Shown here: positions 1 through 64,000 of the stretch, in pieces
How positions within the stretch are numbered: the first letter of the stretch is position 1
How the letters are laid out: every line of letters begins with the position of its first letter
NCBI GenBank assembly: GCA_902540275.1
Contig: CACBMB010000009.1
Coordinates: 1 to 64,000 of the forward strand
Source: an uncultured Pelagibacteraceae bacterium
GTDB taxonomy: Bacteria > Pseudomonadota > Alphaproteobacteria > Pelagibacterales > Pelagibacteraceae
Length of the DNA stretch: 64,000 nt
Direction of reading: 5' to 3'
Program-made: the position numbers and the translations under genes
Notes under the pieces: generated by a model
Seen by the model: the letters and a program-made list of their open reading frames with translations, nothing else
What the model was told of the DNA's origin: nothing
Database searches by the model: none

Positions 1-2
1 TA

Positions 3-392
3 AGTCCTGGTTCATTTGTTGATATATCAATTAATAAAATTGCTAAAAAGAACAAAACTTTAATGAACAATAACGAGGTAGTTCTTAAAAAGCTTGGTCG
101 TATCAATAATTTTTATGAAAAAGATCAACAAAAACCCTCAGCTACGCTTGTTATATCAGGTGACATATTTAAGATATATTTTGATGAGAATGTTGATTTA
201 AATCTAATTAAGGAAAATTTACTTAAAAGACAGAACAAATATCAAGAAGAAATGGACAAGATATCACTACGACTATCTAATAAAGGATTTACTGATAGAG
301 CGCCAAAAAATATTGTTGAACAAGAAAAAACTAACTATAGTAATTTAAAAGATGATATCAAAAAAATATCATTAACGATTGAAAGTTTATAA
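3..392 (+). CDS. valS: Valyl-tRNA synthetase, C-terminal fragment (5' part lies outside the window)
   Basis: The frame of ORF 63..392 is open back to position 3 ([27 protein letters not shown]...). The C-terminal coiled coil with [33 protein letters not shown] is typical of the ValS tRNA-binding arm. Confidence 0.85.
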
Positions 393-2110
393 TGCGGAAG
401 TTTGACAAGAAAAAATTACCAAGCAGGCATACATCTCTAGGAGCAGATAGAGCTCCACATAGATCTTTTTATTATGCAATGGGAGAAACAGAAAAGGATG
501 TTGCTAAACCTTTTGTTGGGGTTGTATCAACATGGAACGAGGCAGCTCCTTGTAATATAGCCTTAATGAGACAAGCTCAGTCGGTTAAAAAGGGTGTAAG
601 AGCATCAGGAGGAACTCCAAGAGAATTTTGTACTATTACTGTGACTGATGGTATTGCAATGGGACATGAAGGAATGAAATCTTCGTTAATCTCAAGAGAA
701 GTAATTGCAGATAGCGCCGAATTAACTGTAAGAGGTCATTGTTATGATGCATTAGTGGGTATCGCAGGTTGTGATAAATCTTTACCAGGTTTAATGATGT
801 CAATGGTACGATTAAATGTACCAAGTGTTTTTATTTATGGAGGATCAATACTTCCAGGAAAATATAAAGGTAAAGATGTAACTGTGGTAGATGTTTTTGA
901 AGCTGTTGGAAAACATTCTTCAGGTCAAATGTCAGCAAAAGAATTAAGAAAATTAGAATTAGTTGCATGTCCTACAGCTGGAGCTTGTGGAGGACAATTT
1001 ACAGCTAACACTATGGCGTGCGTTTCAGAAGCAATTGGTTTAGCATTACCTTATTCAGCAGGAACGCCTGCACCATATGAAGAAAGAGATAAATATGCTA
1101 AAGCAAGTGGTCGAATGGTGATGGAATTATTAGCAAAAAAAATTAAACCAAGAGATATCGTTACAAGAAAAGCATTAGAAAACGCTGCAACAATTGTTGC
1201 TGCAACAGGTGGTTCAACTAATGCAGCATTACATTTACCAGCAATTGCAAATGAAGCTGGAATAAAATTTGATTTAATGGATGTCGCAAAAATATTTAAA
1301 AGAACTCCTTATCTTGCCGATTTAAAACCTGGTGGAAAATATGTTGCAAAAGATATGTGGTTGGCAGGTGGAGTACCTATGCTTTTAAAAACTCTTTATG
1401 ATGGTGGTTACATTCATGGTGACTGTATGACAGTGACTGGTAAAACAATGAAAGAAAATTTAAGGGGAATTAAATTTAATCCAAAACAAAAAGTTTTAAG
1501 AGCTTATAACAGACCATTATCTCCAGATGGAGGTGTTGTAGGATTAAAAGGTAATTTAGCTCCAGAAGGTGGGATTGTTAAAATTGCTGGTCTCAAAAAA
1601 TTACAATTTACTGGAAAAGCAAGATGCTTTGATAATGAAGAAAGTGCAATGAAAGCTGTTCAAAGTAGAAAATATAAAGATGGGGATGTAATCATTATTA
1701 GATATGAAGGTCCTGTAGGTGGTCCTGGTATGAGAGAAATGCTTTCAACAACTGGTGCAATTTACGGACAAGGTAAAGGAGAAAAAGTAGCTTTAATTAC
1801 TGATGGAAGATTTTCAGGAGCAACAAGAGGGTTTTGTGTAGGTCACGTTGGACCAGAAGCTGCATTAGGAGGACCAATTGCTTTATTACGTAATGGAGAT
1901 GTAATTGATATTGATGCTAAAAAAGGAACAATTAATGTTCGGTTGACTAGAGCACAATTAGCTTCAAGAAAAAGAAAATGGAAGGCTAGAAAATCTGATT
2001 TTGGATCAGGAACACTTTGGAAATATGCACAAACTGTTGGACCAGCATATTTAGGGGCACCAACCCATCCTGGTAAGAAAAAAGAAGTTAAGGATTACTC
2101 AAAAATTTGA
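392..2110 (+). CDS. ilvD: Dihydroxy-acid dehydratase
   Basis: Full-length IlvD/Edd family protein; [24 protein letters not shown] and [19 protein letters not shown] motifs. Confidence 0.97.
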
Positions 2111-3300
2111 TGAAAATTCGCCCAGTTATTTTATGTGGTGGAGCGGGAACAAGACTTTGGCCTAATGCTAAAAAACACCAAGCTAAACAATTTATAGATT
2201 TCGGTAATTGGACTTTATTAGGCAAAACCCTTGAGAGAGTTAAAGCATCAATATTTGATACACCAGTTATAAGTACAAACGTAAAATATTTAAGACAAGT
2301 TAAACTACATCTAAAGAAACACAAAATAAGAAAATTTAAGATAGTTTTAGAACCTGCTAAAAGAAATACAGCACCCGCTATATTAAGCACGGCATTAATA
2401 AAGGATATACCTAATGAACAACCTTTAATGTTTTTGGCTGCTGATCATTTGATAGAAAAAGTTGGTTTATTCAATAAAGCTATTAAAAAAAATCAAAAGA
2501 AACTCACTCATAATAATATCTTTATATTTGGAATTAAACCCACAATGGCCTCTAGTGAATTTGGTTATTTTTTAACAAAAAATAATAAAGTCTCTAGATT
2601 TGTAGAAAAACCTAAAGAAGCTAGAGCTAAACAAATAATTAGTAAAAAAGGTTATTGGAATTCTGGAATGTTTTATTTGAGAAAAGACTCAATAATAAAT
2701 AATTTTAAGAAATACCAACCAAATATTTATCGAAATTGTAATAAAGCAGTATTAAAAGCAAAATATAAAAGTAATGTATATTATTTAAACAAACAATCTT
2801 TCACAAAAGCAAAAGCCAAGTCTTTTGACTATGCAATATTAGAAAAAACCAAAGATATAAATGCTATCAAATTAGATATTCCTTGGTCTGATTTAGGATC
2901 TTGGAAAGAAATCTGTAAGATGTACGGACGAAATAAAAGACATTATTTTAAAAAGAAGAATGTATTCCACAGACCTTGGGGTAGTTATGTAAATCTATTT
3001 AATGGTAAGGAATTCTTAATTAAAGAATTATATGTAAAACCAAAAGGTATATTAAGTCTTCAAAAACATCATCATAGAGCTGAACATTGGGTAGTTACTC
3101 ATGGTGAACCTAAAATTACTTTAAATAAGAAATATTTCACTATGAAACCTGATGAAACTATTTTTATTCCACTAGGTGCAATCCATAGAATAGAAAATCC
3201 CTATAAAAAACCAGTTAAAATAATTGAAGCTCAAGTAGGCTCGATTTTAAAAGAAACAGATATAGTGAGATATCAAGATATTTATGGCAGAGTAAAATAA
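2110..3300 (+). CDS. manC: Mannose-1-phosphate guanylyltransferase / mannose-6-phosphate isomerase (type II, C-terminal cupin)
   Basis: GGAGTRLWP nucleotidyltransferase motif; FVEKP; C-terminal RPWGSY...LSLQKHHHRAEHWVVTHG cupin. ATG at 2110 preferred over TTG at 2107. Confidence 0.92.
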   Translation: MKIRPVILCGGAGTRLWPNAKKHQAKQFIDFGNWTLLGKTLERVKASIFDTPVISTNVKYLRQVKLHLKKHKIRKFKIVLEPAKRNTAPAILSTALIKDIPNEQPLMFLAADHLIEKVGLFNKAIKKNQKKLTHNNIFIFGIKPTMASSEFGYFLTKNNKVSRFVEKPKEARAKQIISKKGYWNSGMFYLRKDSIINNFKKYQPNIYRNCNKAVLKAKYKSNVYYLNKQSFTKAKAKSFDYAILEKTKDINAIKLDIPWSDLGSWKEICKMYGRNKRHYFKKKNVFHRPWGSYVNLFNGKEFLIKELYVKPKGILSLQKHHHRAEHWVVTHGEPKITLNKKYFTMKPDETIFIPLGAIHRIENPYKKPVKIIEAQVGSILKETDIVRYQDIYGRVK

Positions 3301-4185
3301 TTATTTTACAAGAAAATTCACTTTTTTATTTGATAGATTTAAATGAATTTTTTTATATGAACCAAAATTATCTCCATCAATTTGAACAGGTATCAAATCA
3401 TTTCCATCAATAGTAATGTTTTGTGAATAAGTAGTAATAACATTTTTATTTTTACTTAAATCACCATTAAGAATTATTAAAAATATAGAATATAATAAAT
3501 TGATCCTAGTTAAATCCTTAAATATATATGTGACTATTTTATTTTCAAAAATATTTGTTTTATTTATTTTATGATGTCCAGCGTAATATTTGGTATTTGA
3601 GGATAATATCCAGTCTGCTTGATAAAATTGTCCATCAAAAGTAACATTTAATTTTTTATTATTCATAAATAAGAAATATTGAAAACCCTTGATACCAAAT
3701 ATCACTTTTCCAAGAATTTTTTTAATTTTTGAATTAATTGAATGAACAATTTTTGCATCCCACCCTATACCAGCCATTAAAAAGAAATAATTCTCGTTAA
3801 TTTTTACAAGATTAGAGGATTTATAATTATTAGAAATCAATACATTGACTATATCATCAATCTTTTTATTCATTGATAATTCAGCTTGCAGTAAATTTGC
3901 AGTCCCAGCAGGTATATAGCCTATAGCAAAATCGTCTTTAAAATTAAAATCATTCTTTATTAATTCATTAATTGCAAAAGAAACAGATCCATCTCCACCA
4001 GCAACTATTAATCGATCATAATTTTTTTGATTAAAGTTTTTAAAAATTTTCTTAGCTTGATTTATTGTTTTGGTCTCAAAGTATTCTACTGAATTATTTT
4101 CTTTTAACTTAGATAAAACCCTATTTATGAATTTTGATTTTCTTCCAGAGGAAGAGTTTTGATTGTAAATTAAACAATACAACAT
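3301..4185 (-). CDS. Diacylglycerol kinase catalytic-domain lipid kinase
   Basis: DGK_cat motifs VAGGDGSVSFAIN, GYIPAGTANLLQAEL and GIGWDAKIV. Confidence 0.85.
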   Translation of the reverse strand: MLYCLIYNQNSSSGRKSKFINRVLSKLKENNSVEYFETKTINQAKKIFKNFNQKNYDRLIVAGGDGSVSFAINELIKNDFNFKDDFAIGYIPAGTANLLQAELSMNKKIDDIVNVLISNNYKSSNLVKINENYFFLMAGIGWDAKIVHSINSKIKKILGKVIFGIKGFQYFLFMNNKKLNVTFDGQFYQADWILSSNTKYYAGHHKINKTNIFENKIVTYIFKDLTRINLLYSIFLIILNGDLSKNKNVITTYSQNITIDGNDLIPVQIDGDNFGSYKKIHLNLSNKKVNFLVK

Positions 4186-4204
4186 AATTAATCCTTAAAA
4201 AATT

Positions 4205-4222
4205 TTTAACAAATTTGTAACA
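4205..4222. promoter_or_regulatory. Putative Pho box (TTTAACA-aatt-TGTAACA) between the DGK-like and PlcP-like genes
   Basis: Two 7-mers repeated at 11-nt spacing, the geometry of PhoB sites, in a divergent intergenic region. Same motif seen upstream of pstS. Confidence 0.55.
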
Positions 4223-4283
4223 TTTAAATGAAATAAGAAATACATGATTCGTGTTACAGTTGTATTAAAATTTAGGTCTTTAA

Positions 4284-5096
4284 ATGCCTAACATACTTAA
4301 ATACAAAAGCATTTTTATTTCTGATGTGCATTTGGGTACCAAGGGTTGTCAGGCGAAAAAACTTTTAGAGTTTTTTAAAAACTCAAGATCTGAAAATCTT
4401 TATCTTGTAGGAGACATTATAGATGTCTGGGAAATGCAAAAAAGTTTTTTTTGGCCTCAAGAACATAATGATGTAATCCAAAAAATTTTAAGAAAAGCAA
4501 GACATGGCACAAAAGTTTTCTATATTATGGGCAACCATGATGAAATATTAAGAAAATTTATTCCAATGAATTTTGGTGACATCCATATGGTTAATAGAGT
4601 TATTCATGAGACAAATGCTGGAAAAAAATATGTTGTTGTTCATGGTGATGCTTGGGATGGTGTTATGAAACATGCTAAATGGCTATCTAAACTTGGATCA
4701 ATAGCTTACAATTTATTGTTACAAATAAATGTAATAATTAATTTCTTTAGAAGGTTGAGAGGAAAAGAATATTGGTCTCTTGCAAAATATTTAAAATATA
4801 AGGTTAAGAACGCCGTCAAATATATTGGTGAATATGAAAAAACACTCTCAGATTATGCAAAAAGAAAAAAATTTGATGGAATAATTTGTGGCCATATCCA
4901 TCATGCTGAGGATAGAGACTTTAATGGGGTCAATTATTTAAATTGTGGAGACTGGGTTGAATCTTGTACCGCATTAGCCGAAAATTATGATGGTAGTTTT
5001 GAAATATTATATTGGGACAAAATAAGAGAACAATATTTAGACGATAAAGAAATAATTAAATCAATTAAAACTGAAGAATTAAAAAAAGCTTCATAA
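4284..5096 (+). CDS. Calcineurin-like metallophosphoesterase, PlcP-like phospholipase C (UDP-2,3-diacylglucosamine diphosphatase superfamily)
   Basis: ISDVHLG, GDIID, GNHDE, VHGD and CGHIHHAE metallophosphoesterase motifs; followed 3 nt later by a family 1 glycosyltransferase. Confidence 0.8.
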   Translation: MPNILKYKSIFISDVHLGTKGCQAKKLLEFFKNSRSENLYLVGDIIDVWEMQKSFFWPQEHNDVIQKILRKARHGTKVFYIMGNHDEILRKFIPMNFGDIHMVNRVIHETNAGKKYVVVHGDAWDGVMKHAKWLSKLGSIAYNLLLQINVIINFFRRLRGKEYWSLAKYLKYKVKNAVKYIGEYEKTLSDYAKRKKFDGIICGHIHHAEDRDFNGVNYLNCGDWVESCTALAENYDGSFEILYWDKIREQYLDDKEIIKSIKTEELKKAS

Positions 5097-5099
5097 TTA

Positions 5100-6107
5100 A
5101 TGAAAATTTTAATTGCTACAGATGCATATTTTCCACAAGTAAATGGTGTCGTAAGAACCTTACATGAAACAGGTAATGTATTAAAAGAACAAGGTCATAG
5201 AATAGAATATATTACACCTGACTTATTTTTTACTTTTCCGATGCCGAAATATAATGAAATTAAGTTGTCTATAAATGTATGGCCAAGAGTTGGTAATTTA
5301 ATAAAGAAAATCAATCCAGATGCAATTCATATCGCTACCGAAGGCCCGATAGGCACTATGGCAAGAAGATATTGTTTAAAAAATAATCTAAAGTTTACTA
5401 CGAGTTTCCATACAAGATTTGATAAATATCTAAAACTTTACTTTCCTATTATACCAGCAAAATGGGCTGAAAAATTCTTAGCAAATTTTCATAATAAGGC
5501 TGAGAGAATCTTAGTAACAACAGAATCTATGAGAAAAGAATTAATCGATATAGGTATAGATAATAATAAAATGATTACTTGGACAAGAGGAGGCAATCAT
5601 GGACCTTTTAAGAGTCCGAAAAAAATTGATTTACCACATAAAAGACCGATTTGGATTTATGTTGGAAGAGTTGCAGTTGAAAAAAACATAAGAGCTTTTT
5701 TAGAATGTGATTTAGAGGGTACAAAAATGATAATAGGAAAGGGACCTGATTTAAAAAAATTAAAAAAAGAATTTCCTAAAGATATTTTTTTAGGAGAAAA
5801 AACAAACGGTGAATTAGCGTCTCATTTTGCATCTTCCGATGTTTTTGTATTTCCAAGTAAAACAGATACATTTGGAATTGTAGTTTGTGAGTCTTTAAAT
5901 TGTGGAACACCTGTAGCTGCTTATCCTGTTCCAGGTCCTAAAGATATATTTGAGGGTTCCAAAATAAATTGTTTAGATAATGATCTTAAAGTTTCAGCTC
6001 ATAAAGCTTTGAAAGTTAATAGAAATGATTGTCTTGAATTTGCAAAAAAATTCACTTGGGAAGAAACAGCAAAAATATTTTTTAACAATATTTCACCAAA
6101 TCATTAG
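5100..6107 (+). CDS. Family 1/4 glycosyltransferase, candidate diacylglycerol glycosyltransferase (Agt-like)
   Basis: N-terminal TDAYFPQVNGVVRTL, IYVGRVAVEKN, FPSKTDTFGIVVCESLNCGTPVAAY; operonic with the PlcP-like gene. Confidence 0.82.
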   Translation: MKILIATDAYFPQVNGVVRTLHETGNVLKEQGHRIEYITPDLFFTFPMPKYNEIKLSINVWPRVGNLIKKINPDAIHIATEGPIGTMARRYCLKNNLKFTTSFHTRFDKYLKLYFPIIPAKWAEKFLANFHNKAERILVTTESMRKELIDIGIDNNKMITWTRGGNHGPFKSPKKIDLPHKRPIWIYVGRVAVEKNIRAFLECDLEGTKMIIGKGPDLKKLKKEFPKDIFLGEKTNGELASHFASSDVFVFPSKTDTFGIVVCESLNCGTPVAAYPVPGPKDIFEGSKINCLDNDLKVSAHKALKVNRNDCLEFAKKFTWEETAKIFFNNISPNH

Positions 6108-6172
6108 TTAATTTTTCCTTAATTCATTTGCATTAAAAAGTGTAATGATGCAAAATTAAGCCATCTAAATTT

Positions 6173-7318
6173 ATGGAATATTTCGTCATTCTACTTATAG
6201 TTGTGATAGTTTATCTTCTCTATTTACTTAATCAAAAAAAAAATAAATCAATAAATACCGCTACAATAGTTAATAAAAGAGAAGAAAAAACAAAAAGAGT
6301 AATTATTGATGAGCTTGAAGATCAATTTTTTGCATTAAATAAATTTAACATAATTAAATATGCTAATCCAAGTGCATTAAAAAGATTTGGAAGTAATTTA
6401 ATTGATAAAAACATATCTTCTATAATTCGAAAACCAGAATTAATAGAAAATATTGAAAAAGCTATCGTAGAAAATAAAACAAAAAATATCGATGTTGAAA
6501 TAGACCTCCCATCATATCAATTCTATAAAATTTATATTATTCCTGGCCCAACTCATTTGTTTACTGAACCAGACTCCGTTGTGTTATTTTTAAAAGATTT
6601 TACTGAAATTACAAAAGCACAAAAATTTAAAACTGATTTTGTAGCAAATGTAAGCCATGAATTAAGAACACCTTTAATGGCAATCAAAGGATCACTAGAA
6701 ACAATTGAGGGCCCAGCGTCTGATGATGAAAAGGCTAAAAAAAAATTTATGAAAATAATGACTGATCAATCAAATAGAATGGAAAATTTAATTAATGATC
6801 TTTTAATACTCACAAGAATTGAATTAGAAGAACACATAAGGCCAAACTCTTTAGTTGATATAAATGATCTTTTCAAAACAATCATCAGTAATTTTGAGAT
6901 TATTTTAAAAAGAAAGAAATTAAATATTAATTTATCTCTCGCCAATCCAACAGTTGTTATTGGAGATGAAAAAAAATTACAAACTGTTTTTTCTAATCTT
7001 TTAGATAATGCAATTAAGTATTCAAAGGAAAATAAGTCTATTTTTATATCAAGCAAAATTAGCGATGGTAAATTGTTAGAAAAAAATTTTATGATCAGTA
7101 TTAAAGACGAAGGTGTTGGCATTCCTCAAAGATATATTTCTAGAATTACAGAAAGATTTTTTAGGGTAGATCTTGAACAAAGTAACAAGGTTGGTGGAAC
7201 CGGTTTAGGATTAGCTATTGTTAAACATATAGTTACTCAACATCGTGGACACTATGAGATTCTAAGTGAGGAAAACCAAGGAACTGAAATTCAAATTTAT
7301 TTACCAGCGAAAACTTAA
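6173..7318 (+). CDS. phoR: Phosphate regulon sensor histidine kinase
   Basis: N-terminal TM segment; H-box FVANVSHELRTPL; N and G boxes (LLDNAIKYS, DEGVGIP, GGTGLGLAIVKHI); upstream of pstS. Confidence 0.9.
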   Translation: MEYFVILLIVVIVYLLYLLNQKKNKSINTATIVNKREEKTKRVIIDELEDQFFALNKFNIIKYANPSALKRFGSNLIDKNISSIIRKPELIENIEKAIVENKTKNIDVEIDLPSYQFYKIYIIPGPTHLFTEPDSVVLFLKDFTEITKAQKFKTDFVANVSHELRTPLMAIKGSLETIEGPASDDEKAKKKFMKIMTDQSNRMENLINDLLILTRIELEEHIRPNSLVDINDLFKTIISNFEIILKRKKLNINLSLANPTVVIGDEKKLQTVFSNLLDNAIKYSKENKSIFISSKISDGKLLEKNFMISIKDEGVGIPQRYISRITERFFRVDLEQSNKVGGTGLGLAIVKHIVTQHRGHYEILSEENQGTEIQIYLPAKT

Positions 7319-7408
7319 ATTTAAAAAATATTATATTGTAATAGTTTTAGAAGGTTTTTTTAACAATTCTTTACTTGATTAATGTTAATCTTTTAATTAA
7401 TTTTTTAT

Positions 7409-8017
7409 ATGGTTAAAATATTCAAAAATATTTTGATTTTTGCTTTTTTATTAAGCTCTATAACAACAAGTGTTTTTTCTAAAGATATCACAACATTATT
7501 AAGAAATCAGCAACTTACAGTTTTTGATATTGGAATTTTTAGATTAGAGGCAGATTTGAAAACTTCATATCCTTCTATTAAAGATCATTTAGAAGTTACT
7601 GAAGCTGAATTTTATACAGACGTAGTTACCTCGTATTCTAAAAATTCAATTGATTTAATTGTTTCTGTTCCTATGAATAGAAATCTCAAGAAGGAAAATT
7701 ATTTTTCAGATTCTTTTAGATGTAGGAATATTTTTAATTCTGTAAGAGATTTTTTATTGAGGAATGAAAATTTGAGTAATTATAGATATACTATGGCTAC
7801 AAGCTATTTAACCTCTATATTTTCAACCCCAAGTTCATGGCCAAGCTGGAGATATGATGAAGAAATTAGAGAGGAATTAGTAAACTTAGTAAAACTAGAA
7901 ATAACTTTACGTCCAACCAAAGAACTAGCTCTTAATGAACAGGTAAACCCTGTTTCATGTATTGGTGGCTTAGAAACTGATATTGATCAAATAATTATAT
8001 CAAAAAAATACAACTAA
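7409..8017 (+). CDS. Uncharacterised exported protein in the pho/pst cluster
   Basis: 202-aa ORF with a signal-peptide-like N-terminus (ILIFAFLLSSITTSVFSKD); flanked by phoR and pstS; family not recognised. Confidence 0.75.
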   Translation: MVKIFKNILIFAFLLSSITTSVFSKDITTLLRNQQLTVFDIGIFRLEADLKTSYPSIKDHLEVTEAEFYTDVVTSYSKNSIDLIVSVPMNRNLKKENYFSDSFRCRNIFNSVRDFLLRNENLSNYRYTMATSYLTSIFSTPSSWPSWRYDEEIREELVNLVKLEITLRPTKELALNEQVNPVSCIGGLETDIDQIIISKKYN

Positions 8018-8028
8018 AAAGTTACCTT

Positions 8029-8057
8029 TTTAACAAAAGTGTAACAATTCTGTAATA
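8029..8057 (+). promoter_or_regulatory. Putative triple Pho-box repeat upstream of pstS
   Basis: TTTAACA-aaag-TGTAACA-attc-TGTAATA: three 7-mers at exact 11-nt periodicity, followed by an AT-rich -10-like region around 8070. Confidence 0.7.
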
Positions 8058-8126
8058 TTAAAGATTCAATAAATTTATACGAGTCAATCATCTTTTAATT
8101 AATAAATAACGAAAGGATTAAAGATA

Positions 8127-9158
8127 ATGAAAAAACTAACTATAGTAATTGCTTCTTTAGTTGCACTTTCAATTGCAACTGTTGCTCAAGCAAGAGATCA
8201 AATTAAGATAGTTGGTTCTTCTACAGTATTCCCTTATGCAACAGTTGTTGCTGAAAGATTTGGTGGTTCAGGATTTAAAACTCCTGTAATCGAGTCTACT
8301 GGTACTGGTGGTGGAGCTAAACTATTCTGTGCTGGTGTAGGTGAACAACATCCAGATATTACAAATGCATCAAGAGCTATGAAAGATAAAGAAAAAGCTC
8401 TATGTAAGAAAAATGGTGTTAATGATATCGTTGAGATCGTAATTGGTAACGATGGTATTACATTAGCTTACAGCAAAGATGCAAAACCAGTAAACTTTAC
8501 TAAAGAACAATTATATTTAGCACTTGCTGCTCATACAGTTGTTGATGGTAAATTAGTTCCAAATATTTATAAAACTTGGGACCAAATTGACCCTAGCTTA
8601 CCAAAACAAAAAATTTCAGTGATGATCCCACCAGGAACATCAGGAACTAGAGATGCTTGGAATTCTTTAGTAATGAAAAAAGGTATGACTAAAGAAGCTA
8701 AAGCTCTTTATAAAGCTGGTTTTGAAGCTGGAAATAAAAAATACAAAAAACCTCAAAAACTTTACAGAGAAGATGGTGCTGCTATTGAAGTTGGAGAAAA
8801 CGATAGTTTAATCATCCAAAAGTTAACTCAAGATAAAGAAATGTTTGGTTTCTTTGGTTTCAGTTATTTCTTAGCTGCAAAAGATAAATTGCAAGCAGCA
8901 AGTATTGATGGTGGACAACCGTCATTAAAGTCTATTCAAGACTACAGTTATGCTGTTGCTAGACCTTTATTCTTCTACGTGAAAAAAGCACACGTTGGAG
9001 TAATTCCAGGCTTACATGAGTTTGTGAAAGAATTCACAACTAAGAAAGCTATTGGAAAAGGTGGTTACTTAGCAGACATTGGTTTAGTGCCATTAGACTC
9101 TAAGTTGTATAAAACAACTAGAACTAATGCTACGAAGCTAGTTGCTATGGGTAATTAA
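8127..9158 (+). CDS. pstS: Phosphate ABC transporter substrate-binding protein
   Basis: Signal peptide; IKIVGSSTVFPYA, ESTGTGGGAKLFCAG and PPGTSGTRDAW motifs. Confidence 0.97.
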   Translation: MKKLTIVIASLVALSIATVAQARDQIKIVGSSTVFPYATVVAERFGGSGFKTPVIESTGTGGGAKLFCAGVGEQHPDITNASRAMKDKEKALCKKNGVNDIVEIVIGNDGITLAYSKDAKPVNFTKEQLYLALAAHTVVDGKLVPNIYKTWDQIDPSLPKQKISVMIPPGTSGTRDAWNSLVMKKGMTKEAKALYKAGFEAGNKKYKKPQKLYREDGAAIEVGENDSLIIQKLTQDKEMFGFFGFSYFLAAKDKLQAASIDGGQPSLKSIQDYSYAVARPLFFYVKKAHVGVIPGLHEFVKEFTTKKAIGKGGYLADIGLVPLDSKLYKTTRTNATKLVAMGN

Positions 9159-9182
9159 TTATTCCTCAGTTAACAAATGATT

Positions 9183-9214
9183 AAAAAGGGGGTCTTTTTA
9201 GACCCCTTTTTTTT
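9183..9214 (+). terminator. Rho-independent terminator after pstS (probable read-through attenuator before pstC)
   Basis: AAAAGGGGGTC-TTTTTA-GACCCCTTTTTTTT: strong stem followed by a T tract, within the pst operon. Confidence 0.88.
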
Positions 9215-9249
9215 AAAAAAAGAGTAAAGTCCTCACTTAAGGAGATTCT

Positions 9250-10635
9250 GTGAACTTAATATTATTTACATTTATTGTTCTTCTAGGTTTCACAAGCTAT
9301 TATTTTGGACGCAAAAAAGCATATACAATTCAATCTACAAAAAAAAGATTAACCGCATTACCACAATTTTATGGTTATTATCTTGCAATCTGGTGTGCAA
9401 TACCAGCCTTTATAATTTTTTCATTATGGGCAATTTTTGAGCCCACAATTGTAAAACTATTAATCTTAAGTGATTATTCAAATCAAGGTTATCTTGATGA
9501 TGAATTAAATTTATTATACGAAAAATCAAAAGCATTGTCTCGAGGGCAATTCACTGGAGAAATTACACCTTTTATTGAAGCTTCAGCTGAAAAATATTTA
9601 AGTCTTCGATCAATAGCTCAAAGTTCAAAAGTTGTTATAGTATTATCTGCAATTATTGCCTCTGTTGCTTATGCGTATAAAAGAATTTCATCTAATTCTA
9701 GAACAAGAGAACCAGTTGAAAAATTTTTGAACGCAGTTTTATTTACAGCTTCTTTAGCTGCAATATTAACTACTGTTGGAATAGTTTTCTCACTTATATT
9801 TCAAACTATAGATTTTTTTAAAGTAATTCCATTATTTGATTTTGTCTTTGGAACTCACTGGTATCCAGCAAAAGCTTTTGTTAGAGATTCTTCTGAGGCT
9901 TTAGATCCGACAATGTATTCAGATACTTTTGGAGCAGTCCCTATTTTTGCAGGTACTTTTTTTATTGCATTTATTGCTATGTGCGTTGCTATCCCAATTG
10001 GATTAATGAGTGGAATTTATTTAGCTGAATATGCATCAACTAAAGTTAGACAATATGCAAAACCATTAATTGAAATTTTAGCTGGTATACCAACAGTTGT
10101 TTATGGTTTTTTTGCTGCCCTAACTGTTGGACCATTTTTGAAAGAATTAGGAACTTCAATGGGTCTTGAAGTTTCAGCTGAAAGTGCTTTAGCAGCAGGA
10201 GGGGTAATGGGTATTATGATTATACCATTTATTTCAAGTTTAAGTGACGATGTAATTACAAGTGTGCCTCAAAGTTTAAGAGATGGAAGTTACGCTATGG
10301 GAGCAACTAAATCAGAAACAATTAAGAGAGTTATTTTTCCCGCGGCATTGCCGGGGATAGTTGGATCTATTTTACTTGGTGTTTCAAGAGCTATTGGAGA
10401 AACAATGATAGTTGTTATGGCCTCTGGTTTAGCTGCTAATTTAACTTTAAATCCTTTAGAGTCTACTTCAACGATTACAGCTCAAATTGTAGTTATTCTA
10501 ATTGGTGACCAAGCTTTTGGCGACCCAAAAACGCAAGCTGCTTTTGCTTTAGGTATGTCATTATTTTTAGTAACACTTTGTTTAAATATTGTGGCCTTGA
10601 GAGTAGTTAAAAAATATAGAGAAAAATATGAATAA
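9250..10635 (+). CDS. pstC: Phosphate ABC transporter permease
   Basis: BPD_transp_1 permease with extended N-terminus; GTG start; pst gene order. Confidence 0.95.
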   Translation: MNLILFTFIVLLGFTSYYFGRKKAYTIQSTKKRLTALPQFYGYYLAIWCAIPAFIIFSLWAIFEPTIVKLLILSDYSNQGYLDDELNLLYEKSKALSRGQFTGEITPFIEASAEKYLSLRSIAQSSKVVIVLSAIIASVAYAYKRISSNSRTREPVEKFLNAVLFTASLAAILTTVGIVFSLIFQTIDFFKVIPLFDFVFGTHWYPAKAFVRDSSEALDPTMYSDTFGAVPIFAGTFFIAFIAMCVAIPIGLMSGIYLAEYASTKVRQYAKPLIEILAGIPTVVYGFFAALTVGPFLKELGTSMGLEVSAESALAAGGVMGIMIIPFISSLSDDVITSVPQSLRDGSYAMGATKSETIKRVIFPAALPGIVGSILLGVSRAIGETMIVVMASGLAANLTLNPLESTSTITAQIVVILIGDQAFGDPKTQAAFALGMSLFLVTLCLNIVALRVVKKYREKYE

Positions 10636-11896
10636 AAATAAAGAACAATTATTAAATAAAAGATATAAAGCTGAACAGCGATTTCGCTTATACGGTCTGA
10701 GTGCAATTTTTATGGCACTTTTATTTTTAACAATCTTTATTTTTAAAATTTTTTCAACTGGCTATTCAGCTTTTCAAAAAACATGGTTTATTGTTCCAGT
10801 AACTTTCGATGCTGAATTAATGATGTTAGACCAAAATCCTTCTAAAGAAGATTTACAGGACGCTGATTATTACGATATAGCATTAAAATCAATGGCTGAT
10901 TTAGATCCAAACGCCAATGAAGATCAAGAAAATGAATTGAAGAGAATGGTGTCTTATTTTTTTGAAAAAGAAATTAAAAATGAACTTTTAAATGACCCTA
11001 ATTTAATAGGAAAAACAAAGGAAGTTTATCTAACTGCTTCAGATGATTTAGACCAAGTCTTTAAAGGAAATTATCCAAGAGATTTACCTGAAGACCAAAG
11101 AAGAGTAAGCGATTATCAATTAAAAATTTTTGATCAACTTGTTGCAAATGGTAAGGTTGAAAGTAAATTTAATATAAGTTTTTTTACAAATGCTGACTCA
11201 AGAGAAGCTGAGCTAGCTGGAATAGCAAGTTCATTTATGGGCTCAATTTTTTCTATACTTGTTTGTTTAATGATAGCTTTTCCTGTTGCGGTTCTAGCTG
11301 CAATCTATCTTGAAGAATTTGCCCCTAAAAATAGATTTACTGATTTTATTGAAGTTAATATAAACAACTTAGCAGCGGTTCCATCTATAGTTTTTGGTCT
11401 ATTAGGGTTAGGAATTTTATTGGCTATATTTCAATTACCAAGGTCTACCCCATTAGTTGGAGGTATCACTTTGTCCTTAATGACCTTACCAACAATAATT
11501 ATAGCTGCTAGAGCATCTTTAAAAGCAGTTCCACCAAGTATAAGAGAGGCAGCACTTGCTATGGGAGCAAGTCGAATGCAAACCACAATGCATCATACAG
11601 TTCCTCTTTCTATGCCTGGCACGTTATCAGGAACAATAATTGGTTTAGCTCAAGCTTTAGGAGAAACTGCACCCTTAATTTTAATTGGAATGGTTGCTTT
11701 TGTTAACACGATACCTGGATCACCCATGGATCCTGCTGCAAGCTTACCAGTTCAAATTTATATTTGGGCTGAAAGTGCTGAAAGGGGATTTGTAGAAAAA
11801 GTTTCGGCATGTATAATGGTCTTACTTGGCTTTTTAATAATAATGAATTTATTTGCCCAAATAATAAGACATAAGTTTGAGAAAAAATGGAGTTAA
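10628..11896 (+). CDS. pstA: Phosphate ABC transporter permease
   Basis: Permease motifs ([47 protein letters not shown]); overlaps pstC. Confidence 0.95.
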
Positions 11897-11897
11897 A

Positions 11898-12653
11898 ATG
11901 ATAAAGATTAAAGCAAAAGATGTTGATGTTTTTTATGGAAAAAAACAAGCGCTCTTTAATATAAGTTTAGATATTGAGGAAAATCAAGTAACGGCATTAA
12001 TTGGTCCATCTGGTTGTGGTAAATCAACTTTCCTAAGATGTCTTAATAGAATGAATGATGTAATTGATATCTGTAGTGTTAAAGGAGAAATTTTAATTAA
12101 TGATTTTAATATCAATGATAAAAGTTGTGATGTCGTAAGACTAAGAGAAAAAATTGGTATGGTTTTTCAAAAACCCAATCCTTTCCCAAAAACTTTATAT
12201 GAAAATGTATCTTACGGTCCAACAATTCATGGTATGGCTCAATCAAAACAAGAAATGGATGAAATTGTTGAAACTAGTTTGAAAAAGGCTGCACTATGGG
12301 AAGAGGTAAAAGATAGGTTGCATGAACCTGGAACTGGATTATCTGGAGGACAACAGCAAAGACTTTGTATTGCTAGAGCGATTTCTGTAAGACCTGAAGT
12401 TATATTAATGGATGAACCTTGTTCAGCATTAGATCCAATAGCAACTGCACAAATTGAAGAATTGATTGATGAGTTAAAAAAAGAGCACACAATAATAATT
12501 GTAACTCATTCTATGGCTCAAGCAGCACGTGTTTCTCAAAATACAGGTTTTTTTCATTTAGGACAATTGATTGAACATGGATCTACTGATAAAATATTTA
12601 AGAATCCTGATAATAAAAAAACGCAAGATTATATAACAGGGAGGTTCGGATAA
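11898..12653 (+). CDS. pstB: Phosphate ABC transporter ATP-binding protein
   Basis: [36 protein letters not shown] at 11898 preferred over TTG at 11877. Confidence 0.97.
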
Positions 12654-13360
12654 TGTCTGAAGCACCACATACAGTCAAATCTTACGAAGAAGAACTAAAA
12701 AATCTTAATGCTAATATAATTAAAATGGGAAGTGCATGTGAAGATTCTTTAGGTAAAGCAATTCAGGCCATTACAACAAGAGATACCAATATTGCAGAAG
12801 CTGTTATTCAAGAAGATGAAAAAATAGATAAATATGAGACTTTAATTGAACAGCAAGTTGTGAATTTAATTGCTTTAAGACAACCTATGGCAATTGATTT
12901 AAGAGAGACAGTAACGGCTTTGAAAATGTCTTCAGATTTAGAAAGAATAGGTGATTTAGCAAAAAATATATCCAAGAGAACACTTTTGCTTAACGAAAAT
13001 CTTCCAAAGAACTTGGTAGACTCATTGAATAGAGTATCTACCAATGTTCAAAAACAATTAAAATCAACATTAGATGCTTATCTAGAAAGATCTGCGCCAA
13101 TGGCAGTAAATGTTTGGGAAGGTGATGAGCAAATAGATGATCTAACAAATCTTTGTATGCAAGAAGTTATAAAATATCTTAAAGAAAATGAAAAAAATTT
13201 AGAAGATGGAACCCATTTATTGTTTGTAACTAAAAACATAGAGCGTATTGGTGATCATACTACAAATGTTGCAGAACAAGTTTATTATTTAGTTAAAGGC
13301 GAATATTTAGAAGGTGATAGACCCAAGGGAACAGAGCCAATTGTAACCGGAGAAAAATGA
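12653..13360 (+). CDS. phoU: Phosphate signalling regulator
   Basis: PhoU repeats (DLRETVTALKMSSDLERIGDLAKNI; TKNIERIGDHTTNVAE). Confidence 0.96.
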   Translation: MSEAPHTVKSYEEELKNLNANIIKMGSACEDSLGKAIQAITTRDTNIAEAVIQEDEKIDKYETLIEQQVVNLIALRQPMAIDLRETVTALKMSSDLERIGDLAKNISKRTLLLNENLPKNLVDSLNRVSTNVQKQLKSTLDAYLERSAPMAVNVWEGDEQIDDLTNLCMQEVIKYLKENEKNLEDGTHLLFVTKNIERIGDHTTNVAEQVYYLVKGEYLEGDRPKGTEPIVTGEK

Positions 13361-13363
13361 TTT

Positions 13364-14047
13364 ATGTCAGTTCATGTTTTCATAGCTGAAGATGAAGCAT
13401 CAATTGTTAGTTTGTTAAAGTACAATCTTGAAAAAGAAGGTTATAAAGTCAGTCATTCAGAAAATGGAGAAGATGCTCTTAAACAAATAAAATTAAAACA
13501 GCCAGATTTAATATTAATGGATTGGATGTTACCAGAATTATCTGGTGTTGAAATTTGTAAAAACTTAAAAAAAGATAATAAGTTTAATGATATTCCTGTC
13601 ATTATGTTAACTGCAAAAGGGGAGGAAGAAGACAAATTAAAAGCATTTGATACAGGTGCAGATGATTATGTAACTAAACCTTTTAGTCAAAAAGAATTGA
13701 ATGCTAGAATTAAATCTTTATTGAGAAGATCTAAACCTCAATCATCATCAGACATTGTAGAATTTACTGATTTAAAAATAGATCGGATTACAAAAAGAGT
13801 TTATAGAAAAGATAAAGAAATTACTTTGGGTCCAACTGAATTTAAACTCTTAGATTTTTTTATCAAAAATCCAAAAAGAGTTTATTCAAGAGAACAACTC
13901 TTAAACAATGTTTGGGGAGAAAATATATATGTTGAGTCTAGAACAGTTGATGTTCATATTAGAAGATTAAGACAAGCAATTAACATACAAAATACAAAAC
14001 CTTTAATTAGAACAGTAAGATCAGCTGGTTATTCTTTAGAATCTTGA
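13364..14047 (+). CDS. phoB: Phosphate regulon response regulator (OmpR family)
   Basis: Receiver domain (LILMDWMLPELSG; DDYVTKPF) plus winged-helix domain; follows phoU. Confidence 0.94.
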   Translation: MSVHVFIAEDEASIVSLLKYNLEKEGYKVSHSENGEDALKQIKLKQPDLILMDWMLPELSGVEICKNLKKDNKFNDIPVIMLTAKGEEEDKLKAFDTGADDYVTKPFSQKELNARIKSLLRRSKPQSSSDIVEFTDLKIDRITKRVYRKDKEITLGPTEFKLLDFFIKNPKRVYSREQLLNNVWGENIYVESRTVDVHIRRLRQAINIQNTKPLIRTVRSAGYSLES

Positions 14048-14553
14048 AGATCTTTGGGTCTTATAAATTTTTTTAATACTCCCTTTTTCTCAACTTCATT
14101 CCAGGATTTAATATCAAACTCAATTTTTGCAAATGCTGCTGTTGGGAATTTATAATTCATTAGTTTAAAATTATTCGTATTATGATTTTTTGTAAGATTT
14201 CGTACTAAATTTTTCACTGATGGTTCATGGTTTATAATCAAAATTGATTTATATTCACTGGATATTTCTTTAATTTTTTTTACAATTGCATTCTCATCAA
14301 CTAAATATAAATCTTTTGAAAAATTAACTTTTTTTGGCTTATTAATTTTCTTGGATAAAATTTGAAAAGTTTTTTTTGTTCTTTTTGATGATGAAATTAA
14401 TGCATAATCAAATTCAAATTTTTTTTTAACAAAAAATTCACAAATCATTTTTGCATTTTTCTTGCCTCTTTTAGTAAGTGGTCTATCAAAATCATTAATA
14501 CTTAAATCATCCCAACTAGATTTTGCGTGTCTCATGACGTATAATTGATACAT
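14029..14553 (-). CDS. sixA: SixA-like phosphohistidine phosphatase
   Basis: MYQLYVMRHAKSSWDD...DFDRPLTKRGKKNA histidine-phosphatase motifs. The ORF-track start at 14646 is too far upstream; the Met at 14553 matches the family N-terminus. Confidence 0.85.
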   Translation of the reverse strand: MYQLYVMRHAKSSWDDLSINDFDRPLTKRGKKNAKMICEFFVKKKFEFDYALISSSKRTKKTFQILSKKINKPKKVNFSKDLYLVDENAIVKKIKEISSEYKSILIINHEPSVKNLVRNLTKNHNTNNFKLMNYKFPTAAFAKIEFDIKSWNEVEKKGVLKKFIRPKDLQDSKE

Positions 14554-14566
14554 AAAATCTAAATAT

Positions 14567-16723
14567 ATGACTGCTTTAAAAAAACAACATAAAGAAGAGT
14601 TGAAATCTAAATATATAAATAGAGAGCTTTCTTGGTTAAAATTCAACGATAGAGTACTTTTAGAGGCGCAAAATATCGAAAATCCTCTTTATGAAAGAGT
14701 AAAGTTTTTATCAATTGCTGGGTCTAATCTAGATGAATTTTTTATGGTCCGTGTAGCTGGGTTATATAGTCAAATAAAACAAGAAGTTGACTCACTAAGC
14801 TCTGATGGTTTGACACCTGAAGAGCAAATGGATGAGGTAGTGCTTGAAACTAAGAATCTATTAAAAAAACAGAACAAAATTTTTATTCAACTGATTATGG
14901 AATTAAAAAAAAATAATATCAATTTAGTTAAACCAGTTAATTTAAATACTAAGGATAAAAAAAAACTTTTAGAAATATTTAAAGAAGAGATTTACCCTTT
15001 ATTAACACCATCAGCAATTGATCCTGCACATCCATTTCCATTTATAATCAATCAAGGAAGAGCAATTGTAATGAAGTTAAGAAAAAAAAATAAAAAAAGG
15101 ATTTTAAACTCAATAATAGTAATACCAAAAGCATTATCTAGATTTATTGAAATTGAGTCTTCAAAAAATCATAAGAAATTTGTGATTCTAGATGATGTAA
15201 TAAGTTTTTTTGCTAATGAAATTTTTCCAGATCATGATTTAGAAAAGAAAATGATTTTTAGAGTAATAAGAGACAGCGATGTAGAGATTCAAGAGGAAGC
15301 AGAAGATTTGGTTAGATCTTTTGAATTGGCTTTAAAAAGACGTAGAACGGGTGATATTGTTCGTTTAGAGGTTCTTGAAAATAGTGATAAAGAATTGATA
15401 AGATTTATAACTAATAAATTAGATATAAATCCTGACTATATTTATGATGTTGCTGGCCTTGTTGGAATTCAAGATATAGATCAAATATGTAAAGTAAAAA
15501 ATCCAAAATTAAGATTTAAACATTTTACACCTAGAGAAGTTGAAAGATTAAAAGAATATAATGATAATTTTTTTGAAACTATTAAAAAGAAAGATTTAGT
15601 TGTTCATCATCCTTTTGAAACATTTGACTCAGTAATTGAATTTTTAAACCAAGCAGCAAATGATAAAAAAGTTATTGCTATAAAACAAACTCTATATAGA
15701 ACAACTCTAGACTCACCTATTGTTAAAGCTTTAATAACAGCTGCAGAAAACGGAAAAACAGTTACCGCTTTAATTGAAATTAAAGCTAGATTTGATGAGG
15801 AAGCTAATATTCAACTATCAAGAAGTTTAGAAAAAGTAGGTGTTCAAATTGTTTATGGTTTTGCTAAATATAAAACTCATGCAAAATCATCATTAGTTTT
15901 AAGAAGAGAACAGGGTAAAATACAAACTTATTTTCATTTAGGAACTGGCAATTATCATCCAGTAAATGCTAAAATTTATACTGATTTGTCTTTATTTAGT
16001 TGTGATAAGAAAATGGCATCAGATGTTGAAAAGTTTTTCAATTATGTAACAGGATACGCAAAACCAAAAAATTTAAATAAAATTTCTATTTCGCCAGTAA
16101 ATATGAGACAAACCCTAAATGAAAATATTGATGCTGAAATTAAAAATTCTAAAAATGGAAAATTTGCAGCTATTTGGGCAAAAATGAACTCTTTAGTAGA
16201 TCCAGAAATTATTGATAAATTTTATGAAGCTTCGAATGCTGGTGTAAAAGTTCATTTATTTGTAAGGGGTGTTTGTTGTTTAAGACCAGGAGTAAAAGAT
16301 AGATCAGAAAACATATTTGTAAAAAGTATCATAGGAAGATTTTTAGAGCATTCTAGAATTTACTGCTTTAGTAATGGTACAAAAAAAATGCCTAATAGAA
16401 ATGCAAAAGTATATATTTCGTCAGCTGATTTAATGCCGAGAAATTTAAATCGAAGGGTAGAACTTCTAGTCCCAATTGAAAATGAGACTGTTCATGAACA
16501 GATCTTAGATCAAATAATGTTGGCAAATTATCTTGATACTAATCAGAGCTGGGAACTTGAAGCTGATGGTAATTATAAAAAAATTAAATATAGTAAGAGC
16601 GATTCCTTTTCAGCTCATGAATATTTTATGAATAATCCGAGCTTATCTGGAAGAGGTAAAGCTAAACTAAGAATGCAGCCTAAACAACTGCACTTAAGAT
16701 TGATTAAAAGTGGAAGTAATTAA
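14567..16723 (+). CDS. ppk1: Polyphosphate kinase 1
   Basis: YINRELSWLKFNDRVLLEAQ; KARFDEEANIQLSRSLEKVGVQIVYGFAKYKTHAKSSLV; GTGNYHP. Confidence 0.97.
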   Translation: MTALKKQHKEELKSKYINRELSWLKFNDRVLLEAQNIENPLYERVKFLSIAGSNLDEFFMVRVAGLYSQIKQEVDSLSSDGLTPEEQMDEVVLETKNLLKKQNKIFIQLIMELKKNNINLVKPVNLNTKDKKKLLEIFKEEIYPLLTPSAIDPAHPFPFIINQGRAIVMKLRKKNKKRILNSIIVIPKALSRFIEIESSKNHKKFVILDDVISFFANEIFPDHDLEKKMIFRVIRDSDVEIQEEAEDLVRSFELALKRRRTGDIVRLEVLENSDKELIRFITNKLDINPDYIYDVAGLVGIQDIDQICKVKNPKLRFKHFTPREVERLKEYNDNFFETIKKKDLVVHHPFETFDSVIEFLNQAANDKKVIAIKQTLYRTTLDSPIVKALITAAENGKTVTALIEIKARFDEEANIQLSRSLEKVGVQIVYGFAKYKTHAKSSLVLRREQGKIQTYFHLGTGNYHPVNAKIYTDLSLFSCDKKMASDVEKFFNYVTGYAKPKNLNKISISPVNMRQTLNENIDAEIKNSKNGKFAAIWAKMNSLVDPEIIDKFYEASNAGVKVHLFVRGVCCLRPGVKDRSENIFVKSIIGRFLEHSRIYCFSNGTKKMPNRNAKVYISSADLMPRNLNRRVELLVPIENETVHEQILDQIMLANYLDTNQSWELEADGNYKKIKYSKSDSFSAHEYFMNNPSLSGRGKAKLRMQPKQLHLRLIKSGSN

Positions 16724-18221
16724 AAGTAAAAATAGTTTAAAATTAAATCAGGCAAAATTAGCTATAATAGACATTGGATCAAACTCTATAAGAATGCTAA
16801 TTTATGAAGATTTCAGTTCTTCTCGTGTGCCTTTTTTTAATGAAAAAGCAGTTTGTGAACTTGGAAAAAATTTAGATAAATCCAAAAAACTTCACAGATC
16901 TGGTACCAAATATGCTTTAAAAGTTTTGAAAAGATTCTCTGAAATTTTAAATGTTTCAAAAATCACAAATCTTAAAATCATTGCAACAGCAGTTTTAAGA
17001 GAAGCAACTGATACAAAACCATTTATTAATGAAGTTGAAAAACTTTTTAAAACTAAGATTAATATATTATCTGGTGAAGAAGAAGCTGAATGCTCAGCTG
17101 AGGGAGTAAAAATAGGCTTTGAAAATGTCAATGGATTAGTTGCTGATCTTGGAGGTGGAAGTTTAGAATTAGCTCGAGTTGAAAATAATATAGTTACTAA
17201 TAAAACCTCATTACCTGTTGGAGTTTTAAGATTATTAAATAATCCTATAGTTAAAAAAAGAAATTTAGCAAAATATATCAAAAAATTATTAAGAGAAGAA
17301 AAATGGCTTTCAAAAAAGAAATTTAATAATCTATATTTAGTTGGAGGTACCTGGCGAGCATTATTTAAATTACATCTTTTTCAAAATAATCATCCGGTAC
17401 ATATAATTCATCAATATAGTATTGATAACAATGTTTTATCTAAGTTTGTTGAAAAAATTTCATCTTTTAATAAATCTAAACTTAAAACAGTTGAGTATAT
17501 TTCAAAATCTAGAACAGCGTATTTACCTTATAGTTGCATTATACTTGATGAAATTATGAAAGTTACAAATCCAAGAAATATAATTTGTTCTATAAGCGGT
17601 TTGCGTGAAGGTTCTTTATCAATTGACTATTTTAAAGATTTAAAAGAATCAGAAATTTTTCATAAAGCACTTGAGAATATTGCAAAAAAAAGAGGTGATC
17701 TAGGATCGAACTATAAAAAATATTATGATTTTATTCAGCCAGTTTTTGAAGGCAATGAACATTTTAATAAGAAATTATTATATCTGGCATGTGTATTAAG
17801 TCATATGGATTGGGGATTAGGAGCATTTCAAAAAGCTGAATTGGTATTTCAAGAAACAATAAATACTCCTTTACTTAGATTGACTCATAAAGAAAGAATA
17901 CAATTAGCTTTGTCATGTTATTGGCGGTACTGTAGTATCAAGTATAATCCGAAGATGGAGTATCTAACTTTTTTAAATAATAATGAAATTTTTTCAAGCA
18001 AACAAGTTGGAGCAGCATTGAGATTTTCACAATCATTGACCTCGATATCTACGATATTTCTTGAAGAGTTTAAATTGTATAAAAGAGGTAATGCTGTATT
18101 TTTAAAAATTCCATCACAACATCAAGAAATAATCTCAAAACAAGTTACCAAAAGATTTAAAGCTCTTGCTAGAGAATTATTTTTAGAGCCAAGAGTAATT
18201 TATTCAAATAATTCAAAATAA
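16710..18221 (+). CDS. ppx: Exopolyphosphatase / guanosine pentaphosphate phosphohydrolase
   Basis: Ppx/GppA motifs AIIDIGSNSIRMLIYE, LSGEEEAECSAEG, VADLGGGSLELA; overlaps ppk. Confidence 0.92.
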   Translation: MEVIKSKNSLKLNQAKLAIIDIGSNSIRMLIYEDFSSSRVPFFNEKAVCELGKNLDKSKKLHRSGTKYALKVLKRFSEILNVSKITNLKIIATAVLREATDTKPFINEVEKLFKTKINILSGEEEAECSAEGVKIGFENVNGLVADLGGGSLELARVENNIVTNKTSLPVGVLRLLNNPIVKKRNLAKYIKKLLREEKWLSKKKFNNLYLVGGTWRALFKLHLFQNNHPVHIIHQYSIDNNVLSKFVEKISSFNKSKLKTVEYISKSRTAYLPYSCIILDEIMKVTNPRNIICSISGLREGSLSIDYFKDLKESEIFHKALENIAKKRGDLGSNYKKYYDFIQPVFEGNEHFNKKLLYLACVLSHMDWGLGAFQKAELVFQETINTPLLRLTHKERIQLALSCYWRYCSIKYNPKMEYLTFLNNNEIFSSKQVGAALRFSQSLTSISTIFLEEFKLYKRGNAVFLKIPSQHQEIISKQVTKRFKALARELFLEPRVIYSNNSK

Positions 18222-18343
18222 ACTTAAATTAATTAAACTTTAATAATAAGTAAATATTTCTGTAACTTAATCTTTTTAAGATAATTTTACAAAATTTAAA
18301 TATTCATTATTTTTTCCCCTGTTTAAATTTTGTTAATTAGCTT

Positions 18344-18377
18344 CTTTCTTCCTTCTCATTTAAGAGAAGGAAGAAAG
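18344..18377. repeat. Perfect 14-bp inverted repeat (hairpin) with 6-nt loop
   Basis: CTTTCTTCCTTCTC-ATTTAA-GAGAAGGAAGAAAG; arms exactly complementary; no U-tract on either strand. Confidence 0.9.
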
Positions 18378-18388
18378 ACAATTTGGAA

Positions 18389-18598
18389 TTAATTATTTAT
18401 AGATGCAGGAGACTGCTCTGCATTCTTCTTAGCAAGTTTTTTTGCTTTTTTTTCAGCAACCTTTTTTTCTAGACCAGCAATTTTAATATTAAGGCTTGAT
18501 AATTTTTTTTCTTTTGCTGTAATTTTATTTTTAAGTTTGTCTATTGATTTTAATATCTTTGTTTTTTTCTTTTCATTTTTTTTTAGTTTTTTTCTCAT
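18389..18598 (-). CDS. Small lysine-rich coiled-coil protein
   Basis: 69 aa, about 24 Lys; heptad-like SIDKLKNKITAKEKKLSSLNIKIAGLEKKVAEKKAKK. Confidence 0.6.
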   Translation of the reverse strand: MRKKLKKNEKKKTKILKSIDKLKNKITAKEKKLSSLNIKIAGLEKKVAEKKAKKLAKKNAEQSPASINN

Positions 18599-18677
18599 TA
18601 CTGCCTCCGAATTATTTAATATTTGATTTAATCATATAATCCTTAAATAAAAAAGATATTTTGATACAACCTTTAGT

Positions 18678-19169
18678 TTATATTTTTTTAAGAACTGTTA
18701 TTAAATAAAAAAACATTGCTATATGAGAACTATTATTGAATTTTTGATTTAATATTAATTTAAATATCTCTCTTTGATTAAAAAGATGAATTCTAATACC
18801 TTGTTCTGGTTTCGAAATTTTAATTAAGTCTTCTGTGTAATAACCAGTAATTTTAGTAGTTAGTCTTCCAGGTTCATTATAAAAAGTTATTATTTTAGTC
18901 AATTTTGATCTTGATCTATATCCTGTTTCTTCTCTTAATTCCTTATATGCTGATTGGAGAGTTGTTTCCTTTTTTTCCACTATGCCAGAAGGAAACTCGT
19001 AATTAATTTTATTAATTGGAACTCTTTTTTGGGAAACTACTACATATTTGTCTTTAATCTTAGGTATTACTAATGAAAGATTAGAAGTTTTAAGATAATG
19101 ATAAAACTCTTTTTTTTTAAATTTTTTGTTAATTAAACTTATTCGATTGGTAAGTTTTATATTTTTCAA
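18678..19169 (-). CDS. NUDIX hydrolase
   Basis: Nudix box-like GIVEKKETTLQSAYKELREETGY; overlaps the aquaporin gene. Confidence 0.88.
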   Translation of the reverse strand: MKNIKLTNRISLINKKFKKKEFYHYLKTSNLSLVIPKIKDKYVVVSQKRVPINKINYEFPSGIVEKKETTLQSAYKELREETGYRSRSKLTKIITFYNEPGRLTTKITGYYTEDLIKISKPEQGIRIHLFNQREIFKLILNQKFNNSSHIAMFFYLITVLKKI

Positions 19170-19825
19170 TTTTTTTCTAAAAATAACTTTTTAACAATAA
19201 GTACAGCAATTAACATTCCAATAAGCTCAGCTAATATATAATAAGGAGTATTTAAATAACTAATACCAGTAAATGACTCTGTAAATGTTCTAGCAATAGC
19301 AACCGCAGGATTTGCAAAAGAAGTTGAAGAAGTAAACCAATAACCAGCAGTAATATAAAGACCAACACTAGCAGCAACAGCAATTTTGCCTGACTTCATA
19401 GACCCAAAAATTATCACTATAAGTCCTAATGTTGCTATTACCTCAGATGTGAATATGTAAATTCCATCTCTTGATTTAGTAGACAATTCATAAATTTCAT
19501 GTTCAAAAAAGAAATTAGCTAAACCAACACCAATCAAGCAACCAACCAATTGAGCAATAATATAGTAGGGTAATAGTTTCTTTTTTAATTTACCTGTTAT
19601 TGTCATAGCGATACTTACAAATGGATTAAAGTGAGCTCCTGATACATCAGCAAATACTGTAATAAGCACAAATAAACCTGCTCCTGTTGCTATTGTGTTT
19701 GCAATTAACATTACAGCAACGTCATTGGTTAAGTTTTCAGCCATTAAACCTGAACCAACAATAATCATTACCAAAAAACAACTGCCTAATAGTTCAGCAA
19801 GAAAATAACGACTTTTATTTTTCAT
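19166..19825 (-). CDS. MIP-family channel (aquaglyceroporin, AqpS-like)
   Basis: Two half-helix motifs in MIP topology (GAHFNPFVSIA; SFANPAVAIARTF); overlaps arsC. Confidence 0.85.
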   Translation of the reverse strand: MKNKSRYFLAELLGSCFLVMIIVGSGLMAENLTNDVAVMLIANTIATGAGLFVLITVFADVSGAHFNPFVSIAMTITGKLKKKLLPYYIIAQLVGCLIGVGLANFFFEHEIYELSTKSRDGIYIFTSEVIATLGLIVIIFGSMKSGKIAVAASVGLYITAGYWFTSSTSFANPAVAIARTFTESFTGISYLNTPYYILAELIGMLIAVLIVKKLFLEKN

Positions 19826-20246
19826 TAAGTAGTTCCTTTATATTTTTATTAATATGGTTAAAAACTTTTTCTATTATTTCATCTTTTTTATTCAAGTCAT
19901 TTGTTTCATTAAGTAATTTAACAGGATCCTCTATATCCCAATGAATTATCTGATCTTTATTTGGCCAAATAGGGCAGACTTCATTATTGGCATTATTACA
20001 AACTGTAATAACATAATCCATTTTAATTTGACCATTAATAAACTCATTAAAATTTTTAGATCTATAATTTGAAAGATCATAATGTTTTGATAATAAATAA
20101 TTCTTCACATCTTCGTTAATTTTTCCTGTTGGATTACTCCCTGCACTAAAACCTTTATACATATCGTCATGTTCATTATTTATTATACTTTCAGCAATAA
20201 TACTTCTTGCTGAATTACCTGTGCATACGAACAATATATTCCTCAT
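19815..20246 (-). CDS. arsC: Arsenate reductase, thioredoxin-coupled LMW-PTP fold
   Basis: P-loop VCTGNSARSIIAE; VCNNANNEVCPIWP, typical of ArsC rather than a tyrosine phosphatase. Confidence 0.87.
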   Translation of the reverse strand: MRNILFVCTGNSARSIIAESIINNEHDDMYKGFSAGSNPTGKINEDVKNYLLSKHYDLSNYRSKNFNEFINGQIKMDYVITVCNNANNEVCPIWPNKDQIIHWDIEDPVKLLNETNDLNKKDEIIEKVFNHINKNIKELLNEK

Positions 20247-20474
20247 TTAAAAAATAACTTTATAAATACCAATTACAAACAATGGAATTTGTAATCCAAA
20301 ATTTGTTAAGATTGCTTTATCTTTGCTCATAAATCCTGCAATAGTCCATCCAACAACTCCTAATCCGTGAAAGTATATATTTAATGGATATATATTTAGG
20401 TTTGTTAATAGAATGCCAACTAAAACTAGAAATGTGCTTATCCATTTTATATAATTTTTATTAGTCATGATCAT
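20247..20474 (-). CDS. Small membrane protein of unknown function, first gene of the ars-type operon
   Basis: 75 aa with three hydrophobic segments; stop abuts the arsC start. Start may be the Met at 20468. Confidence 0.65.
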   Translation of the reverse strand: MIMTNKNYIKWISTFLVLVGILLTNLNIYPLNIYFHGLGVVGWTIAGFMSKDKAILTNFGLQIPLFVIGIYKVIF

Positions 20475-20496
20475 CTCTCTTTCTATATTTAGGTTT

Positions 20497-20514
20497 TGTT
20501 AAGAATTTATTACA
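20497..20514 (-). promoter_or_regulatory. Putative Pho box upstream of the ArsC/aquaporin/NUDIX operon
   Basis: Minus strand reads TGTAATA-aatt-CTTAACA, same 7-4-7 direct-repeat geometry and consensus as the pstS and plcP sites, followed by CTAAATATAG (-10-like). Confidence 0.4.
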
Positions 20515-20533
20515 GATTAAAGAAAAAATATTC

Positions 20534-21265
20534 TTATTTATTGTCTTCCCAGTCGAATCTAGGGAAAGAGTCAAAAATTTTAAAGATACTATTAGACCAT
20601 TGATCACAAACTTTGGTGTATTCAGTGTCAGTAATATTCAGGCATTTTTGCGAAGCAATCTTGTACTCGTCTTTTTTATAAACTGCAAAATCAATTGGAG
20701 GGCCTACGGTTAAATCACTTTTAAGTGTTGAGTCCATTGAAATTAAAGCACATCTAGATGCATCGCCAATAGATACACTTGGTTTGATAACTCTATCTAA
20801 AATAGGTTTGCCATATTTTACCTCTCCAATGACCAAATAAGGTTTGCTGTCGGCAGGTTTAATATAATTACCTTGTGAGTATATTAGGTATAGTTCAAGA
20901 GGCTGACCTTTAATTTGACCTCCAACTAAAAATGAAGATCCCAATAAAACCGTGTCAGTATTAATTCCTTTAGGAGCTGAATGTTTTATATTTAAAGATC
21001 CTATATATGATGCAATTTGATCAAAATCTTTACAGGTATTTAAATTCATTATTCCGCTGTCACTTTTAAGATCTTTTTCAATAGACTTGTATACTGCCTG
21101 AGATGTTCCTAAATTTCCTGAGGTGACAATGATGATACTTCTATCGCCAATATCGTGTACAAACATTTTAGAATAAATATTAACATTGTCTAATCCAGCA
21201 TTTGTTCTAGAGTCTGAGGCAAAAACAATTCCATCTTGAGCTTTAATGCCAACACAATAAGTCAT
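20534..21265 (-). CDS. Anbu-type proteasome-like peptidase
   Basis: MTYCVGIKAQDGIVFASDSRTNAGLDNVNIYSKM: Thr directly after Met, Asp17- and Lys32/33-equivalent residues as in Anbu/HslV/20S NTN hydrolases. Confidence 0.88.
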   Translation of the reverse strand: MTYCVGIKAQDGIVFASDSRTNAGLDNVNIYSKMFVHDIGDRSIIIVTSGNLGTSQAVYKSIEKDLKSDSGIMNLNTCKDFDQIASYIGSLNIKHSAPKGINTDTVLLGSSFLVGGQIKGQPLELYLIYSQGNYIKPADSKPYLVIGEVKYGKPILDRVIKPSVSIGDASRCALISMDSTLKSDLTVGPPIDFAVYKKDEYKIASQKCLNITDTEYTKVCDQWSNSIFKIFDSFPRFDWEDNK

Positions 21266-21372
21266 AATACTATTAATAATTATTAATTAATTAACATATA
21301 ATTAAATTCAAGCATAGCTGATATAACTATATCGCAATTGATTGTTTACCCTAATTATTAAACAATATCTAA

Positions 21373-22815
21373 ATGAGCGCGAAACTATGGGAAAATTACA
21401 ATGCCACTAAAGCATATGATGGTTATTTTACCAATGAAAATAAATTAAGAAAGCATGCTGTAATAATTTCAAATATTTTAGAAAGATATGGAAAAGATAA
21501 ACTTCAAGAAATTGAAAAAAATTGCCAAAGCACAATAAGTGCTAGAGGAATAAATTTTAGAGTTTATGCTGCTAACAACAGGGCAGAGGAGAAGAAGTGG
21601 CCTTTAGATATTATTCCAAGGATAATTCCTAAAACACAATGGAATAAGGTAACTAAAGGTCTTAAGCAAAGAGTAAAAGCCTTAAACTTATTTATAGATG
21701 ACGTTTATAATCAAAAGAAAATTTTTAAAGATAATATTATACCTAGAGAAATTATTTTTAATTCACCTTATTATGTAAAAGAATGTGAAGGATTTTCACC
21801 TAAATATAAATCCTGGGCAAATATATCTGGAGTAGATTTAATAAGGAATAAAAATGGAGACTATTTGGTACTTGAGGACAATCTTAGAGTACCCTCAGGG
21901 GTTTCTTATATGCTTGAGAACAGAATGGTTATGAGGGATGTATTTCCTGAACTTTTTACGAGATATAAAGTTGCATCAATACATCAATACACCAACAAAC
22001 TTTTCAACTGTATGAATGAATGCATCACCAAAAAAACAGCTCATCCCCACATGGTAGTACTTACACCAGGGATTTATAATTCTGCTTATTTTGAACATTC
22101 TTTTTTAGCACAACAAATGGGTATTGCATTGGTAGAGGGAAAAGATCTTTTTGTTGAAAATGATAATGTTTATATGAAAACTGTAAAAGGCCCTTTGAAA
22201 GTTGATTGCATATACAGAAGACTAGATGATAATTTCTTAGATCCTAAAGCTTTTAATAAAGATTCTTTGATTGGTGTGCCAGGATTATTTAAATGTTGGT
22301 TAAAAAAAAATGTAGGTATTATAAATGCAATAGGTACAGGTGTAGCCGATGACAAGGTTGTTTATTCGTATGTAAATAGAATGATAGTTTATTATTTAGG
22401 AGAACAACCCATCTTAAATCAGGTCGAGACTTATTTGTGTCATGATGAAAGTCAAAAGAAGTATGTTTTACAAAATCTATCTAAATTAGTCGTAAAGCCT
22501 GCTAATGCATCTGGTGGATATGGAATAATGATAGGCCCAAAGGCTTCTTCAAAAGAGAGAGAAGAGGTGGCAGAGAAGATTAAAAAAAATCCAAGAGAAT
22601 ATATTGCACAACCTTTAGAAACACTATCAACAGCTCCAACGATTACTGAAAAGAATATAGAGCCTAGACATTTAGATTTAAGACCTTTTGTTCTAAGTGG
22701 TAAAACTAATTATGTGACCACTGGTGGCCTTACTAGAGTTGCTCTGAGAAAAGGAAGCACAATTGTTAATAGTTCACAGGGTGGTGGATCGAAAGATACC
22801 TTGATAGTTGAGTAA
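21373..22815 (+). CDS. Circularly permuted ATP-grasp type 2 protein (DUF404/407)
   Basis: SYMLENRMVMRDVFPELF, VKPANASGGYGIMIGP, APTITEKNIEPRHLDLRPFVLSG...LTRVAL...SSQGGGSKDTLI. Confidence 0.9.
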   Translation: MSAKLWENYNATKAYDGYFTNENKLRKHAVIISNILERYGKDKLQEIEKNCQSTISARGINFRVYAANNRAEEKKWPLDIIPRIIPKTQWNKVTKGLKQRVKALNLFIDDVYNQKKIFKDNIIPREIIFNSPYYVKECEGFSPKYKSWANISGVDLIRNKNGDYLVLEDNLRVPSGVSYMLENRMVMRDVFPELFTRYKVASIHQYTNKLFNCMNECITKKTAHPHMVVLTPGIYNSAYFEHSFLAQQMGIALVEGKDLFVENDNVYMKTVKGPLKVDCIYRRLDDNFLDPKAFNKDSLIGVPGLFKCWLKKNVGIINAIGTGVADDKVVYSYVNRMIVYYLGEQPILNQVETYLCHDESQKKYVLQNLSKLVVKPANASGGYGIMIGPKASSKEREEVAEKIKKNPREYIAQPLETLSTAPTITEKNIEPRHLDLRPFVLSGKTNYVTTGGLTRVALRKGSTIVNSSQGGGSKDTLIVE

Positions 22816-22818
22816 GTA

Positions 22819-23223
22819 TTAAGTTCTACACTTTTTACACAAACCAAAAAACTCAAGATTATACTTACTATATTTCATACCTTCTTTGTCTTTGAAATTA
22901 GTTAAATATTTAGAAAGACCAGTGCTACTTATTTCAGTAACTTTTTCACACATTTCACAAATTGAAAAAGCAGTAGCTTTAGCTACCTGACAACTAGAAT
23001 TTTGACATGCAATAAAAGCATTTCTACTCTCAATTTTATGAATTTTCCCTATTTCAACTAATTTATCCAAGGCTCGATAAACTTGAAGAGGAGCTTTAAT
23101 ACCTTTTTTTTGAACATTAAAAAGGATTGAATAAGCTTTTAATGGTTCTGGAGATTTATCAATTATATCAAAAATAATTTGCTGATTTTTTGTAAGAGTA
23201 TGTTCTTTATGCATAGTTTTCAT
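22819..23223 (-). CDS. zur: Fur-family zinc uptake regulator
   Basis: Winged helix (KAYSILFNVQKKGIKAPLQVYRALDKLVEIGKIHKI) and CxxC pair (ICEMCEKV; GLCKKC); next to znuBC. Confidence 0.9.
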   Translation of the reverse strand: MKTMHKEHTLTKNQQIIFDIIDKSPEPLKAYSILFNVQKKGIKAPLQVYRALDKLVEIGKIHKIESRNAFIACQNSSCQVAKATAFSICEMCEKVTEISSTGLSKYLTNFKDKEGMKYSKYNLEFFGLCKKCRT

Positions 23224-23238
23224 TTTACAGATTCCTCA

Positions 23239-24042
23239 CTAGTTTTTCAATTTAATTGATTGTTTTATTTTAAATAACGAAAGTATGAACAATAATAAGG
23301 CAGCTGTTATAATTGATGGACCTGAAGATGTATTAAATTCTAAAGATGTGAACAATCCTAAAATTACAGATAATAAGCCTCCTATCACTGAGTACATAAC
23401 CATACTTTGTGGACTTGATGATAAGTTTCTAGCCATTGCTGCTGGTATAATTAACATTCCAGTAATTAATAATAACCCAACCATTTTAATTGAAATAGCA
23501 ATTATCGCAGCCATTAAGATAGTAAAGATTGCTTTAGCTCTGTCAGGATTTAAGCCCTCAGCTTCTGCTAATTCGTAATTTACTGTTGAGGCGAATAAAG
23601 GTTTCCAAATTAATTTTAAAACTAATAGGATTAATGCTCCTCCTATCCATATGATTAACAAATCATCAACTGAAACCGCTAAAATATCTCCAAATAATAA
23701 TCCCATAATGTCAAACCTGATAAATGTTAAAAAACCAATAACAACAAGTCCAACAGCAAGAGATGAATGAGCTAGAAGACCTAGCAATGCATCACCTGGT
23801 AAATTAGTTTTTTTTTGAAGCTGAATTAGAATAAGTGCTATTAGCGATGAAATAATGAATACTGATAATGCAATATTAAATTCCATAGTAAAAGCTAATG
23901 TAACACCTAACAATGCAGAGTGGGCCAGTGTATCACCAAAATAAGATAATCTTCTCCATATAACGAAACAACCAAGGGGTCCTGTAACCAGAGCCACTCC
24001 AATTCCAGCTACCAAAGCTCTTATAAAAAAGTCATCAAACAT
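23239..24042 (-). CDS. znuB: Zinc ABC transporter permease
   Basis: ABC-3 permease; FVIWRRLSYFGDTLAHSALLGV. Confidence 0.94.
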   Translation of the reverse strand: MFDDFFIRALVAGIGVALVTGPLGCFVIWRRLSYFGDTLAHSALLGVTLAFTMEFNIALSVFIISSLIALILIQLQKKTNLPGDALLGLLAHSSLAVGLVVIGFLTFIRFDIMGLLFGDILAVSVDDLLIIWIGGALILLVLKLIWKPLFASTVNYELAEAEGLNPDRAKAIFTILMAAIIAISIKMVGLLLITGMLIIPAAMARNLSSSPQSMVMYSVIGGLLSVILGLFTSLEFNTSSGPSIITAALLLFILSLFKIKQSIKLKN

Positions 24043-24789
24043 TTAATTTTTTTTTATTTTACCTTCATCTGTATGTATATGATCATGCCTATGTTCATAT
24101 CTTGACAAAATTTGAAAAGCTTGCTCACCAAATAAAGCTTTATACTCATTGTTTTTTGCAACATCCATTGGAGATCCCGAACAACATACATGACCATTTA
24201 AACATACTACATGGTCAGTGGCTGTCATTACAGTGTGTAGATCATGAGAGATCAACAAGATTCCACAATTTAATTCATCAGAAATTTTTTTAATTAGTTC
24301 GTATAAAGCGATTTCACCTGTAAAATCTACTCCTTGAACTGGTTCATCAAGCACTAATAAGTCTGGTTTTTTTGAAATAGCTCTTGCAAGTAATACTCTT
24401 TGGAATTCACCACCTGATAAGTCTCCTAAATTTTTATCTTTAAGATGAATGACGCCAGTTAAAGACAAAGCTTCATCAATTGACTCTTTATTGATACTTT
24501 CAGTTAATACCATGAAATCATTTACTCTGAGCGGTAATGTCCAATCAATTGAGATTTTTTGAGGAACATATCCAACTTTATTGGTGTATTTTTCAACTTC
24601 ACCATCAATTTTTTTGTAAATACCTAAAGCAATCTTAGCTGTTGTACTTTTTCCTGATCCATTTGGACCTATAAGAGTAACGATCTTACCTTTTTCAACT
24701 TGAAGTGATACTCCTTTGACAAGCCATTTGTCATTTATGCAAAATCCTGCATCTTTTAATTTTACTAATATATTTTGACTATTACTCAT
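24043..24789 (-). CDS. znuC: Zinc ABC transporter ATP-binding protein
   Basis: GPNGSGKSTTAK; LSGGEFQRVLLARA; LDEPVQGVD; His-rich C-terminus. Confidence 0.94.
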   Translation of the reverse strand: MSNSQNILVKLKDAGFCINDKWLVKGVSLQVEKGKIVTLIGPNGSGKSTTAKIALGIYKKIDGEVEKYTNKVGYVPQKISIDWTLPLRVNDFMVLTESINKESIDEALSLTGVIHLKDKNLGDLSGGEFQRVLLARAISKKPDLLVLDEPVQGVDFTGEIALYELIKKISDELNCGILLISHDLHTVMTATDHVVCLNGHVCCSGSPMDVAKNNEYKALFGEQAFQILSRYEHRHDHIHTDEGKIKKN

Positions 24790-24809
24790 TTTATCGCTTG
24801 ACTTATAAA

Positions 24810-24824
24810 TGTTATATTATTACA
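24810..24824. promoter_or_regulatory. Putative Zur operator 1 (TGTTATA-T-TATTACA)
   Basis: 7-1-7 inverted repeat with one mismatch, in the znuC/znuA divergent region. Confidence 0.65.
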
Positions 24825-24827
24825 TAG

Positions 24828-24842
24828 TGTTATATTATAACA
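24828..24842. promoter_or_regulatory. Putative Zur operator 2 (TGTTATA-T-TATAACA)
   Basis: Perfect 7-1-7 palindrome immediately upstream of znuA; 18-bp register with operator 1. Confidence 0.75.
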
Positions 24843-24859
24843 ACTCTAATAATTAAACT

Positions 24860-25915
24860 ATGAAAACAATAAAAAAACTTCCATTTTTACTATCACTTTT
24901 ATCATTCTTAACAATTTTTACACCTGCTAATGCAGAAATTAAAGTTGTTGCAACAATAAAACCGATTCATTCACTTGCTAGTTATCTAATGGATGGTGTT
25001 GGCAAACCAGATTTAATTGTAGATGGTTATGCTTCACCACACGGATTTGCATTAAAACCTTCACATGCAAAAATGATACAAAATGCAGATATCATATTTT
25101 GGGTTGGTGAAGACATAGAGAGTTTTTTAGAAAAACCACTGAAATCAATAGCAAAAAAAGCTGAAAAAATTGAATTAATGGAAATCAAAGGTTTAACTAA
25201 ACTTAAATTTAGAGAAAGAAATATTTTTGAAGGTCATGACGATCATGGGCATAAAGAGGATGACCACGATGATCATGCTAAGAAAGAAGATGATCATGAC
25301 GATCACGGACATGATGATGAGCATAAAGAGGATGGTCATGATGATCATGGTCACGACGATGATCATAAAAAAGAAGGTCACGATGATCACGGTCATGAAG
25401 GACACGCGCATGGTGAGTTTGATCCACATATTTGGTTGGACCCAATGAATGCAAAAGTAATTTTAAGCGAAATGGCTGAACATTTAATTGAAAATGATCA
25501 AAAAAATGAGGCTAAATATAAAGCAAATTTAAAAAAGGCACATAAAGATTTAGATAATCTTACTAAAAAAGTAAAATCTGAATTAAATAAAGATTTTAAA
25601 TCAATAGTTTTCCATGATGCATATCAATACTTTGAAAAAAGATTTGGCATTAATATTTTAGGTGCATTTACTGTAAATACTGATGTTATGCCAGGTGCTG
25701 AGCAATTAGCTGAGATTAGAGAAGTAATTGAGCATGATAAAGTAAGCTGTATTTTTTCAGAGCCACAATTTAATCCTGATATTATTAAAGCTGTAGCAAA
25801 AGATACCAATGTTGCAACAGGGGTTATAGATCCATTAGGAGCAACTCTTGATCCAGGTAAAGATTTATATTTTGATTTAATTGGCAACATGTCAAAATCT
25901 TTCAAAGGTTGTTAA
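24860..25915 (+). CDS. znuA: Zinc ABC transporter substrate-binding protein with a long His/Asp-rich loop
   Basis: Signal peptide; KVVATIKPIHSLASYLM; (HDDHGHKEDDHDD)n loop; FDPHIWLDP. Confidence 0.95.
   Translation: MKTIKKLPFLLSLLSFLTIFTPANAEIKVVATIKPIHSLASYLMDGVGKPDLIVDGYASPHGFALKPSHAKMIQNADIIFWVGEDIESFLEKPLKSIAKKAEKIELMEIKGLTKLKFRERNIFEGHDDHGHKEDDHDDHAKKEDDHDDHGHDDEHKEDGHDDHGHDDDHKKEGHDDHGHEGHAHGEFDPHIWLDPMNAKVILSEMAEHLIENDQKNEAKYKANLKKAHKDLDNLTKKVKSELNKDFKSIVFHDAYQYFEKRFGINILGAFTVNTDVMPGAEQLAEIREVIEHDKVSCIFSEPQFNPDIIKAVAKDTNVATGVIDPLGATLDPGKDLYFDLIGNMSKSFKGC
25231..25413 (+). repeat. Degenerate GATCATG/GACGATCAC-type repeats encoding the ZnuA His-rich loop
   Basis: Recurrent ga(t/c)gatca(t/c)g(g)(t/c) units translating to HDDHGH/KEDDHDD. 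Confidence 0.9.
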
Positions 25916-25957
25916 ATAAAAATTGATCTTTAGTCATAAATAATATCTAATAATGGG

Positions 25958-26956
25958 ATGAGTACGGTTTCCCTTACACTAGATGAGATTTTTGATTTAG
26001 CTAAAAAAACTTTATTAGCTAATGGATGTGATGATGAAACAGCCTCAATTCTTTCTGATTTAATTAGAAATGCTGAAAGAGATGGATCCTTATCACATGG
26101 TTTATTCAGATTACCTGCTTATGTAAGTGGATTAAAAAGTGGAAAAATTAATGGTAAAGGAAAACCAGAGGTTAAAAAGATTTCAGCATCTGTAATTAAA
26201 GTTCAAGGTAATAATTGCTTAGCACCTGTTGTGTTAAATAAAGGTTTGCCTGAATTAGCTAAAGCTGCAAAAGAAAATGGTGTTGCAGTTCTTGCAATAA
26301 ACAATTCTCATCACATGGCTGCGATGTGGCCTGAAACAGAAAAATTAGCAGAAGAAGGTTTAGTTGCCTTTGCTTGTACATCTTATAAGCCCGCAGTAGC
26401 ACCTGCTGGTGCAATCAAACCATTGTTTGGAACAAATCCAATTTCATTTGCTTGGCCTCGACCTGGAAAAACTCCAGTTGTTTATGATATGGCTACTGCA
26501 TCAATGGCAATGGGTGAAGTACAAGTTGCAAAAAGAGAAGGGCACAAAGTTCCTCTTGGAACTGGTTTAACCAAAGATGGTAAAGAGACAACTGATCCAG
26601 GTGCAATAGCAGATGGTGGTGTATTACTTCCATTTGGTGGTTACAAAGGTTCAGCAATAGCAATGATGGTTGAGTTAATGGCTGGTGCTTTAGTAGGTGA
26701 TAATTTTAGTTTTGAAACTGCCGCAAAAGATAATAATGATGGTGGACCACCTAGTGGAGGAGAATTTATTATTGCTATTTCACCAGATAAAACTTCTGGA
26801 ACAAATTGGCAAAAACATTCTGATGAATTTTTTGATAAAATGAAATCTTTTGATGGTGTTAGACTTCCAGGTGAAAGAAGACATCAAAACAGATTAGACA
26901 AAGGACCAAGAAATATTAACGAAGAGTTAGTAAATAAAATAAAATCTTTAAGCTAA
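25958..26956 (+). CDS. Ldh2-family (malate/L-lactate dehydrogenase type 2) oxidoreductase
   Basis: NSHHMAAMWPETEKLAEEGLVAFACTSYKPAVAPAGAIKPLFGTNPISFAWP; YDMATASMAMGEV. Confidence 0.9.
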   Translation: MSTVSLTLDEIFDLAKKTLLANGCDDETASILSDLIRNAERDGSLSHGLFRLPAYVSGLKSGKINGKGKPEVKKISASVIKVQGNNCLAPVVLNKGLPELAKAAKENGVAVLAINNSHHMAAMWPETEKLAEEGLVAFACTSYKPAVAPAGAIKPLFGTNPISFAWPRPGKTPVVYDMATASMAMGEVQVAKREGHKVPLGTGLTKDGKETTDPGAIADGGVLLPFGGYKGSAIAMMVELMAGALVGDNFSFETAAKDNNDGGPPSGGEFIIAISPDKTSGTNWQKHSDEFFDKMKSFDGVRLPGERRHQNRLDKGPRNINEELVNKIKSLS

Positions 26957-27724
26957 AGTAATTTCGATTGGTGTATGGTCAGAAGGTTTTTCTCGTCCTC
27001 TCGGATCTTTATTAATATTTATACTTTTTACTTGATCAATTAAAGAATTAGAAATCAAGAAGTGGTCAATTCTCATACCATTATTTTTTTGCCAAGCTCC
27101 TCTCATATAATCCCAGTACGTATATCCCTCTTTAGTTTCATTGAAATGTCTATAAACATCGTTAAATCCAAGATTAATCATTTCTCTCAATTTTTTCCTT
27201 ATCTCTAATCTAAATAAAGCATCGTCTTCAAAACTTTTAGGATTGTAGACATCTTCAGCTGCAGGAATAATATTAAAATCACCAGCAAGAATGATATTTG
27301 GATTTTTTTTACTTAATGTCTTTAATTGTTTGATTAAATCATCTAACCACTTTTTTTTATAATCATACTTTTCAGTGTCAACAGGATTACCATTAGGTGT
27401 ATAAATGTTTATTAATTGAATATTTTTTTTCTTATATTCTAGTTCAGCTGAAATTATTCTTGATTGTTTTAATTTATCTTTAATTAAATCTGTTCTAATG
27501 TTTTTTAATTTTCCTTTAGAGATAATAGCTACACCATTATAGCTTTTTTGACCAAATACATGACTTTCATAATCCATTGCTGAAAAATCATCATAAGGAA
27601 AGTTTACGTCTTCAGTTTTAATTTCCTGCATCATAATAATGTTAGGTTTGTATTTTAAAAGATAACTTTTAATATTTTCAATACGAGCTCTGACAGAATT
27701 TACATTCCATGAGGAAATGATCAT
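26948..27724 (-). CDS. xth: Exodeoxyribonuclease III
   Basis: MIISSWNVNSVRARI; MMQEIKTED; LAGDFNIIP; RIDHFLIS; SDHTPIEI. Met at 27724 preferred over 27754. Confidence 0.93.
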   Translation of the reverse strand: MIISSWNVNSVRARIENIKSYLLKYKPNIIMMQEIKTEDVNFPYDDFSAMDYESHVFGQKSYNGVAIISKGKLKNIRTDLIKDKLKQSRIISAELEYKKKNIQLINIYTPNGNPVDTEKYDYKKKWLDDLIKQLKTLSKKNPNIILAGDFNIIPAAEDVYNPKSFEDDALFRLEIRKKLREMINLGFNDVYRHFNETKEGYTYWDYMRGAWQKNNGMRIDHFLISNSLIDQVKSININKDPRGREKPSDHTPIEITLA

Positions 27725-28041
27725 TAAAGAGAGAAAGAAACGCCACAACCACAAGAAGATTTTGTTTGTGGGTTTGTTATTTTGAATTGTTCGCCAATAA
27801 GTTCTGAAACATAATCAATTTCTGATCCTTTAAGGAGATCTGCTGATGTTTTATCAATTAGAATATTTTCAAAATTTAAATCATCTGCTGCTTTTTCTTT
27901 ATCGAAAGTAAATTCATATTGAAAGCCCGAACAACCACCACCTTTAATAGCGATTCTAAAAAAAGACCCTTTATCTTTTTTAGATAAAAGATTATTGATC
28001 TGTTTTAAAGCTTTATCAGTAAATTTAATTTCTTTAATCAT
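27724..28041 (-). CDS. erpA: A-type iron-sulfur cluster carrier (ErpA/IscA family)
   Basis: KGGGCSGFQYEF and C-terminal CGCGVSF cysteines. Confidence 0.9.
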   Translation of the reverse strand: MIKEIKFTDKALKQINNLLSKKDKGSFFRIAIKGGGCSGFQYEFTFDKEKAADDLNFENILIDKTSADLLKGSEIDYVSELIGEQFKITNPQTKSSCGCGVSFSL

Positions 28042-28091
28042 AATCGATCACTGGTATTAGTAATATAATACTTAATATTTTAATTTAAAGA

Positions 28092-29210
28092 ATGAAAAAA
28101 CAGTCAAACTTAGGTTTATTTAAAAGCAAAGGAAGAATTTTCAAAGAATCTCAATCAAAATATAGATCTCCTTTTCAGAGAGATAGAGATCGTATAGTCC
28201 ATAGTGCCTCGTTTAGAAGATTGAAGCATAAGACACAAGTTTTTGTTAACACCGAAGGAGATCACTATAGAACAAGAATTACTCATTCAATGGAAGTAGC
28301 TCAAATAGCAAGATCTATTTCTAGATATTTAAATTTAAATGAGGATTTAGCAGAAACCTTAAGCCTTGCTCATGATTTGGGTCATACTCCATTTGGTCAT
28401 GCTGGTGAAGACGCCTTAAATGAGTGTATGAATAAATATGGTGGATTTGATCATAATTTGCAAACCTTAAGAATTGTAATGTTTTTAGAGAATAAATATC
28501 TAAAGTTTAAAGGATTAAATCTTTCTATAGAAACATTAGAAGGTTTATTAAAACATAACGGTCCAATGAGTGATTTATATTTGTTAGACAATCTAATTGG
28601 TATTAAAAAATTTAATAAAAAAATTAAATTTGAAACTTATCCTTTTTTAGAAGCTCAAATTTCAGCAATTTCTGATGATATAGCCTATAACAATCACGAT
28701 ATTCAAGACGGAATAAATGCAAATTTATTTAGATTAGAAGAGTTAATTGAAATATCTTTCTTTAGAGATATTTACAAAAAATATAAAAAAAAAATTAATA
28801 AGACAAATTATAAAATAGTTATTTATCAGATTATAAGAGATTCAATTGATTTAATGATTAAAGATTTGATAATAAATACAATGAAAAATCTAAAGAAATA
28901 TAAAATTAAGACTCTAAAAGATATAATTAAAACTAATTATCTTATAGTAAATTTTTCTGATAAAATTAAAGACTCAGAAAAAGAAATAAAATATTTTTTA
29001 AAATCAAGAATGTATAATAATAAAAATGTATTAACGAAAAATAATAGAGGGAAGCTAATTATAAAAAAACTATTTAAAAAGATAGAACTAAATCCAAAAA
29101 AATTTATTTCAAAAGAAGATTTAAATAAAGATAAGTATAGAGCAATATCTGATTTTATTTCAGGTATGACCGATAGATATGCGATTAACCTTTATAACAA
29201 TATTAAATGA
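28092..29210 (+). CDS. dgt: Deoxyguanosinetriphosphate triphosphohydrolase-like protein
   Basis: HD domain: FRRLKHKTQVF, RTRITHSMEVAQIARSI, AHDLGHTPFGHAGE. Confidence 0.94.
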   Translation: MKKQSNLGLFKSKGRIFKESQSKYRSPFQRDRDRIVHSASFRRLKHKTQVFVNTEGDHYRTRITHSMEVAQIARSISRYLNLNEDLAETLSLAHDLGHTPFGHAGEDALNECMNKYGGFDHNLQTLRIVMFLENKYLKFKGLNLSIETLEGLLKHNGPMSDLYLLDNLIGIKKFNKKIKFETYPFLEAQISAISDDIAYNNHDIQDGINANLFRLEELIEISFFRDIYKKYKKKINKTNYKIVIYQIIRDSIDLMIKDLIINTMKNLKKYKIKTLKDIIKTNYLIVNFSDKIKDSEKEIKYFLKSRMYNNKNVLTKNNRGKLIIKKLFKKIELNPKKFISKEDLNKDKYRAISDFISGMTDRYAINLYNNIK

Positions 29211-30940
29211 ATATATTTGATCAATATTTAATCAGGATAAAAAAGATCCTTTTAGATTTATCTCAAAAAGGGATGATTGAATTGCCAAATGAACTAGAGG
29301 GAATTACTGCTGAAATTCCTCCTCCAAAATTTAATTGTGATATTTCCACCAATGTTGCAATGGTTTTATCAAAAATAAATAAGAAATCCCCAATTGAATT
29401 AGCTGAAACATTTGTCCCTTTATTAAAAAAAGATGATGATTTGATAAAACAAATAGATGTAATAAAACCTGGATTTATAAACATCAAATTTAAACCAATT
29501 TTTTGGACAAATTTTATTAAAGAAATAATTAAAAATTCAAAAACATATGGAATTAATACCAATGAAAAAAAGAATAATTATCTTATTGAATTCGTATCTG
29601 CCAATCCTACAGGTCCATTACATGTCGGCCATTGTAGAGGTGCAATTTTAGGAGATGTTATAGCAAAACTTTTATCTTTTAATAAACATAAAGTTACTAA
29701 AGAATATTATGTTAATGATTATGGTAATCAAATTATAAATTTTACTAAATCAGTTTATCTTAGAGTGAGAGAAATAAAGTTTAATGAACCATTTCCAAAA
29801 GATAATGAAGATTTATATCCAGGTGATTATCTAATCAATTTTGCAAATAATATTATTAATTCCAACAAAAATATGGATTTTGAAAATTTTGAAAAAATTT
29901 CAAATGAATTAACAGTTTTATCTACTGAGGAAGCACTAAAATTAATAAAAATTAATCTTAATAGTCTTGGTATTATTCATGATAATTTTGTAAGTGAAAA
30001 AAAACTTGTCTCAAATCAAGAAGTTCAAAAGGTAATAGATTATCTTCAAAAAAAAAATTTTATATATAAGGGCAAAATTAAAGCACCAGCTGGTGAAGAC
30101 AATGATAATTGGGTTGAAAGAGAACAATTACTTTTTAAATCAACTGATTTTGGTGATGATAAGGATAGAGCATTACAAAAATCAGATGGAGCCTGGACAT
30201 ACTTTGCAAGTGATGTTGCATATCATAAAAATAAATTAGATAGAAAATTTGATTATTTGATTAATATTTTAGGAGCAGATCATGCAGGATATATAAAAAG
30301 AATTTCATCATCTGTTGAGGCTTTATCAAGCTCGAAAGTAAAACTTATTTGCAAAGTAAGTCAATTAGTTAAATTAATTAAAGATAAGAAGCCTTTTAAA
30401 ATGTCTAAAAGAAAAGGTGATTACATAACTGTTGATGACTTAATTAATGAAGTTGGTAAAGATGCAACAAGATTTATAATGTTGAACAGAAGTAGTGATG
30501 CAGAGTTAGATTTCGATTTTGATAGTGTGATTGAAAAATCTAAAGATAATCCATTATATTACGTTCAATATTGCTATGCTAGAATTTCTTCAATTTTTAG
30601 AAACCTAAATATTGATTTTACATCTAATATTGAAATTAAAGATTATAATTTTGAATATTCAAACGATGAAATTAATATTTTAAAAAAAATATCTGAATGG
30701 CCTAAATGTATAGATACATCTATTAACAAACTTGAACCTCATAGAATACCTGTTTATTTGTATGAATTAGCTTCTTTATTTCATTCATACTGGAATTTAG
30801 GTAAAGATAATCCAGAAAAAAGATTTATCAACAATGAAAAAAAAATTGATAATCAAAAATTAATTTTTCTTAAAGCAATTTCAAATGTTGTTAAATCTGG
30901 TATGGATATTGTTGGTGTTTCTACACCAGAAAAAATGTAA
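29207..30940 (+). CDS. argS: Arginyl-tRNA synthetase
   Basis: EFVSANPTGPLHVGHCRGAILGD; KMSKRKGDYITVDDL. Confidence 0.97.
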   Translation: MNIFDQYLIRIKKILLDLSQKGMIELPNELEGITAEIPPPKFNCDISTNVAMVLSKINKKSPIELAETFVPLLKKDDDLIKQIDVIKPGFINIKFKPIFWTNFIKEIIKNSKTYGINTNEKKNNYLIEFVSANPTGPLHVGHCRGAILGDVIAKLLSFNKHKVTKEYYVNDYGNQIINFTKSVYLRVREIKFNEPFPKDNEDLYPGDYLINFANNIINSNKNMDFENFEKISNELTVLSTEEALKLIKINLNSLGIIHDNFVSEKKLVSNQEVQKVIDYLQKKNFIYKGKIKAPAGEDNDNWVEREQLLFKSTDFGDDKDRALQKSDGAWTYFASDVAYHKNKLDRKFDYLINILGADHAGYIKRISSSVEALSSSKVKLICKVSQLVKLIKDKKPFKMSKRKGDYITVDDLINEVGKDATRFIMLNRSSDAELDFDFDSVIEKSKDNPLYYVQYCYARISSIFRNLNIDFTSNIEIKDYNFEYSNDEINILKKISEWPKCIDTSINKLEPHRIPVYLYELASLFHSYWNLGKDNPEKRFINNEKKIDNQKLIFLKAISNVVKSGMDIVGVSTPEKM

Positions 30941-31203
30941 TGTTAAAAGAAGTAAAATATTTTATATATATCTTTATCATCAGTTTCTTTGTATTTTTTA
31001 CTGTAAAATATTACGTTTCTGATATTAATAAAAAGAATTTTTTTAGATCTAATAATAATATTGACGAGAAAATTAATAAGTATTCTGAAAAATTACCTGT
31101 CTTAGAGGATAATACAAAAGATATTTTAGAATATGTTGAAGATACAAATCAAAAAAAGAAGAAAAAATTTAATTTCTGGAAATTGATCGAGGTTAATGAT
31201 TAA
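30940..31203 (+). CDS. Short single-TM protein; possible remnant of the SPOR-domain protein often found between argS and nagZ
   Basis: 87 aa; N-terminal TM then charged tail; no SPOR domain visible; overlaps nagZ. Confidence 0.6.
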   Translation: MLKEVKYFIYIFIISFFVFFTVKYYVSDINKKNFFRSNNNIDEKINKYSEKLPVLEDNTKDILEYVEDTNQKKKKKFNFWKLIEVND

Positions 31204-32143
31204 TCGTAGGGCATTTATCGTTGGTATTAAATCAACTAAACTTTCTAATAAAGAAATATCTTTTTTAAAAAAGTACAAACCTTGGGGTATAATTTTATTT
31301 ACACGAAATATTAAAGATATTGATCAAACATACAAACTTACTTCATCTATTAGGAAGATATTTAAAGATAAAAAATATCCAATATTAATTGATCAAGAAG
31401 GTGGTAGAGTAAATAGATTAAAGAATATTATATCATTTGATAATTTGACTTCAGAATTTTTTGGTGAAAAATTCATAAAAAATTTTAGAGAATTTAATTT
31501 CATATACAGTTTATTCATCGACAAAACATCTTATCTTTTAAAATCAATGGGAGTAAACATCAACACATCTCCAGTTTTGGATTTAAGAGTTAAAGGAGCC
31601 TCAAATATAATCGGTGACAGATCCTTTTCAAAAGATCCTAAAATAGTTTCTAAAATTGGTGACCTTTGTATTAATAATTTCAAAAAAAATGGCATTGGTA
31701 CAGTTATTAAGCATATTCCAGGTCATGGTCTTGCAAAAGTAGATAGTCATAATTTTACGCCCATAGTTAACAAAAATTTAAGCTATTTAATTAAAAAAGA
31801 TTTTATACCATTTAAAAATAAAAAAACTTTTTTTGCAATGACAGCACATATTATTTTTAATAAAATTGATAATCAAAATACAGTTACCCAATCTAAAAAA
31901 TTAATTAAATTGATAAGAGAAAAAATAGGTTTTAAAAATATCTTAATTTCTGATGATTTATCCATGAAAAGTCTTAAGGGCAGTTTAGAAAAAAATACAA
32001 TTAAAACGTTTAAAGCAGGTTGTAATATCGTTTTACATTGCAACGGAAACTTTAATGAAATGGAAATAGTTGGAAAAAATTCGCCACTTATTGATAAATT
32101 TATTTTTAAAAAAACATCACAATTTTATGAAATTTTAAGTTAA
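31196..32143 (+). CDS. nagZ: Beta-N-acetylhexosaminidase
   Basis: LIDQEGGRVNRL; KHIPGHGLAKVDSHN; ISDDLSMKSL. Confidence 0.93.
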   Translation: MINRRAFIVGIKSTKLSNKEISFLKKYKPWGIILFTRNIKDIDQTYKLTSSIRKIFKDKKYPILIDQEGGRVNRLKNIISFDNLTSEFFGEKFIKNFREFNFIYSLFIDKTSYLLKSMGVNINTSPVLDLRVKGASNIIGDRSFSKDPKIVSKIGDLCINNFKKNGIGTVIKHIPGHGLAKVDSHNFTPIVNKNLSYLIKKDFIPFKNKKTFFAMTAHIIFNKIDNQNTVTQSKKLIKLIREKIGFKNILISDDLSMKSLKGSLEKNTIKTFKAGCNIVLHCNGNFNEMEIVGKNSPLIDKFIFKKTSQFYEILS

Positions 32144-32152
32144 TATCAGTTT

Positions 32153-32893
32153 ATGATTGAAAATGATTCATCTTTATTCAAAGTAGATGTAGATAATTAC
32201 AAAGGTCCTTTGGATGTTCTGTTGGATTTGGCTAAAGCTCAAAAAGTTGATTTAGAAAAGATATCTATTACTAAACTAGCAGATCAATTTCATGAGTTTA
32301 TCACAAAAGAAAAAAAGCTTAATTTAGAAATAGCATCTGAGTATCTTTTAATGGCTACTTGGTTAGCATATTTAAAATCAAAATTATTATTACCTGGAAC
32401 TCCTGAAGAAGAATTTAAAGTACAAGAAGTAGCTGAAAGATTGAAGCTTCAACTTAAAAAATTAGAATTAATTCGTTTATTATCTGAACAAATGTTAAAA
32501 AGAAAAAGACTTGGAAGAGAAATTAGAACCAGAGGGACAAAGTTAGGAACTCGTCAAATTTATAATAGTGAATTAAAAGTAAATTTATTTGAATTACTTA
32601 AAGCATACTCAACAATACTTATGACAAAAGATTTTCAAAGAATTAATATTCCAAGATTACCAGTCTTTACTACAGAAGAAGGAATAAAAACAATTAAAGA
32701 TTTTTTTGGAAAACTTTTTGATTGGAAAAAATTAGATGAATTAATACCAGCCAATTTTAAAGAAGGAAAAAAATTTAAAAGAACTGGTAAAGCAGGAATA
32801 TTTGCAGGCTCACTAGAACTTGTTAAAGAAGGTAATCTAAGTATTAAACAAAAAGATCTTTTTGAGGATATTTATATTAAAGAAAATAAATGA
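32153..32893 (+). CDS. scpA: Segregation and condensation protein A
   Basis: YKGPLDVLLDLAKAQKVDLEKISI; EYLLMATWLAYLKSKLLLP. Confidence 0.93.
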   Translation: MIENDSSLFKVDVDNYKGPLDVLLDLAKAQKVDLEKISITKLADQFHEFITKEKKLNLEIASEYLLMATWLAYLKSKLLLPGTPEEEFKVQEVAERLKLQLKKLELIRLLSEQMLKRKRLGREIRTRGTKLGTRQIYNSELKVNLFELLKAYSTILMTKDFQRINIPRLPVFTTEEGIKTIKDFFGKLFDWKKLDELIPANFKEGKKFKRTGKAGIFAGSLELVKEGNLSIKQKDLFEDIYIKENK

Positions 32894-33582
32894 TTAAAAA
32901 AAAAATAAAGAACAAGAATAATATTATTACTTTTCCGTCTAAATTGACCCAGATTGAAAAAGAAATTGAAGGAATTATTTTTGCTGCAGCTGAACCTCTA
33001 GATATTGAAACTATTTCTAACAAAGTTTCAAAAAAAACAAACATAGAAAAATCTTTAGAAAAATTACAAAATGAATATTCACAAAGAGGAATAAATCTAG
33101 TTTGTATCAAAAATAAATGGTCTTTTAGGACATCACCTAATTTATCGAGTTTGATGTCACAAGAAAAAACTGTTGAAAAAAAATTGTCAAAAGCAGCAAT
33201 AGAAACATTAGCTATTATAGTTTACCACCAACCTGTTACTAGAGCTGAAATAGAAGAAATAAGAGGTGTTGCGTTTGGAACAAATACACTTGAAATATTA
33301 ATGGAACTCAATTGGGTAAAACCTGGTGGTCGAAAAGATGTTCCTGGAAAACCAATTCAATATGTAACTACTGATGATTTTTTAAGTCACTTTAATTTGC
33401 AAAAATTATCAGATTTACCTACAGTTGATGAACTGGGTGCAGCTGGACTAATAGATAGTACAAATGTAGATAATGCTATTTTTGGAACTGGTAAATTTTA
33501 TAAAGAAAAACAAGACGATAAAAAAGAGGATATTTATTCAAATATTGATGAAATGTTAAGTAGCACTCTAGATAAAGAATAA
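32890..33582 (+). CDS. scpB: Segregation and condensation protein B
   Basis: LSKAAIETLAIIVYHQPVTRAEIEEIRG. Confidence 0.93.
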   Translation: MIKKKIKNKNNIITFPSKLTQIEKEIEGIIFAAAEPLDIETISNKVSKKTNIEKSLEKLQNEYSQRGINLVCIKNKWSFRTSPNLSSLMSQEKTVEKKLSKAAIETLAIIVYHQPVTRAEIEEIRGVAFGTNTLEILMELNWVKPGGRKDVPGKPIQYVTTDDFLSHFNLQKLSDLPTVDELGAAGLIDSTNVDNAIFGTGKFYKEKQDDKKEDIYSNIDEMLSSTLDKE

Positions 33583-33660
33583 AAATAAATAAGACGTCAG
33601 ACTGTCTAAACTACTAAAAAGTCACTTTTCATTATTACATAAAAAGGTTATAAGAAACAT

Positions 33661-33870
33661 ATGAGCATTGGAATTTGGCAAATAGCAATAGTTGTTATAC
33701 TTGTGGTATTATTATTTGGCAGGGGCAAAATATCTAGTCTAATGGGTGATGTTGCCAAAGGAATTAAAAGTTTTAAAAAAGGTATGGCATCAGATGTTAC
33801 TGATGACAATGAACCTAAAAATATTTCCGAAAATAATAAAGATACAAATAATCCTAACGATAAAGAATAA
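33661..33870 (+). CDS. tatA: Twin-arginine translocase subunit TatA
   Basis: [41 protein letters not shown]. Confidence 0.95.
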
Positions 33871-33875
33871 ATCAC

Positions 33876-34097
33876 ATGCCTACTATTGGTTGGTTTGAGA
33901 TTTTAATTGTAGTTGCAATTGCAATAGTTGTTTTGGGACCTAAAGATTTTCCAATTATGTTAAAAAAGATTGGTTCTTGGATTGGAACTGCGAAAAGATA
34001 CGTTAGCAATATTCAAAATGAGGTTTCTAATCTAGATATAGAGGAAACAGAAATAAAAGAAAAAAAAGATCCTAAAAATAAAGACAATGACAAGTGA
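33876..34097 (+). CDS. tatB: Twin-arginine translocase subunit TatB
   Basis: IGWFEILIVVAIAIVVLGPKDFP; between tatA and tatC. Confidence 0.93.
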   Translation: MPTIGWFEILIVVAIAIVVLGPKDFPIMLKKIGSWIGTAKRYVSNIQNEVSNLDIEETEIKEKKDPKNKDNDK

Positions 34098-34857
34098 TGA
34101 TAAAGATACTGGCTTTGTAAGCCATTTAGCTGAATTAAGAAAAAGATTAATTCATAGTTTTATATTTCTCATACTTTTTTTTGTTGGATGTTATTTTTTT
34201 GCAGAACATATTTATGGTTTTTTAGTTGAACCATATGCTAAAGCTGTAAAGGATGATGAAAATAATAGAAGATTAATTTTTACAGCACTACAAGAAACAT
34301 TTTTGACATATTTAAAAGTATCTTTTTTCACTGCTTTTTTTGTAACTTGTCCATTTATATTAATGCAAATTTGGAAGTTTATAGCACCAGGTCTTTATAA
34401 ACATGAAAAAGTTGCAATTTTACCTTATCTAATACTAACACCAATATTATTTTTTTTAGGAGGCATGTTGGTCTATTATTTGGTTATGCCATTGGCAATA
34501 AAGTTTTTCTTATCTTTTGAAAGCACTGGAATTTCTACAAATTTACCAATCCAATTAGAAGCAAAAGTTAACGAATATCTCTCATTAGTAATGAAACTGA
34601 TATTCGCTTTTGGAATAAGTTTTCAACTTCCTGTTGTCTTAAGTTTATTGGCAAGAGTTGGTGTAGTTGATTCTGAATTTTTAAAAAATAGAAGAAAATA
34701 TGTTATAGTAATAATCTTTGCAGCTGCTGCGTTGTTAACACCACCAGATCCCATTACTCAAATAGGTTTAGCAATTCCTTTACTTATTCTATATGAATTA
34801 TCTATATTTTCAGTAAAATTTATTGAAAATAAAAAATTAAAAGATTCAGATGCATAA
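34087..34857 (+). CDS. tatC: Twin-arginine translocase subunit TatC
   Basis: SHLAELRKRLIHS; FGISFQLPVVL; six-TM protein. Confidence 0.96.
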   Translation: MTSDDKDTGFVSHLAELRKRLIHSFIFLILFFVGCYFFAEHIYGFLVEPYAKAVKDDENNRRLIFTALQETFLTYLKVSFFTAFFVTCPFILMQIWKFIAPGLYKHEKVAILPYLILTPILFFLGGMLVYYLVMPLAIKFFLSFESTGISTNLPIQLEAKVNEYLSLVMKLIFAFGISFQLPVVLSLLARVGVVDSEFLKNRRKYVIVIIFAAAALLTPPDPITQIGLAIPLLILYELSIFSVKFIENKKLKDSDA

Positions 34858-36109
34858 TTTAAAAGAAATTCGAAAAAATTATGAAAATTTTAAAAAGGCG
34901 CTTCAAAAAAGATTTATTGATATTGATTTTGATGAACTCGCAAATTTAGATAAAAATAATAGAGAACTCATTCAAAAAAAAGAAAATTTAGAAAAAGAAA
35001 AAAAAGATATATCAAAATCAAAAGATAAATCGTTATTTGAAAAATCTAAACAAATTTCTTTATCTATTGATAAAATAACCGAAGAACAAAATACAATAAA
35101 AGATAAATTAGAAAAAATTTTATCTAATATACCAAATATTCCTCATTCTGATGTACCTGTTGGAAAAGATGAAAATGATAATGTTGAAGTTTCAAAATCA
35201 GGCAAAATACCTGAATTTGATTTTAAACCCTTATCCCATTATGAATTAGGAGAAAAATTAAAAATGTTAGATTTTGATCTTGCTACTAAAACTACTGGTA
35301 GTAGGTTTGTATTTGTAAAAAATAAATTAGCTTTATTGGAAAGAGCATTATCTAATTTTATGTTAGATACTCATATTACTAAAAACGGATATGAAGAAAT
35401 ATCTCCTCCATTATTTGCTTCTGATAATACAATGTTTGGTACGGGTCAATTACCTAAATTTGAAAATGATCAATTTGAAATTAAACTTGAAAAGGGAAGT
35501 GATAGAAAGTTTTTAATTCCTACAGCCGAAGTTATATTAACAAATATGGTAAAAGATAAGATTGTTGATAAAAAGACCCTTCCATTAAGGTTTGTTGCAT
35601 CTACTCCATGTTTTAGAAAAGAAGCAGGTAGTTATGGTAAAGATACTAAAGGAATGATCAGACAGCATCAATTTTACAAAGTAGAGTTAGTTAGTATTGT
35701 GGAAAATACAAAATGTTTAGAAGAATTAGAGAGAATGACAAATTGTGCAACAGATATTTTAGATCTTTTAGAATTACCTTATAGAAAAATGATATTATGT
35801 AGTGGCGATATGGGTTTTAGTGCAGAAAAAACTTATGATATAGAGGTATGGCTACCATCAGAAAATAGGTACAGAGAAATTTCTTCTTGCTCCTCATGTT
35901 CAACATTTCAGGGTGTCAGAATGAAATCAAGATATAAAGATGAAAACAAAGAAACATTATTCGTTGGAACTTTAAATGGAAGTGGTTTGGCTGTCGGAAG
36001 GACACTGATTGCTATTTTAGAAAATTATCAAGAAAAAGATGGTTCAATTAATATTCCAAAAGTTTTAAGACCTTATATGAATAATTTAGAAAAAATCACT
36101 CTCAATTAA
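34850..36109 (+). CDS. serS: Seryl-tRNA synthetase
   Basis: LIPTAEVILTN; FRKEAGSYGKDTKGMIRQHQF; ISSCSSCSTFQGVRMKSRY. Confidence 0.97.
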   Translation: MHNLKEIRKNYENFKKALQKRFIDIDFDELANLDKNNRELIQKKENLEKEKKDISKSKDKSLFEKSKQISLSIDKITEEQNTIKDKLEKILSNIPNIPHSDVPVGKDENDNVEVSKSGKIPEFDFKPLSHYELGEKLKMLDFDLATKTTGSRFVFVKNKLALLERALSNFMLDTHITKNGYEEISPPLFASDNTMFGTGQLPKFENDQFEIKLEKGSDRKFLIPTAEVILTNMVKDKIVDKKTLPLRFVASTPCFRKEAGSYGKDTKGMIRQHQFYKVELVSIVENTKCLEELERMTNCATDILDLLELPYRKMILCSGDMGFSAEKTYDIEVWLPSENRYREISSCSSCSTFQGVRMKSRYKDENKETLFVGTLNGSGLAVGRTLIAILENYQEKDGSINIPKVLRPYMNNLEKITLN

Positions 36110-36163
36110 AGTTGTTTTAATCTCATAGATAGTATAAATATTCATCATTAATTAAGGAGTTTT

Positions 36164-36451
36164 ATGGAAAGTTCAGGAATAGGTCAATTTATACCATTAA
36201 TATTAATATTTGTTATTTTCTATTTTTTCTTGATAAGGCCACAACAAAAAAAAGTAAAAGAACATAAAGCTATGGTCGAAAGTTTGAAAAAGGGAGACAA
36301 AATTGTAACTTCAGGTGGTATAACGGGAACAATTACAAGAGTTGTTGATAATGATAAAATTGAAGTTGAAATAGCTGATAACGTTACAGTTGAAGTTATT
36401 AGAGGCACAGGTGTTCAAAGCCTAATGAATTCTCAAGAAGTTAAGAAATAA
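36164..36451 (+). CDS. yajC: Preprotein translocase subunit YajC
   Basis: FYFFLIRPQQKKVKEHKAMVESLKKGDKIVTSGGITGTI; SD aaggag upstream. Confidence 0.95.
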   Translation: MESSGIGQFIPLILIFVIFYFFLIRPQQKKVKEHKAMVESLKKGDKIVTSGGITGTITRVVDNDKIEVEIADNVTVEVIRGTGVQSLMNSQEVKK

Positions 36452-36468
36452 TTTTCATAGAAAATAAA

Positions 36469-38022
36469 GTGCTTTATTTTTCAAAATTAAGATTAATTTC
36501 TGTCACGATAGTTTCTATATTTTTTATTTTCATTTCATTTTCTAATATTTTTAATTTTGAGAATAATTTCTTAAATAAAAAGATAAATCTCGGATTAGAT
36601 TTACAAGGTGGGTCATATCTTTTATTAGAAATCGATAATGACCCTGTAATTGAACAAAAACTTCAAAATTTAACTGTTACAATAAGAAATCATTTCAAAA
36701 AAAAAGATATTAGAATAAAAGATCTAAAACTTTCTGATCAGAAACTATCATTTTCTGTTGATCAAAAGTTCAAACAAATAGTTTTAGATGATTTTAATTC
36801 AAAAGAAAGTGATTTTAATCCGTACTATCAAAGATTTAAATCTCATCAACTAGATATATTAGATGAAGGAAATTATTTTACAGTAAACTATTCTCGTCAA
36901 GGTATTGTTGAAATTAAAACTTCCTCACAGGATCAAGCATTAGAAATTGTCCGAAGAAGAATTGATGAAATAGGTACAAATGAACCCAACATTCTTAAGA
37001 GAGGAAATGATAGAATTTTAGTTGAACTTCCAGGATTAGATGATCCTATGAGAATTAAATCATTACTTGGAAAAACAGCTAATCTTACTTTCAGATTTGT
37101 AACAAACAATGAAAACGATTCTTTTGGTACTGAAAAATTAGAGCATGAAGATAGTGAAGAAGAGTCTATGGTCAGTAAAAGAATAATATTGAGTGGTGAA
37201 AATCTTCTTGATGCTCAACCAAGAATGGATAATGAAACCAATGAAACCGTTGTCTCTTTTACTTTAGATAGGGTTGGAGCTAAAAGATTTGGTAAGGCAA
37301 CATCGACTGGTATAGGAAAACAATTAGCAATAGTTTTGGATGGTAAAATTATAAGTGCTCCAGTAATTAGAGATACTATAGCAAGTGGATCCGGGCAAAT
37401 TAGTGGAGGATTTACTTTTCAATCTGCAACTGATCTTGCTTTATTGTTAAGATCAGGAGCACTCCCAGCTCCATTGAATATAATTGAAGAAAGAACAGTT
37501 GGACCTGATTTAGGTCAAGACTCAATAGAAGCTGGAGTTATTGCTTTGATTATAGGTTTTATTTTGGTGATTTTGTTTATTTTCGTAAAGTATAAAATAT
37601 TTGGCTTAATAACAAATGTAGCCTTAATTATAAATTTATTTCTATTAGTTGGAATTTTGACACTTTTTGAAGCAACTTTAACTTTACCTGGAATAGCTGG
37701 AATAATTTTAACTGTAGGAATGGCAGTTGATGCAAATGTTTTAATTTTTGAAAGAATTAAAGAAGAATTAAAAAATGAAAAAAATAATTTAATTGCATTT
37801 GATAGTGGTTACACTAAATCAAAAACAGCTATACTAGATGCAAATATAACAACTTTATTGGCTGCGATAATTTTATTTTTTATGGGATCAGGGCCGATTA
37901 AAGGGTTTTCTTTAACTTTAGCAACTGGAATTTTTACAACTCTTTTTTCAGTATATTTTATAGCCAGGTTACTAACCGTATTATATGTATTGAAAAATAA
38001 AGAAAAAGAAAGACTTATCTAG
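36469..38022 (+). CDS. secD: Protein translocase subunit SecD
   Basis: GLDLQGGSYLLLEID; GMAVDANVLIFERIKEEL; GTG start. Confidence 0.96.
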   Translation: MLYFSKLRLISVTIVSIFFIFISFSNIFNFENNFLNKKINLGLDLQGGSYLLLEIDNDPVIEQKLQNLTVTIRNHFKKKDIRIKDLKLSDQKLSFSVDQKFKQIVLDDFNSKESDFNPYYQRFKSHQLDILDEGNYFTVNYSRQGIVEIKTSSQDQALEIVRRRIDEIGTNEPNILKRGNDRILVELPGLDDPMRIKSLLGKTANLTFRFVTNNENDSFGTEKLEHEDSEEESMVSKRIILSGENLLDAQPRMDNETNETVVSFTLDRVGAKRFGKATSTGIGKQLAIVLDGKIISAPVIRDTIASGSGQISGGFTFQSATDLALLLRSGALPAPLNIIEERTVGPDLGQDSIEAGVIALIIGFILVILFIFVKYKIFGLITNVALIINLFLLVGILTLFEATLTLPGIAGIILTVGMAVDANVLIFERIKEELKNEKNNLIAFDSGYTKSKTAILDANITTLLAAIILFFMGSGPIKGFSLTLATGIFTTLFSVYFIARLLTVLYVLKNKEKERLI

Positions 38023-38910
38023 ATGATAGCATTTAATAAATATTACAATCAATTCAATATTTTATCTGTATTACTTGTTGTGACTTCTTTATTTTTTTTA
38101 GTTTTTAAAGGACTAAATTTTGGAATTGATTTTAAGGGAGGGACGTTAATAGAACTAAGATCAAGTGATAACAAGATAAATGTTGCATCGCTTAGAGATA
38201 ATCTTAATCAAATGGATTTAGGCGATGTATCAGTAAAAAATTTTGGAAACGAAAATGATTTTTTAGTAAAATTTGAGAATAATAGTAATAAAAATATAAT
38301 TGAAGAAATAAAAGTAAACCTTGATAAATCATTTGGGAATAATTTTAACTTTAGAAGGGTGGAAAATGTTGGTCCAAAAGTTAGTGCAGAATTATTAAAA
38401 TCAGGTGTAATAGCTATTTCAGTAGCATTATTATTAATGCTTATCTACATTTGGATCAGATTTGAATGGCAATTTAGTTTAGGTGCTATTCTTGCGTTAT
38501 TTCATGATGTAATTGTGACACTAGGATTATTTTCTTTATTAAGTTTAGAAATAAATTTATCCATTATTGCAGCAGTATTAACAATCGTTGGTTATTCGAT
38601 GAATGATACAGTTGTTATATTTGATAGAGTTAGAGAGAATTTAAGAAAATATTCTGATATTAAAATTTTTGAATTAACAAACATTTCAATCAATGAGACA
38701 TTATCAAGAACTTTGATAACTTCTATAACAACTTTATTAGCTTTATTATCAATCTTTTTCTTTGGAGGTGAAATTTTAAAAGGCTTTTCACTTGCTATGA
38801 TTTTTGGTGTAATTTTTGGAACTTATTCTTCAATATATATTGCTAATACAGTTCTCGTTAGATTAAATGTATCTCAAAAAACAATTCTGAAAGAGGACGA
38901 TAAAAATTAA
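38023..38910 (+). CDS. secF: Protein translocase subunit SecF
   Basis: FGIDFKGGTLIEL; VGYSMNDTVVIFDRVREN. Confidence 0.96.
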   Translation: MIAFNKYYNQFNILSVLLVVTSLFFLVFKGLNFGIDFKGGTLIELRSSDNKINVASLRDNLNQMDLGDVSVKNFGNENDFLVKFENNSNKNIIEEIKVNLDKSFGNNFNFRRVENVGPKVSAELLKSGVIAISVALLLMLIYIWIRFEWQFSLGAILALFHDVIVTLGLFSLLSLEINLSIIAAVLTIVGYSMNDTVVIFDRVRENLRKYSDIKIFELTNISINETLSRTLITSITTLLALLSIFFFGGEILKGFSLAMIFGVIFGTYSSIYIANTVLVRLNVSQKTILKEDDKN

Positions 38911-39509
38911 TATAAATTTTGAGAAATAACCATTGTCAATAGCATTGGTAACGATAACAATGTGTTTGTTCTTGAAAAAAGCATAGCAGTTTTAGCTGAC
39001 TTTGCTTTAGTTTCAGGATCGCATTCTACCATGCCTAAAGCTCTTTTTTGGTTCGGCCATATTACAAACCAAACATTAAAAGCCATAATAACTCCTAGCC
39101 ACATCCCTATACCAATGGCTGTATGTTTTGGTACACCACTTCCTATACTTAGAGTCATAGCATCATGCAAATATCCATTTAACGAAGCTAAAATTAATCC
39201 TGAAAAAATCGTTAGAGCAGCAGCCCATCTAAAATAAAACAATGCTGCTGGTGCTATAACTTTTCCTATAGCAGGCTTTTGTTCATCTGGAATTTTTGAC
39301 ATATTTGGGATTTGAACAAAATTAAAATACCAAAGTAAACCAATCCACATTATTCCAACAAGAACATGCACATATCTTGTTGTGGCACTCCAAAAAATTC
39401 TATCAAAGCCAAATCCATCATTTTGATAGAATAGTCCTAAAAATAAAATTATAGCTAATGCCAAAGATGCATGAATTGTTTTGGATAAAGATGATAAAAA
39501 ATTGCTCAT
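38907..39509 (-). CDS. PuuD-like (urate hydroxylase N-terminal) membrane protein
   Basis: RYVHVLVGIMWIGLLWYFNFVQIP, HTAIGIGMWLGVIMAFNVWFVIWPNQK; multi-TM. No C-terminal cytochrome c domain. Confidence 0.65.
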   Translation of the reverse strand: MSNFLSSLSKTIHASLALAIILFLGLFYQNDGFGFDRIFWSATTRYVHVLVGIMWIGLLWYFNFVQIPNMSKIPDEQKPAIGKVIAPAALFYFRWAAALTIFSGLILASLNGYLHDAMTLSIGSGVPKHTAIGIGMWLGVIMAFNVWFVIWPNQKRALGMVECDPETKAKSAKTAMLFSRTNTLLSLPMLLTMVISQNLY

Positions 39510-39551
39510 TTTTAAAAATATATATTACTTTACTATAATTTTAACCATTTT

Positions 39552-42407
39552 TTAATTCAAAAGTGGTTTTAAAAATCTACCTGTGTAACTTTTGTCCATC
39601 TTGCATATTTCCTCAGGTTTCCCCTCAGCTATGATTTTTCCACCCTTTATTCCACCCTCAGGACCCATATCAACTATATAATCTGCTGTTTTTATGACAT
39701 CTAAATTGTGCTCGATTACAACGACAGTATTCCCTAAAGCAACAAAAGTATGCAGAATTTCTAACAATTTTTTAATATCATGTTGGTGTAGTCCAGTAGT
39801 AGGTTCATCTAATATATACATCGTTCTACCAGTAGATCTTTTTGACAATTCTTTAGCTAATTTGATTCTTTGGGCCTCACCACCAGAAAGTGTGGTAGCC
39901 TGTTGACCGATCTTTATGTATCCCAGTCCTACTTTTTTTAGAGTTAATAACTTAGATTTAATATTTGAGATATTTTCAAAATATTCACAACCTTCATCAA
40001 CTGTCATATTAAGCACATCAGCAATGCTTTTATCTTTGAATTTTATTTCTAAAGTTTCACGATTATATCTTGTACCTTTACATTCATCACACTGAATATA
40101 AACATCAGGAAGAAAATGCATTTCATAAGTTATTACACCATCGCCTTCACAAGCTTCACATCTACCACCCCTTACATTAAAAGAAAATCTTCCAGGTTTA
40201 TATCCTCTTGATTTTGACTCTGGTAAAGCTGTAAACCAATCACGTATTGGACCAAAAGCACCTGTATAAGTTGCTGGATTTGATCTCGGTGTTCTTCCAA
40301 TGGGAGATTGATCTATATCAATAACCTTATCAATTAATTCTATACCTTTAAAATTTTTGAATGGCTTTGGAATTTTTCTAGACTTGTTGTTATTTAAAGT
40401 AAGATTTAAAGCATTATACAAAGTTTGTAAAATTAGAGTTGATTTACCACTTCCTGATACACCTGTAACACAAGTTAAACTTCCTAATGGTATTTTTAGA
40501 TTTACATTATTTAAATTATTGCCTGTAGCACCGGATATTTCTAAAAATCTACCATTTTTGGCTAATCTTCTCTTTTTTGGAATTTCAATTTTTAATTTAT
40601 TTGAAAGATATTTACCAGTTATACTATCTTTATTTAAACTAATTTCTTTGGAAGTGCCTTGAGCAATAACTTCTCCTCCCTTATTACCCGCTTCTGGCCC
40701 AAGGTCTATAATATGATCAGCATTTTCCATTGTTTCAGTGTCGTGCTCAACTACAATCACTGTATTCCCTAAATCTCTTAATCTTTTTAATGCATTAATT
40801 AACTTAACATTATCTTTTTGATGCAATCCAATAGAAGGCTCATCCAAAACATACAAAACACCTGTTAAACCAGAACCTATTTGCGACGCTAATCTAATTC
40901 TTTGTGATTCTCCTCCAGAAAGAGTTCCAGATTCTCTAGATAAGGTTAGATAATCTAATCCAACGTTTAATAAAAAATTTAGTCTTTCATTTATTTCTTT
41001 TAAGATATGTTCAGCAATTTTGAGCTGTCTTTTATCTAAATTATTTTTTAAATTTTCAAACCAATTTGCAGCATCTAAAATTGATTTTTCAGTGACTTCA
41101 CTTATATGTAATCCGTCAATCTTAACACAGAGAGCTTCATCTTTTAATCTATGTCCATTACATCTTTCACATTTTGTATCTGATTGATATTGAGATATTT
41201 CTTCTCTTTTCCAATCACTATCGGTTTCAAGATATCTTCTTTCAAGATTATTGATTACTCCTTCAAACGTTTTTTTATGTGAGTATTTTTCATAACCATC
41301 ATCATATGTAAATTTTATCTCTTCATCATCAGACCCATACAAAATGATATCTTTTATTTTTTTTGAGAGTTTTGACCATTTTTCATCTAATGAAAAACCA
41401 TAATGCTTAGATAGAGAAGCTAAAGTTTGAGCATAATAAAGAGTTGTTGTTTTGGCCCATGGTTCAATAGCGCCATCTGCTATACTCTTTTTTTCATTTG
41501 GAATAACTAAGTTTGGATCTACGTTTAATTTTATACCAATACCCTCACATTCTTCACATGCTCCAAATGGGCTATTAAAAGAGAATAATCTTGGTTCAAT
41601 TTCTTCAATTGTAAAACCACTTTTAGGACATGCAAATTTTGTTGAAAAAATTAATTTTTCTAATTTCCTGAATTTTTTAGGTAAAGTTTCATCCTCATAT
41701 TCAACAAAAATTAAGCCATTTGCTAAATTAACTGAAGTTTCAATACTCTCTGCTAATCTATTTCCTAAAGAAGAATTAATAATAATTCTATCAACTAGAA
41801 TTGAAATATCGTGTTTGATTTTTTTATTTAATTCAGGAATCTTATCAATATCATACAACACATCATCAATTTTAATTTTTCTAAAACCTCTTTTTTTATA
41901 ACCTAAAATATCTTTTTTATATTCTCCCTTACGACCTCTTACTACTGGAGCATAAATATATATAGTTGCTTTTTTAGGGAGTTGTTTAATTTTATCAACT
42001 ATTTGAGTAACTGTTTGAGACGTAATAGGTTTGCCTGTAAATGGTGAATATGGTATTCCAGCTCTTGCATATAAAACTCTCATGTAATCATAAATTTCTG
42101 TAACGGTAGCAACAGTTGATCTTGGATTTTTGGAAGTATTTTTTTGTTCAATGGATATAGCTGGACTTAAACCCTCAATTAAATCAACATTGGGTTTTTT
42201 CATCTTGTCTAAAAACTGTCTTGCATAAGCTGATAAACTTTCAACATATCTTCGTTGTCCTTCTGCATATACAGTATCAAAAGCTAATGATGATTTTCCA
42301 GATCCAGAAAGCCCTGTTATGACCACAAATTTGTCCTTGGGAATTTCTAAAGAAATATTCTTCAAGTTGTGTTCTTTTGCTCCCTTAATAACTATCTTTT
42401 TAATCAT
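39552..42407 (-). CDS. uvrA: Excinuclease ABC subunit A
   Basis: Two ABC cassettes, zinc-finger CxxC pairs, [12 protein letters not shown] and [12 protein letters not shown]. Confidence 0.98.
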
Positions 42408-42497
42408 AATTTTTGTTGCTTTGACTTAATAAAATTAATATTCAGAGTAAAGTGTGATATAATTCTAATTAACAAATTTAACAAATATTAAAATATT

Positions 42498-42950
42498 ATG
42501 GCTGGAAGTTTAAATAAAGTACTTTTAATTGGTCGTTTAGGCGCAGACCCTGAAATTAAACAAATGGTAAATGGTAAAAGTGTTGCTAGATTAAGTCTTG
42601 CAACAAGCCAATCCTGGAAAGACAAAAATACAGGAGAAAAAAAAGAAAAAACTGAATGGCACCGTATAGTTGTATTTAACGAAGGGTTAGTAAATGTTGT
42701 ACAACAATATTTAAAAAAGGGTGCTCAAATTTATGTTGAAGGACAACTTACAACCCGAAAATGGAAAGATGAACAATCGGGACAAGACAAATATTCAACC
42801 GAAGTAGTTATTCAAGGTTACAATTCTTCCTTAACGATGTTAGGTGGTGGTAATTCAGGTGGTGGTATTTCAAGTGATAATACTAAATCTTCCAATAATG
42901 ATGACATGTCACAAATTTCGAATGACATGGATGATGAAATTCCATTTTAA
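42498..42950 (+). CDS. ssb: Single-stranded DNA-binding protein
   Basis: [22 protein letters not shown]; acidic tail DMDDEIPF. Confidence 0.97.
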
Positions 42951-42955
42951 TCCTT

Positions 42956-45535
42956 ATGCAAAAAACTGAAGAGATTAAAGAAAAGAACATAAAACTTATA
43001 TCTATGCATGATGAGATGAGTTCATCTTATCTTTCTTATGCAATGAGTGTTATTGTTAGTAGAGCTCTACCAGATATTAGGGATGGTTTAAAACCTGTGC
43101 ATCGGAGAATATTATACGCAATGTACAAAGGTGGTTATGATTGGTCTAAGCAATTTAGAAAATCAGCAAGAATAGTGGGGGATGTTATTGGTAAATATCA
43201 TCCTCATGGAGATCAATCGGTTTATGATGCATTAGTTCGAATGGTTCAGGATTTTTCTATGAGCTTACCTTTAGTTGAGGGACAAGGAAACTTTGGTTCA
43301 ATTGATGGAGATCCTGCAGCTGCTATGAGATATACTGAAACAAGATTATCTAAAGTTTCACAATATCTTATAGATGATATTGAAAAGAAAACTGTTGAAT
43401 TTAAAAGTAATTATGATGAAACAGAAAAAGAACCAACAGTATTACCATCTCAATATCCAAATCTTTTAGTTAATGGTGCAGGAGGAATTGCAGTTGGAAT
43501 GGCAACTAGTATTCCACCTCATAATTTAGGTGAAATAATTGATGGAACTTTAGCATTAATTGAAAATAAAGATATTACAATCAAACAATTGATGAAACAT
43601 ATACCTGGACCAGACTTTCCTACTGGAGGAGTAATAATAGGAAAAGATATGATCAAACAAGGTTATTCTAAGGGAAGAGGTTCATTCAAAGTACGAGGTC
43701 AAATATCAATAGAACAAGCTAAAAATGGAAGAGAAAGATTAGTGATAACATCAATACCTTATCAAGTTAATAAATCAGTTTTAAATGAAAGAATAGCGCA
43801 ATTAGTGAGAGAAAAAAAAATTGAAGGTATTAGAGATATTAGAGATGAGTCTAATAGAGAAGGTATTAGAGTATCAATAGATTTACGAAGTGGCGTTGAG
43901 CCTGAAACAGTCAAAAGACAACTGTATAAAAATACACAAATAGAGAGTTCATTTGGTTTTAATACATTAGCTATAGTAGATGGAAAACCAGAAACATGTA
44001 ACCTTAAAGATTTTTTAACAAACTTTTTATCATTTAGAGAAGATGTTGTAATAAAGAAAACTAAATTTGATCTGAAAAAAGCTGAAGATAGAGCTCATAT
44101 ATTAATTGGTTTATCTGTTTCCGTTGAAAATTTAGATAAGATAATTAAAATCATTCGTTCATCAAAAACACCTGAAGATGCAAAAAAATCTATATTAAAA
44201 ACTAAATGGAAAATTAATAAATCCCAAAAGTTGATTTCGTTAGTTGAAAATAAAAAATCTAAAGGTCTTTATAATCTTTCAGACAACCAAGTTGATGCGA
44301 TTTTAGAATTAAGATTACAAAAATTAACTGCAATTGGTATTAACGAAATTGAAGTTGAAATAAAAAAGCTTGCTGATTTAATAACAAAATATAAAAAAAT
44401 TATTTCATCTAAAAAAGAATTATTAAAAGTAATTAGTCAAGAACTATCAAGCATCAAAGAGAAATTTTCAGTCAAAAGAAGAACAGATATAATTGATGCG
44501 GTATTAAATTATGATATCGAAGAAACTATTCAAAAAGAGTCTGTTATTATTACTGTTACTTTACAAGGTTATATAAAAAGAGGTTCATTGAATAATGTTA
44601 AACAACAAAAAAGAGGTGGAAAAGGTAAAACAGGTATCACAACAAGAAATGAAGACTCTGTTGTACAAACACTATCAGTAAACACACACACATCAGTTCT
44701 TTTCTTTTCTACTGAGGGTCTTGTTTATAGAATTAAAGCTTGGAAAATTCCTGTAGGTTCTGCAGCCTCTAAAGGAAAATCTTTATTTAATATTCTGCCT
44801 TTAAAAAATCACCAATCAATAAGCTCAATTATGCCTTTCCCAGATAGTCAGTCAGAATTAAAAGATTATCAGATTGTTTTTGCTACCTCTCAAGGAAAGG
44901 TGAGAAAAAATAGTCTTGAAGATTTTTCATCAATTAATGCTGCTGGAAAAATCGCAATGAAATTAGACTCTAATGATAAAATTGTAGGTGTTAAGATCTG
45001 CAAAGAAGATCAAGATATAATTTTGAGCACTAAGTTTGGTAAATGTATAAGATTCGAGTCAAAAAAATTAAGAGTTTTTAAAGGTAGATCCTCAAAAGGT
45101 ATAAAAGGTATTGTTTTGGCTCCTAATGATCAAATTGTATCTCTTTCTATTATAGATAATGACAAAGAAATTAAAAAAGGAAAAAAAGATAAAGATCAAA
45201 AATCAGAACTAAAAGCCAAAGAAAAGTTCATACTTTCAATTACAGAAAATGGATTTGGAAAAAAAACACCCCATACTGATTATAGAGTTACAAATCGTGG
45301 TGGTAAGGGAATTATTGGAATTATTAACTCACCAAGAAATGGTAATATTTCATCATCCTTTCCTGTTTTTGATGGTGATGAAATTTTAATTTCAACAAAT
45401 AAAGGTAGAGTAATAAGAGTTGCAGTTAAAGAAATTAGGACTGCTGGAAGAAATACTCAAGGTGTTAGAATTATTAAATTATCAGGTGAAGAAAAAGTTG
45501 TTTCTGCAGACAAAATTAATGATAATTTAGTTTAA
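42956..45535 (+). CDS. gyrA: DNA gyrase subunit A
   Basis: [45 protein letters not shown]; GyrA-box-like QKRGGKG. Confidence 0.97.
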
Positions 45536-46029
45536 TGAAAAAAGTAGCTATTTATCCAGGAACGTTTGATCCAATAACATTTGGTCATATAGATGTAATT
45601 AAAAAAGGTTTAAAATTATTTGACAAAATTGTTGTAGCAGTTTCTGACGTTGATAATAAAGATTACCTTTTTAATTCAGATGAAAGAATAGAAATTACTA
45701 AAAAAGCTTTATTTTCTGATCTTAAATTAAATAAAAAAAAGATTACAATTATAAGCTTTACAACTCTGACAACGGATTTATGTAAAAAATATAAATCTAA
45801 TATTATTTTAAGAGGATTAAGAGCGGTTTCGGATTTTGAATATGAATTTCAATTAGCAGGAATGAATAGAAAATTAAATAGTAATATTGAAACTTTATTT
45901 TTAATGTCTGATGTGGAAAATCAAATTATTTCATCAAAATTTGTTAAAGAAATAATAAAATTGAAAGGTGATATTAAAAAATTTGCTACTAAAAGTACTA
46001 TAAAATTATTAAAAGAAAAATATGAATAA
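45535..46029 (+). CDS. coaD: Pantetheine-phosphate adenylyltransferase
   Basis: AIYPGTFDPITFGHIDVI; ILRGLRAVSDFEYE; ISSKFVKEI. Confidence 0.97.
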   Translation: MKKVAIYPGTFDPITFGHIDVIKKGLKLFDKIVVAVSDVDNKDYLFNSDERIEITKKALFSDLKLNKKKITIISFTTLTTDLCKKYKSNIILRGLRAVSDFEYEFQLAGMNRKLNSNIETLFLMSDVENQIISSKFVKEIIKLKGDIKKFATKSTIKLLKEKYE

Positions 46030-46582
46030 ATTTTTATTAAAAATTCTTTTTATATTCATTTTAATAACAAACCAAACAATGTCGGAGGAGAATATTATGA
46101 TTTTAGAATTAAAAGATGGCGATGTGAAAATTGAATTATTTGATGATGTTGCGCCAAAACATGTAAAGAGAATAAAAGAATTAGCTGATGCAGGCAAATA
46201 TGACAATGTAGTTTTTCATCGTGTGATAGATGGATTTATGGCTCAAACAGGTGATGTAAAATTTGGAAATTCAAGTTCAAAAGATTTTAATTTGAGAATG
46301 GCTGGAATGGGTGGTTCAGACTTACCAGATTTAGAACAAGAATTTAATAGTTTACCACATGATCGAGGAACTTTATCAATGGCAAGATCATCAGATCCAA
46401 ATAGTGCTAATAGTCAATTCTTCATATGTTTTAAACCAGCTCCTTTTTTAGACAGACAATATACTGTATTTGGTAAAGTAATTTCTGGTATGGAATTTGT
46501 AGATAAGATTAAAAGAGGAGATGAGAATAATAACGGCGCTGTATCAGATCCAGATAAAATTATAAGTTTTAAATCTCAATAG
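46022..46582 (+). CDS. ppiB: Cyclophilin-type peptidyl-prolyl isomerase
   Basis: VVFHRVIDGFMAQTGD; LSMARSSDPNSANSQFFIC; N-terminal signal-like segment. Confidence 0.93.
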   Translation: MNKFLLKILFIFILITNQTMSEENIMILELKDGDVKIELFDDVAPKHVKRIKELADAGKYDNVVFHRVIDGFMAQTGDVKFGNSSSKDFNLRMAGMGGSDLPDLEQEFNSLPHDRGTLSMARSSDPNSANSQFFICFKPAPFLDRQYTVFGKVISGMEFVDKIKRGDENNNGAVSDPDKIISFKSQ

Positions 46583-46590
46583 TCGTTTAA

Positions 46591-47703
46591 ATGGCATTAA
46601 AAGATTTTGCCTTTAAAGTTTTAAATACTGATAAATTTGCTAGACGGGGTTTAATAGAAACTCATCGAGGAAATATTAATACACCTGCATTCATGCCAGT
46701 AGGTACACAAGCTACAGTTAAAGCCTGTACCATTAATGATATAAAAAAAACTGGCTCTGAAATTATTTTAGGTAATACTTATCATTTAATGATAAGACCA
46801 GGAGTAGAAAGAATTCAAAAAGCAGGTGGATTACATAGTTTTATGAATTGTGACTTACCTATATTGACTGACTCTGGTGGTTTTCAAGTAATGTCACTCT
46901 CAAAATTAAATAAGATTGATAAAGAAAAAGGTGCAATATTTAACTCCCATGTAGATGGGAAAAAATATTATCTAAGTCCTGAAGAAAGTATAAGAATACA
47001 GTTAGGGTTAAATTCAGATATTGTTATGATAATGGATGAATGTCCAAAAAAAACTAATGATTACGATTTAATTAAAAAGTCTATGAATTTATCTTTACAT
47101 TGGGCTGAAAGATCCAAAAAAGCTTTTGGAAAAAAACCGCATAAAGCTCTATTTGGTATTATTCAAGGTGGTCTTTTTAAAGATTTAAGAGTTGAGTCTT
47201 TGAAGGGGTTGCTATCAATAAATTTTGATGGTTATGCTATTGGTGGTTTAGCAGTAGGTGAGACACAAGAAGAAATGTTTACAGTTTTGGATGATATTAA
47301 GGATGAGCTTCCTGATGATAAACCTCACTATTTAATGGGTGTTGGAACACCATCAGATATTCTCGGAGCTGTAAAAAGAGGTATTGATATGTTTGACTGT
47401 GTAATGCCAACAAGATCAGGAAGAACAGGTCTTGCTTTTACATGGAACGGAAGAATTAATATTCGTAATAAAAAATATCAAAATGATAACACTCCGCTTG
47501 ATGAAAATTGTAAAAATTTGGATTTGAATAAATATTCTAAGAATTATTTAAATCATCTTTTTAATACAAACGAGATTTTAGGATCTATGATTTTAACTCT
47601 CAATAATATTAATTTTTATCAAGAATTGATGGATCAAATTAGAAAGAATATTGAGAATGGTACTTTTGACGAATTTCACAATAAATACATAAATAAGTTG
47701 TAA
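46591..47703 (+). CDS. tgt: Queuine tRNA-ribosyltransferase
   Basis: TPAFMPVGTQATVKA; LTDSGGFQVMSL; YAIGGLAVGE; FDCVMPTRSGR. Confidence 0.96.
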   Translation: MALKDFAFKVLNTDKFARRGLIETHRGNINTPAFMPVGTQATVKACTINDIKKTGSEIILGNTYHLMIRPGVERIQKAGGLHSFMNCDLPILTDSGGFQVMSLSKLNKIDKEKGAIFNSHVDGKKYYLSPEESIRIQLGLNSDIVMIMDECPKKTNDYDLIKKSMNLSLHWAERSKKAFGKKPHKALFGIIQGGLFKDLRVESLKGLLSINFDGYAIGGLAVGETQEEMFTVLDDIKDELPDDKPHYLMGVGTPSDILGAVKRGIDMFDCVMPTRSGRTGLAFTWNGRINIRNKKYQNDNTPLDENCKNLDLNKYSKNYLNHLFNTNEILGSMILTLNNINFYQELMDQIRKNIENGTFDEFHNKYINKL

Positions 47704-47773
47704 ATAAAAATCTATTTGTGTCAGAAATTCCTATTTGAATTATCAAAATAAATCTATATATACGTTGTATTTT

Positions 47774-47849
<76 letters not shown>

Positions 47850-47857
47850 TTAATATC

Positions 47858-48682
47858 TTATGATATATTAATTGGTGGATACTTTAAAATAATTTCATTA
47901 GTCCATTCATTAATCTTTTTTATCCTATTATCAGGTGAGGGATGTGTACTCATAAATTCAGGAGTTTTTTTTCCTTTATTAAATTCTTTCATTCTTTCCC
48001 AAATTTTGACTGTTTCTTTTATGTTAAAACCTGATAAAGAGGAAAAAATCATTCCAAGATAATCTGCTTCACTTTCTTGTTTTCGGTTAAATGGATTCAT
48101 AATTCCAAGCTGAGAGATTAAACCTACAGTATTCATACCTGTAGTTCTGTTAACCGTAGATAATTTACCACCAGACAATATGTCAATAACTTGTGTACTG
48201 ACATTAAGAACAGCACCTCTGCTTGCTCTTTCAACTGAATGTTTTGCAACAGCATGAGCAATTTCATGTCCCATTACGGCAGCTAATCCATTTTCATTTT
48301 TTGTAACTTCTAAAATTCCCGAATAAACAGCAATTTTACCACCAGGCATACACCATGCATTTCTAACTTTTTTATTATCAATTAAAATATATTCCCAATC
48401 AAAGTTAGCCGTTGGATCATTTAATTTTGCTTTATAGAAATATTCGCTTATCGAATCTTCCATCTTTTTACCAATTTCTTTAATTTGATCTAATTTAGAA
48501 TCAGTTATTAATTTTTCATTCTTTTTAACCTTTTCATATATTTGAGCTGCTTGAGCATTTAATTTAGCTTCAGGTATAATCTTAAATTGTCTTCTGTCTG
48601 TTATTGGTGCAGTAGCACATGAATTTAGGATTAATCCACAACAGCCACTACCCACATATGATAAAAATTTTCTTCTATTCAT
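47858..48682 (-). CDS. M48-family metalloprotease, lipoprotein-like
   Basis: VMGHEIAHAVAKHS (HExxH); ESEADYLGM; N-terminal CCGLILNSC. Confidence 0.9.
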   Translation of the reverse strand: MNRRKFLSYVGSGCCGLILNSCATAPITDRRQFKIIPEAKLNAQAAQIYEKVKKNEKLITDSKLDQIKEIGKKMEDSISEYFYKAKLNDPTANFDWEYILIDNKKVRNAWCMPGGKIAVYSGILEVTKNENGLAAVMGHEIAHAVAKHSVERASRGAVLNVSTQVIDILSGGKLSTVNRTTGMNTVGLISQLGIMNPFNRKQESEADYLGMIFSSLSGFNIKETVKIWERMKEFNKGKKTPEFMSTHPSPDNRIKKINEWTNEIILKYPPINIS

Positions 48683-48712
48683 TTAACTACAACATTGATA
48701 ATATATTTAGAA

Positions 48713-48790
48713 ATGAATCTAAATAATAAAATATTATTATTTCTTTTTATTATAGCAATTTTATTTGTAATATACTCGAGTTTTAATTGA
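48713..48790 (+). CDS. Candidate 25-aa hydrophobic micropeptide
   Basis: ATG...TGA: MNLNNKILLFLFIIAILFVIYSSFN, ending 3 nt before the DUF502 gene start; not in the ORF track. Confidence 0.35.
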   Translation: MNLNNKILLFLFIIAILFVIYSSFN

Positions 48791-48793
48791 AAT

Positions 48794-49411
48794 ATGGCTA
48801 AGTTGAAAAAAAAAAGATCATTAACTCTTGTTTTAAGAAATTATTTCATTACAGGGGTTGTTGTTTTAATACCCATAGGTTTTACTTTATATCTAAGTAA
48901 AATTTTAATTGGTCTTTCTTCGAAAATCTTACCAGAAAACATTAATCCAAATAGCTATTTACCTTATGAAATTCCTGGCATAGAAATCTTGATTTCAATT
49001 ATATTCATTACCATTGTTGGTGGTTTATCCTTGTCTTTTTTAGGTAAAAGAATTTTAAAACTTATTGATGATCTATTTAAAAGAATTCCATTTCTAAGAA
49101 CTATTTATTCAGCAATAGTACAAATGACAGAAACTTTTTCTAATAAGGATAATGATAAAAAAAGTGTAGTTTTAATTGAATATCCAAGAAAAGGTGTATG
49201 GGCTGTTGGTTTTGCCACTAAAGAAAATACAGGTGAGATGGCAAAAAAGACAAATCAAAAATTAATTAATGTATTTGTACCAACAACACCCAATCCAACA
49301 AGTGGTTTTCTATTAATGTTTCCAATTGATGATGTTATTTATTTAGATATGAGTTTTGAGGAAGCCTCTAAATTCATCGTTTCTGCAGGAACCTCATCGG
49401 GGAAAAATTAA
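48794..49411 (+). CDS. DUF502-family membrane protein
   Basis: RNYFITGVVVLIPIGFTLYL; FKRIPFLRTIYSAIVQ; VFVPTTPNPTSGFLLMFP. Confidence 0.9.
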   Translation: MAKLKKKRSLTLVLRNYFITGVVVLIPIGFTLYLSKILIGLSSKILPENINPNSYLPYEIPGIEILISIIFITIVGGLSLSFLGKRILKLIDDLFKRIPFLRTIYSAIVQMTETFSNKDNDKKSVVLIEYPRKGVWAVGFATKENTGEMAKKTNQKLINVFVPTTPNPTSGFLLMFPIDDVIYLDMSFEEASKFIVSAGTSSGKN

Positions 49412-51459
49412 ACAATATCATTAATTATATCAGCTTGATCATATAATTTCATTAATGTTTTAAATTTACCAATATCTTCATTATTTTTCTCGATACGTTT
49501 AATTTCATTTTCTGCTAAACGAAATAGATTTTCATTTAAAATTGGATCAGCAAGTTTAAATATTTTTAATCCACTCTGTTTAAAACCTAAAATATCTCCA
49601 TAACCTCTTAACTTCATATCTTCTTCAGATATTTCGAAACCATCATTTGATTTTTTTAGAATACTTAATCGTTTTTTTGCATTTTCTGTTAATGAGGATT
49701 TAAACATTAAGATACAGCTAGATTCTTTACTACCTCTTCCAACTCTTCCTCTTAGTTGATGCAATTGGGATAATCCAAATTTATTTGCATTTTCAATTAT
49801 TATTACGTTTGCATTTGGAAAATCTATTCCTACTTCAATAATTGTTGTAGATACCAAAATATCAAATTTTTTGTTTAAAAAGTTATTTAATATAAGATCT
49901 TTTTCAATTGGGTCTGTTTTACCATGAAGTAAAGCAACTTTTTTTGGAAAAATTTTCTCTAAAAACTTGAATTTAATAATAGCTGATGAATGATCAATTT
50001 TTTTTGACTCATCTATTAATGGACATACCCAAAAAACCTGATTTCCATTTTTGATTTCTTTTTTTACAAATTTAATAATATCATCTATTTTAGACTCTAA
50101 TTTAGTATAAGTTTTAACCTCTTTACGAAATTTTGGTTTTTCTTTTATTATTGAAAGATCCATATCACCATAAATAGTCATTGTAAGTGTCCGTGGAATA
50201 GGTGTTGCTGACATAAGCAAAACATCACAATTTGGTCCACCTTTGTCAGATAATTTTTTTCTTTGGTTAACCCCAAATTTATGTTGTTCATCAATAATAA
50301 TTAAACCAAGTTTTTTGAATTCAACCTTTTTTTGAAAAATTGAGTGAGTTCCAAAAATAATATTTATTTTGTGATTGCCCAGATTTTTTAATATTTTTTT
50401 TCTATCTTTATATTCTGATTTACTAGATAACAAATCAATCTTAATTGAAGTTTTAAACAATTTTTTGGCTAATAAAAAATGTTGTCTTGCTAGAATTTCT
50501 GTAGGAGCCATTACAGCCACTTGAAAACCTGAGTGTACAACATTTAAAGCTGCAATTAACGCTACAATAGTTTTACCACTACCCACATCTCCTTGTAATA
50601 ATCTAAACATTTTTTGATTTGAAATTAGATCTTTGTTGATAGTATTTAACGATCTTAATTGATCTTTTGTTAAATCAAATTCCAATTCAGAGATAAATTT
50701 TGATTGATTGTTAATATTAAATGATTTTCCTTTTTTCTTAATCTTTTTTATTTTTTTTCTAATTTCGGAATGAACCAAGTAAGATGAAAAGATTTCATCA
50801 AAAGCAAGTCTTTGGTAAAAATCTTTATCATATTTACCTATATTATCAGGTTTATGAAGTTCATTTATTGATTTATACCATGATATATAATTAAAATTTT
50901 TAAGAATATTTTTGTTATGCCATTCATCAAATTTAGGCAGATCTTTAATAATTTGTTTAATTATATTATTATAGACTTTTTCTGTAATACCTTCAGTTAA
51001 TGAATATTGATTATGTTTGGTTTTAATTAGCGATGAATTTTCAGATACATAATTAGGATTTGTAATTTGATATTTATTTCTAAAAAAACCAATTTTTCCA
51101 CTTATTGTTACAGATTTTCCTAATGGTAATATCTTTCTAATATAACCCTCATAACTATTAAAAAAAACACATTCTAAAGTACCTGTTTCATCTTTGCATA
51201 AAACTCTATTGGGCAAGTTTCTTATTCTAGGGAAATTATATTTATATGGAACTATATTTACAGTTTGCACATCTCCAATTTTTAAATCTTTAATATTTGA
51301 TGAAATACTTCTATCTGTGTAGGATTTTGGAAGTTTCCAAAGCAAATCAAATATTGTGTTAATTTTTTTTCTTTTAAGTAAACTTGCAGTTTTTCTTCCA
51401 ACACCTTTTAATTTGGTTAAATCCGACAATAAATAATTATAATCGTTTTTAATATTCAT
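49408..51459 (-). CDS. recG: ATP-dependent DNA helicase RecG
   Basis: LLQGDVGSGKTIVAL; IIIDEQHKFGV; LLMSATPIPRTL; QLHQLRGRVGRG. Confidence 0.97.
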   Translation of the reverse strand: MNIKNDYNYLLSDLTKLKGVGRKTASLLKRKKINTIFDLLWKLPKSYTDRSISSNIKDLKIGDVQTVNIVPYKYNFPRIRNLPNRVLCKDETGTLECVFFNSYEGYIRKILPLGKSVTISGKIGFFRNKYQITNPNYVSENSSLIKTKHNQYSLTEGITEKVYNNIIKQIIKDLPKFDEWHNKNILKNFNYISWYKSINELHKPDNIGKYDKDFYQRLAFDEIFSSYLVHSEIRKKIKKIKKKGKSFNINNQSKFISELEFDLTKDQLRSLNTINKDLISNQKMFRLLQGDVGSGKTIVALIAALNVVHSGFQVAVMAPTEILARQHFLLAKKLFKTSIKIDLLSSKSEYKDRKKILKNLGNHKINIIFGTHSIFQKKVEFKKLGLIIIDEQHKFGVNQRKKLSDKGGPNCDVLLMSATPIPRTLTMTIYGDMDLSIIKEKPKFRKEVKTYTKLESKIDDIIKFVKKEIKNGNQVFWVCPLIDESKKIDHSSAIIKFKFLEKIFPKKVALLHGKTDPIEKDLILNNFLNKKFDILVSTTIIEVGIDFPNANVIIIENANKFGLSQLHQLRGRVGRGSKESSCILMFKSSLTENAKKRLSILKKSNDGFEISEEDMKLRGYGDILGFKQSGLKIFKLADPILNENLFRLAENEIKRIEKNNEDIGKFKTLMKLYDQADIINDIV

Positions 51460-51481
51460 AAATCTTTATTATAATCTAATA

Positions 51482-51745
51482 ATGGAAACCGATATAGAAA
51501 ATTTAAAAAAAAGAATTCTATACAGATCTCAATATAGAGGTACACGTGAGATGGATAAATTGTTACATTCTTTCGTTTTAAAATATATTAATAAAATAGA
51601 TGAATCTCGACTTTTAAATTTGGAAAAATTTTTAGATATCGATGATGAAGATTTATACAAATTTTATAATAATCTGAATTCAAATTTATCATTTGATGAT
51701 AAAGAAATTTTGAAATTATTTAAAAATTTTAAATTTAATCAATGA
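51482..51745 (+). CDS. sdhE: Succinate dehydrogenase assembly factor 2 (SdhE family)
   Basis: RILYRSQYRGTREMDKLLHSFV; divergent from recG. Confidence 0.9.
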   Translation: METDIENLKKRILYRSQYRGTREMDKLLHSFVLKYINKIDESRLLNLEKFLDIDDEDLYKFYNNLNSNLSFDDKEILKLFKNFKFNQ

Positions 51746-51748
51746 TAA

Positions 51749-51838
51749 TGGCGGAGAGACTGGGATTCGAACCCAGGAAAGAGTTGCCCCTTTGCCGGTT
51801 TTCAAGACCGGTGCTTTCAACCGCTCAGCCATCTCTCC
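51749..51838 (-). tRNA. tRNA-Ser (anticodon TGA), CCA encoded
   Basis: Reverse complement GGAGAGATGGCTGAGCGGTTGAAAGCACCGGTCTTGAAAACCGG...GGGTTCGAATCCCAGTCTCTCCGCCA; long variable arm. Confidence 0.96.
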
Positions 51839-51907
51839 GTGAGCAAGGTTTTATAAGTATAATATTAAAATTCAACTAAAAACTTAATTTTTTTATAAAT
51901 TAAAACT

Positions 51908-52729
51908 CTAATAATCTTTTATTGAATCAAATTTTGGATCATATTCTAAATAATTGAAAATATTATTTTTCATTTCATCAATTACTAATGAATAAAAATC
52001 TCTCATTTTAAAAGACCATATTTCTAGTCCTAAATCATTTTTAATTGATTGTAATTTTTTCTGTCTTTTTAATTTTGTAAAATAATGCTGATTAAGTTTA
52101 TATTTTTTTTTTGCATTAACTTTATTGAAAAAAACAGACATGTAAAAATCCATGATCTTTATTTTATTTTTTAATTTTACCTTATGAAAGAATTGTTTGT
52201 TATATCTATAAGGTACACCTGATACAGTTTCTAAATGATGAATTAAGGTGACTGCTTGACTAGGATGCTTGCCAATATTAATCTGGATAGTGTCTAGATC
52301 CAACATTATAGACCATGGTGAACCTTCAGCGTAAGAATGTTTTGATACATTTGTTAAGAGCTTTGAGTTAATTCCATTAGCTGAAACTGACCAATAAGGA
52401 TGTAGACTTCTCACAGATCCCTTTTTTTTTCTTACATATTCTGAAAAAGCACCCATTTGAAAAGATTTTGTTTTTTTTAAATCAAAAGTTTCATTCGCGT
52501 TACATAAATTCATATTTCCAGTAGGTACAAATATTGTAGAATTTTTAGATAGGCTAGATTTGATAGCATTGAAAATAGTTTCAGATATTTCATTCTTTTT
52601 AAGTCTTAATTTTCCTAAACAAGTAATATCTGAAGCAATAAAAGCGTTTTTATTTTCCCTAATCTTAAGTTTTTTTAAATTATTTTTTAAAATCGAACTT
52701 AATTTTTTTAATTTATCTTTTTTTTTCAT
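51908..52729 (-). CDS. AAC(3)-family N-acetyltransferase-like protein (Antibiotic_NAT fold)
   Basis: IFVPTGNMN, RSLHPYWSVSANG, HSYAEGSPWSIMLDLDTIQINIG, LIHHLETVSGVPYRY resemble AAC(3)/YokD-type motifs. Confidence 0.72.
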   Translation of the reverse strand: MKKKDKLKKLSSILKNNLKKLKIRENKNAFIASDITCLGKLRLKKNEISETIFNAIKSSLSKNSTIFVPTGNMNLCNANETFDLKKTKSFQMGAFSEYVRKKKGSVRSLHPYWSVSANGINSKLLTNVSKHSYAEGSPWSIMLDLDTIQINIGKHPSQAVTLIHHLETVSGVPYRYNKQFFHKVKLKNKIKIMDFYMSVFFNKVNAKKKYKLNQHYFTKLKRQKKLQSIKNDLGLEIWSFKMRDFYSLVIDEMKNNIFNYLEYDPKFDSIKDY

Positions 52730-53663
52730 TTTTATGCAAATATAATTTTGCCATCATATATTGATGTGGTGGTATAAACAATTTCTTTGTTAGAGAAAAA
52801 CTTTTTTTTTTATTTTTACTTGACAAATAATTATTGTATATTTTTCTTGCGTATAACAATTTGAATTTTTTATTTTTACCTTGTGACTTAATTTTCAAAC
52901 TTTTGATTTGTTTTTTAACTTTAAAATATTTCTCGTTATAATTTATTAATGACATACCAAAATCTAAGTTTTTATACTTCGACCTCATATATTCAATGTA
53001 TTGGTTAAATAAATTTGGATTATTTATTAGAGGAAATGGAAATTGAATATATTGTTTTTTATATATTTGACACAATTTTATTATATTTCCGCAAATTTCC
53101 CAAAGTTCTTTGTGATAAGGCTCTGGAAAGGGCCACAATCTTTCACTTAGACAATAATCGTAATGTCCATAGTGGATTTTAGAAATAAGATTATTTTGAA
53201 TATCTTTTTTCAATATTTTTTCTAAATTTAATAATCCTTTTTTATTCTCAATCATAGCCACAATACTAATATTATATTTTTTTAACTTTAATAAGTTATT
53301 CAATTTTTGAATAACATTATAATCTGCAACTTTGGGGAGAAAAATTCCTTTAATAATTTTTTTTTTTACAATTTTTTTTAAACAAACTATATCATCTTTA
53401 AAATACTTTGAATTAGATGAATTAATACGAATATATAAATTTATATTTCTAAGAAAATTTTTGTTTTGTTTTGAAAAGTAGATAATACCATCTCTACATT
53501 GTTTTTTAAGTTTATATGTATTTTCAATATCAAATATATCTTTTGCACTGTCCTCTAAATCTAATATAATTGAAATTTTTTTATTGATATTATGCAAAAA
53601 TTTATAAACAGCTTTGTATCTAACTAATGATAAATACTGATAAATTTCATATTTTCTATTCAT
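52713..53663 (-). CDS. Divergent HpcH/HpaI aldolase / citrate lyase beta (CitE-like) protein
   Basis: IILDLEDSAKD, YIRINS, IKGIFLPKVAD, IVAMIENKKGLLNLEKIL, HYGHYDYCLS match the positions of CitE-family motifs; overlaps the AAC(3)-like gene. Confidence 0.7.
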   Translation of the reverse strand: MNRKYEIYQYLSLVRYKAVYKFLHNINKKISIILDLEDSAKDIFDIENTYKLKKQCRDGIIYFSKQNKNFLRNINLYIRINSSNSKYFKDDIVCLKKIVKKKIIKGIFLPKVADYNVIQKLNNLLKLKKYNISIVAMIENKKGLLNLEKILKKDIQNNLISKIHYGHYDYCLSERLWPFPEPYHKELWEICGNIIKLCQIYKKQYIQFPFPLINNPNLFNQYIEYMRSKYKNLDFGMSLINYNEKYFKVKKQIKSLKIKSQGKNKKFKLLYARKIYNNYLSSKNKKKSFSLTKKLFIPPHQYMMAKLYLHKNEKKR

Positions 53664-53712
53664 TTATTGATTTTTTTAGTCCCAATAATATTTATAAATA
53701 AACAACCTTTAT

Positions 53713-53749
53713 TTGAATTAATCTTTAGTATTATAAGCATTTAATTCAA
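53713..53749. repeat. 9-bp inverted repeat TTGAATTAA...TTAATTCAA (19-nt spacer)
   Basis: Exact arm complementarity upstream of the EamA transporter gene. Confidence 0.6.
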
Positions 53750-53796
53750 CTAAAAAATAGTTTATTAAAACCAGTTATTGCACTACAGAGTTTCCT

Positions 53797-54675
53797 ATGA
53801 ATAAAGAATATAATAAAGGTTTATTACTCACTGGTCTCGGTTCTTTTTGGTGGGGATTCATTGGTGTTATATATTTTGAATCAGTTTCTTTTATAGGTCA
53901 TACGGAACTTGTAGTTCATAGATGTTTGTGGACAGCTGTAATGTTATTTTTTACAACAACTTATTTATCTAAATGGAATATCTTTTTTAAAGAAATAAAA
54001 ATAAAAAAAAAATTAATAGGATTATTTATATCTGGTCTTTTAATATTTATTAATTGGTCTATCTGGATTTATGCAGTGGCTTCTGAAAGAATTATTGATG
54101 CAAGTTTTGGATATTTTATAATGCCTATAATAAGTGTATTATTAGGTTACATTTTTTTTAAAGAAGAACTAAATAAAAAAAGAATTTTTTCTATATTTTT
54201 AGTATTTTCATCTATTTTAGTTTTAATATTCTTTAATTTGAAATCATTACCTTGGGTTGGTCTCATTGTAGCGTTTAGCTGGGCTTTTTATAATCTAGTC
54301 AGAAAAAAAATATTAATAGATACGGATATTGGTCTTTTGATAGAAAGTCTGTATATATTTCCATTTGCATTAGTTGTTTTTTATTTAATATCTAAAAATG
54401 GGTTAAATGATTTTAATTTAGGCAATGTAGGATTAAGTATTTATCTATTATTGGCAGGACCCATGACAGTGATTCCTTTATTTTTATATGTTAGGGGAGT
54501 TGAACTTATTGGACTAGGTCCAACGGGTATGATTTTTTATATCACACCAAGTTTACAGTTTATTTTAGGTTATTTTTATTATGGTGAGGATTTTTCATTA
54601 GTAAAATTTATAAGTTTTATTATTATTTGGATTGCTGTAATTATATATATTAAAGACCTTTATGAAAAAAATTAA
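53797..54675 (+). CDS. rarD: RarD-like EamA-family transporter
   Basis: LLTGLGSFWWGFIGVIYFESV; NWSIWIYAVASERIIDASFGYFIMPI. Confidence 0.88.
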   Translation: MNKEYNKGLLLTGLGSFWWGFIGVIYFESVSFIGHTELVVHRCLWTAVMLFFTTTYLSKWNIFFKEIKIKKKLIGLFISGLLIFINWSIWIYAVASERIIDASFGYFIMPIISVLLGYIFFKEELNKKRIFSIFLVFSSILVLIFFNLKSLPWVGLIVAFSWAFYNLVRKKILIDTDIGLLIESLYIFPFALVVFYLISKNGLNDFNLGNVGLSIYLLLAGPMTVIPLFLYVRGVELIGLGPTGMIFYITPSLQFILGYFYYGEDFSLVKFISFIIIWIAVIIYIKDLYEKN

Positions 54676-55663
54676 AATTTTTTTTTTTATAACATTTTTT
54701 TTTATTTCTAATTCATTTGCAGATGAAAATGTTAATTTTGAAATATGGAAAAAAAATTTCAAACAAAGGGCTTTAAGTAATAATATTTCTGAAAAAACGT
54801 TTGATTTGGTTATGACAAACACCAAATTTTTACCTAATGTAATTAAATATGATAGGTATCAGCCAGAATTTTACGAGGATACAAAAACCTATATATCAAA
54901 AAGAACTTCCAAAAAAAAAATTGAAAAAGGATTAAATTTTTATACTCAAAATAAAAGTTTAATTAAAACAGTAGAAACTAAATTCGATATTGAAAAAGAG
55001 CTACTTTTATCATTAATGGGTATCGAAACTAATTATGGTACTTATTTAGGTAAGATGGATATTTTGTCTTCATTAGCCACATTAAGTTACGATAAAAGGA
55101 GATCAGAGTTTTTTTCTCAGGAACTTTTAATTTTGTTAAGATTAATAGATACCAATCAAATTGATTATAAAACTTTATACGGTTCATGGGCTGGGGCATT
55201 CGGTTTTTTTCAATTTATGCCATCTACTATTAAAAATCATGCTCTTGATTTTAACAATGATAATTATATTGATTTAAAAAACCCAAAAGACTCCTATGCA
55301 TCTGCAGCTAATTATTTGAATAAAATGGGATGGAAAAAAAATGCACCCTGTTTTTACAAAATTGAACTTAAAGAAGATATATCAAAAAAATATTTAAATG
55401 TTTCAGCAAAAAAACTAAAAAATAAAAGAAATCTTAATTTTTTCAAAAAATATATTAAAAGTAGTACAAATCTTGATACCTTAGATGGAGAGACAAAAAG
55501 TGCAATTATAACACCTGATAAAGATATCATCCCTGGTGCAGAAACTTTAAATCCAGCATATATAGTTTTTGATAATTATGAAATTATACTTAAATGGAAC
55601 AGGTCATTAAGATTTGCTCTTGCCGTATGTACATTGAAAGATAGTATTAAAAATGAACTTTAA
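54662..55663 (+). CDS. mltB: Lytic murein transglycosylase (MltB-like)
   Basis: LLSLMGIETNYGTYLGKMDILSSLATLSYDKRRSEFF; GSWAGAFGFFQFMPSTI. Confidence 0.92.
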   Translation: MKKIKIFFFITFFFISNSFADENVNFEIWKKNFKQRALSNNISEKTFDLVMTNTKFLPNVIKYDRYQPEFYEDTKTYISKRTSKKKIEKGLNFYTQNKSLIKTVETKFDIEKELLLSLMGIETNYGTYLGKMDILSSLATLSYDKRRSEFFSQELLILLRLIDTNQIDYKTLYGSWAGAFGFFQFMPSTIKNHALDFNNDNYIDLKNPKDSYASAANYLNKMGWKKNAPCFYKIELKEDISKKYLNVSAKKLKNKRNLNFFKKYIKSSTNLDTLDGETKSAIITPDKDIIPGAETLNPAYIVFDNYEIILKWNRSLRFALAVCTLKDSIKNEL

Positions 55664-56396
55664 ATTTTACTTAGTTTTAGTAATAAGTTTTGTTATTTAT
55701 AGTTGTGATAGAGTTTCTAATAAAAAGATTGAAATAACTCCATCAAACAAATATAAAAATCATGGTTTTGCATTAATCTATAATGAAAATTTAAAGAATT
55801 CAAAAAAATTAGATCAACGATCGTTAAACATTTACCATAAATTTCTCAAAAAAAAATCATTGGTAAAAATTACTAACCCAGTAAATGGAAAGGCTATAAT
55901 TGCTGAAGTTAAATCTAATAAAGTAAATTTTTCAGATTTTTATAATTCAGTTGTAACATCTAGGATTGTAGAAACTTTAGAGCTTGATAAGAGTGAACCA
56001 TATATTGAAATTATATTAATTTCAAATAATACAAGTTTTGTTGCAAAAAAAAGTAAAACATTTGATGAGGAAAGATCTGTTGCTGAAAAAGCCCCCGTTG
56101 ATGGAATTCAAATTAATGATCTTAATGAAAAAATTAAAAAAAAAGAAAGTAAAAAAAATAAAGTTTTCTCTTATTCAATAAAAGTAGCTGATTTTTATTA
56201 TGAAGAGACTGCAAAATTAATGTCTAATAGGATTAAAAATGAAACTTCATTAAAGAATATCAACATTATTAAACTATCATTAACAAATTATAGGGTATTA
56301 ATAGGACCTTTTAATGATATAAAAAGTTTAAAAGAGGCTTTTGAAAAAATGAACTCTTTTAATTTTGAAAATTTAGAAATACTAAAAAATGTTTAA
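55653..56396 (+). CDS. rlpA: RlpA-like septal-ring lipoprotein with C-terminal SPOR-like domain
   Basis: LVLVISFVIYSCDR lipobox; YSIKVADFYYEETAKLMSNRIK...YRVLIGPFNDIKSLKEAFEKM SPOR-like. Confidence 0.7.
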   Translation: MNFKFYLVLVISFVIYSCDRVSNKKIEITPSNKYKNHGFALIYNENLKNSKKLDQRSLNIYHKFLKKKSLVKITNPVNGKAIIAEVKSNKVNFSDFYNSVVTSRIVETLELDKSEPYIEIILISNNTSFVAKKSKTFDEERSVAEKAPVDGIQINDLNEKIKKKESKKNKVFSYSIKVADFYYEETAKLMSNRIKNETSLKNINIIKLSLTNYRVLIGPFNDIKSLKEAFEKMNSFNFENLEILKNV

Positions 56397-57540
56397 AAGA
56401 TTTATACTTATAATAATATTATTTTTGATTAATATTAATCCTATATATGCAAATATAGATATAAAAGCTCGAACAGCTATTTTACAAGACTATCTTTCTG
56501 GTGAAATATTATACGAAAAAGAACCTAATCGATCAATTTATCCCGCTTCTATGACTAAAATCATGACAAGTATTATTGCTTTTGATCTATTAAAATCTGG
56601 TGATTTAACTTTGGATGAAAAATTTATTATTTCTGAAAAAGCTTGGAGATTATCTACATCAGGTTACTCTTCTATGTTTGTAATGGTGGGGGATGAAGTT
56701 TCGGTAGAAAATTTATTAAGAGGAATAATTGTTGCCTCAGGTAATGATGCTTGCATAGCACTTGCTGAAGGAATTGCGGGAACTGAAGAAGAATTTGCCA
56801 TTATGATGACTTCAAAAGCTAAGGAACTTGGTATGTTTGATACAAATTTTGCTAACTCATCAGGAATAAATGATCCAGAAAATTACTCTACTGTTAAAGA
56901 TATAATGATAATGTCAAATTATCTTATCAAAGAATATCCAGATTATTATAAATGGTTTAGTGAAAAAGAATTTACGTGGGATAGAACAGGAGGAGACCCA
57001 ATCACACAAGGCAATAGAAACCCACTTTTATATAAAAATTTAGGCGCTGATGGAATTAAAACAGGGTATTTAGCTGTTGAAAGATATTCCTTAGCATCAT
57101 CACTTGAAAGAAAAGGTAGACGATTGATTGCTGTAGGGAGTGGATTTGAAACAAAAAAATCAAGATCTAGAGAAAGTTCAAAATTACTTACTTATGGTCT
57201 CACAAATTTTGATTTAGTGCAAATATCTCAAATTAATGATCCTTTTTTTAGTGTTGATGTATGGCTTGGAAAAAAAGATAAAGTAGATGTTTATACAAAA
57301 GAAGATATCTACAAAACAATTAAAAAGGGACAAAAAAAATTATTAAAAGTTAAAGTTTTATATGATGGTCCTGTTGAAGCACCAATAAAAAAAGATCAAA
57401 TTTTAGCAAAATTACAAATTGTATATGATGAAGAATTAGAAGGAGAATATGATTTATTTTCATCCGATGAAATAAAAAGAGTAAATATTTTTTCTAGATT
57501 ATTGAAATCTTTTAATTATTTAATCTGGGGTGATGTCTAG
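56389..57540 (+). CDS. dacC: D-alanyl-D-alanine carboxypeptidase
   Basis: YPASMTKIMT (SxxK), SGNDACIAL, DGIKTGYL (KTG). Confidence 0.94.
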   Translation: MFKRFILIIILFLININPIYANIDIKARTAILQDYLSGEILYEKEPNRSIYPASMTKIMTSIIAFDLLKSGDLTLDEKFIISEKAWRLSTSGYSSMFVMVGDEVSVENLLRGIIVASGNDACIALAEGIAGTEEEFAIMMTSKAKELGMFDTNFANSSGINDPENYSTVKDIMIMSNYLIKEYPDYYKWFSEKEFTWDRTGGDPITQGNRNPLLYKNLGADGIKTGYLAVERYSLASSLERKGRRLIAVGSGFETKKSRSRESSKLLTYGLTNFDLVQISQINDPFFSVDVWLGKKDKVDVYTKEDIYKTIKKGQKKLLKVKVLYDGPVEAPIKKDQILAKLQIVYDEELEGEYDLFSSDEIKRVNIFSRLLKSFNYLIWGDV

Positions 57541-58144
57541 AAAACCAGTAATAATTTTTGAAGGCATTGAAGGTAGTGGAAAAACTTCACACATTAATTA
57601 TATATCGAAATATTTGAAGAGCAAAGGGATAAAACATATCAAAATAAGAGAACCAGGCGGAACAAAAAATTCAGAAAAAATTAGAAAAATAATTCTCAAT
57701 AACAAATCTACATTTAATAAAGATACAGATTTATTATTATATTTAGCAGCTAGAAGTGAAAATATTTATCAACTAAAGAAATATTATAAAAAAAAGATAA
57801 TCCTGATTGATAGATTTGTAGACTCAACTATAGCTTATCAACATTATGGATTTGGACTAAATTTATCAATAATTGAACTTTTAAATAGATATTTACTTAA
57901 AAATTTTAAAATAGATTTTACATTTTTAAATATTGTAAATAAAACAAATATGAAAAGACGACTAAGAATGAGAAAAAATTTAAATAAATACGATAAATTT
58001 GAATATAAATTTTATAATAAAGTACAAAATGGTTTTTTAAAACAAGCAAAAAAAAATAAAAGTAAATATCTAATTGTTGACTCTAACTTGGATATAAAAA
58101 TAAACAAAAAAATAATATTAGATAAAATAGATAAATTAATTTAA
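57533..58144 (+). CDS. tmk: Thymidylate kinase
   Basis: FEGIEGSGKTSHI; IREPGGT; LIDRFVDSTIAYQ. Start GTG 57530 or ATG 57533. Confidence 0.94.
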   Translation: MSRKPVIIFEGIEGSGKTSHINYISKYLKSKGIKHIKIREPGGTKNSEKIRKIILNNKSTFNKDTDLLLYLAARSENIYQLKKYYKKKIILIDRFVDSTIAYQHYGFGLNLSIIELLNRYLLKNFKIDFTFLNIVNKTNMKRRLRMRKNLNKYDKFEYKFYNKVQNGFLKQAKKNKSKYLIVDSNLDIKINKKIILDKIDKLI

Positions 58145-59064
58145 TGTACTTACAACCCTCTAATCAAAAAAAACTTTATGGTTTAAACAACGAATTAATT
58201 GAATTAATTAACCTCTATAAAAATGATAAATTACCTAGTAAAATTTTGTTATCTGGTCAAAAGGGTGTTGGCAAATCAACTCTAGCTTTTCATTTAATCA
58301 ATTTCATTTTATCCCAAAATGAAGATTTTTCATATGATTTAGATAATTTTTCAATTAATCCAGAAAATAAGACTTTTAAACTTATTCAGAATAAATCTAA
58401 TCCAAATTTTATTCTAATTGACGTTGTTAAAGATAAACAAAATATTGATATTTCCCAAATAAGAAATTTAAAAAAAGATTTGGAAAAAACATCATTCAAC
58501 AATAAACCTAAGTTTGTTTTAATTGATAATATAGAATTACTAAATGTTAATTCAATTAACTCACTTTTAAAGATTTTGGAAGAGCCTCCAATAAATACTT
58601 ATTTTCTATTAATTAATAGTGAAAAAAAAATATTACCCACTTTAAGATCCAGATGTTTAAATTTTAGGGTTTTTTTATCAAATCAAGAATCAATAAATAT
58701 TATAAACCAAATATTAGGTTCAGATATAAATGATTTAATTAATATAGACTTATTAAATTATTATAATACACCTGGTAAAATATATAATTTATTTAATTTA
58801 GCTAATGAAAATAACATTGATTTAAGTAAAGCAAATTTGGATAAATTCTTATCTTTATTAATAGATGAAACTAATTATAAAAAGATTAATTCATTAAAAT
58901 TATTGATTTATGAATTTATTGAAATTTATTTGATAAAAAAAATTAATCCAAAAAATTATTTGTTTGTAAGCAATTTTTTAAAGAAAATAAAAGATACAAG
59001 AAAATTTAATCTTGATGATGAAACTTTATTTATAGAATTCAAAACTAAAGTATTAAATGGATAA
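58144..59064 (+). CDS. holB: DNA polymerase III delta-prime subunit
   Basis: LLSGQKGVGKSTLAFHLI; VLIDNIELLNVNSINSLLKILEEPP; LPTLRSRC. Confidence 0.88.
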   Translation: MYLQPSNQKKLYGLNNELIELINLYKNDKLPSKILLSGQKGVGKSTLAFHLINFILSQNEDFSYDLDNFSINPENKTFKLIQNKSNPNFILIDVVKDKQNIDISQIRNLKKDLEKTSFNNKPKFVLIDNIELLNVNSINSLLKILEEPPINTYFLLINSEKKILPTLRSRCLNFRVFLSNQESINIINQILGSDINDLINIDLLNYYNTPGKIYNLFNLANENNIDLSKANLDKFLSLLIDETNYKKINSLKLLIYEFIEIYLIKKINPKNYLFVSNFLKKIKDTRKFNLDDETLFIEFKTKVLNG

Positions 59065-60598
59065 ATTTTATTATATTACAACACCCATATATTATCCTTC
59101 AGCTAAACCGCACATGGGACACGCTTATTCAAGTATCATTGCGGATTTCTTTGCTAGATTTAAAAAAATAGATGGTTTTAAAGTTCATTTTTTAACTGGA
59201 ACAGATGAACATGGGCTTAAGATACAACGAGCGGCTGAAAAAAAAGGAATTGATACATTAGATTTTTGCAATGAAATAAGTCAAACATTTAGAAATTTAT
59301 CAAAAACTTTAAATTTAACAAACACTGACTTCATAAGAACTACAGAAGATAGACATAAGAAAACAGTTCAACATTTATGGACAGAACTTGTTAATAACGG
59401 TGATATATATTTGTCGAAATATTCTGGTTGGTATTCAGTTTCTGATGAAGCCTTCTATAACGATGATGAAATTGAAGAACACGATGGTAAAAAAGTTGCC
59501 ACTTCATCTAAATCAATAGTTGAGTGGATGGATGAAGAGTCTTATTTTTTTAAACTATCAAAATGGGAAAAACCACTTCTAGATTTTTATAAAAATAACC
59601 CTGATTTTATATCACCAGAAAGTAGAAAAAATGAGGTAATTAGTTTTGTAAAAAATGGTTTAAAAGATTTATCTGTAAGTAGGAAAAGTTTTTCCTGGGG
59701 TATAAAAGTACCAGAGGATAACAATCATGTAATATATGTCTGGTTAGATGCATTAACAAATTACATAAGTGCACTTAATTATCCTAATAAAAAAGAAAAA
59801 TTATTTAAACAATTCTGGCCTGCATCACTTCATTTGATAGGGAAAGATATTTTAAGATTTCATGCGATTTATTGGCCAGCATTTCTTTTAGCGGCAAAAA
59901 TTGAATTACCTAAAAAAGTTTATGGTCATGGTTGGATTCTTTCGGATGATGAAAAAATGTCTAAATCAAAAGGAAACATTTTAGATCCTTTAGAAATAAT
60001 TGATCAATATGGTTTAGATCCTTTAAGATATTATTTAATAAAAGAAGTTTCTTTTGGAAATGATGGAAATATATCTCAAGATCGTTTGGAAAATTGTATA
60101 AATAGTGACTTAGCAAATAATTTTGGAAATTTGTGCCAAAGAGTAACTGCTTTTACAATTAAAAACTGTGATAGTAAAATTCCCACTGAAATTGAATTTA
60201 GAAAAGATGATTTAAATATTTTAGATAAATATAAAAATAGTATTGATGAAATAAGGAATAAGATTGATAAACAAGATCTAAATTATTATATAGAATATAT
60301 TGTGAATTCCCTCTTTGAAGCTAATAAATATTTTAACGACCAGGAACCGTGGAAAAAAAAAAATGATAAAAAAAGATTAAATACAATCGTTTTTACTACT
60401 TTAGAAATAGTAAGAAAAATAAGTTTTATGTTATATCCAGTTATTCCTGAGACATCATTAAAAGCACTAGCTATATTTAATATTAAAGAAGATCAAATTG
60501 AATTCTCCAGTATTGCTGATAATAATTTCTTAAAAAAAGGAAATAGTATAAAATCTATAGGTTTATTATTTAAAAAAATAGAAAAAAAAAATGATTGA
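59057..60598 (+). CDS. metG: Methionyl-tRNA synthetase
   Basis: YYITTPIYYPSAKPHMGHAYSSI; KMSKSKGNILDP. Confidence 0.97.
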   Translation: MDKFYYITTPIYYPSAKPHMGHAYSSIIADFFARFKKIDGFKVHFLTGTDEHGLKIQRAAEKKGIDTLDFCNEISQTFRNLSKTLNLTNTDFIRTTEDRHKKTVQHLWTELVNNGDIYLSKYSGWYSVSDEAFYNDDEIEEHDGKKVATSSKSIVEWMDEESYFFKLSKWEKPLLDFYKNNPDFISPESRKNEVISFVKNGLKDLSVSRKSFSWGIKVPEDNNHVIYVWLDALTNYISALNYPNKKEKLFKQFWPASLHLIGKDILRFHAIYWPAFLLAAKIELPKKVYGHGWILSDDEKMSKSKGNILDPLEIIDQYGLDPLRYYLIKEVSFGNDGNISQDRLENCINSDLANNFGNLCQRVTAFTIKNCDSKIPTEIEFRKDDLNILDKYKNSIDEIRNKIDKQDLNYYIEYIVNSLFEANKYFNDQEPWKKKNDKKRLNTIVFTTLEIVRKISFMLYPVIPETSLKALAIFNIKEDQIEFSSIADNNFLKKGNSIKSIGLLFKKIEKKND

Positions 60599-61352
60599 TT
60601 CCCATTGTCATTTAGATCAGGAACCTTTATTTCAAGATTTGGAAAATGTTATTCAAAGATCTAAAGATGTTGGTATTGAAAAAATATTAACTATAAGCAC
60701 AAATTTTAAAAGTTTTGAAAATATCACAAATATTGTAAACAAAGATGAAATAATCTATGGAACTTTTGGTATTCATCCACATGAAACTAAAGATAACTTA
60801 ATTACAAAAGAAATTATCAGAGAAAAAATTTCAATAAATAAAAAAATAATTGGAATAGGTGAAACCGGATTAGATTTTTATTACAATAATAGTGATAAGA
60901 GAAGTCAAATTAAAAGTTTTGAAGAACATATAAAAGCATCAATTGAAATGAAATTACCATTAATAATTCATTCTAGGGCAGCTGAATTAGAAACATTTGA
61001 TATCTTAAATAATTTTTATGATAAAAATTTAAAGATTTTAATGCATTGTTTCACTGGTAGCAAAAAATTTGCAGAAAAATTAATGGACTTAAATGCGTAT
61101 TTTTCTGCAAGTGGAATTATAACTTTTAAAAATTCAATTGATTTACAAGAAACATTTAAATCAATACCATTAGAATACTTATTAATTGAAACAGATAGCC
61201 CTTATTTAGCACCCGAACCTAAAAGAGGAAAAAAAAATGAGCCTTCTTTTATTAAATTTACTGCAGATAAACTTGCAAAGTTAAAAAATATCTCTAATCA
61301 AGAATTAATAAATCAAACTTCTCAAAATTTTAATAGACTTTTTTCAAATTAA
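60591..61352 (+). CDS. tatD: TatD-family hydrolase
   Basis: MIDSHCHLD; GIHPHE; IGETGLDFYY; ETDSPYLAP. Confidence 0.95.
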   Translation: MIDSHCHLDQEPLFQDLENVIQRSKDVGIEKILTISTNFKSFENITNIVNKDEIIYGTFGIHPHETKDNLITKEIIREKISINKKIIGIGETGLDFYYNNSDKRSQIKSFEEHIKASIEMKLPLIIHSRAAELETFDILNNFYDKNLKILMHCFTGSKKFAEKLMDLNAYFSASGIITFKNSIDLQETFKSIPLEYLLIETDSPYLAPEPKRGKKNEPSFIKFTADKLAKLKNISNQELINQTSQNFNRLFSN

Positions 61353-61354
61353 TT

Positions 61355-62125
61355 ATGAAGTTTAAAATATTAGGCTGTGGTAGCTCAATGGGTGTTCCAA
61401 GATCAGACGGTGACTTTGGAAATTGCGACCCAAAAGAAATAAAAAATTATAGAACAAGATGTTCAGCATTAATAATAGGAGAAAAAATAAATATTTTAAT
61501 TGATACATCTCCAGATTTAAGACATCAACTTTTAACAAATAATATTAAGAACATTAATTATGTTTTATATTCTCATATGCATGCAGATCAAACACATGGG
61601 ATTAATGATTTGAGAGTTTTTTATCTTAAAAATAAAAAAACTATTCCTGTTTATGCTGATATACCTACATCTAAATATCTTCAAAGAAATTTTACATATT
61701 GTTTTAAGAAAACACATAATGAATATCCACCTATTTTGAATCTAAACAAATTGAAAAATAAATTTACATTAAAAGACAATAAGAAAAAAATTTTTATTAA
61801 TTCAATAAAAGTTAAACATGGAAAAGTAAATTCTATTTGCTATATAATTGACAAAAAAATTGCTTATATTAGTGATGTTAGTGAAATAAAAAGAAATGAT
61901 TTTAAATACTTAAAAAATCTTCAATATTTAATAATAGATTGTTTGTGGTACGAATATCATCCTTCTCATTTAAATTTAGAACAATCTTTAGATTTGATAA
62001 AAATATTGAAACCTAAAAAAGCTATTTTAACCAATTTACATTCAAAACTTGATTACAATTTATTAAAAAAAAATCTTCCAAAAAATGTAATTCCAGCTTT
62101 TGATGGACTTACTTTGAAATTATAA
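61355..62125 (+). CDS. PhnP-like MBL-fold metallohydrolase
   Basis: LGCGSSMGVPRSDGDFGNCDP; DTSPDLRHQLL; YSHMHADQTHGINDLR. Confidence 0.88.
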   Translation: MKFKILGCGSSMGVPRSDGDFGNCDPKEIKNYRTRCSALIIGEKINILIDTSPDLRHQLLTNNIKNINYVLYSHMHADQTHGINDLRVFYLKNKKTIPVYADIPTSKYLQRNFTYCFKKTHNEYPPILNLNKLKNKFTLKDNKKKIFINSIKVKHGKVNSICYIIDKKIAYISDVSEIKRNDFKYLKNLQYLIIDCLWYEYHPSHLNLEQSLDLIKILKPKKAILTNLHSKLDYNLLKKNLPKNVIPAFDGLTLKL

Positions 62126-62668
62126 AATTTCCTCTATTTGTGAAATTAGCTTTTTAGACATTGGTTTTGTAAAAGAATTAAATGTATTTGCAATTTTACC
62201 TTCTTTATTTATAAGAATTTTATGAAAATTCCATTTTGGTACTGCAGATTTTCCATAATTTTCTTCAGCCCATTTAAATATTTCATGTGCATTACTTCCT
62301 TTGACTTGTGTTATCGATGTTAAAGGAAAGTCAATATTAAAATTGGATTCACAAAATTTTTTAACATCATTATTGCTGTTACTTTCTTGATTAAACGAAT
62401 TTGAGGGTACTCCTAAGACAATAAAATCTTTTTTTTTAAATTCATTCCACAAATTTTGTAATCCTTCATATTGATTTGTGAAACCACAAAAACTTGCAGT
62501 ATTTACTAATAGTACAACTTTATTTCTGTACTCGTTTAAATCAATAATTTCTCCAGTTATACTTTCAATCTTAAAGTCAAAAAAAATTTTCTCATAGTTA
62601 GCATTTGAATTATTATTAAAAAAAAACATAAAAATTGTAAAAGAAATTAAACTTATTTTTTTTATCAT
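62120..62668 (-). CDS. Glutathione peroxidase family protein, Cys type, predicted exported
   Basis: LLVNTASFCGFTNQYEGLQNLW; VLGVPSNSFNQES; WNFHKILINKEG; N-terminal signal-like segment. Confidence 0.9.
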   Translation of the reverse strand: MIKKISLISFTIFMFFFNNNSNANYEKIFFDFKIESITGEIIDLNEYRNKVVLLVNTASFCGFTNQYEGLQNLWNEFKKKDFIVLGVPSNSFNQESNSNNDVKKFCESNFNIDFPLTSITQVKGSNAHEIFKWAEENYGKSAVPKWNFHKILINKEGKIANTFNSFTKPMSKKLISQIEEIL

Positions 62669-62673
62669 TAAAC

Positions 62674-63846
62674 TTATTTATTAGGTGTCAATAATATCAA
62701 GAAGTAACCAAATAAAGTGGATAATAATGACCCAGTAAGCACACCTATCTTCACACCATCCATATATTGAATATTTTCTACAAATGCTAAATTTCCAACG
62801 AATAAACTCATTGTAAAACCAATACCAGTTAAAACGCCAACGCCATAAAAATTATACCAATTTGAGTTATTCGGCATTTGAGCTATCTTTAATTTTATTG
62901 AAATATATGAAAATATAAAAACTCCAAACTGTTTACCAAAAAATAAACCTAAAACTATACCTAATGGAACTTTGTCCAATAATATGTTTAATGATAAACC
63001 TTCTAAAGAAACTCCTGCATTTGCAAAAGCAAATAAAGGCATTATTCCAAATGCAACATAAGGACTTATAGAATGTTCAACGTTAATCAACAAAGAAAAA
63101 TCCTTTTCTTTTTTTCTGTGAGGAATTGTCATTGCCATTAAAACTCCAGCTATAGTAGCGTGAATGCCAGAATTATGTGTAAAGTCCCAAAGAATAATAC
63201 CTACTATTAAATAAGGAAAAAATTTTTTAATATTAAACTTATTTAAAATTAATAAGATAATAAAAGCAATTAACATTAAAGATAAATATTTAATACTTAG
63301 ATCACCAGAATAAAATATAGCAATTATAAGTATAGCACCTAAATCATCAATTATTGCTAATGCTGTTAAAAATACTTTTAGAGATAATGGTACTCTTTTA
63401 CCAAGAAGTGATAAAACTCCCAAAGAAAAAGCTATATCTGTTGCTGAAGGTATTGCCCATCCATTTAATGTTTCAGGATCACCTAAATTTACATAAACAT
63501 AAACTAAAGCAGGAACAACCATTCCACCAACTGCAGCAATTATTGGTAATAACGCTTGTTTGATATTTGAAAGCTCACCTTGTAAAAATTCTCTTTTAAT
63601 TTCCAATGTTACAAAGAAAAAAAAGATAGCCATTAAAGCATCATTTATCCAATGAATGACTGAAAGTTTTAATCCAAAATTATTTATTCCTATAAATAGA
63701 TATTTGTTTAAAGTTGAAAAATAAAGATCAGATAAATTAGAATTACTAATTACTAAAGCAATTATAGCCGCAAATAATAACACAAGACCACTTGCAGCTT
63801 CTAATTTAAAAAACCATTTAAAAGGCTTTGAAATATAATTTATCAT
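62674..63846 (-). CDS. nhaA: Na+/H+ antiporter NhaA
   Basis: WAIPSATDIAFSLGVLSLLGKRVPLSLKVFLTALAIIDDLGAILIIAIFY. Confidence 0.95.
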   Translation of the reverse strand: MINYISKPFKWFFKLEAASGLVLLFAAIIALVISNSNLSDLYFSTLNKYLFIGINNFGLKLSVIHWINDALMAIFFFFVTLEIKREFLQGELSNIKQALLPIIAAVGGMVVPALVYVYVNLGDPETLNGWAIPSATDIAFSLGVLSLLGKRVPLSLKVFLTALAIIDDLGAILIIAIFYSGDLSIKYLSLMLIAFIILLILNKFNIKKFFPYLIVGIILWDFTHNSGIHATIAGVLMAMTIPHRKKEKDFSLLINVEHSISPYVAFGIMPLFAFANAGVSLEGLSLNILLDKVPLGIVLGLFFGKQFGVFIFSYISIKLKIAQMPNNSNWYNFYGVGVLTGIGFTMSLFVGNLAFVENIQYMDGVKIGVLTGSLLSTLFGYFLILLTPNK

Positions 63847-63848
63847 TT

Positions 63849-64000
63849 TTAGGCTAAGTCTTTAATAAATAATTTTATATCTTTCAATGTTTCAAAAAGA
63901 CTTGTAAGAATAAATTCTAATTGAGGAATTTTATCATATAGGGGATTTTTAAATGTATCTATTATAATAATCAGTGCAATAAATGATATAATTGAAACAA
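63849..64000 (-). CDS. C-terminal end of an unidentified minus-strand ORF cut by the window edge
   Basis: Minus strand reads open ...VSISIFAILIIIIDTFKNPLYDKIPQLEFILTSLFETLKDIKLFIKDLA* with stop at 63849-63851. Confidence 0.5.
   Translation of the reverse strand, partial: VSIISFIALIIIIDTFKNPLYDKIPQLEFILTSLFETLKDIKLFIKDLA

Follow-up and report, generated by a model that had tools for sequence, protein, structure and literature searches.

Lipid renovation is important because it enables the ocean's most abundant bacteria to subsist on scarce phosphorus. Current models of this process end with the conversion of phospholipid to diacylglycerol (DAG) and of DAG to glycolipid. PlcP is described as converting phospholipids to DAG under phosphorus deficiency, and an Agt protein from SAR11, when expressed in E. 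coli, converts DAG to MGDG and GADG (PMC4796936, PMC8231724). The plcP-agt pair with its Pho boxes is already known in SAR11. Here, we analysed a 64,000-nucleotide stretch of DNA from an uncultured bacterium of the family Pelagibacteraceae, hereafter referred to as the window, in which such a pair lies back-to-back with a gene of the DAGK_cat lipid kinase family.

Organization of the locus

The original prediction described a DGK_cat gene that diverges from plcP and agt across 98 bp, and both the coordinates of the open reading frames and the Pfam matches agree with this arrangement (Table 1). Its account of the lipid genes was correct but incomplete, as it did not include their continuation into phoR, a gene for a conserved protein, pstSCAB, phoU and phoB. 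Because the genes run on in this way, the kinase, plcP and agt are part of the cell's own Pho locus. Genes for a histidine phosphatase, a polyphosphate kinase and an exopolyphosphatase are found downstream of phoB.

Table 1 Features of the lipid kinase, plcP-agt and Pho locus, in window coordinates.
Feature	Position	Strand	Remarks
DAGK_cat lipid kinase (putative DAG kinase)	3301..4185	-	294 aa; Pfam PF00781 1.2e-23
Divergent promoter region kinase/plcP	4186..4283	.	98 bp
Pho-box-like repeat TTTAACA-AATT-TGTAACA, facing plcP	4205..4222	+	61 bp from box edge to plcP ATG
Inverted Pho-box-like repeat TTTAATA-CAAC-TGTAACA, facing kinase	4252..4269	-	66 bp from box edge to kinase ATG
plcP-like intracellular phospholipase C (calcineurin-like phosphoesterase)	4284..5096	+	270 aa; Pfam Metallophos
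agt-like GT4 glycosyltransferase	5100..6107	+	335 aa; Pfam GT4 and Glycos_transf_1
phoR sensor kinase	6173..7318	+	TIGR02966 phoR_proteo 6e-84, 281.9 bits, below the cut-off of 334.2
202-aa protein, conserved, function unassigned	7409..8017	+	Without Pfam or NCBIfam match
pstS Pho-box-like array, three 7-bp units, 11-bp period	8029..8057	+	69 bp from array edge to pstS ATG
pstS phosphate-binding protein	8127..9158	+	PBP_like_2 9e-42; TIGR02136 1.6e-39, below cut-off
pstC	9250..10635	+	TIGR02138 273 bits, cut-off 196
pstA	10628..11896	+	By gene order and sequence reading
pstB	11877..12653	+	By gene order and sequence reading; the ATG at 11898 is the likely true start
phoU	12653..13360	+	PF01895 7e-44
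phoB response regulator	13364..14047	+	Response_reg and Trans_reg_C

Two other features of this region can be mentioned. In another SAR11 locus (L066), an open reading frame of 211 aa occupies the position in the phoR-pstS interval that matches the 202-aa protein of the window. Near the Pho locus, at 19166-20246, a gene similar to low-molecular-weight phosphatases adjoins an aquaglyceroporin-like gene. This pair resembles an arsenate reductase with an arsenite channel, and both gene types are listed in the phosphate islands of HIMB59, as tyrosine phosphatase and glycerol facilitator.

PlcP, Agt and a possible role for the kinase

The PlcP-like protein matches Pfam Metallophos with 48.8 bits (cut-off 21.5), and a reading of its sequence finds the metal-binding motifs DxH, GDxxD, GNHD, H and GHxH complete. 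An identity as LpxH is ruled out by scores of 49.6 against a cut-off of 134 and of 39.3 against one of 190.35. By analogy with PlcP elsewhere, the protein is a putative hydrolase that would release DAG from PG and PE. The Agt-like protein has the GT4 fold (79.6 bits against a Pfam cut-off of 28.5) and its gene lies directly 3' of plcP, the two features by which we recognize Agt.

In other genera of SAR11, the interval from agt to phoR contains genes similar to olsB and olsA, for ornithine lipid synthesis (L066:4972-6552 and L068:6417-7981). The genome G035 has the order kinase, plcP, agt, with an Agt of 334 aa and with olsB- and olsA-like genes alongside, whose assignment comes from scores of their homologues in L066. 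The window's genome gave no match to OlsB.

We think it somewhat more probable than not that this is a SAR11 phosphorus-starvation locus that joins lipid renovation to a soluble lipid kinase, which would work as a Pho-linked DAG valve. Low phosphate would activate PhoR and PhoB, and the Pho boxes would then drive plcP-agt, pstSCAB and probably the kinase gene. PlcP would cut PG and PE to DAG, Agt would make glucosyl or glucuronosyl DAG from it, and the kinase would convert the DAG that Agt leaves unused to phosphatidic acid (PA). Such a valve would keep DAG non-toxic and would allow phospholipids to be rebuilt. An outlet of this kind is suggested by analogy with DgkB. Bacteria are harmed by surplus DAG, which DgkB converts back to PA, and they can dispense with dgkB only when the synthesis of LTA, which makes DAG, is blocked (PMC10865820). 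The kinase step spends the phosphate of ATP and therefore saves no phosphorus, so that a role as a valve, or in recovery from starvation, fits better than one in scavenging.

Pho-box-like repeats

The original prediction had the two divergent genes share one Pho-box-like element. The element is present in the gap and faces plcP, but it is not the only one, since a second, inverted repeat faces the kinase. Both consist of direct 7-bp repeats with a period of 11 bp, and the two are oppositely oriented. The window's lineage has one element for each gene, whereas other lineages have a single box.

The whole 1.2-Mb genome was scanned with the pattern TKTAACA-N4-TGTAACA. There are two exact matches, the plcP-facing box in the gap and, ahead of pstS, the segment 8029-8046. 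When one mismatch is allowed there are six matches, of which four are located in this locus, including the kinase-facing inverted copy and the third unit of the pstS array. The remaining two have one mismatch each; one is inside a cell-wall gene and the other was not placed at a promoter. A chance origin of the gap repeat is ruled out by the position of both exact matches at Pho promoters, together with the conservation of the repeat. Of 31 distinct gaps compared from SAR11, 28 have the plcP-facing box with no more than one mismatch, and 19 have the kinase-facing box with no more than two, the latter box being absent in several SAR11 lineages. In other Alphaproteobacteria, a Pho-box-like repeat that deviates at one position or none is contained in 13 of 40 kinase-plcP gaps, where 0.5 would be expected. 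Counts of looser matches inside the window were not above those of shuffled sequences (18 against 12.7 with three mismatches, and 20 against 20.4 in a second count), so loose matching carries no weight. Direct 7-bp repeats with this period precede several Pho genes of the genome, as Pho boxes would, and by their position and form the repeats of the gap and of pstS are putative PhoB sites.

The motif GATTC, a methylation-type site of the form GANTC, also recurs in the plcP/kinase gaps of different SAR11 genera, where its location is similar and it is sometimes paired. One gap (L021) has the perfect inverted repeat GATTCTA-N7-TAGAATC.

These repeats bear on the time at which the kinase would act. 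The kinase could serve mainly in recovery, rephosphorylating DAG when phosphate returns, without co-induction with plcP, and would then be a switch back instead of a valve. Consistent with this, the kinase gene is divergent from plcP, not in an operon with it, at all 56 linked loci of the class-wide sample described below, and in several SAR11 lineages the plcP-facing box stands alone. Moreover, some kinases lie beside phoR without a box: in four SAR11 genomes (G028, G037, G045 and G059) the kinase gene diverges from phoR with plcP-agt absent between them, and no Pho-box-like repeat is visible in these four short gaps. However, the window's lineage does have a second box that faces the kinase, at a spacing like that of the plcP and pstS boxes, and in Pseudomonas putida BIRD-1 the DagK protein, a possible orthologue, is reported to be enriched when Pi is depleted (PMC5082522). 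We consider a role mainly in recovery unlikely. The DAG valve is supported by the matched spacing of the three elements and by the occurrence of exact repeats at the gap and pstS only.

The lipid kinase

The assignment of the kinase to the DAGK_cat family by profile is secure (83.5 bits against a cut-off of 23.6 for PF00781). The ATP-binding motif GGDG, at residues 63-66, the motif GTxN (as GTAN) and the C-terminal DG(D/E) (as DGD) are all intact. The nearest solved structure is that of DgkB from Staphylococcus aureus (2qv7), which aligns to residues 5-285 with an E-value of 4e-20. Among the profiles, the DgkB-like DAG kinase model gave the highest score, 112 bits, against 69 for YegS. The protein falls outside TIGR00147, the family of YegS/Rv2252/BmrU lipid kinases, with 102.4 bits against a cut-off of 118.65. 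A search with PF00781 found no other DAGK_cat gene in the window's genome, which also lacks a match to DgkA, the DAG kinase of the membrane type, and this adds support to a valve formed by this kinase. DgkA is absent from 98 of the 101 genomes searched. A few SAR11 genomes have DgkA instead (G078, at C1:559751-560047, G249 and G262), and the first of these has neither a plcP match nor a DAGK_cat match.

Residues Asp68, Thr94 and Glu273, which we take to be key residues of the DgkB active site, align to D65, T95 and D272 of the kinase, the last with a change from Glu to Asp. The Mg-coordinating Asp97 of DgkB (PMC7864038) is replaced by Leu98. All the plcP-linked kinases that were examined have V, I, L or C as the equivalent residue. 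Furthermore, the position of DgkB Glu73, shortly after GGDG, is occupied by Phe in the window's lineage and by Glu in some other SAR11 genera and other Alphaproteobacteria. Animal DAG kinases presumably have Trp at this place, and for this reason the Phe is not taken as a loss of activity. With both a hydrophobic residue at the Asp97 position and Phe at that of Glu73, activity on DAG cannot be assumed.

The kinase could instead act on another lipid, whether PG like YegS, a sphingolipid like CpgB or some glycolipid, with DAG not its main substrate. The hydrophobic residue at the Asp97 position, found throughout the plcP-linked kinases, would agree with this, and the substrates of DAGK_cat-type proteins do vary, YegS and Caulobacter CpgB being lipid kinases with other substrates (PMC10331486). 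The profile scores and the best solved structure, however, point to DgkB; the linked plcP would make DAG and the linked agt would use it; and the literature covered names no sphingolipid among the lipids of SAR11. A main substrate other than DAG thus seems improbable to us, and DAG is the predicted substrate in the proposed valve.

Conservation of the pairing

The kinase and plcP were searched in 247 genomes of the SAR11 family. PlcP was found in 112 and a DAGK_cat protein above the cut-off in 113. The 106 genomes with both have the two genes adjacent and divergent wherever they are on one contig. In four of the six genomes with plcP only, plcP is at a contig end, while G019 and G071 have a true plcP-agt pair without an adjacent kinase. 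The close matches to the window's plcP are all single-cell or metagenome records of Pelagibacteraceae or Pelagibacterales, in agreement with the origin of the window from SAR11. A second set comprised 80 named SAR11 records, from a scan of named genomes that gave SAR11 records only. The kinase is in place in 78 of them and the other two are cut by contig ends; in 69 of the 70 loci with room, the genes continue with agt, phoR, the gene of the 202-aa protein and pstS. The third set was a class-wide sample of 318 alphaproteobacterial genomes, with 129 plcP loci listed. A DAGK_cat gene adjoins plcP at 56 of these, in 33 families, always divergently, and within 640 bp in 55 cases. All 40 pairs that were fetched read kinase, plcP, agt, with agt straight after plcP. 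The adjacency is therefore kept in relatives at all three scales, and the predicted lipid-renovation pair of SAR11 with a linked gene of the DAG kinase family is supported.

The co-occurrence of plcP and kinase inside SAR11 has a Fisher p of 7e-53, a value that is not independent of adjacency and shared ancestry, and the case rests for this reason on recurrence across families. Because the pairing recurs in 33 families, a real functional link between the kinase and plcP-agt is likely. The deeply kept adjacency, with an inverted box facing the kinase, supports the valve as well.

The linkage also has limits. Among 40 plcP loci without an adjacent kinase that were checked, agt is still beside plcP in 36, which makes plcP-agt the core, to which the kinase is an optional addition. 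Kinase genes without plcP exist too: a second kinase copy in G167 also diverges from phoR, and in G135 (L078:4285-6107) a kinase of the same clade adjoins, convergently, a glycerophosphodiester phosphodiesterase gene that closes an ABC transporter cluster of the sugar-phosphate type. Genomes with only one of the two genes rule out a strict tie between kinase and plcP. The original prediction saw in the locus both directions of a lipid phosphorus switch, and these kinases without plcP, with the 36 plcP-agt pairs without an adjacent kinase, mean that the two directions are not an obligatory unit. SAR11 loci in which the kinase diverges straight from phoR without plcP-agt can be seen in L072-L075 and L079. 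In L124 (G570), the kinase diverges from an agt-like gene, and plcP was not detected in the fetched stretch.

In a class-wide tree of the kinases, which is poorly resolved and has many weak inner branches, the sampled SAR11 kinases are all in one clade. The plcP-linked kinases are clustered, with 14 changes against 23.9 in shuffles, but they are mixed with unlinked ones, and a single plcP-specific clade is unsupported.

The 40 class-level stretches that were fetched, of 5-8.5 kb each, showed no pst gene and a single weak histidine-kinase match (L090), so that membership of a Pho locus does not by itself account for the trio outside SAR11. The kinase could also be a passenger of the Pho locus, inherited with phosphate islands and with a role independent of PlcP. 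In favour of this, phosphate islands in HIMB59 show cassette-like variation (PMC10734472), the kinase is kept beside phoR or pstS without plcP in SAR11 genomes, and in one genome it adjoins agt alone. However, the kinase stands beside plcP-agt in 32 families other than that of SAR11, in pst-free stretches, and a single orientation so widely kept would hardly be expected of a passenger, which we regard as the least probable explanation. The DAG valve may be extended to a broader and more tentative proposal, in which kinase, plcP and agt would be an ancient alphaproteobacterial module for DAG partition. PhoB would induce the DAG-producing enzyme and also the kinase that converts DAG back to PA, competition between Agt and the kinase would set the phosphorus content of the membrane, and the kinase would represent a distinct subfamily without Asp97.

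Comparison with known systems

A kinase back-to-back with plcP in 33 families implies that the fate of DAG is controlled. Such control would bear on the speed with which membranes are switched and switched back, on the cost in ATP and phosphorus, and on the use of metagenomic plcP counts as a marker of phosphorus stress. The fate of DAG is directly testable in culturable relatives that have the same trio.

The closest known system is the PlcP-Agt pair of marine heterotrophs, including SAR11 HTCC7211, which matches the window in its two adjacent genes, their order, the Pho-box-like sites and the group of organisms (PMC4796936, PMC8231724). An adjacent DAGK_cat gene does not appear in the published section on gene context (PMC4796936, PMC8231724). 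In the window, moreover, plcP-agt runs straight into phoR-pst-phoUB. The divergent kinase-plcP pair as a conserved unit was not found described in the searchable literature. The original prediction had called the pairing with the kinase the less described part. This is fair, but not in an absolute sense, because such kinases have been recorded in HIMB59, at BATS and in P. putida (PMC10734472, PMC3686209, PMC5082522).

The phosphate island fGIp-C of HIMB59 has nearly the gene list of the window: pst, phoRB, ppk, histidine phosphatase, ppx, glycosyltransferase, tyrosine phosphatase and glycerol facilitator, together with a diacylglycerol kinase and an 'LpxH' that is possibly PlcP (PMC10734472). 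HIMB59, however, belongs to a different bacterial order, its diacylglycerol kinase is listed without a direct phosphorus function, and the kinase, LpxH and glycosyltransferase were not read as a lipid-renovation module (PMC10734472). A DAGK_cat protein is among the SAR11 genes over-represented at BATS (PMC3686209). In P. putida BIRD-1, DagK is counted, alongside PlcP, OlsA and OlsB, among the Pi-responsive proteins of lipid renovation (PMC5082522); this organism is a gammaproteobacterium, and orthology of its DagK to the window kinase, like a corresponding gene linkage, is hypothetical.

The Gram-positive DgkB belongs to the same family as the window kinase, and the proposed role of the two is alike, next to an enzyme that releases DAG (LtaS in the case of DgkB) and a DAG glycosyltransferase (YpfP). 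The window kinase differs from DgkB in the hydrophobic residue at the Asp97 position and in the linkage of its gene to plcP-agt. The source of DAG differs as well: for DgkB it is the synthesis of LTA, whereas for the window kinase we propose that it would be PlcP under phosphorus starvation.
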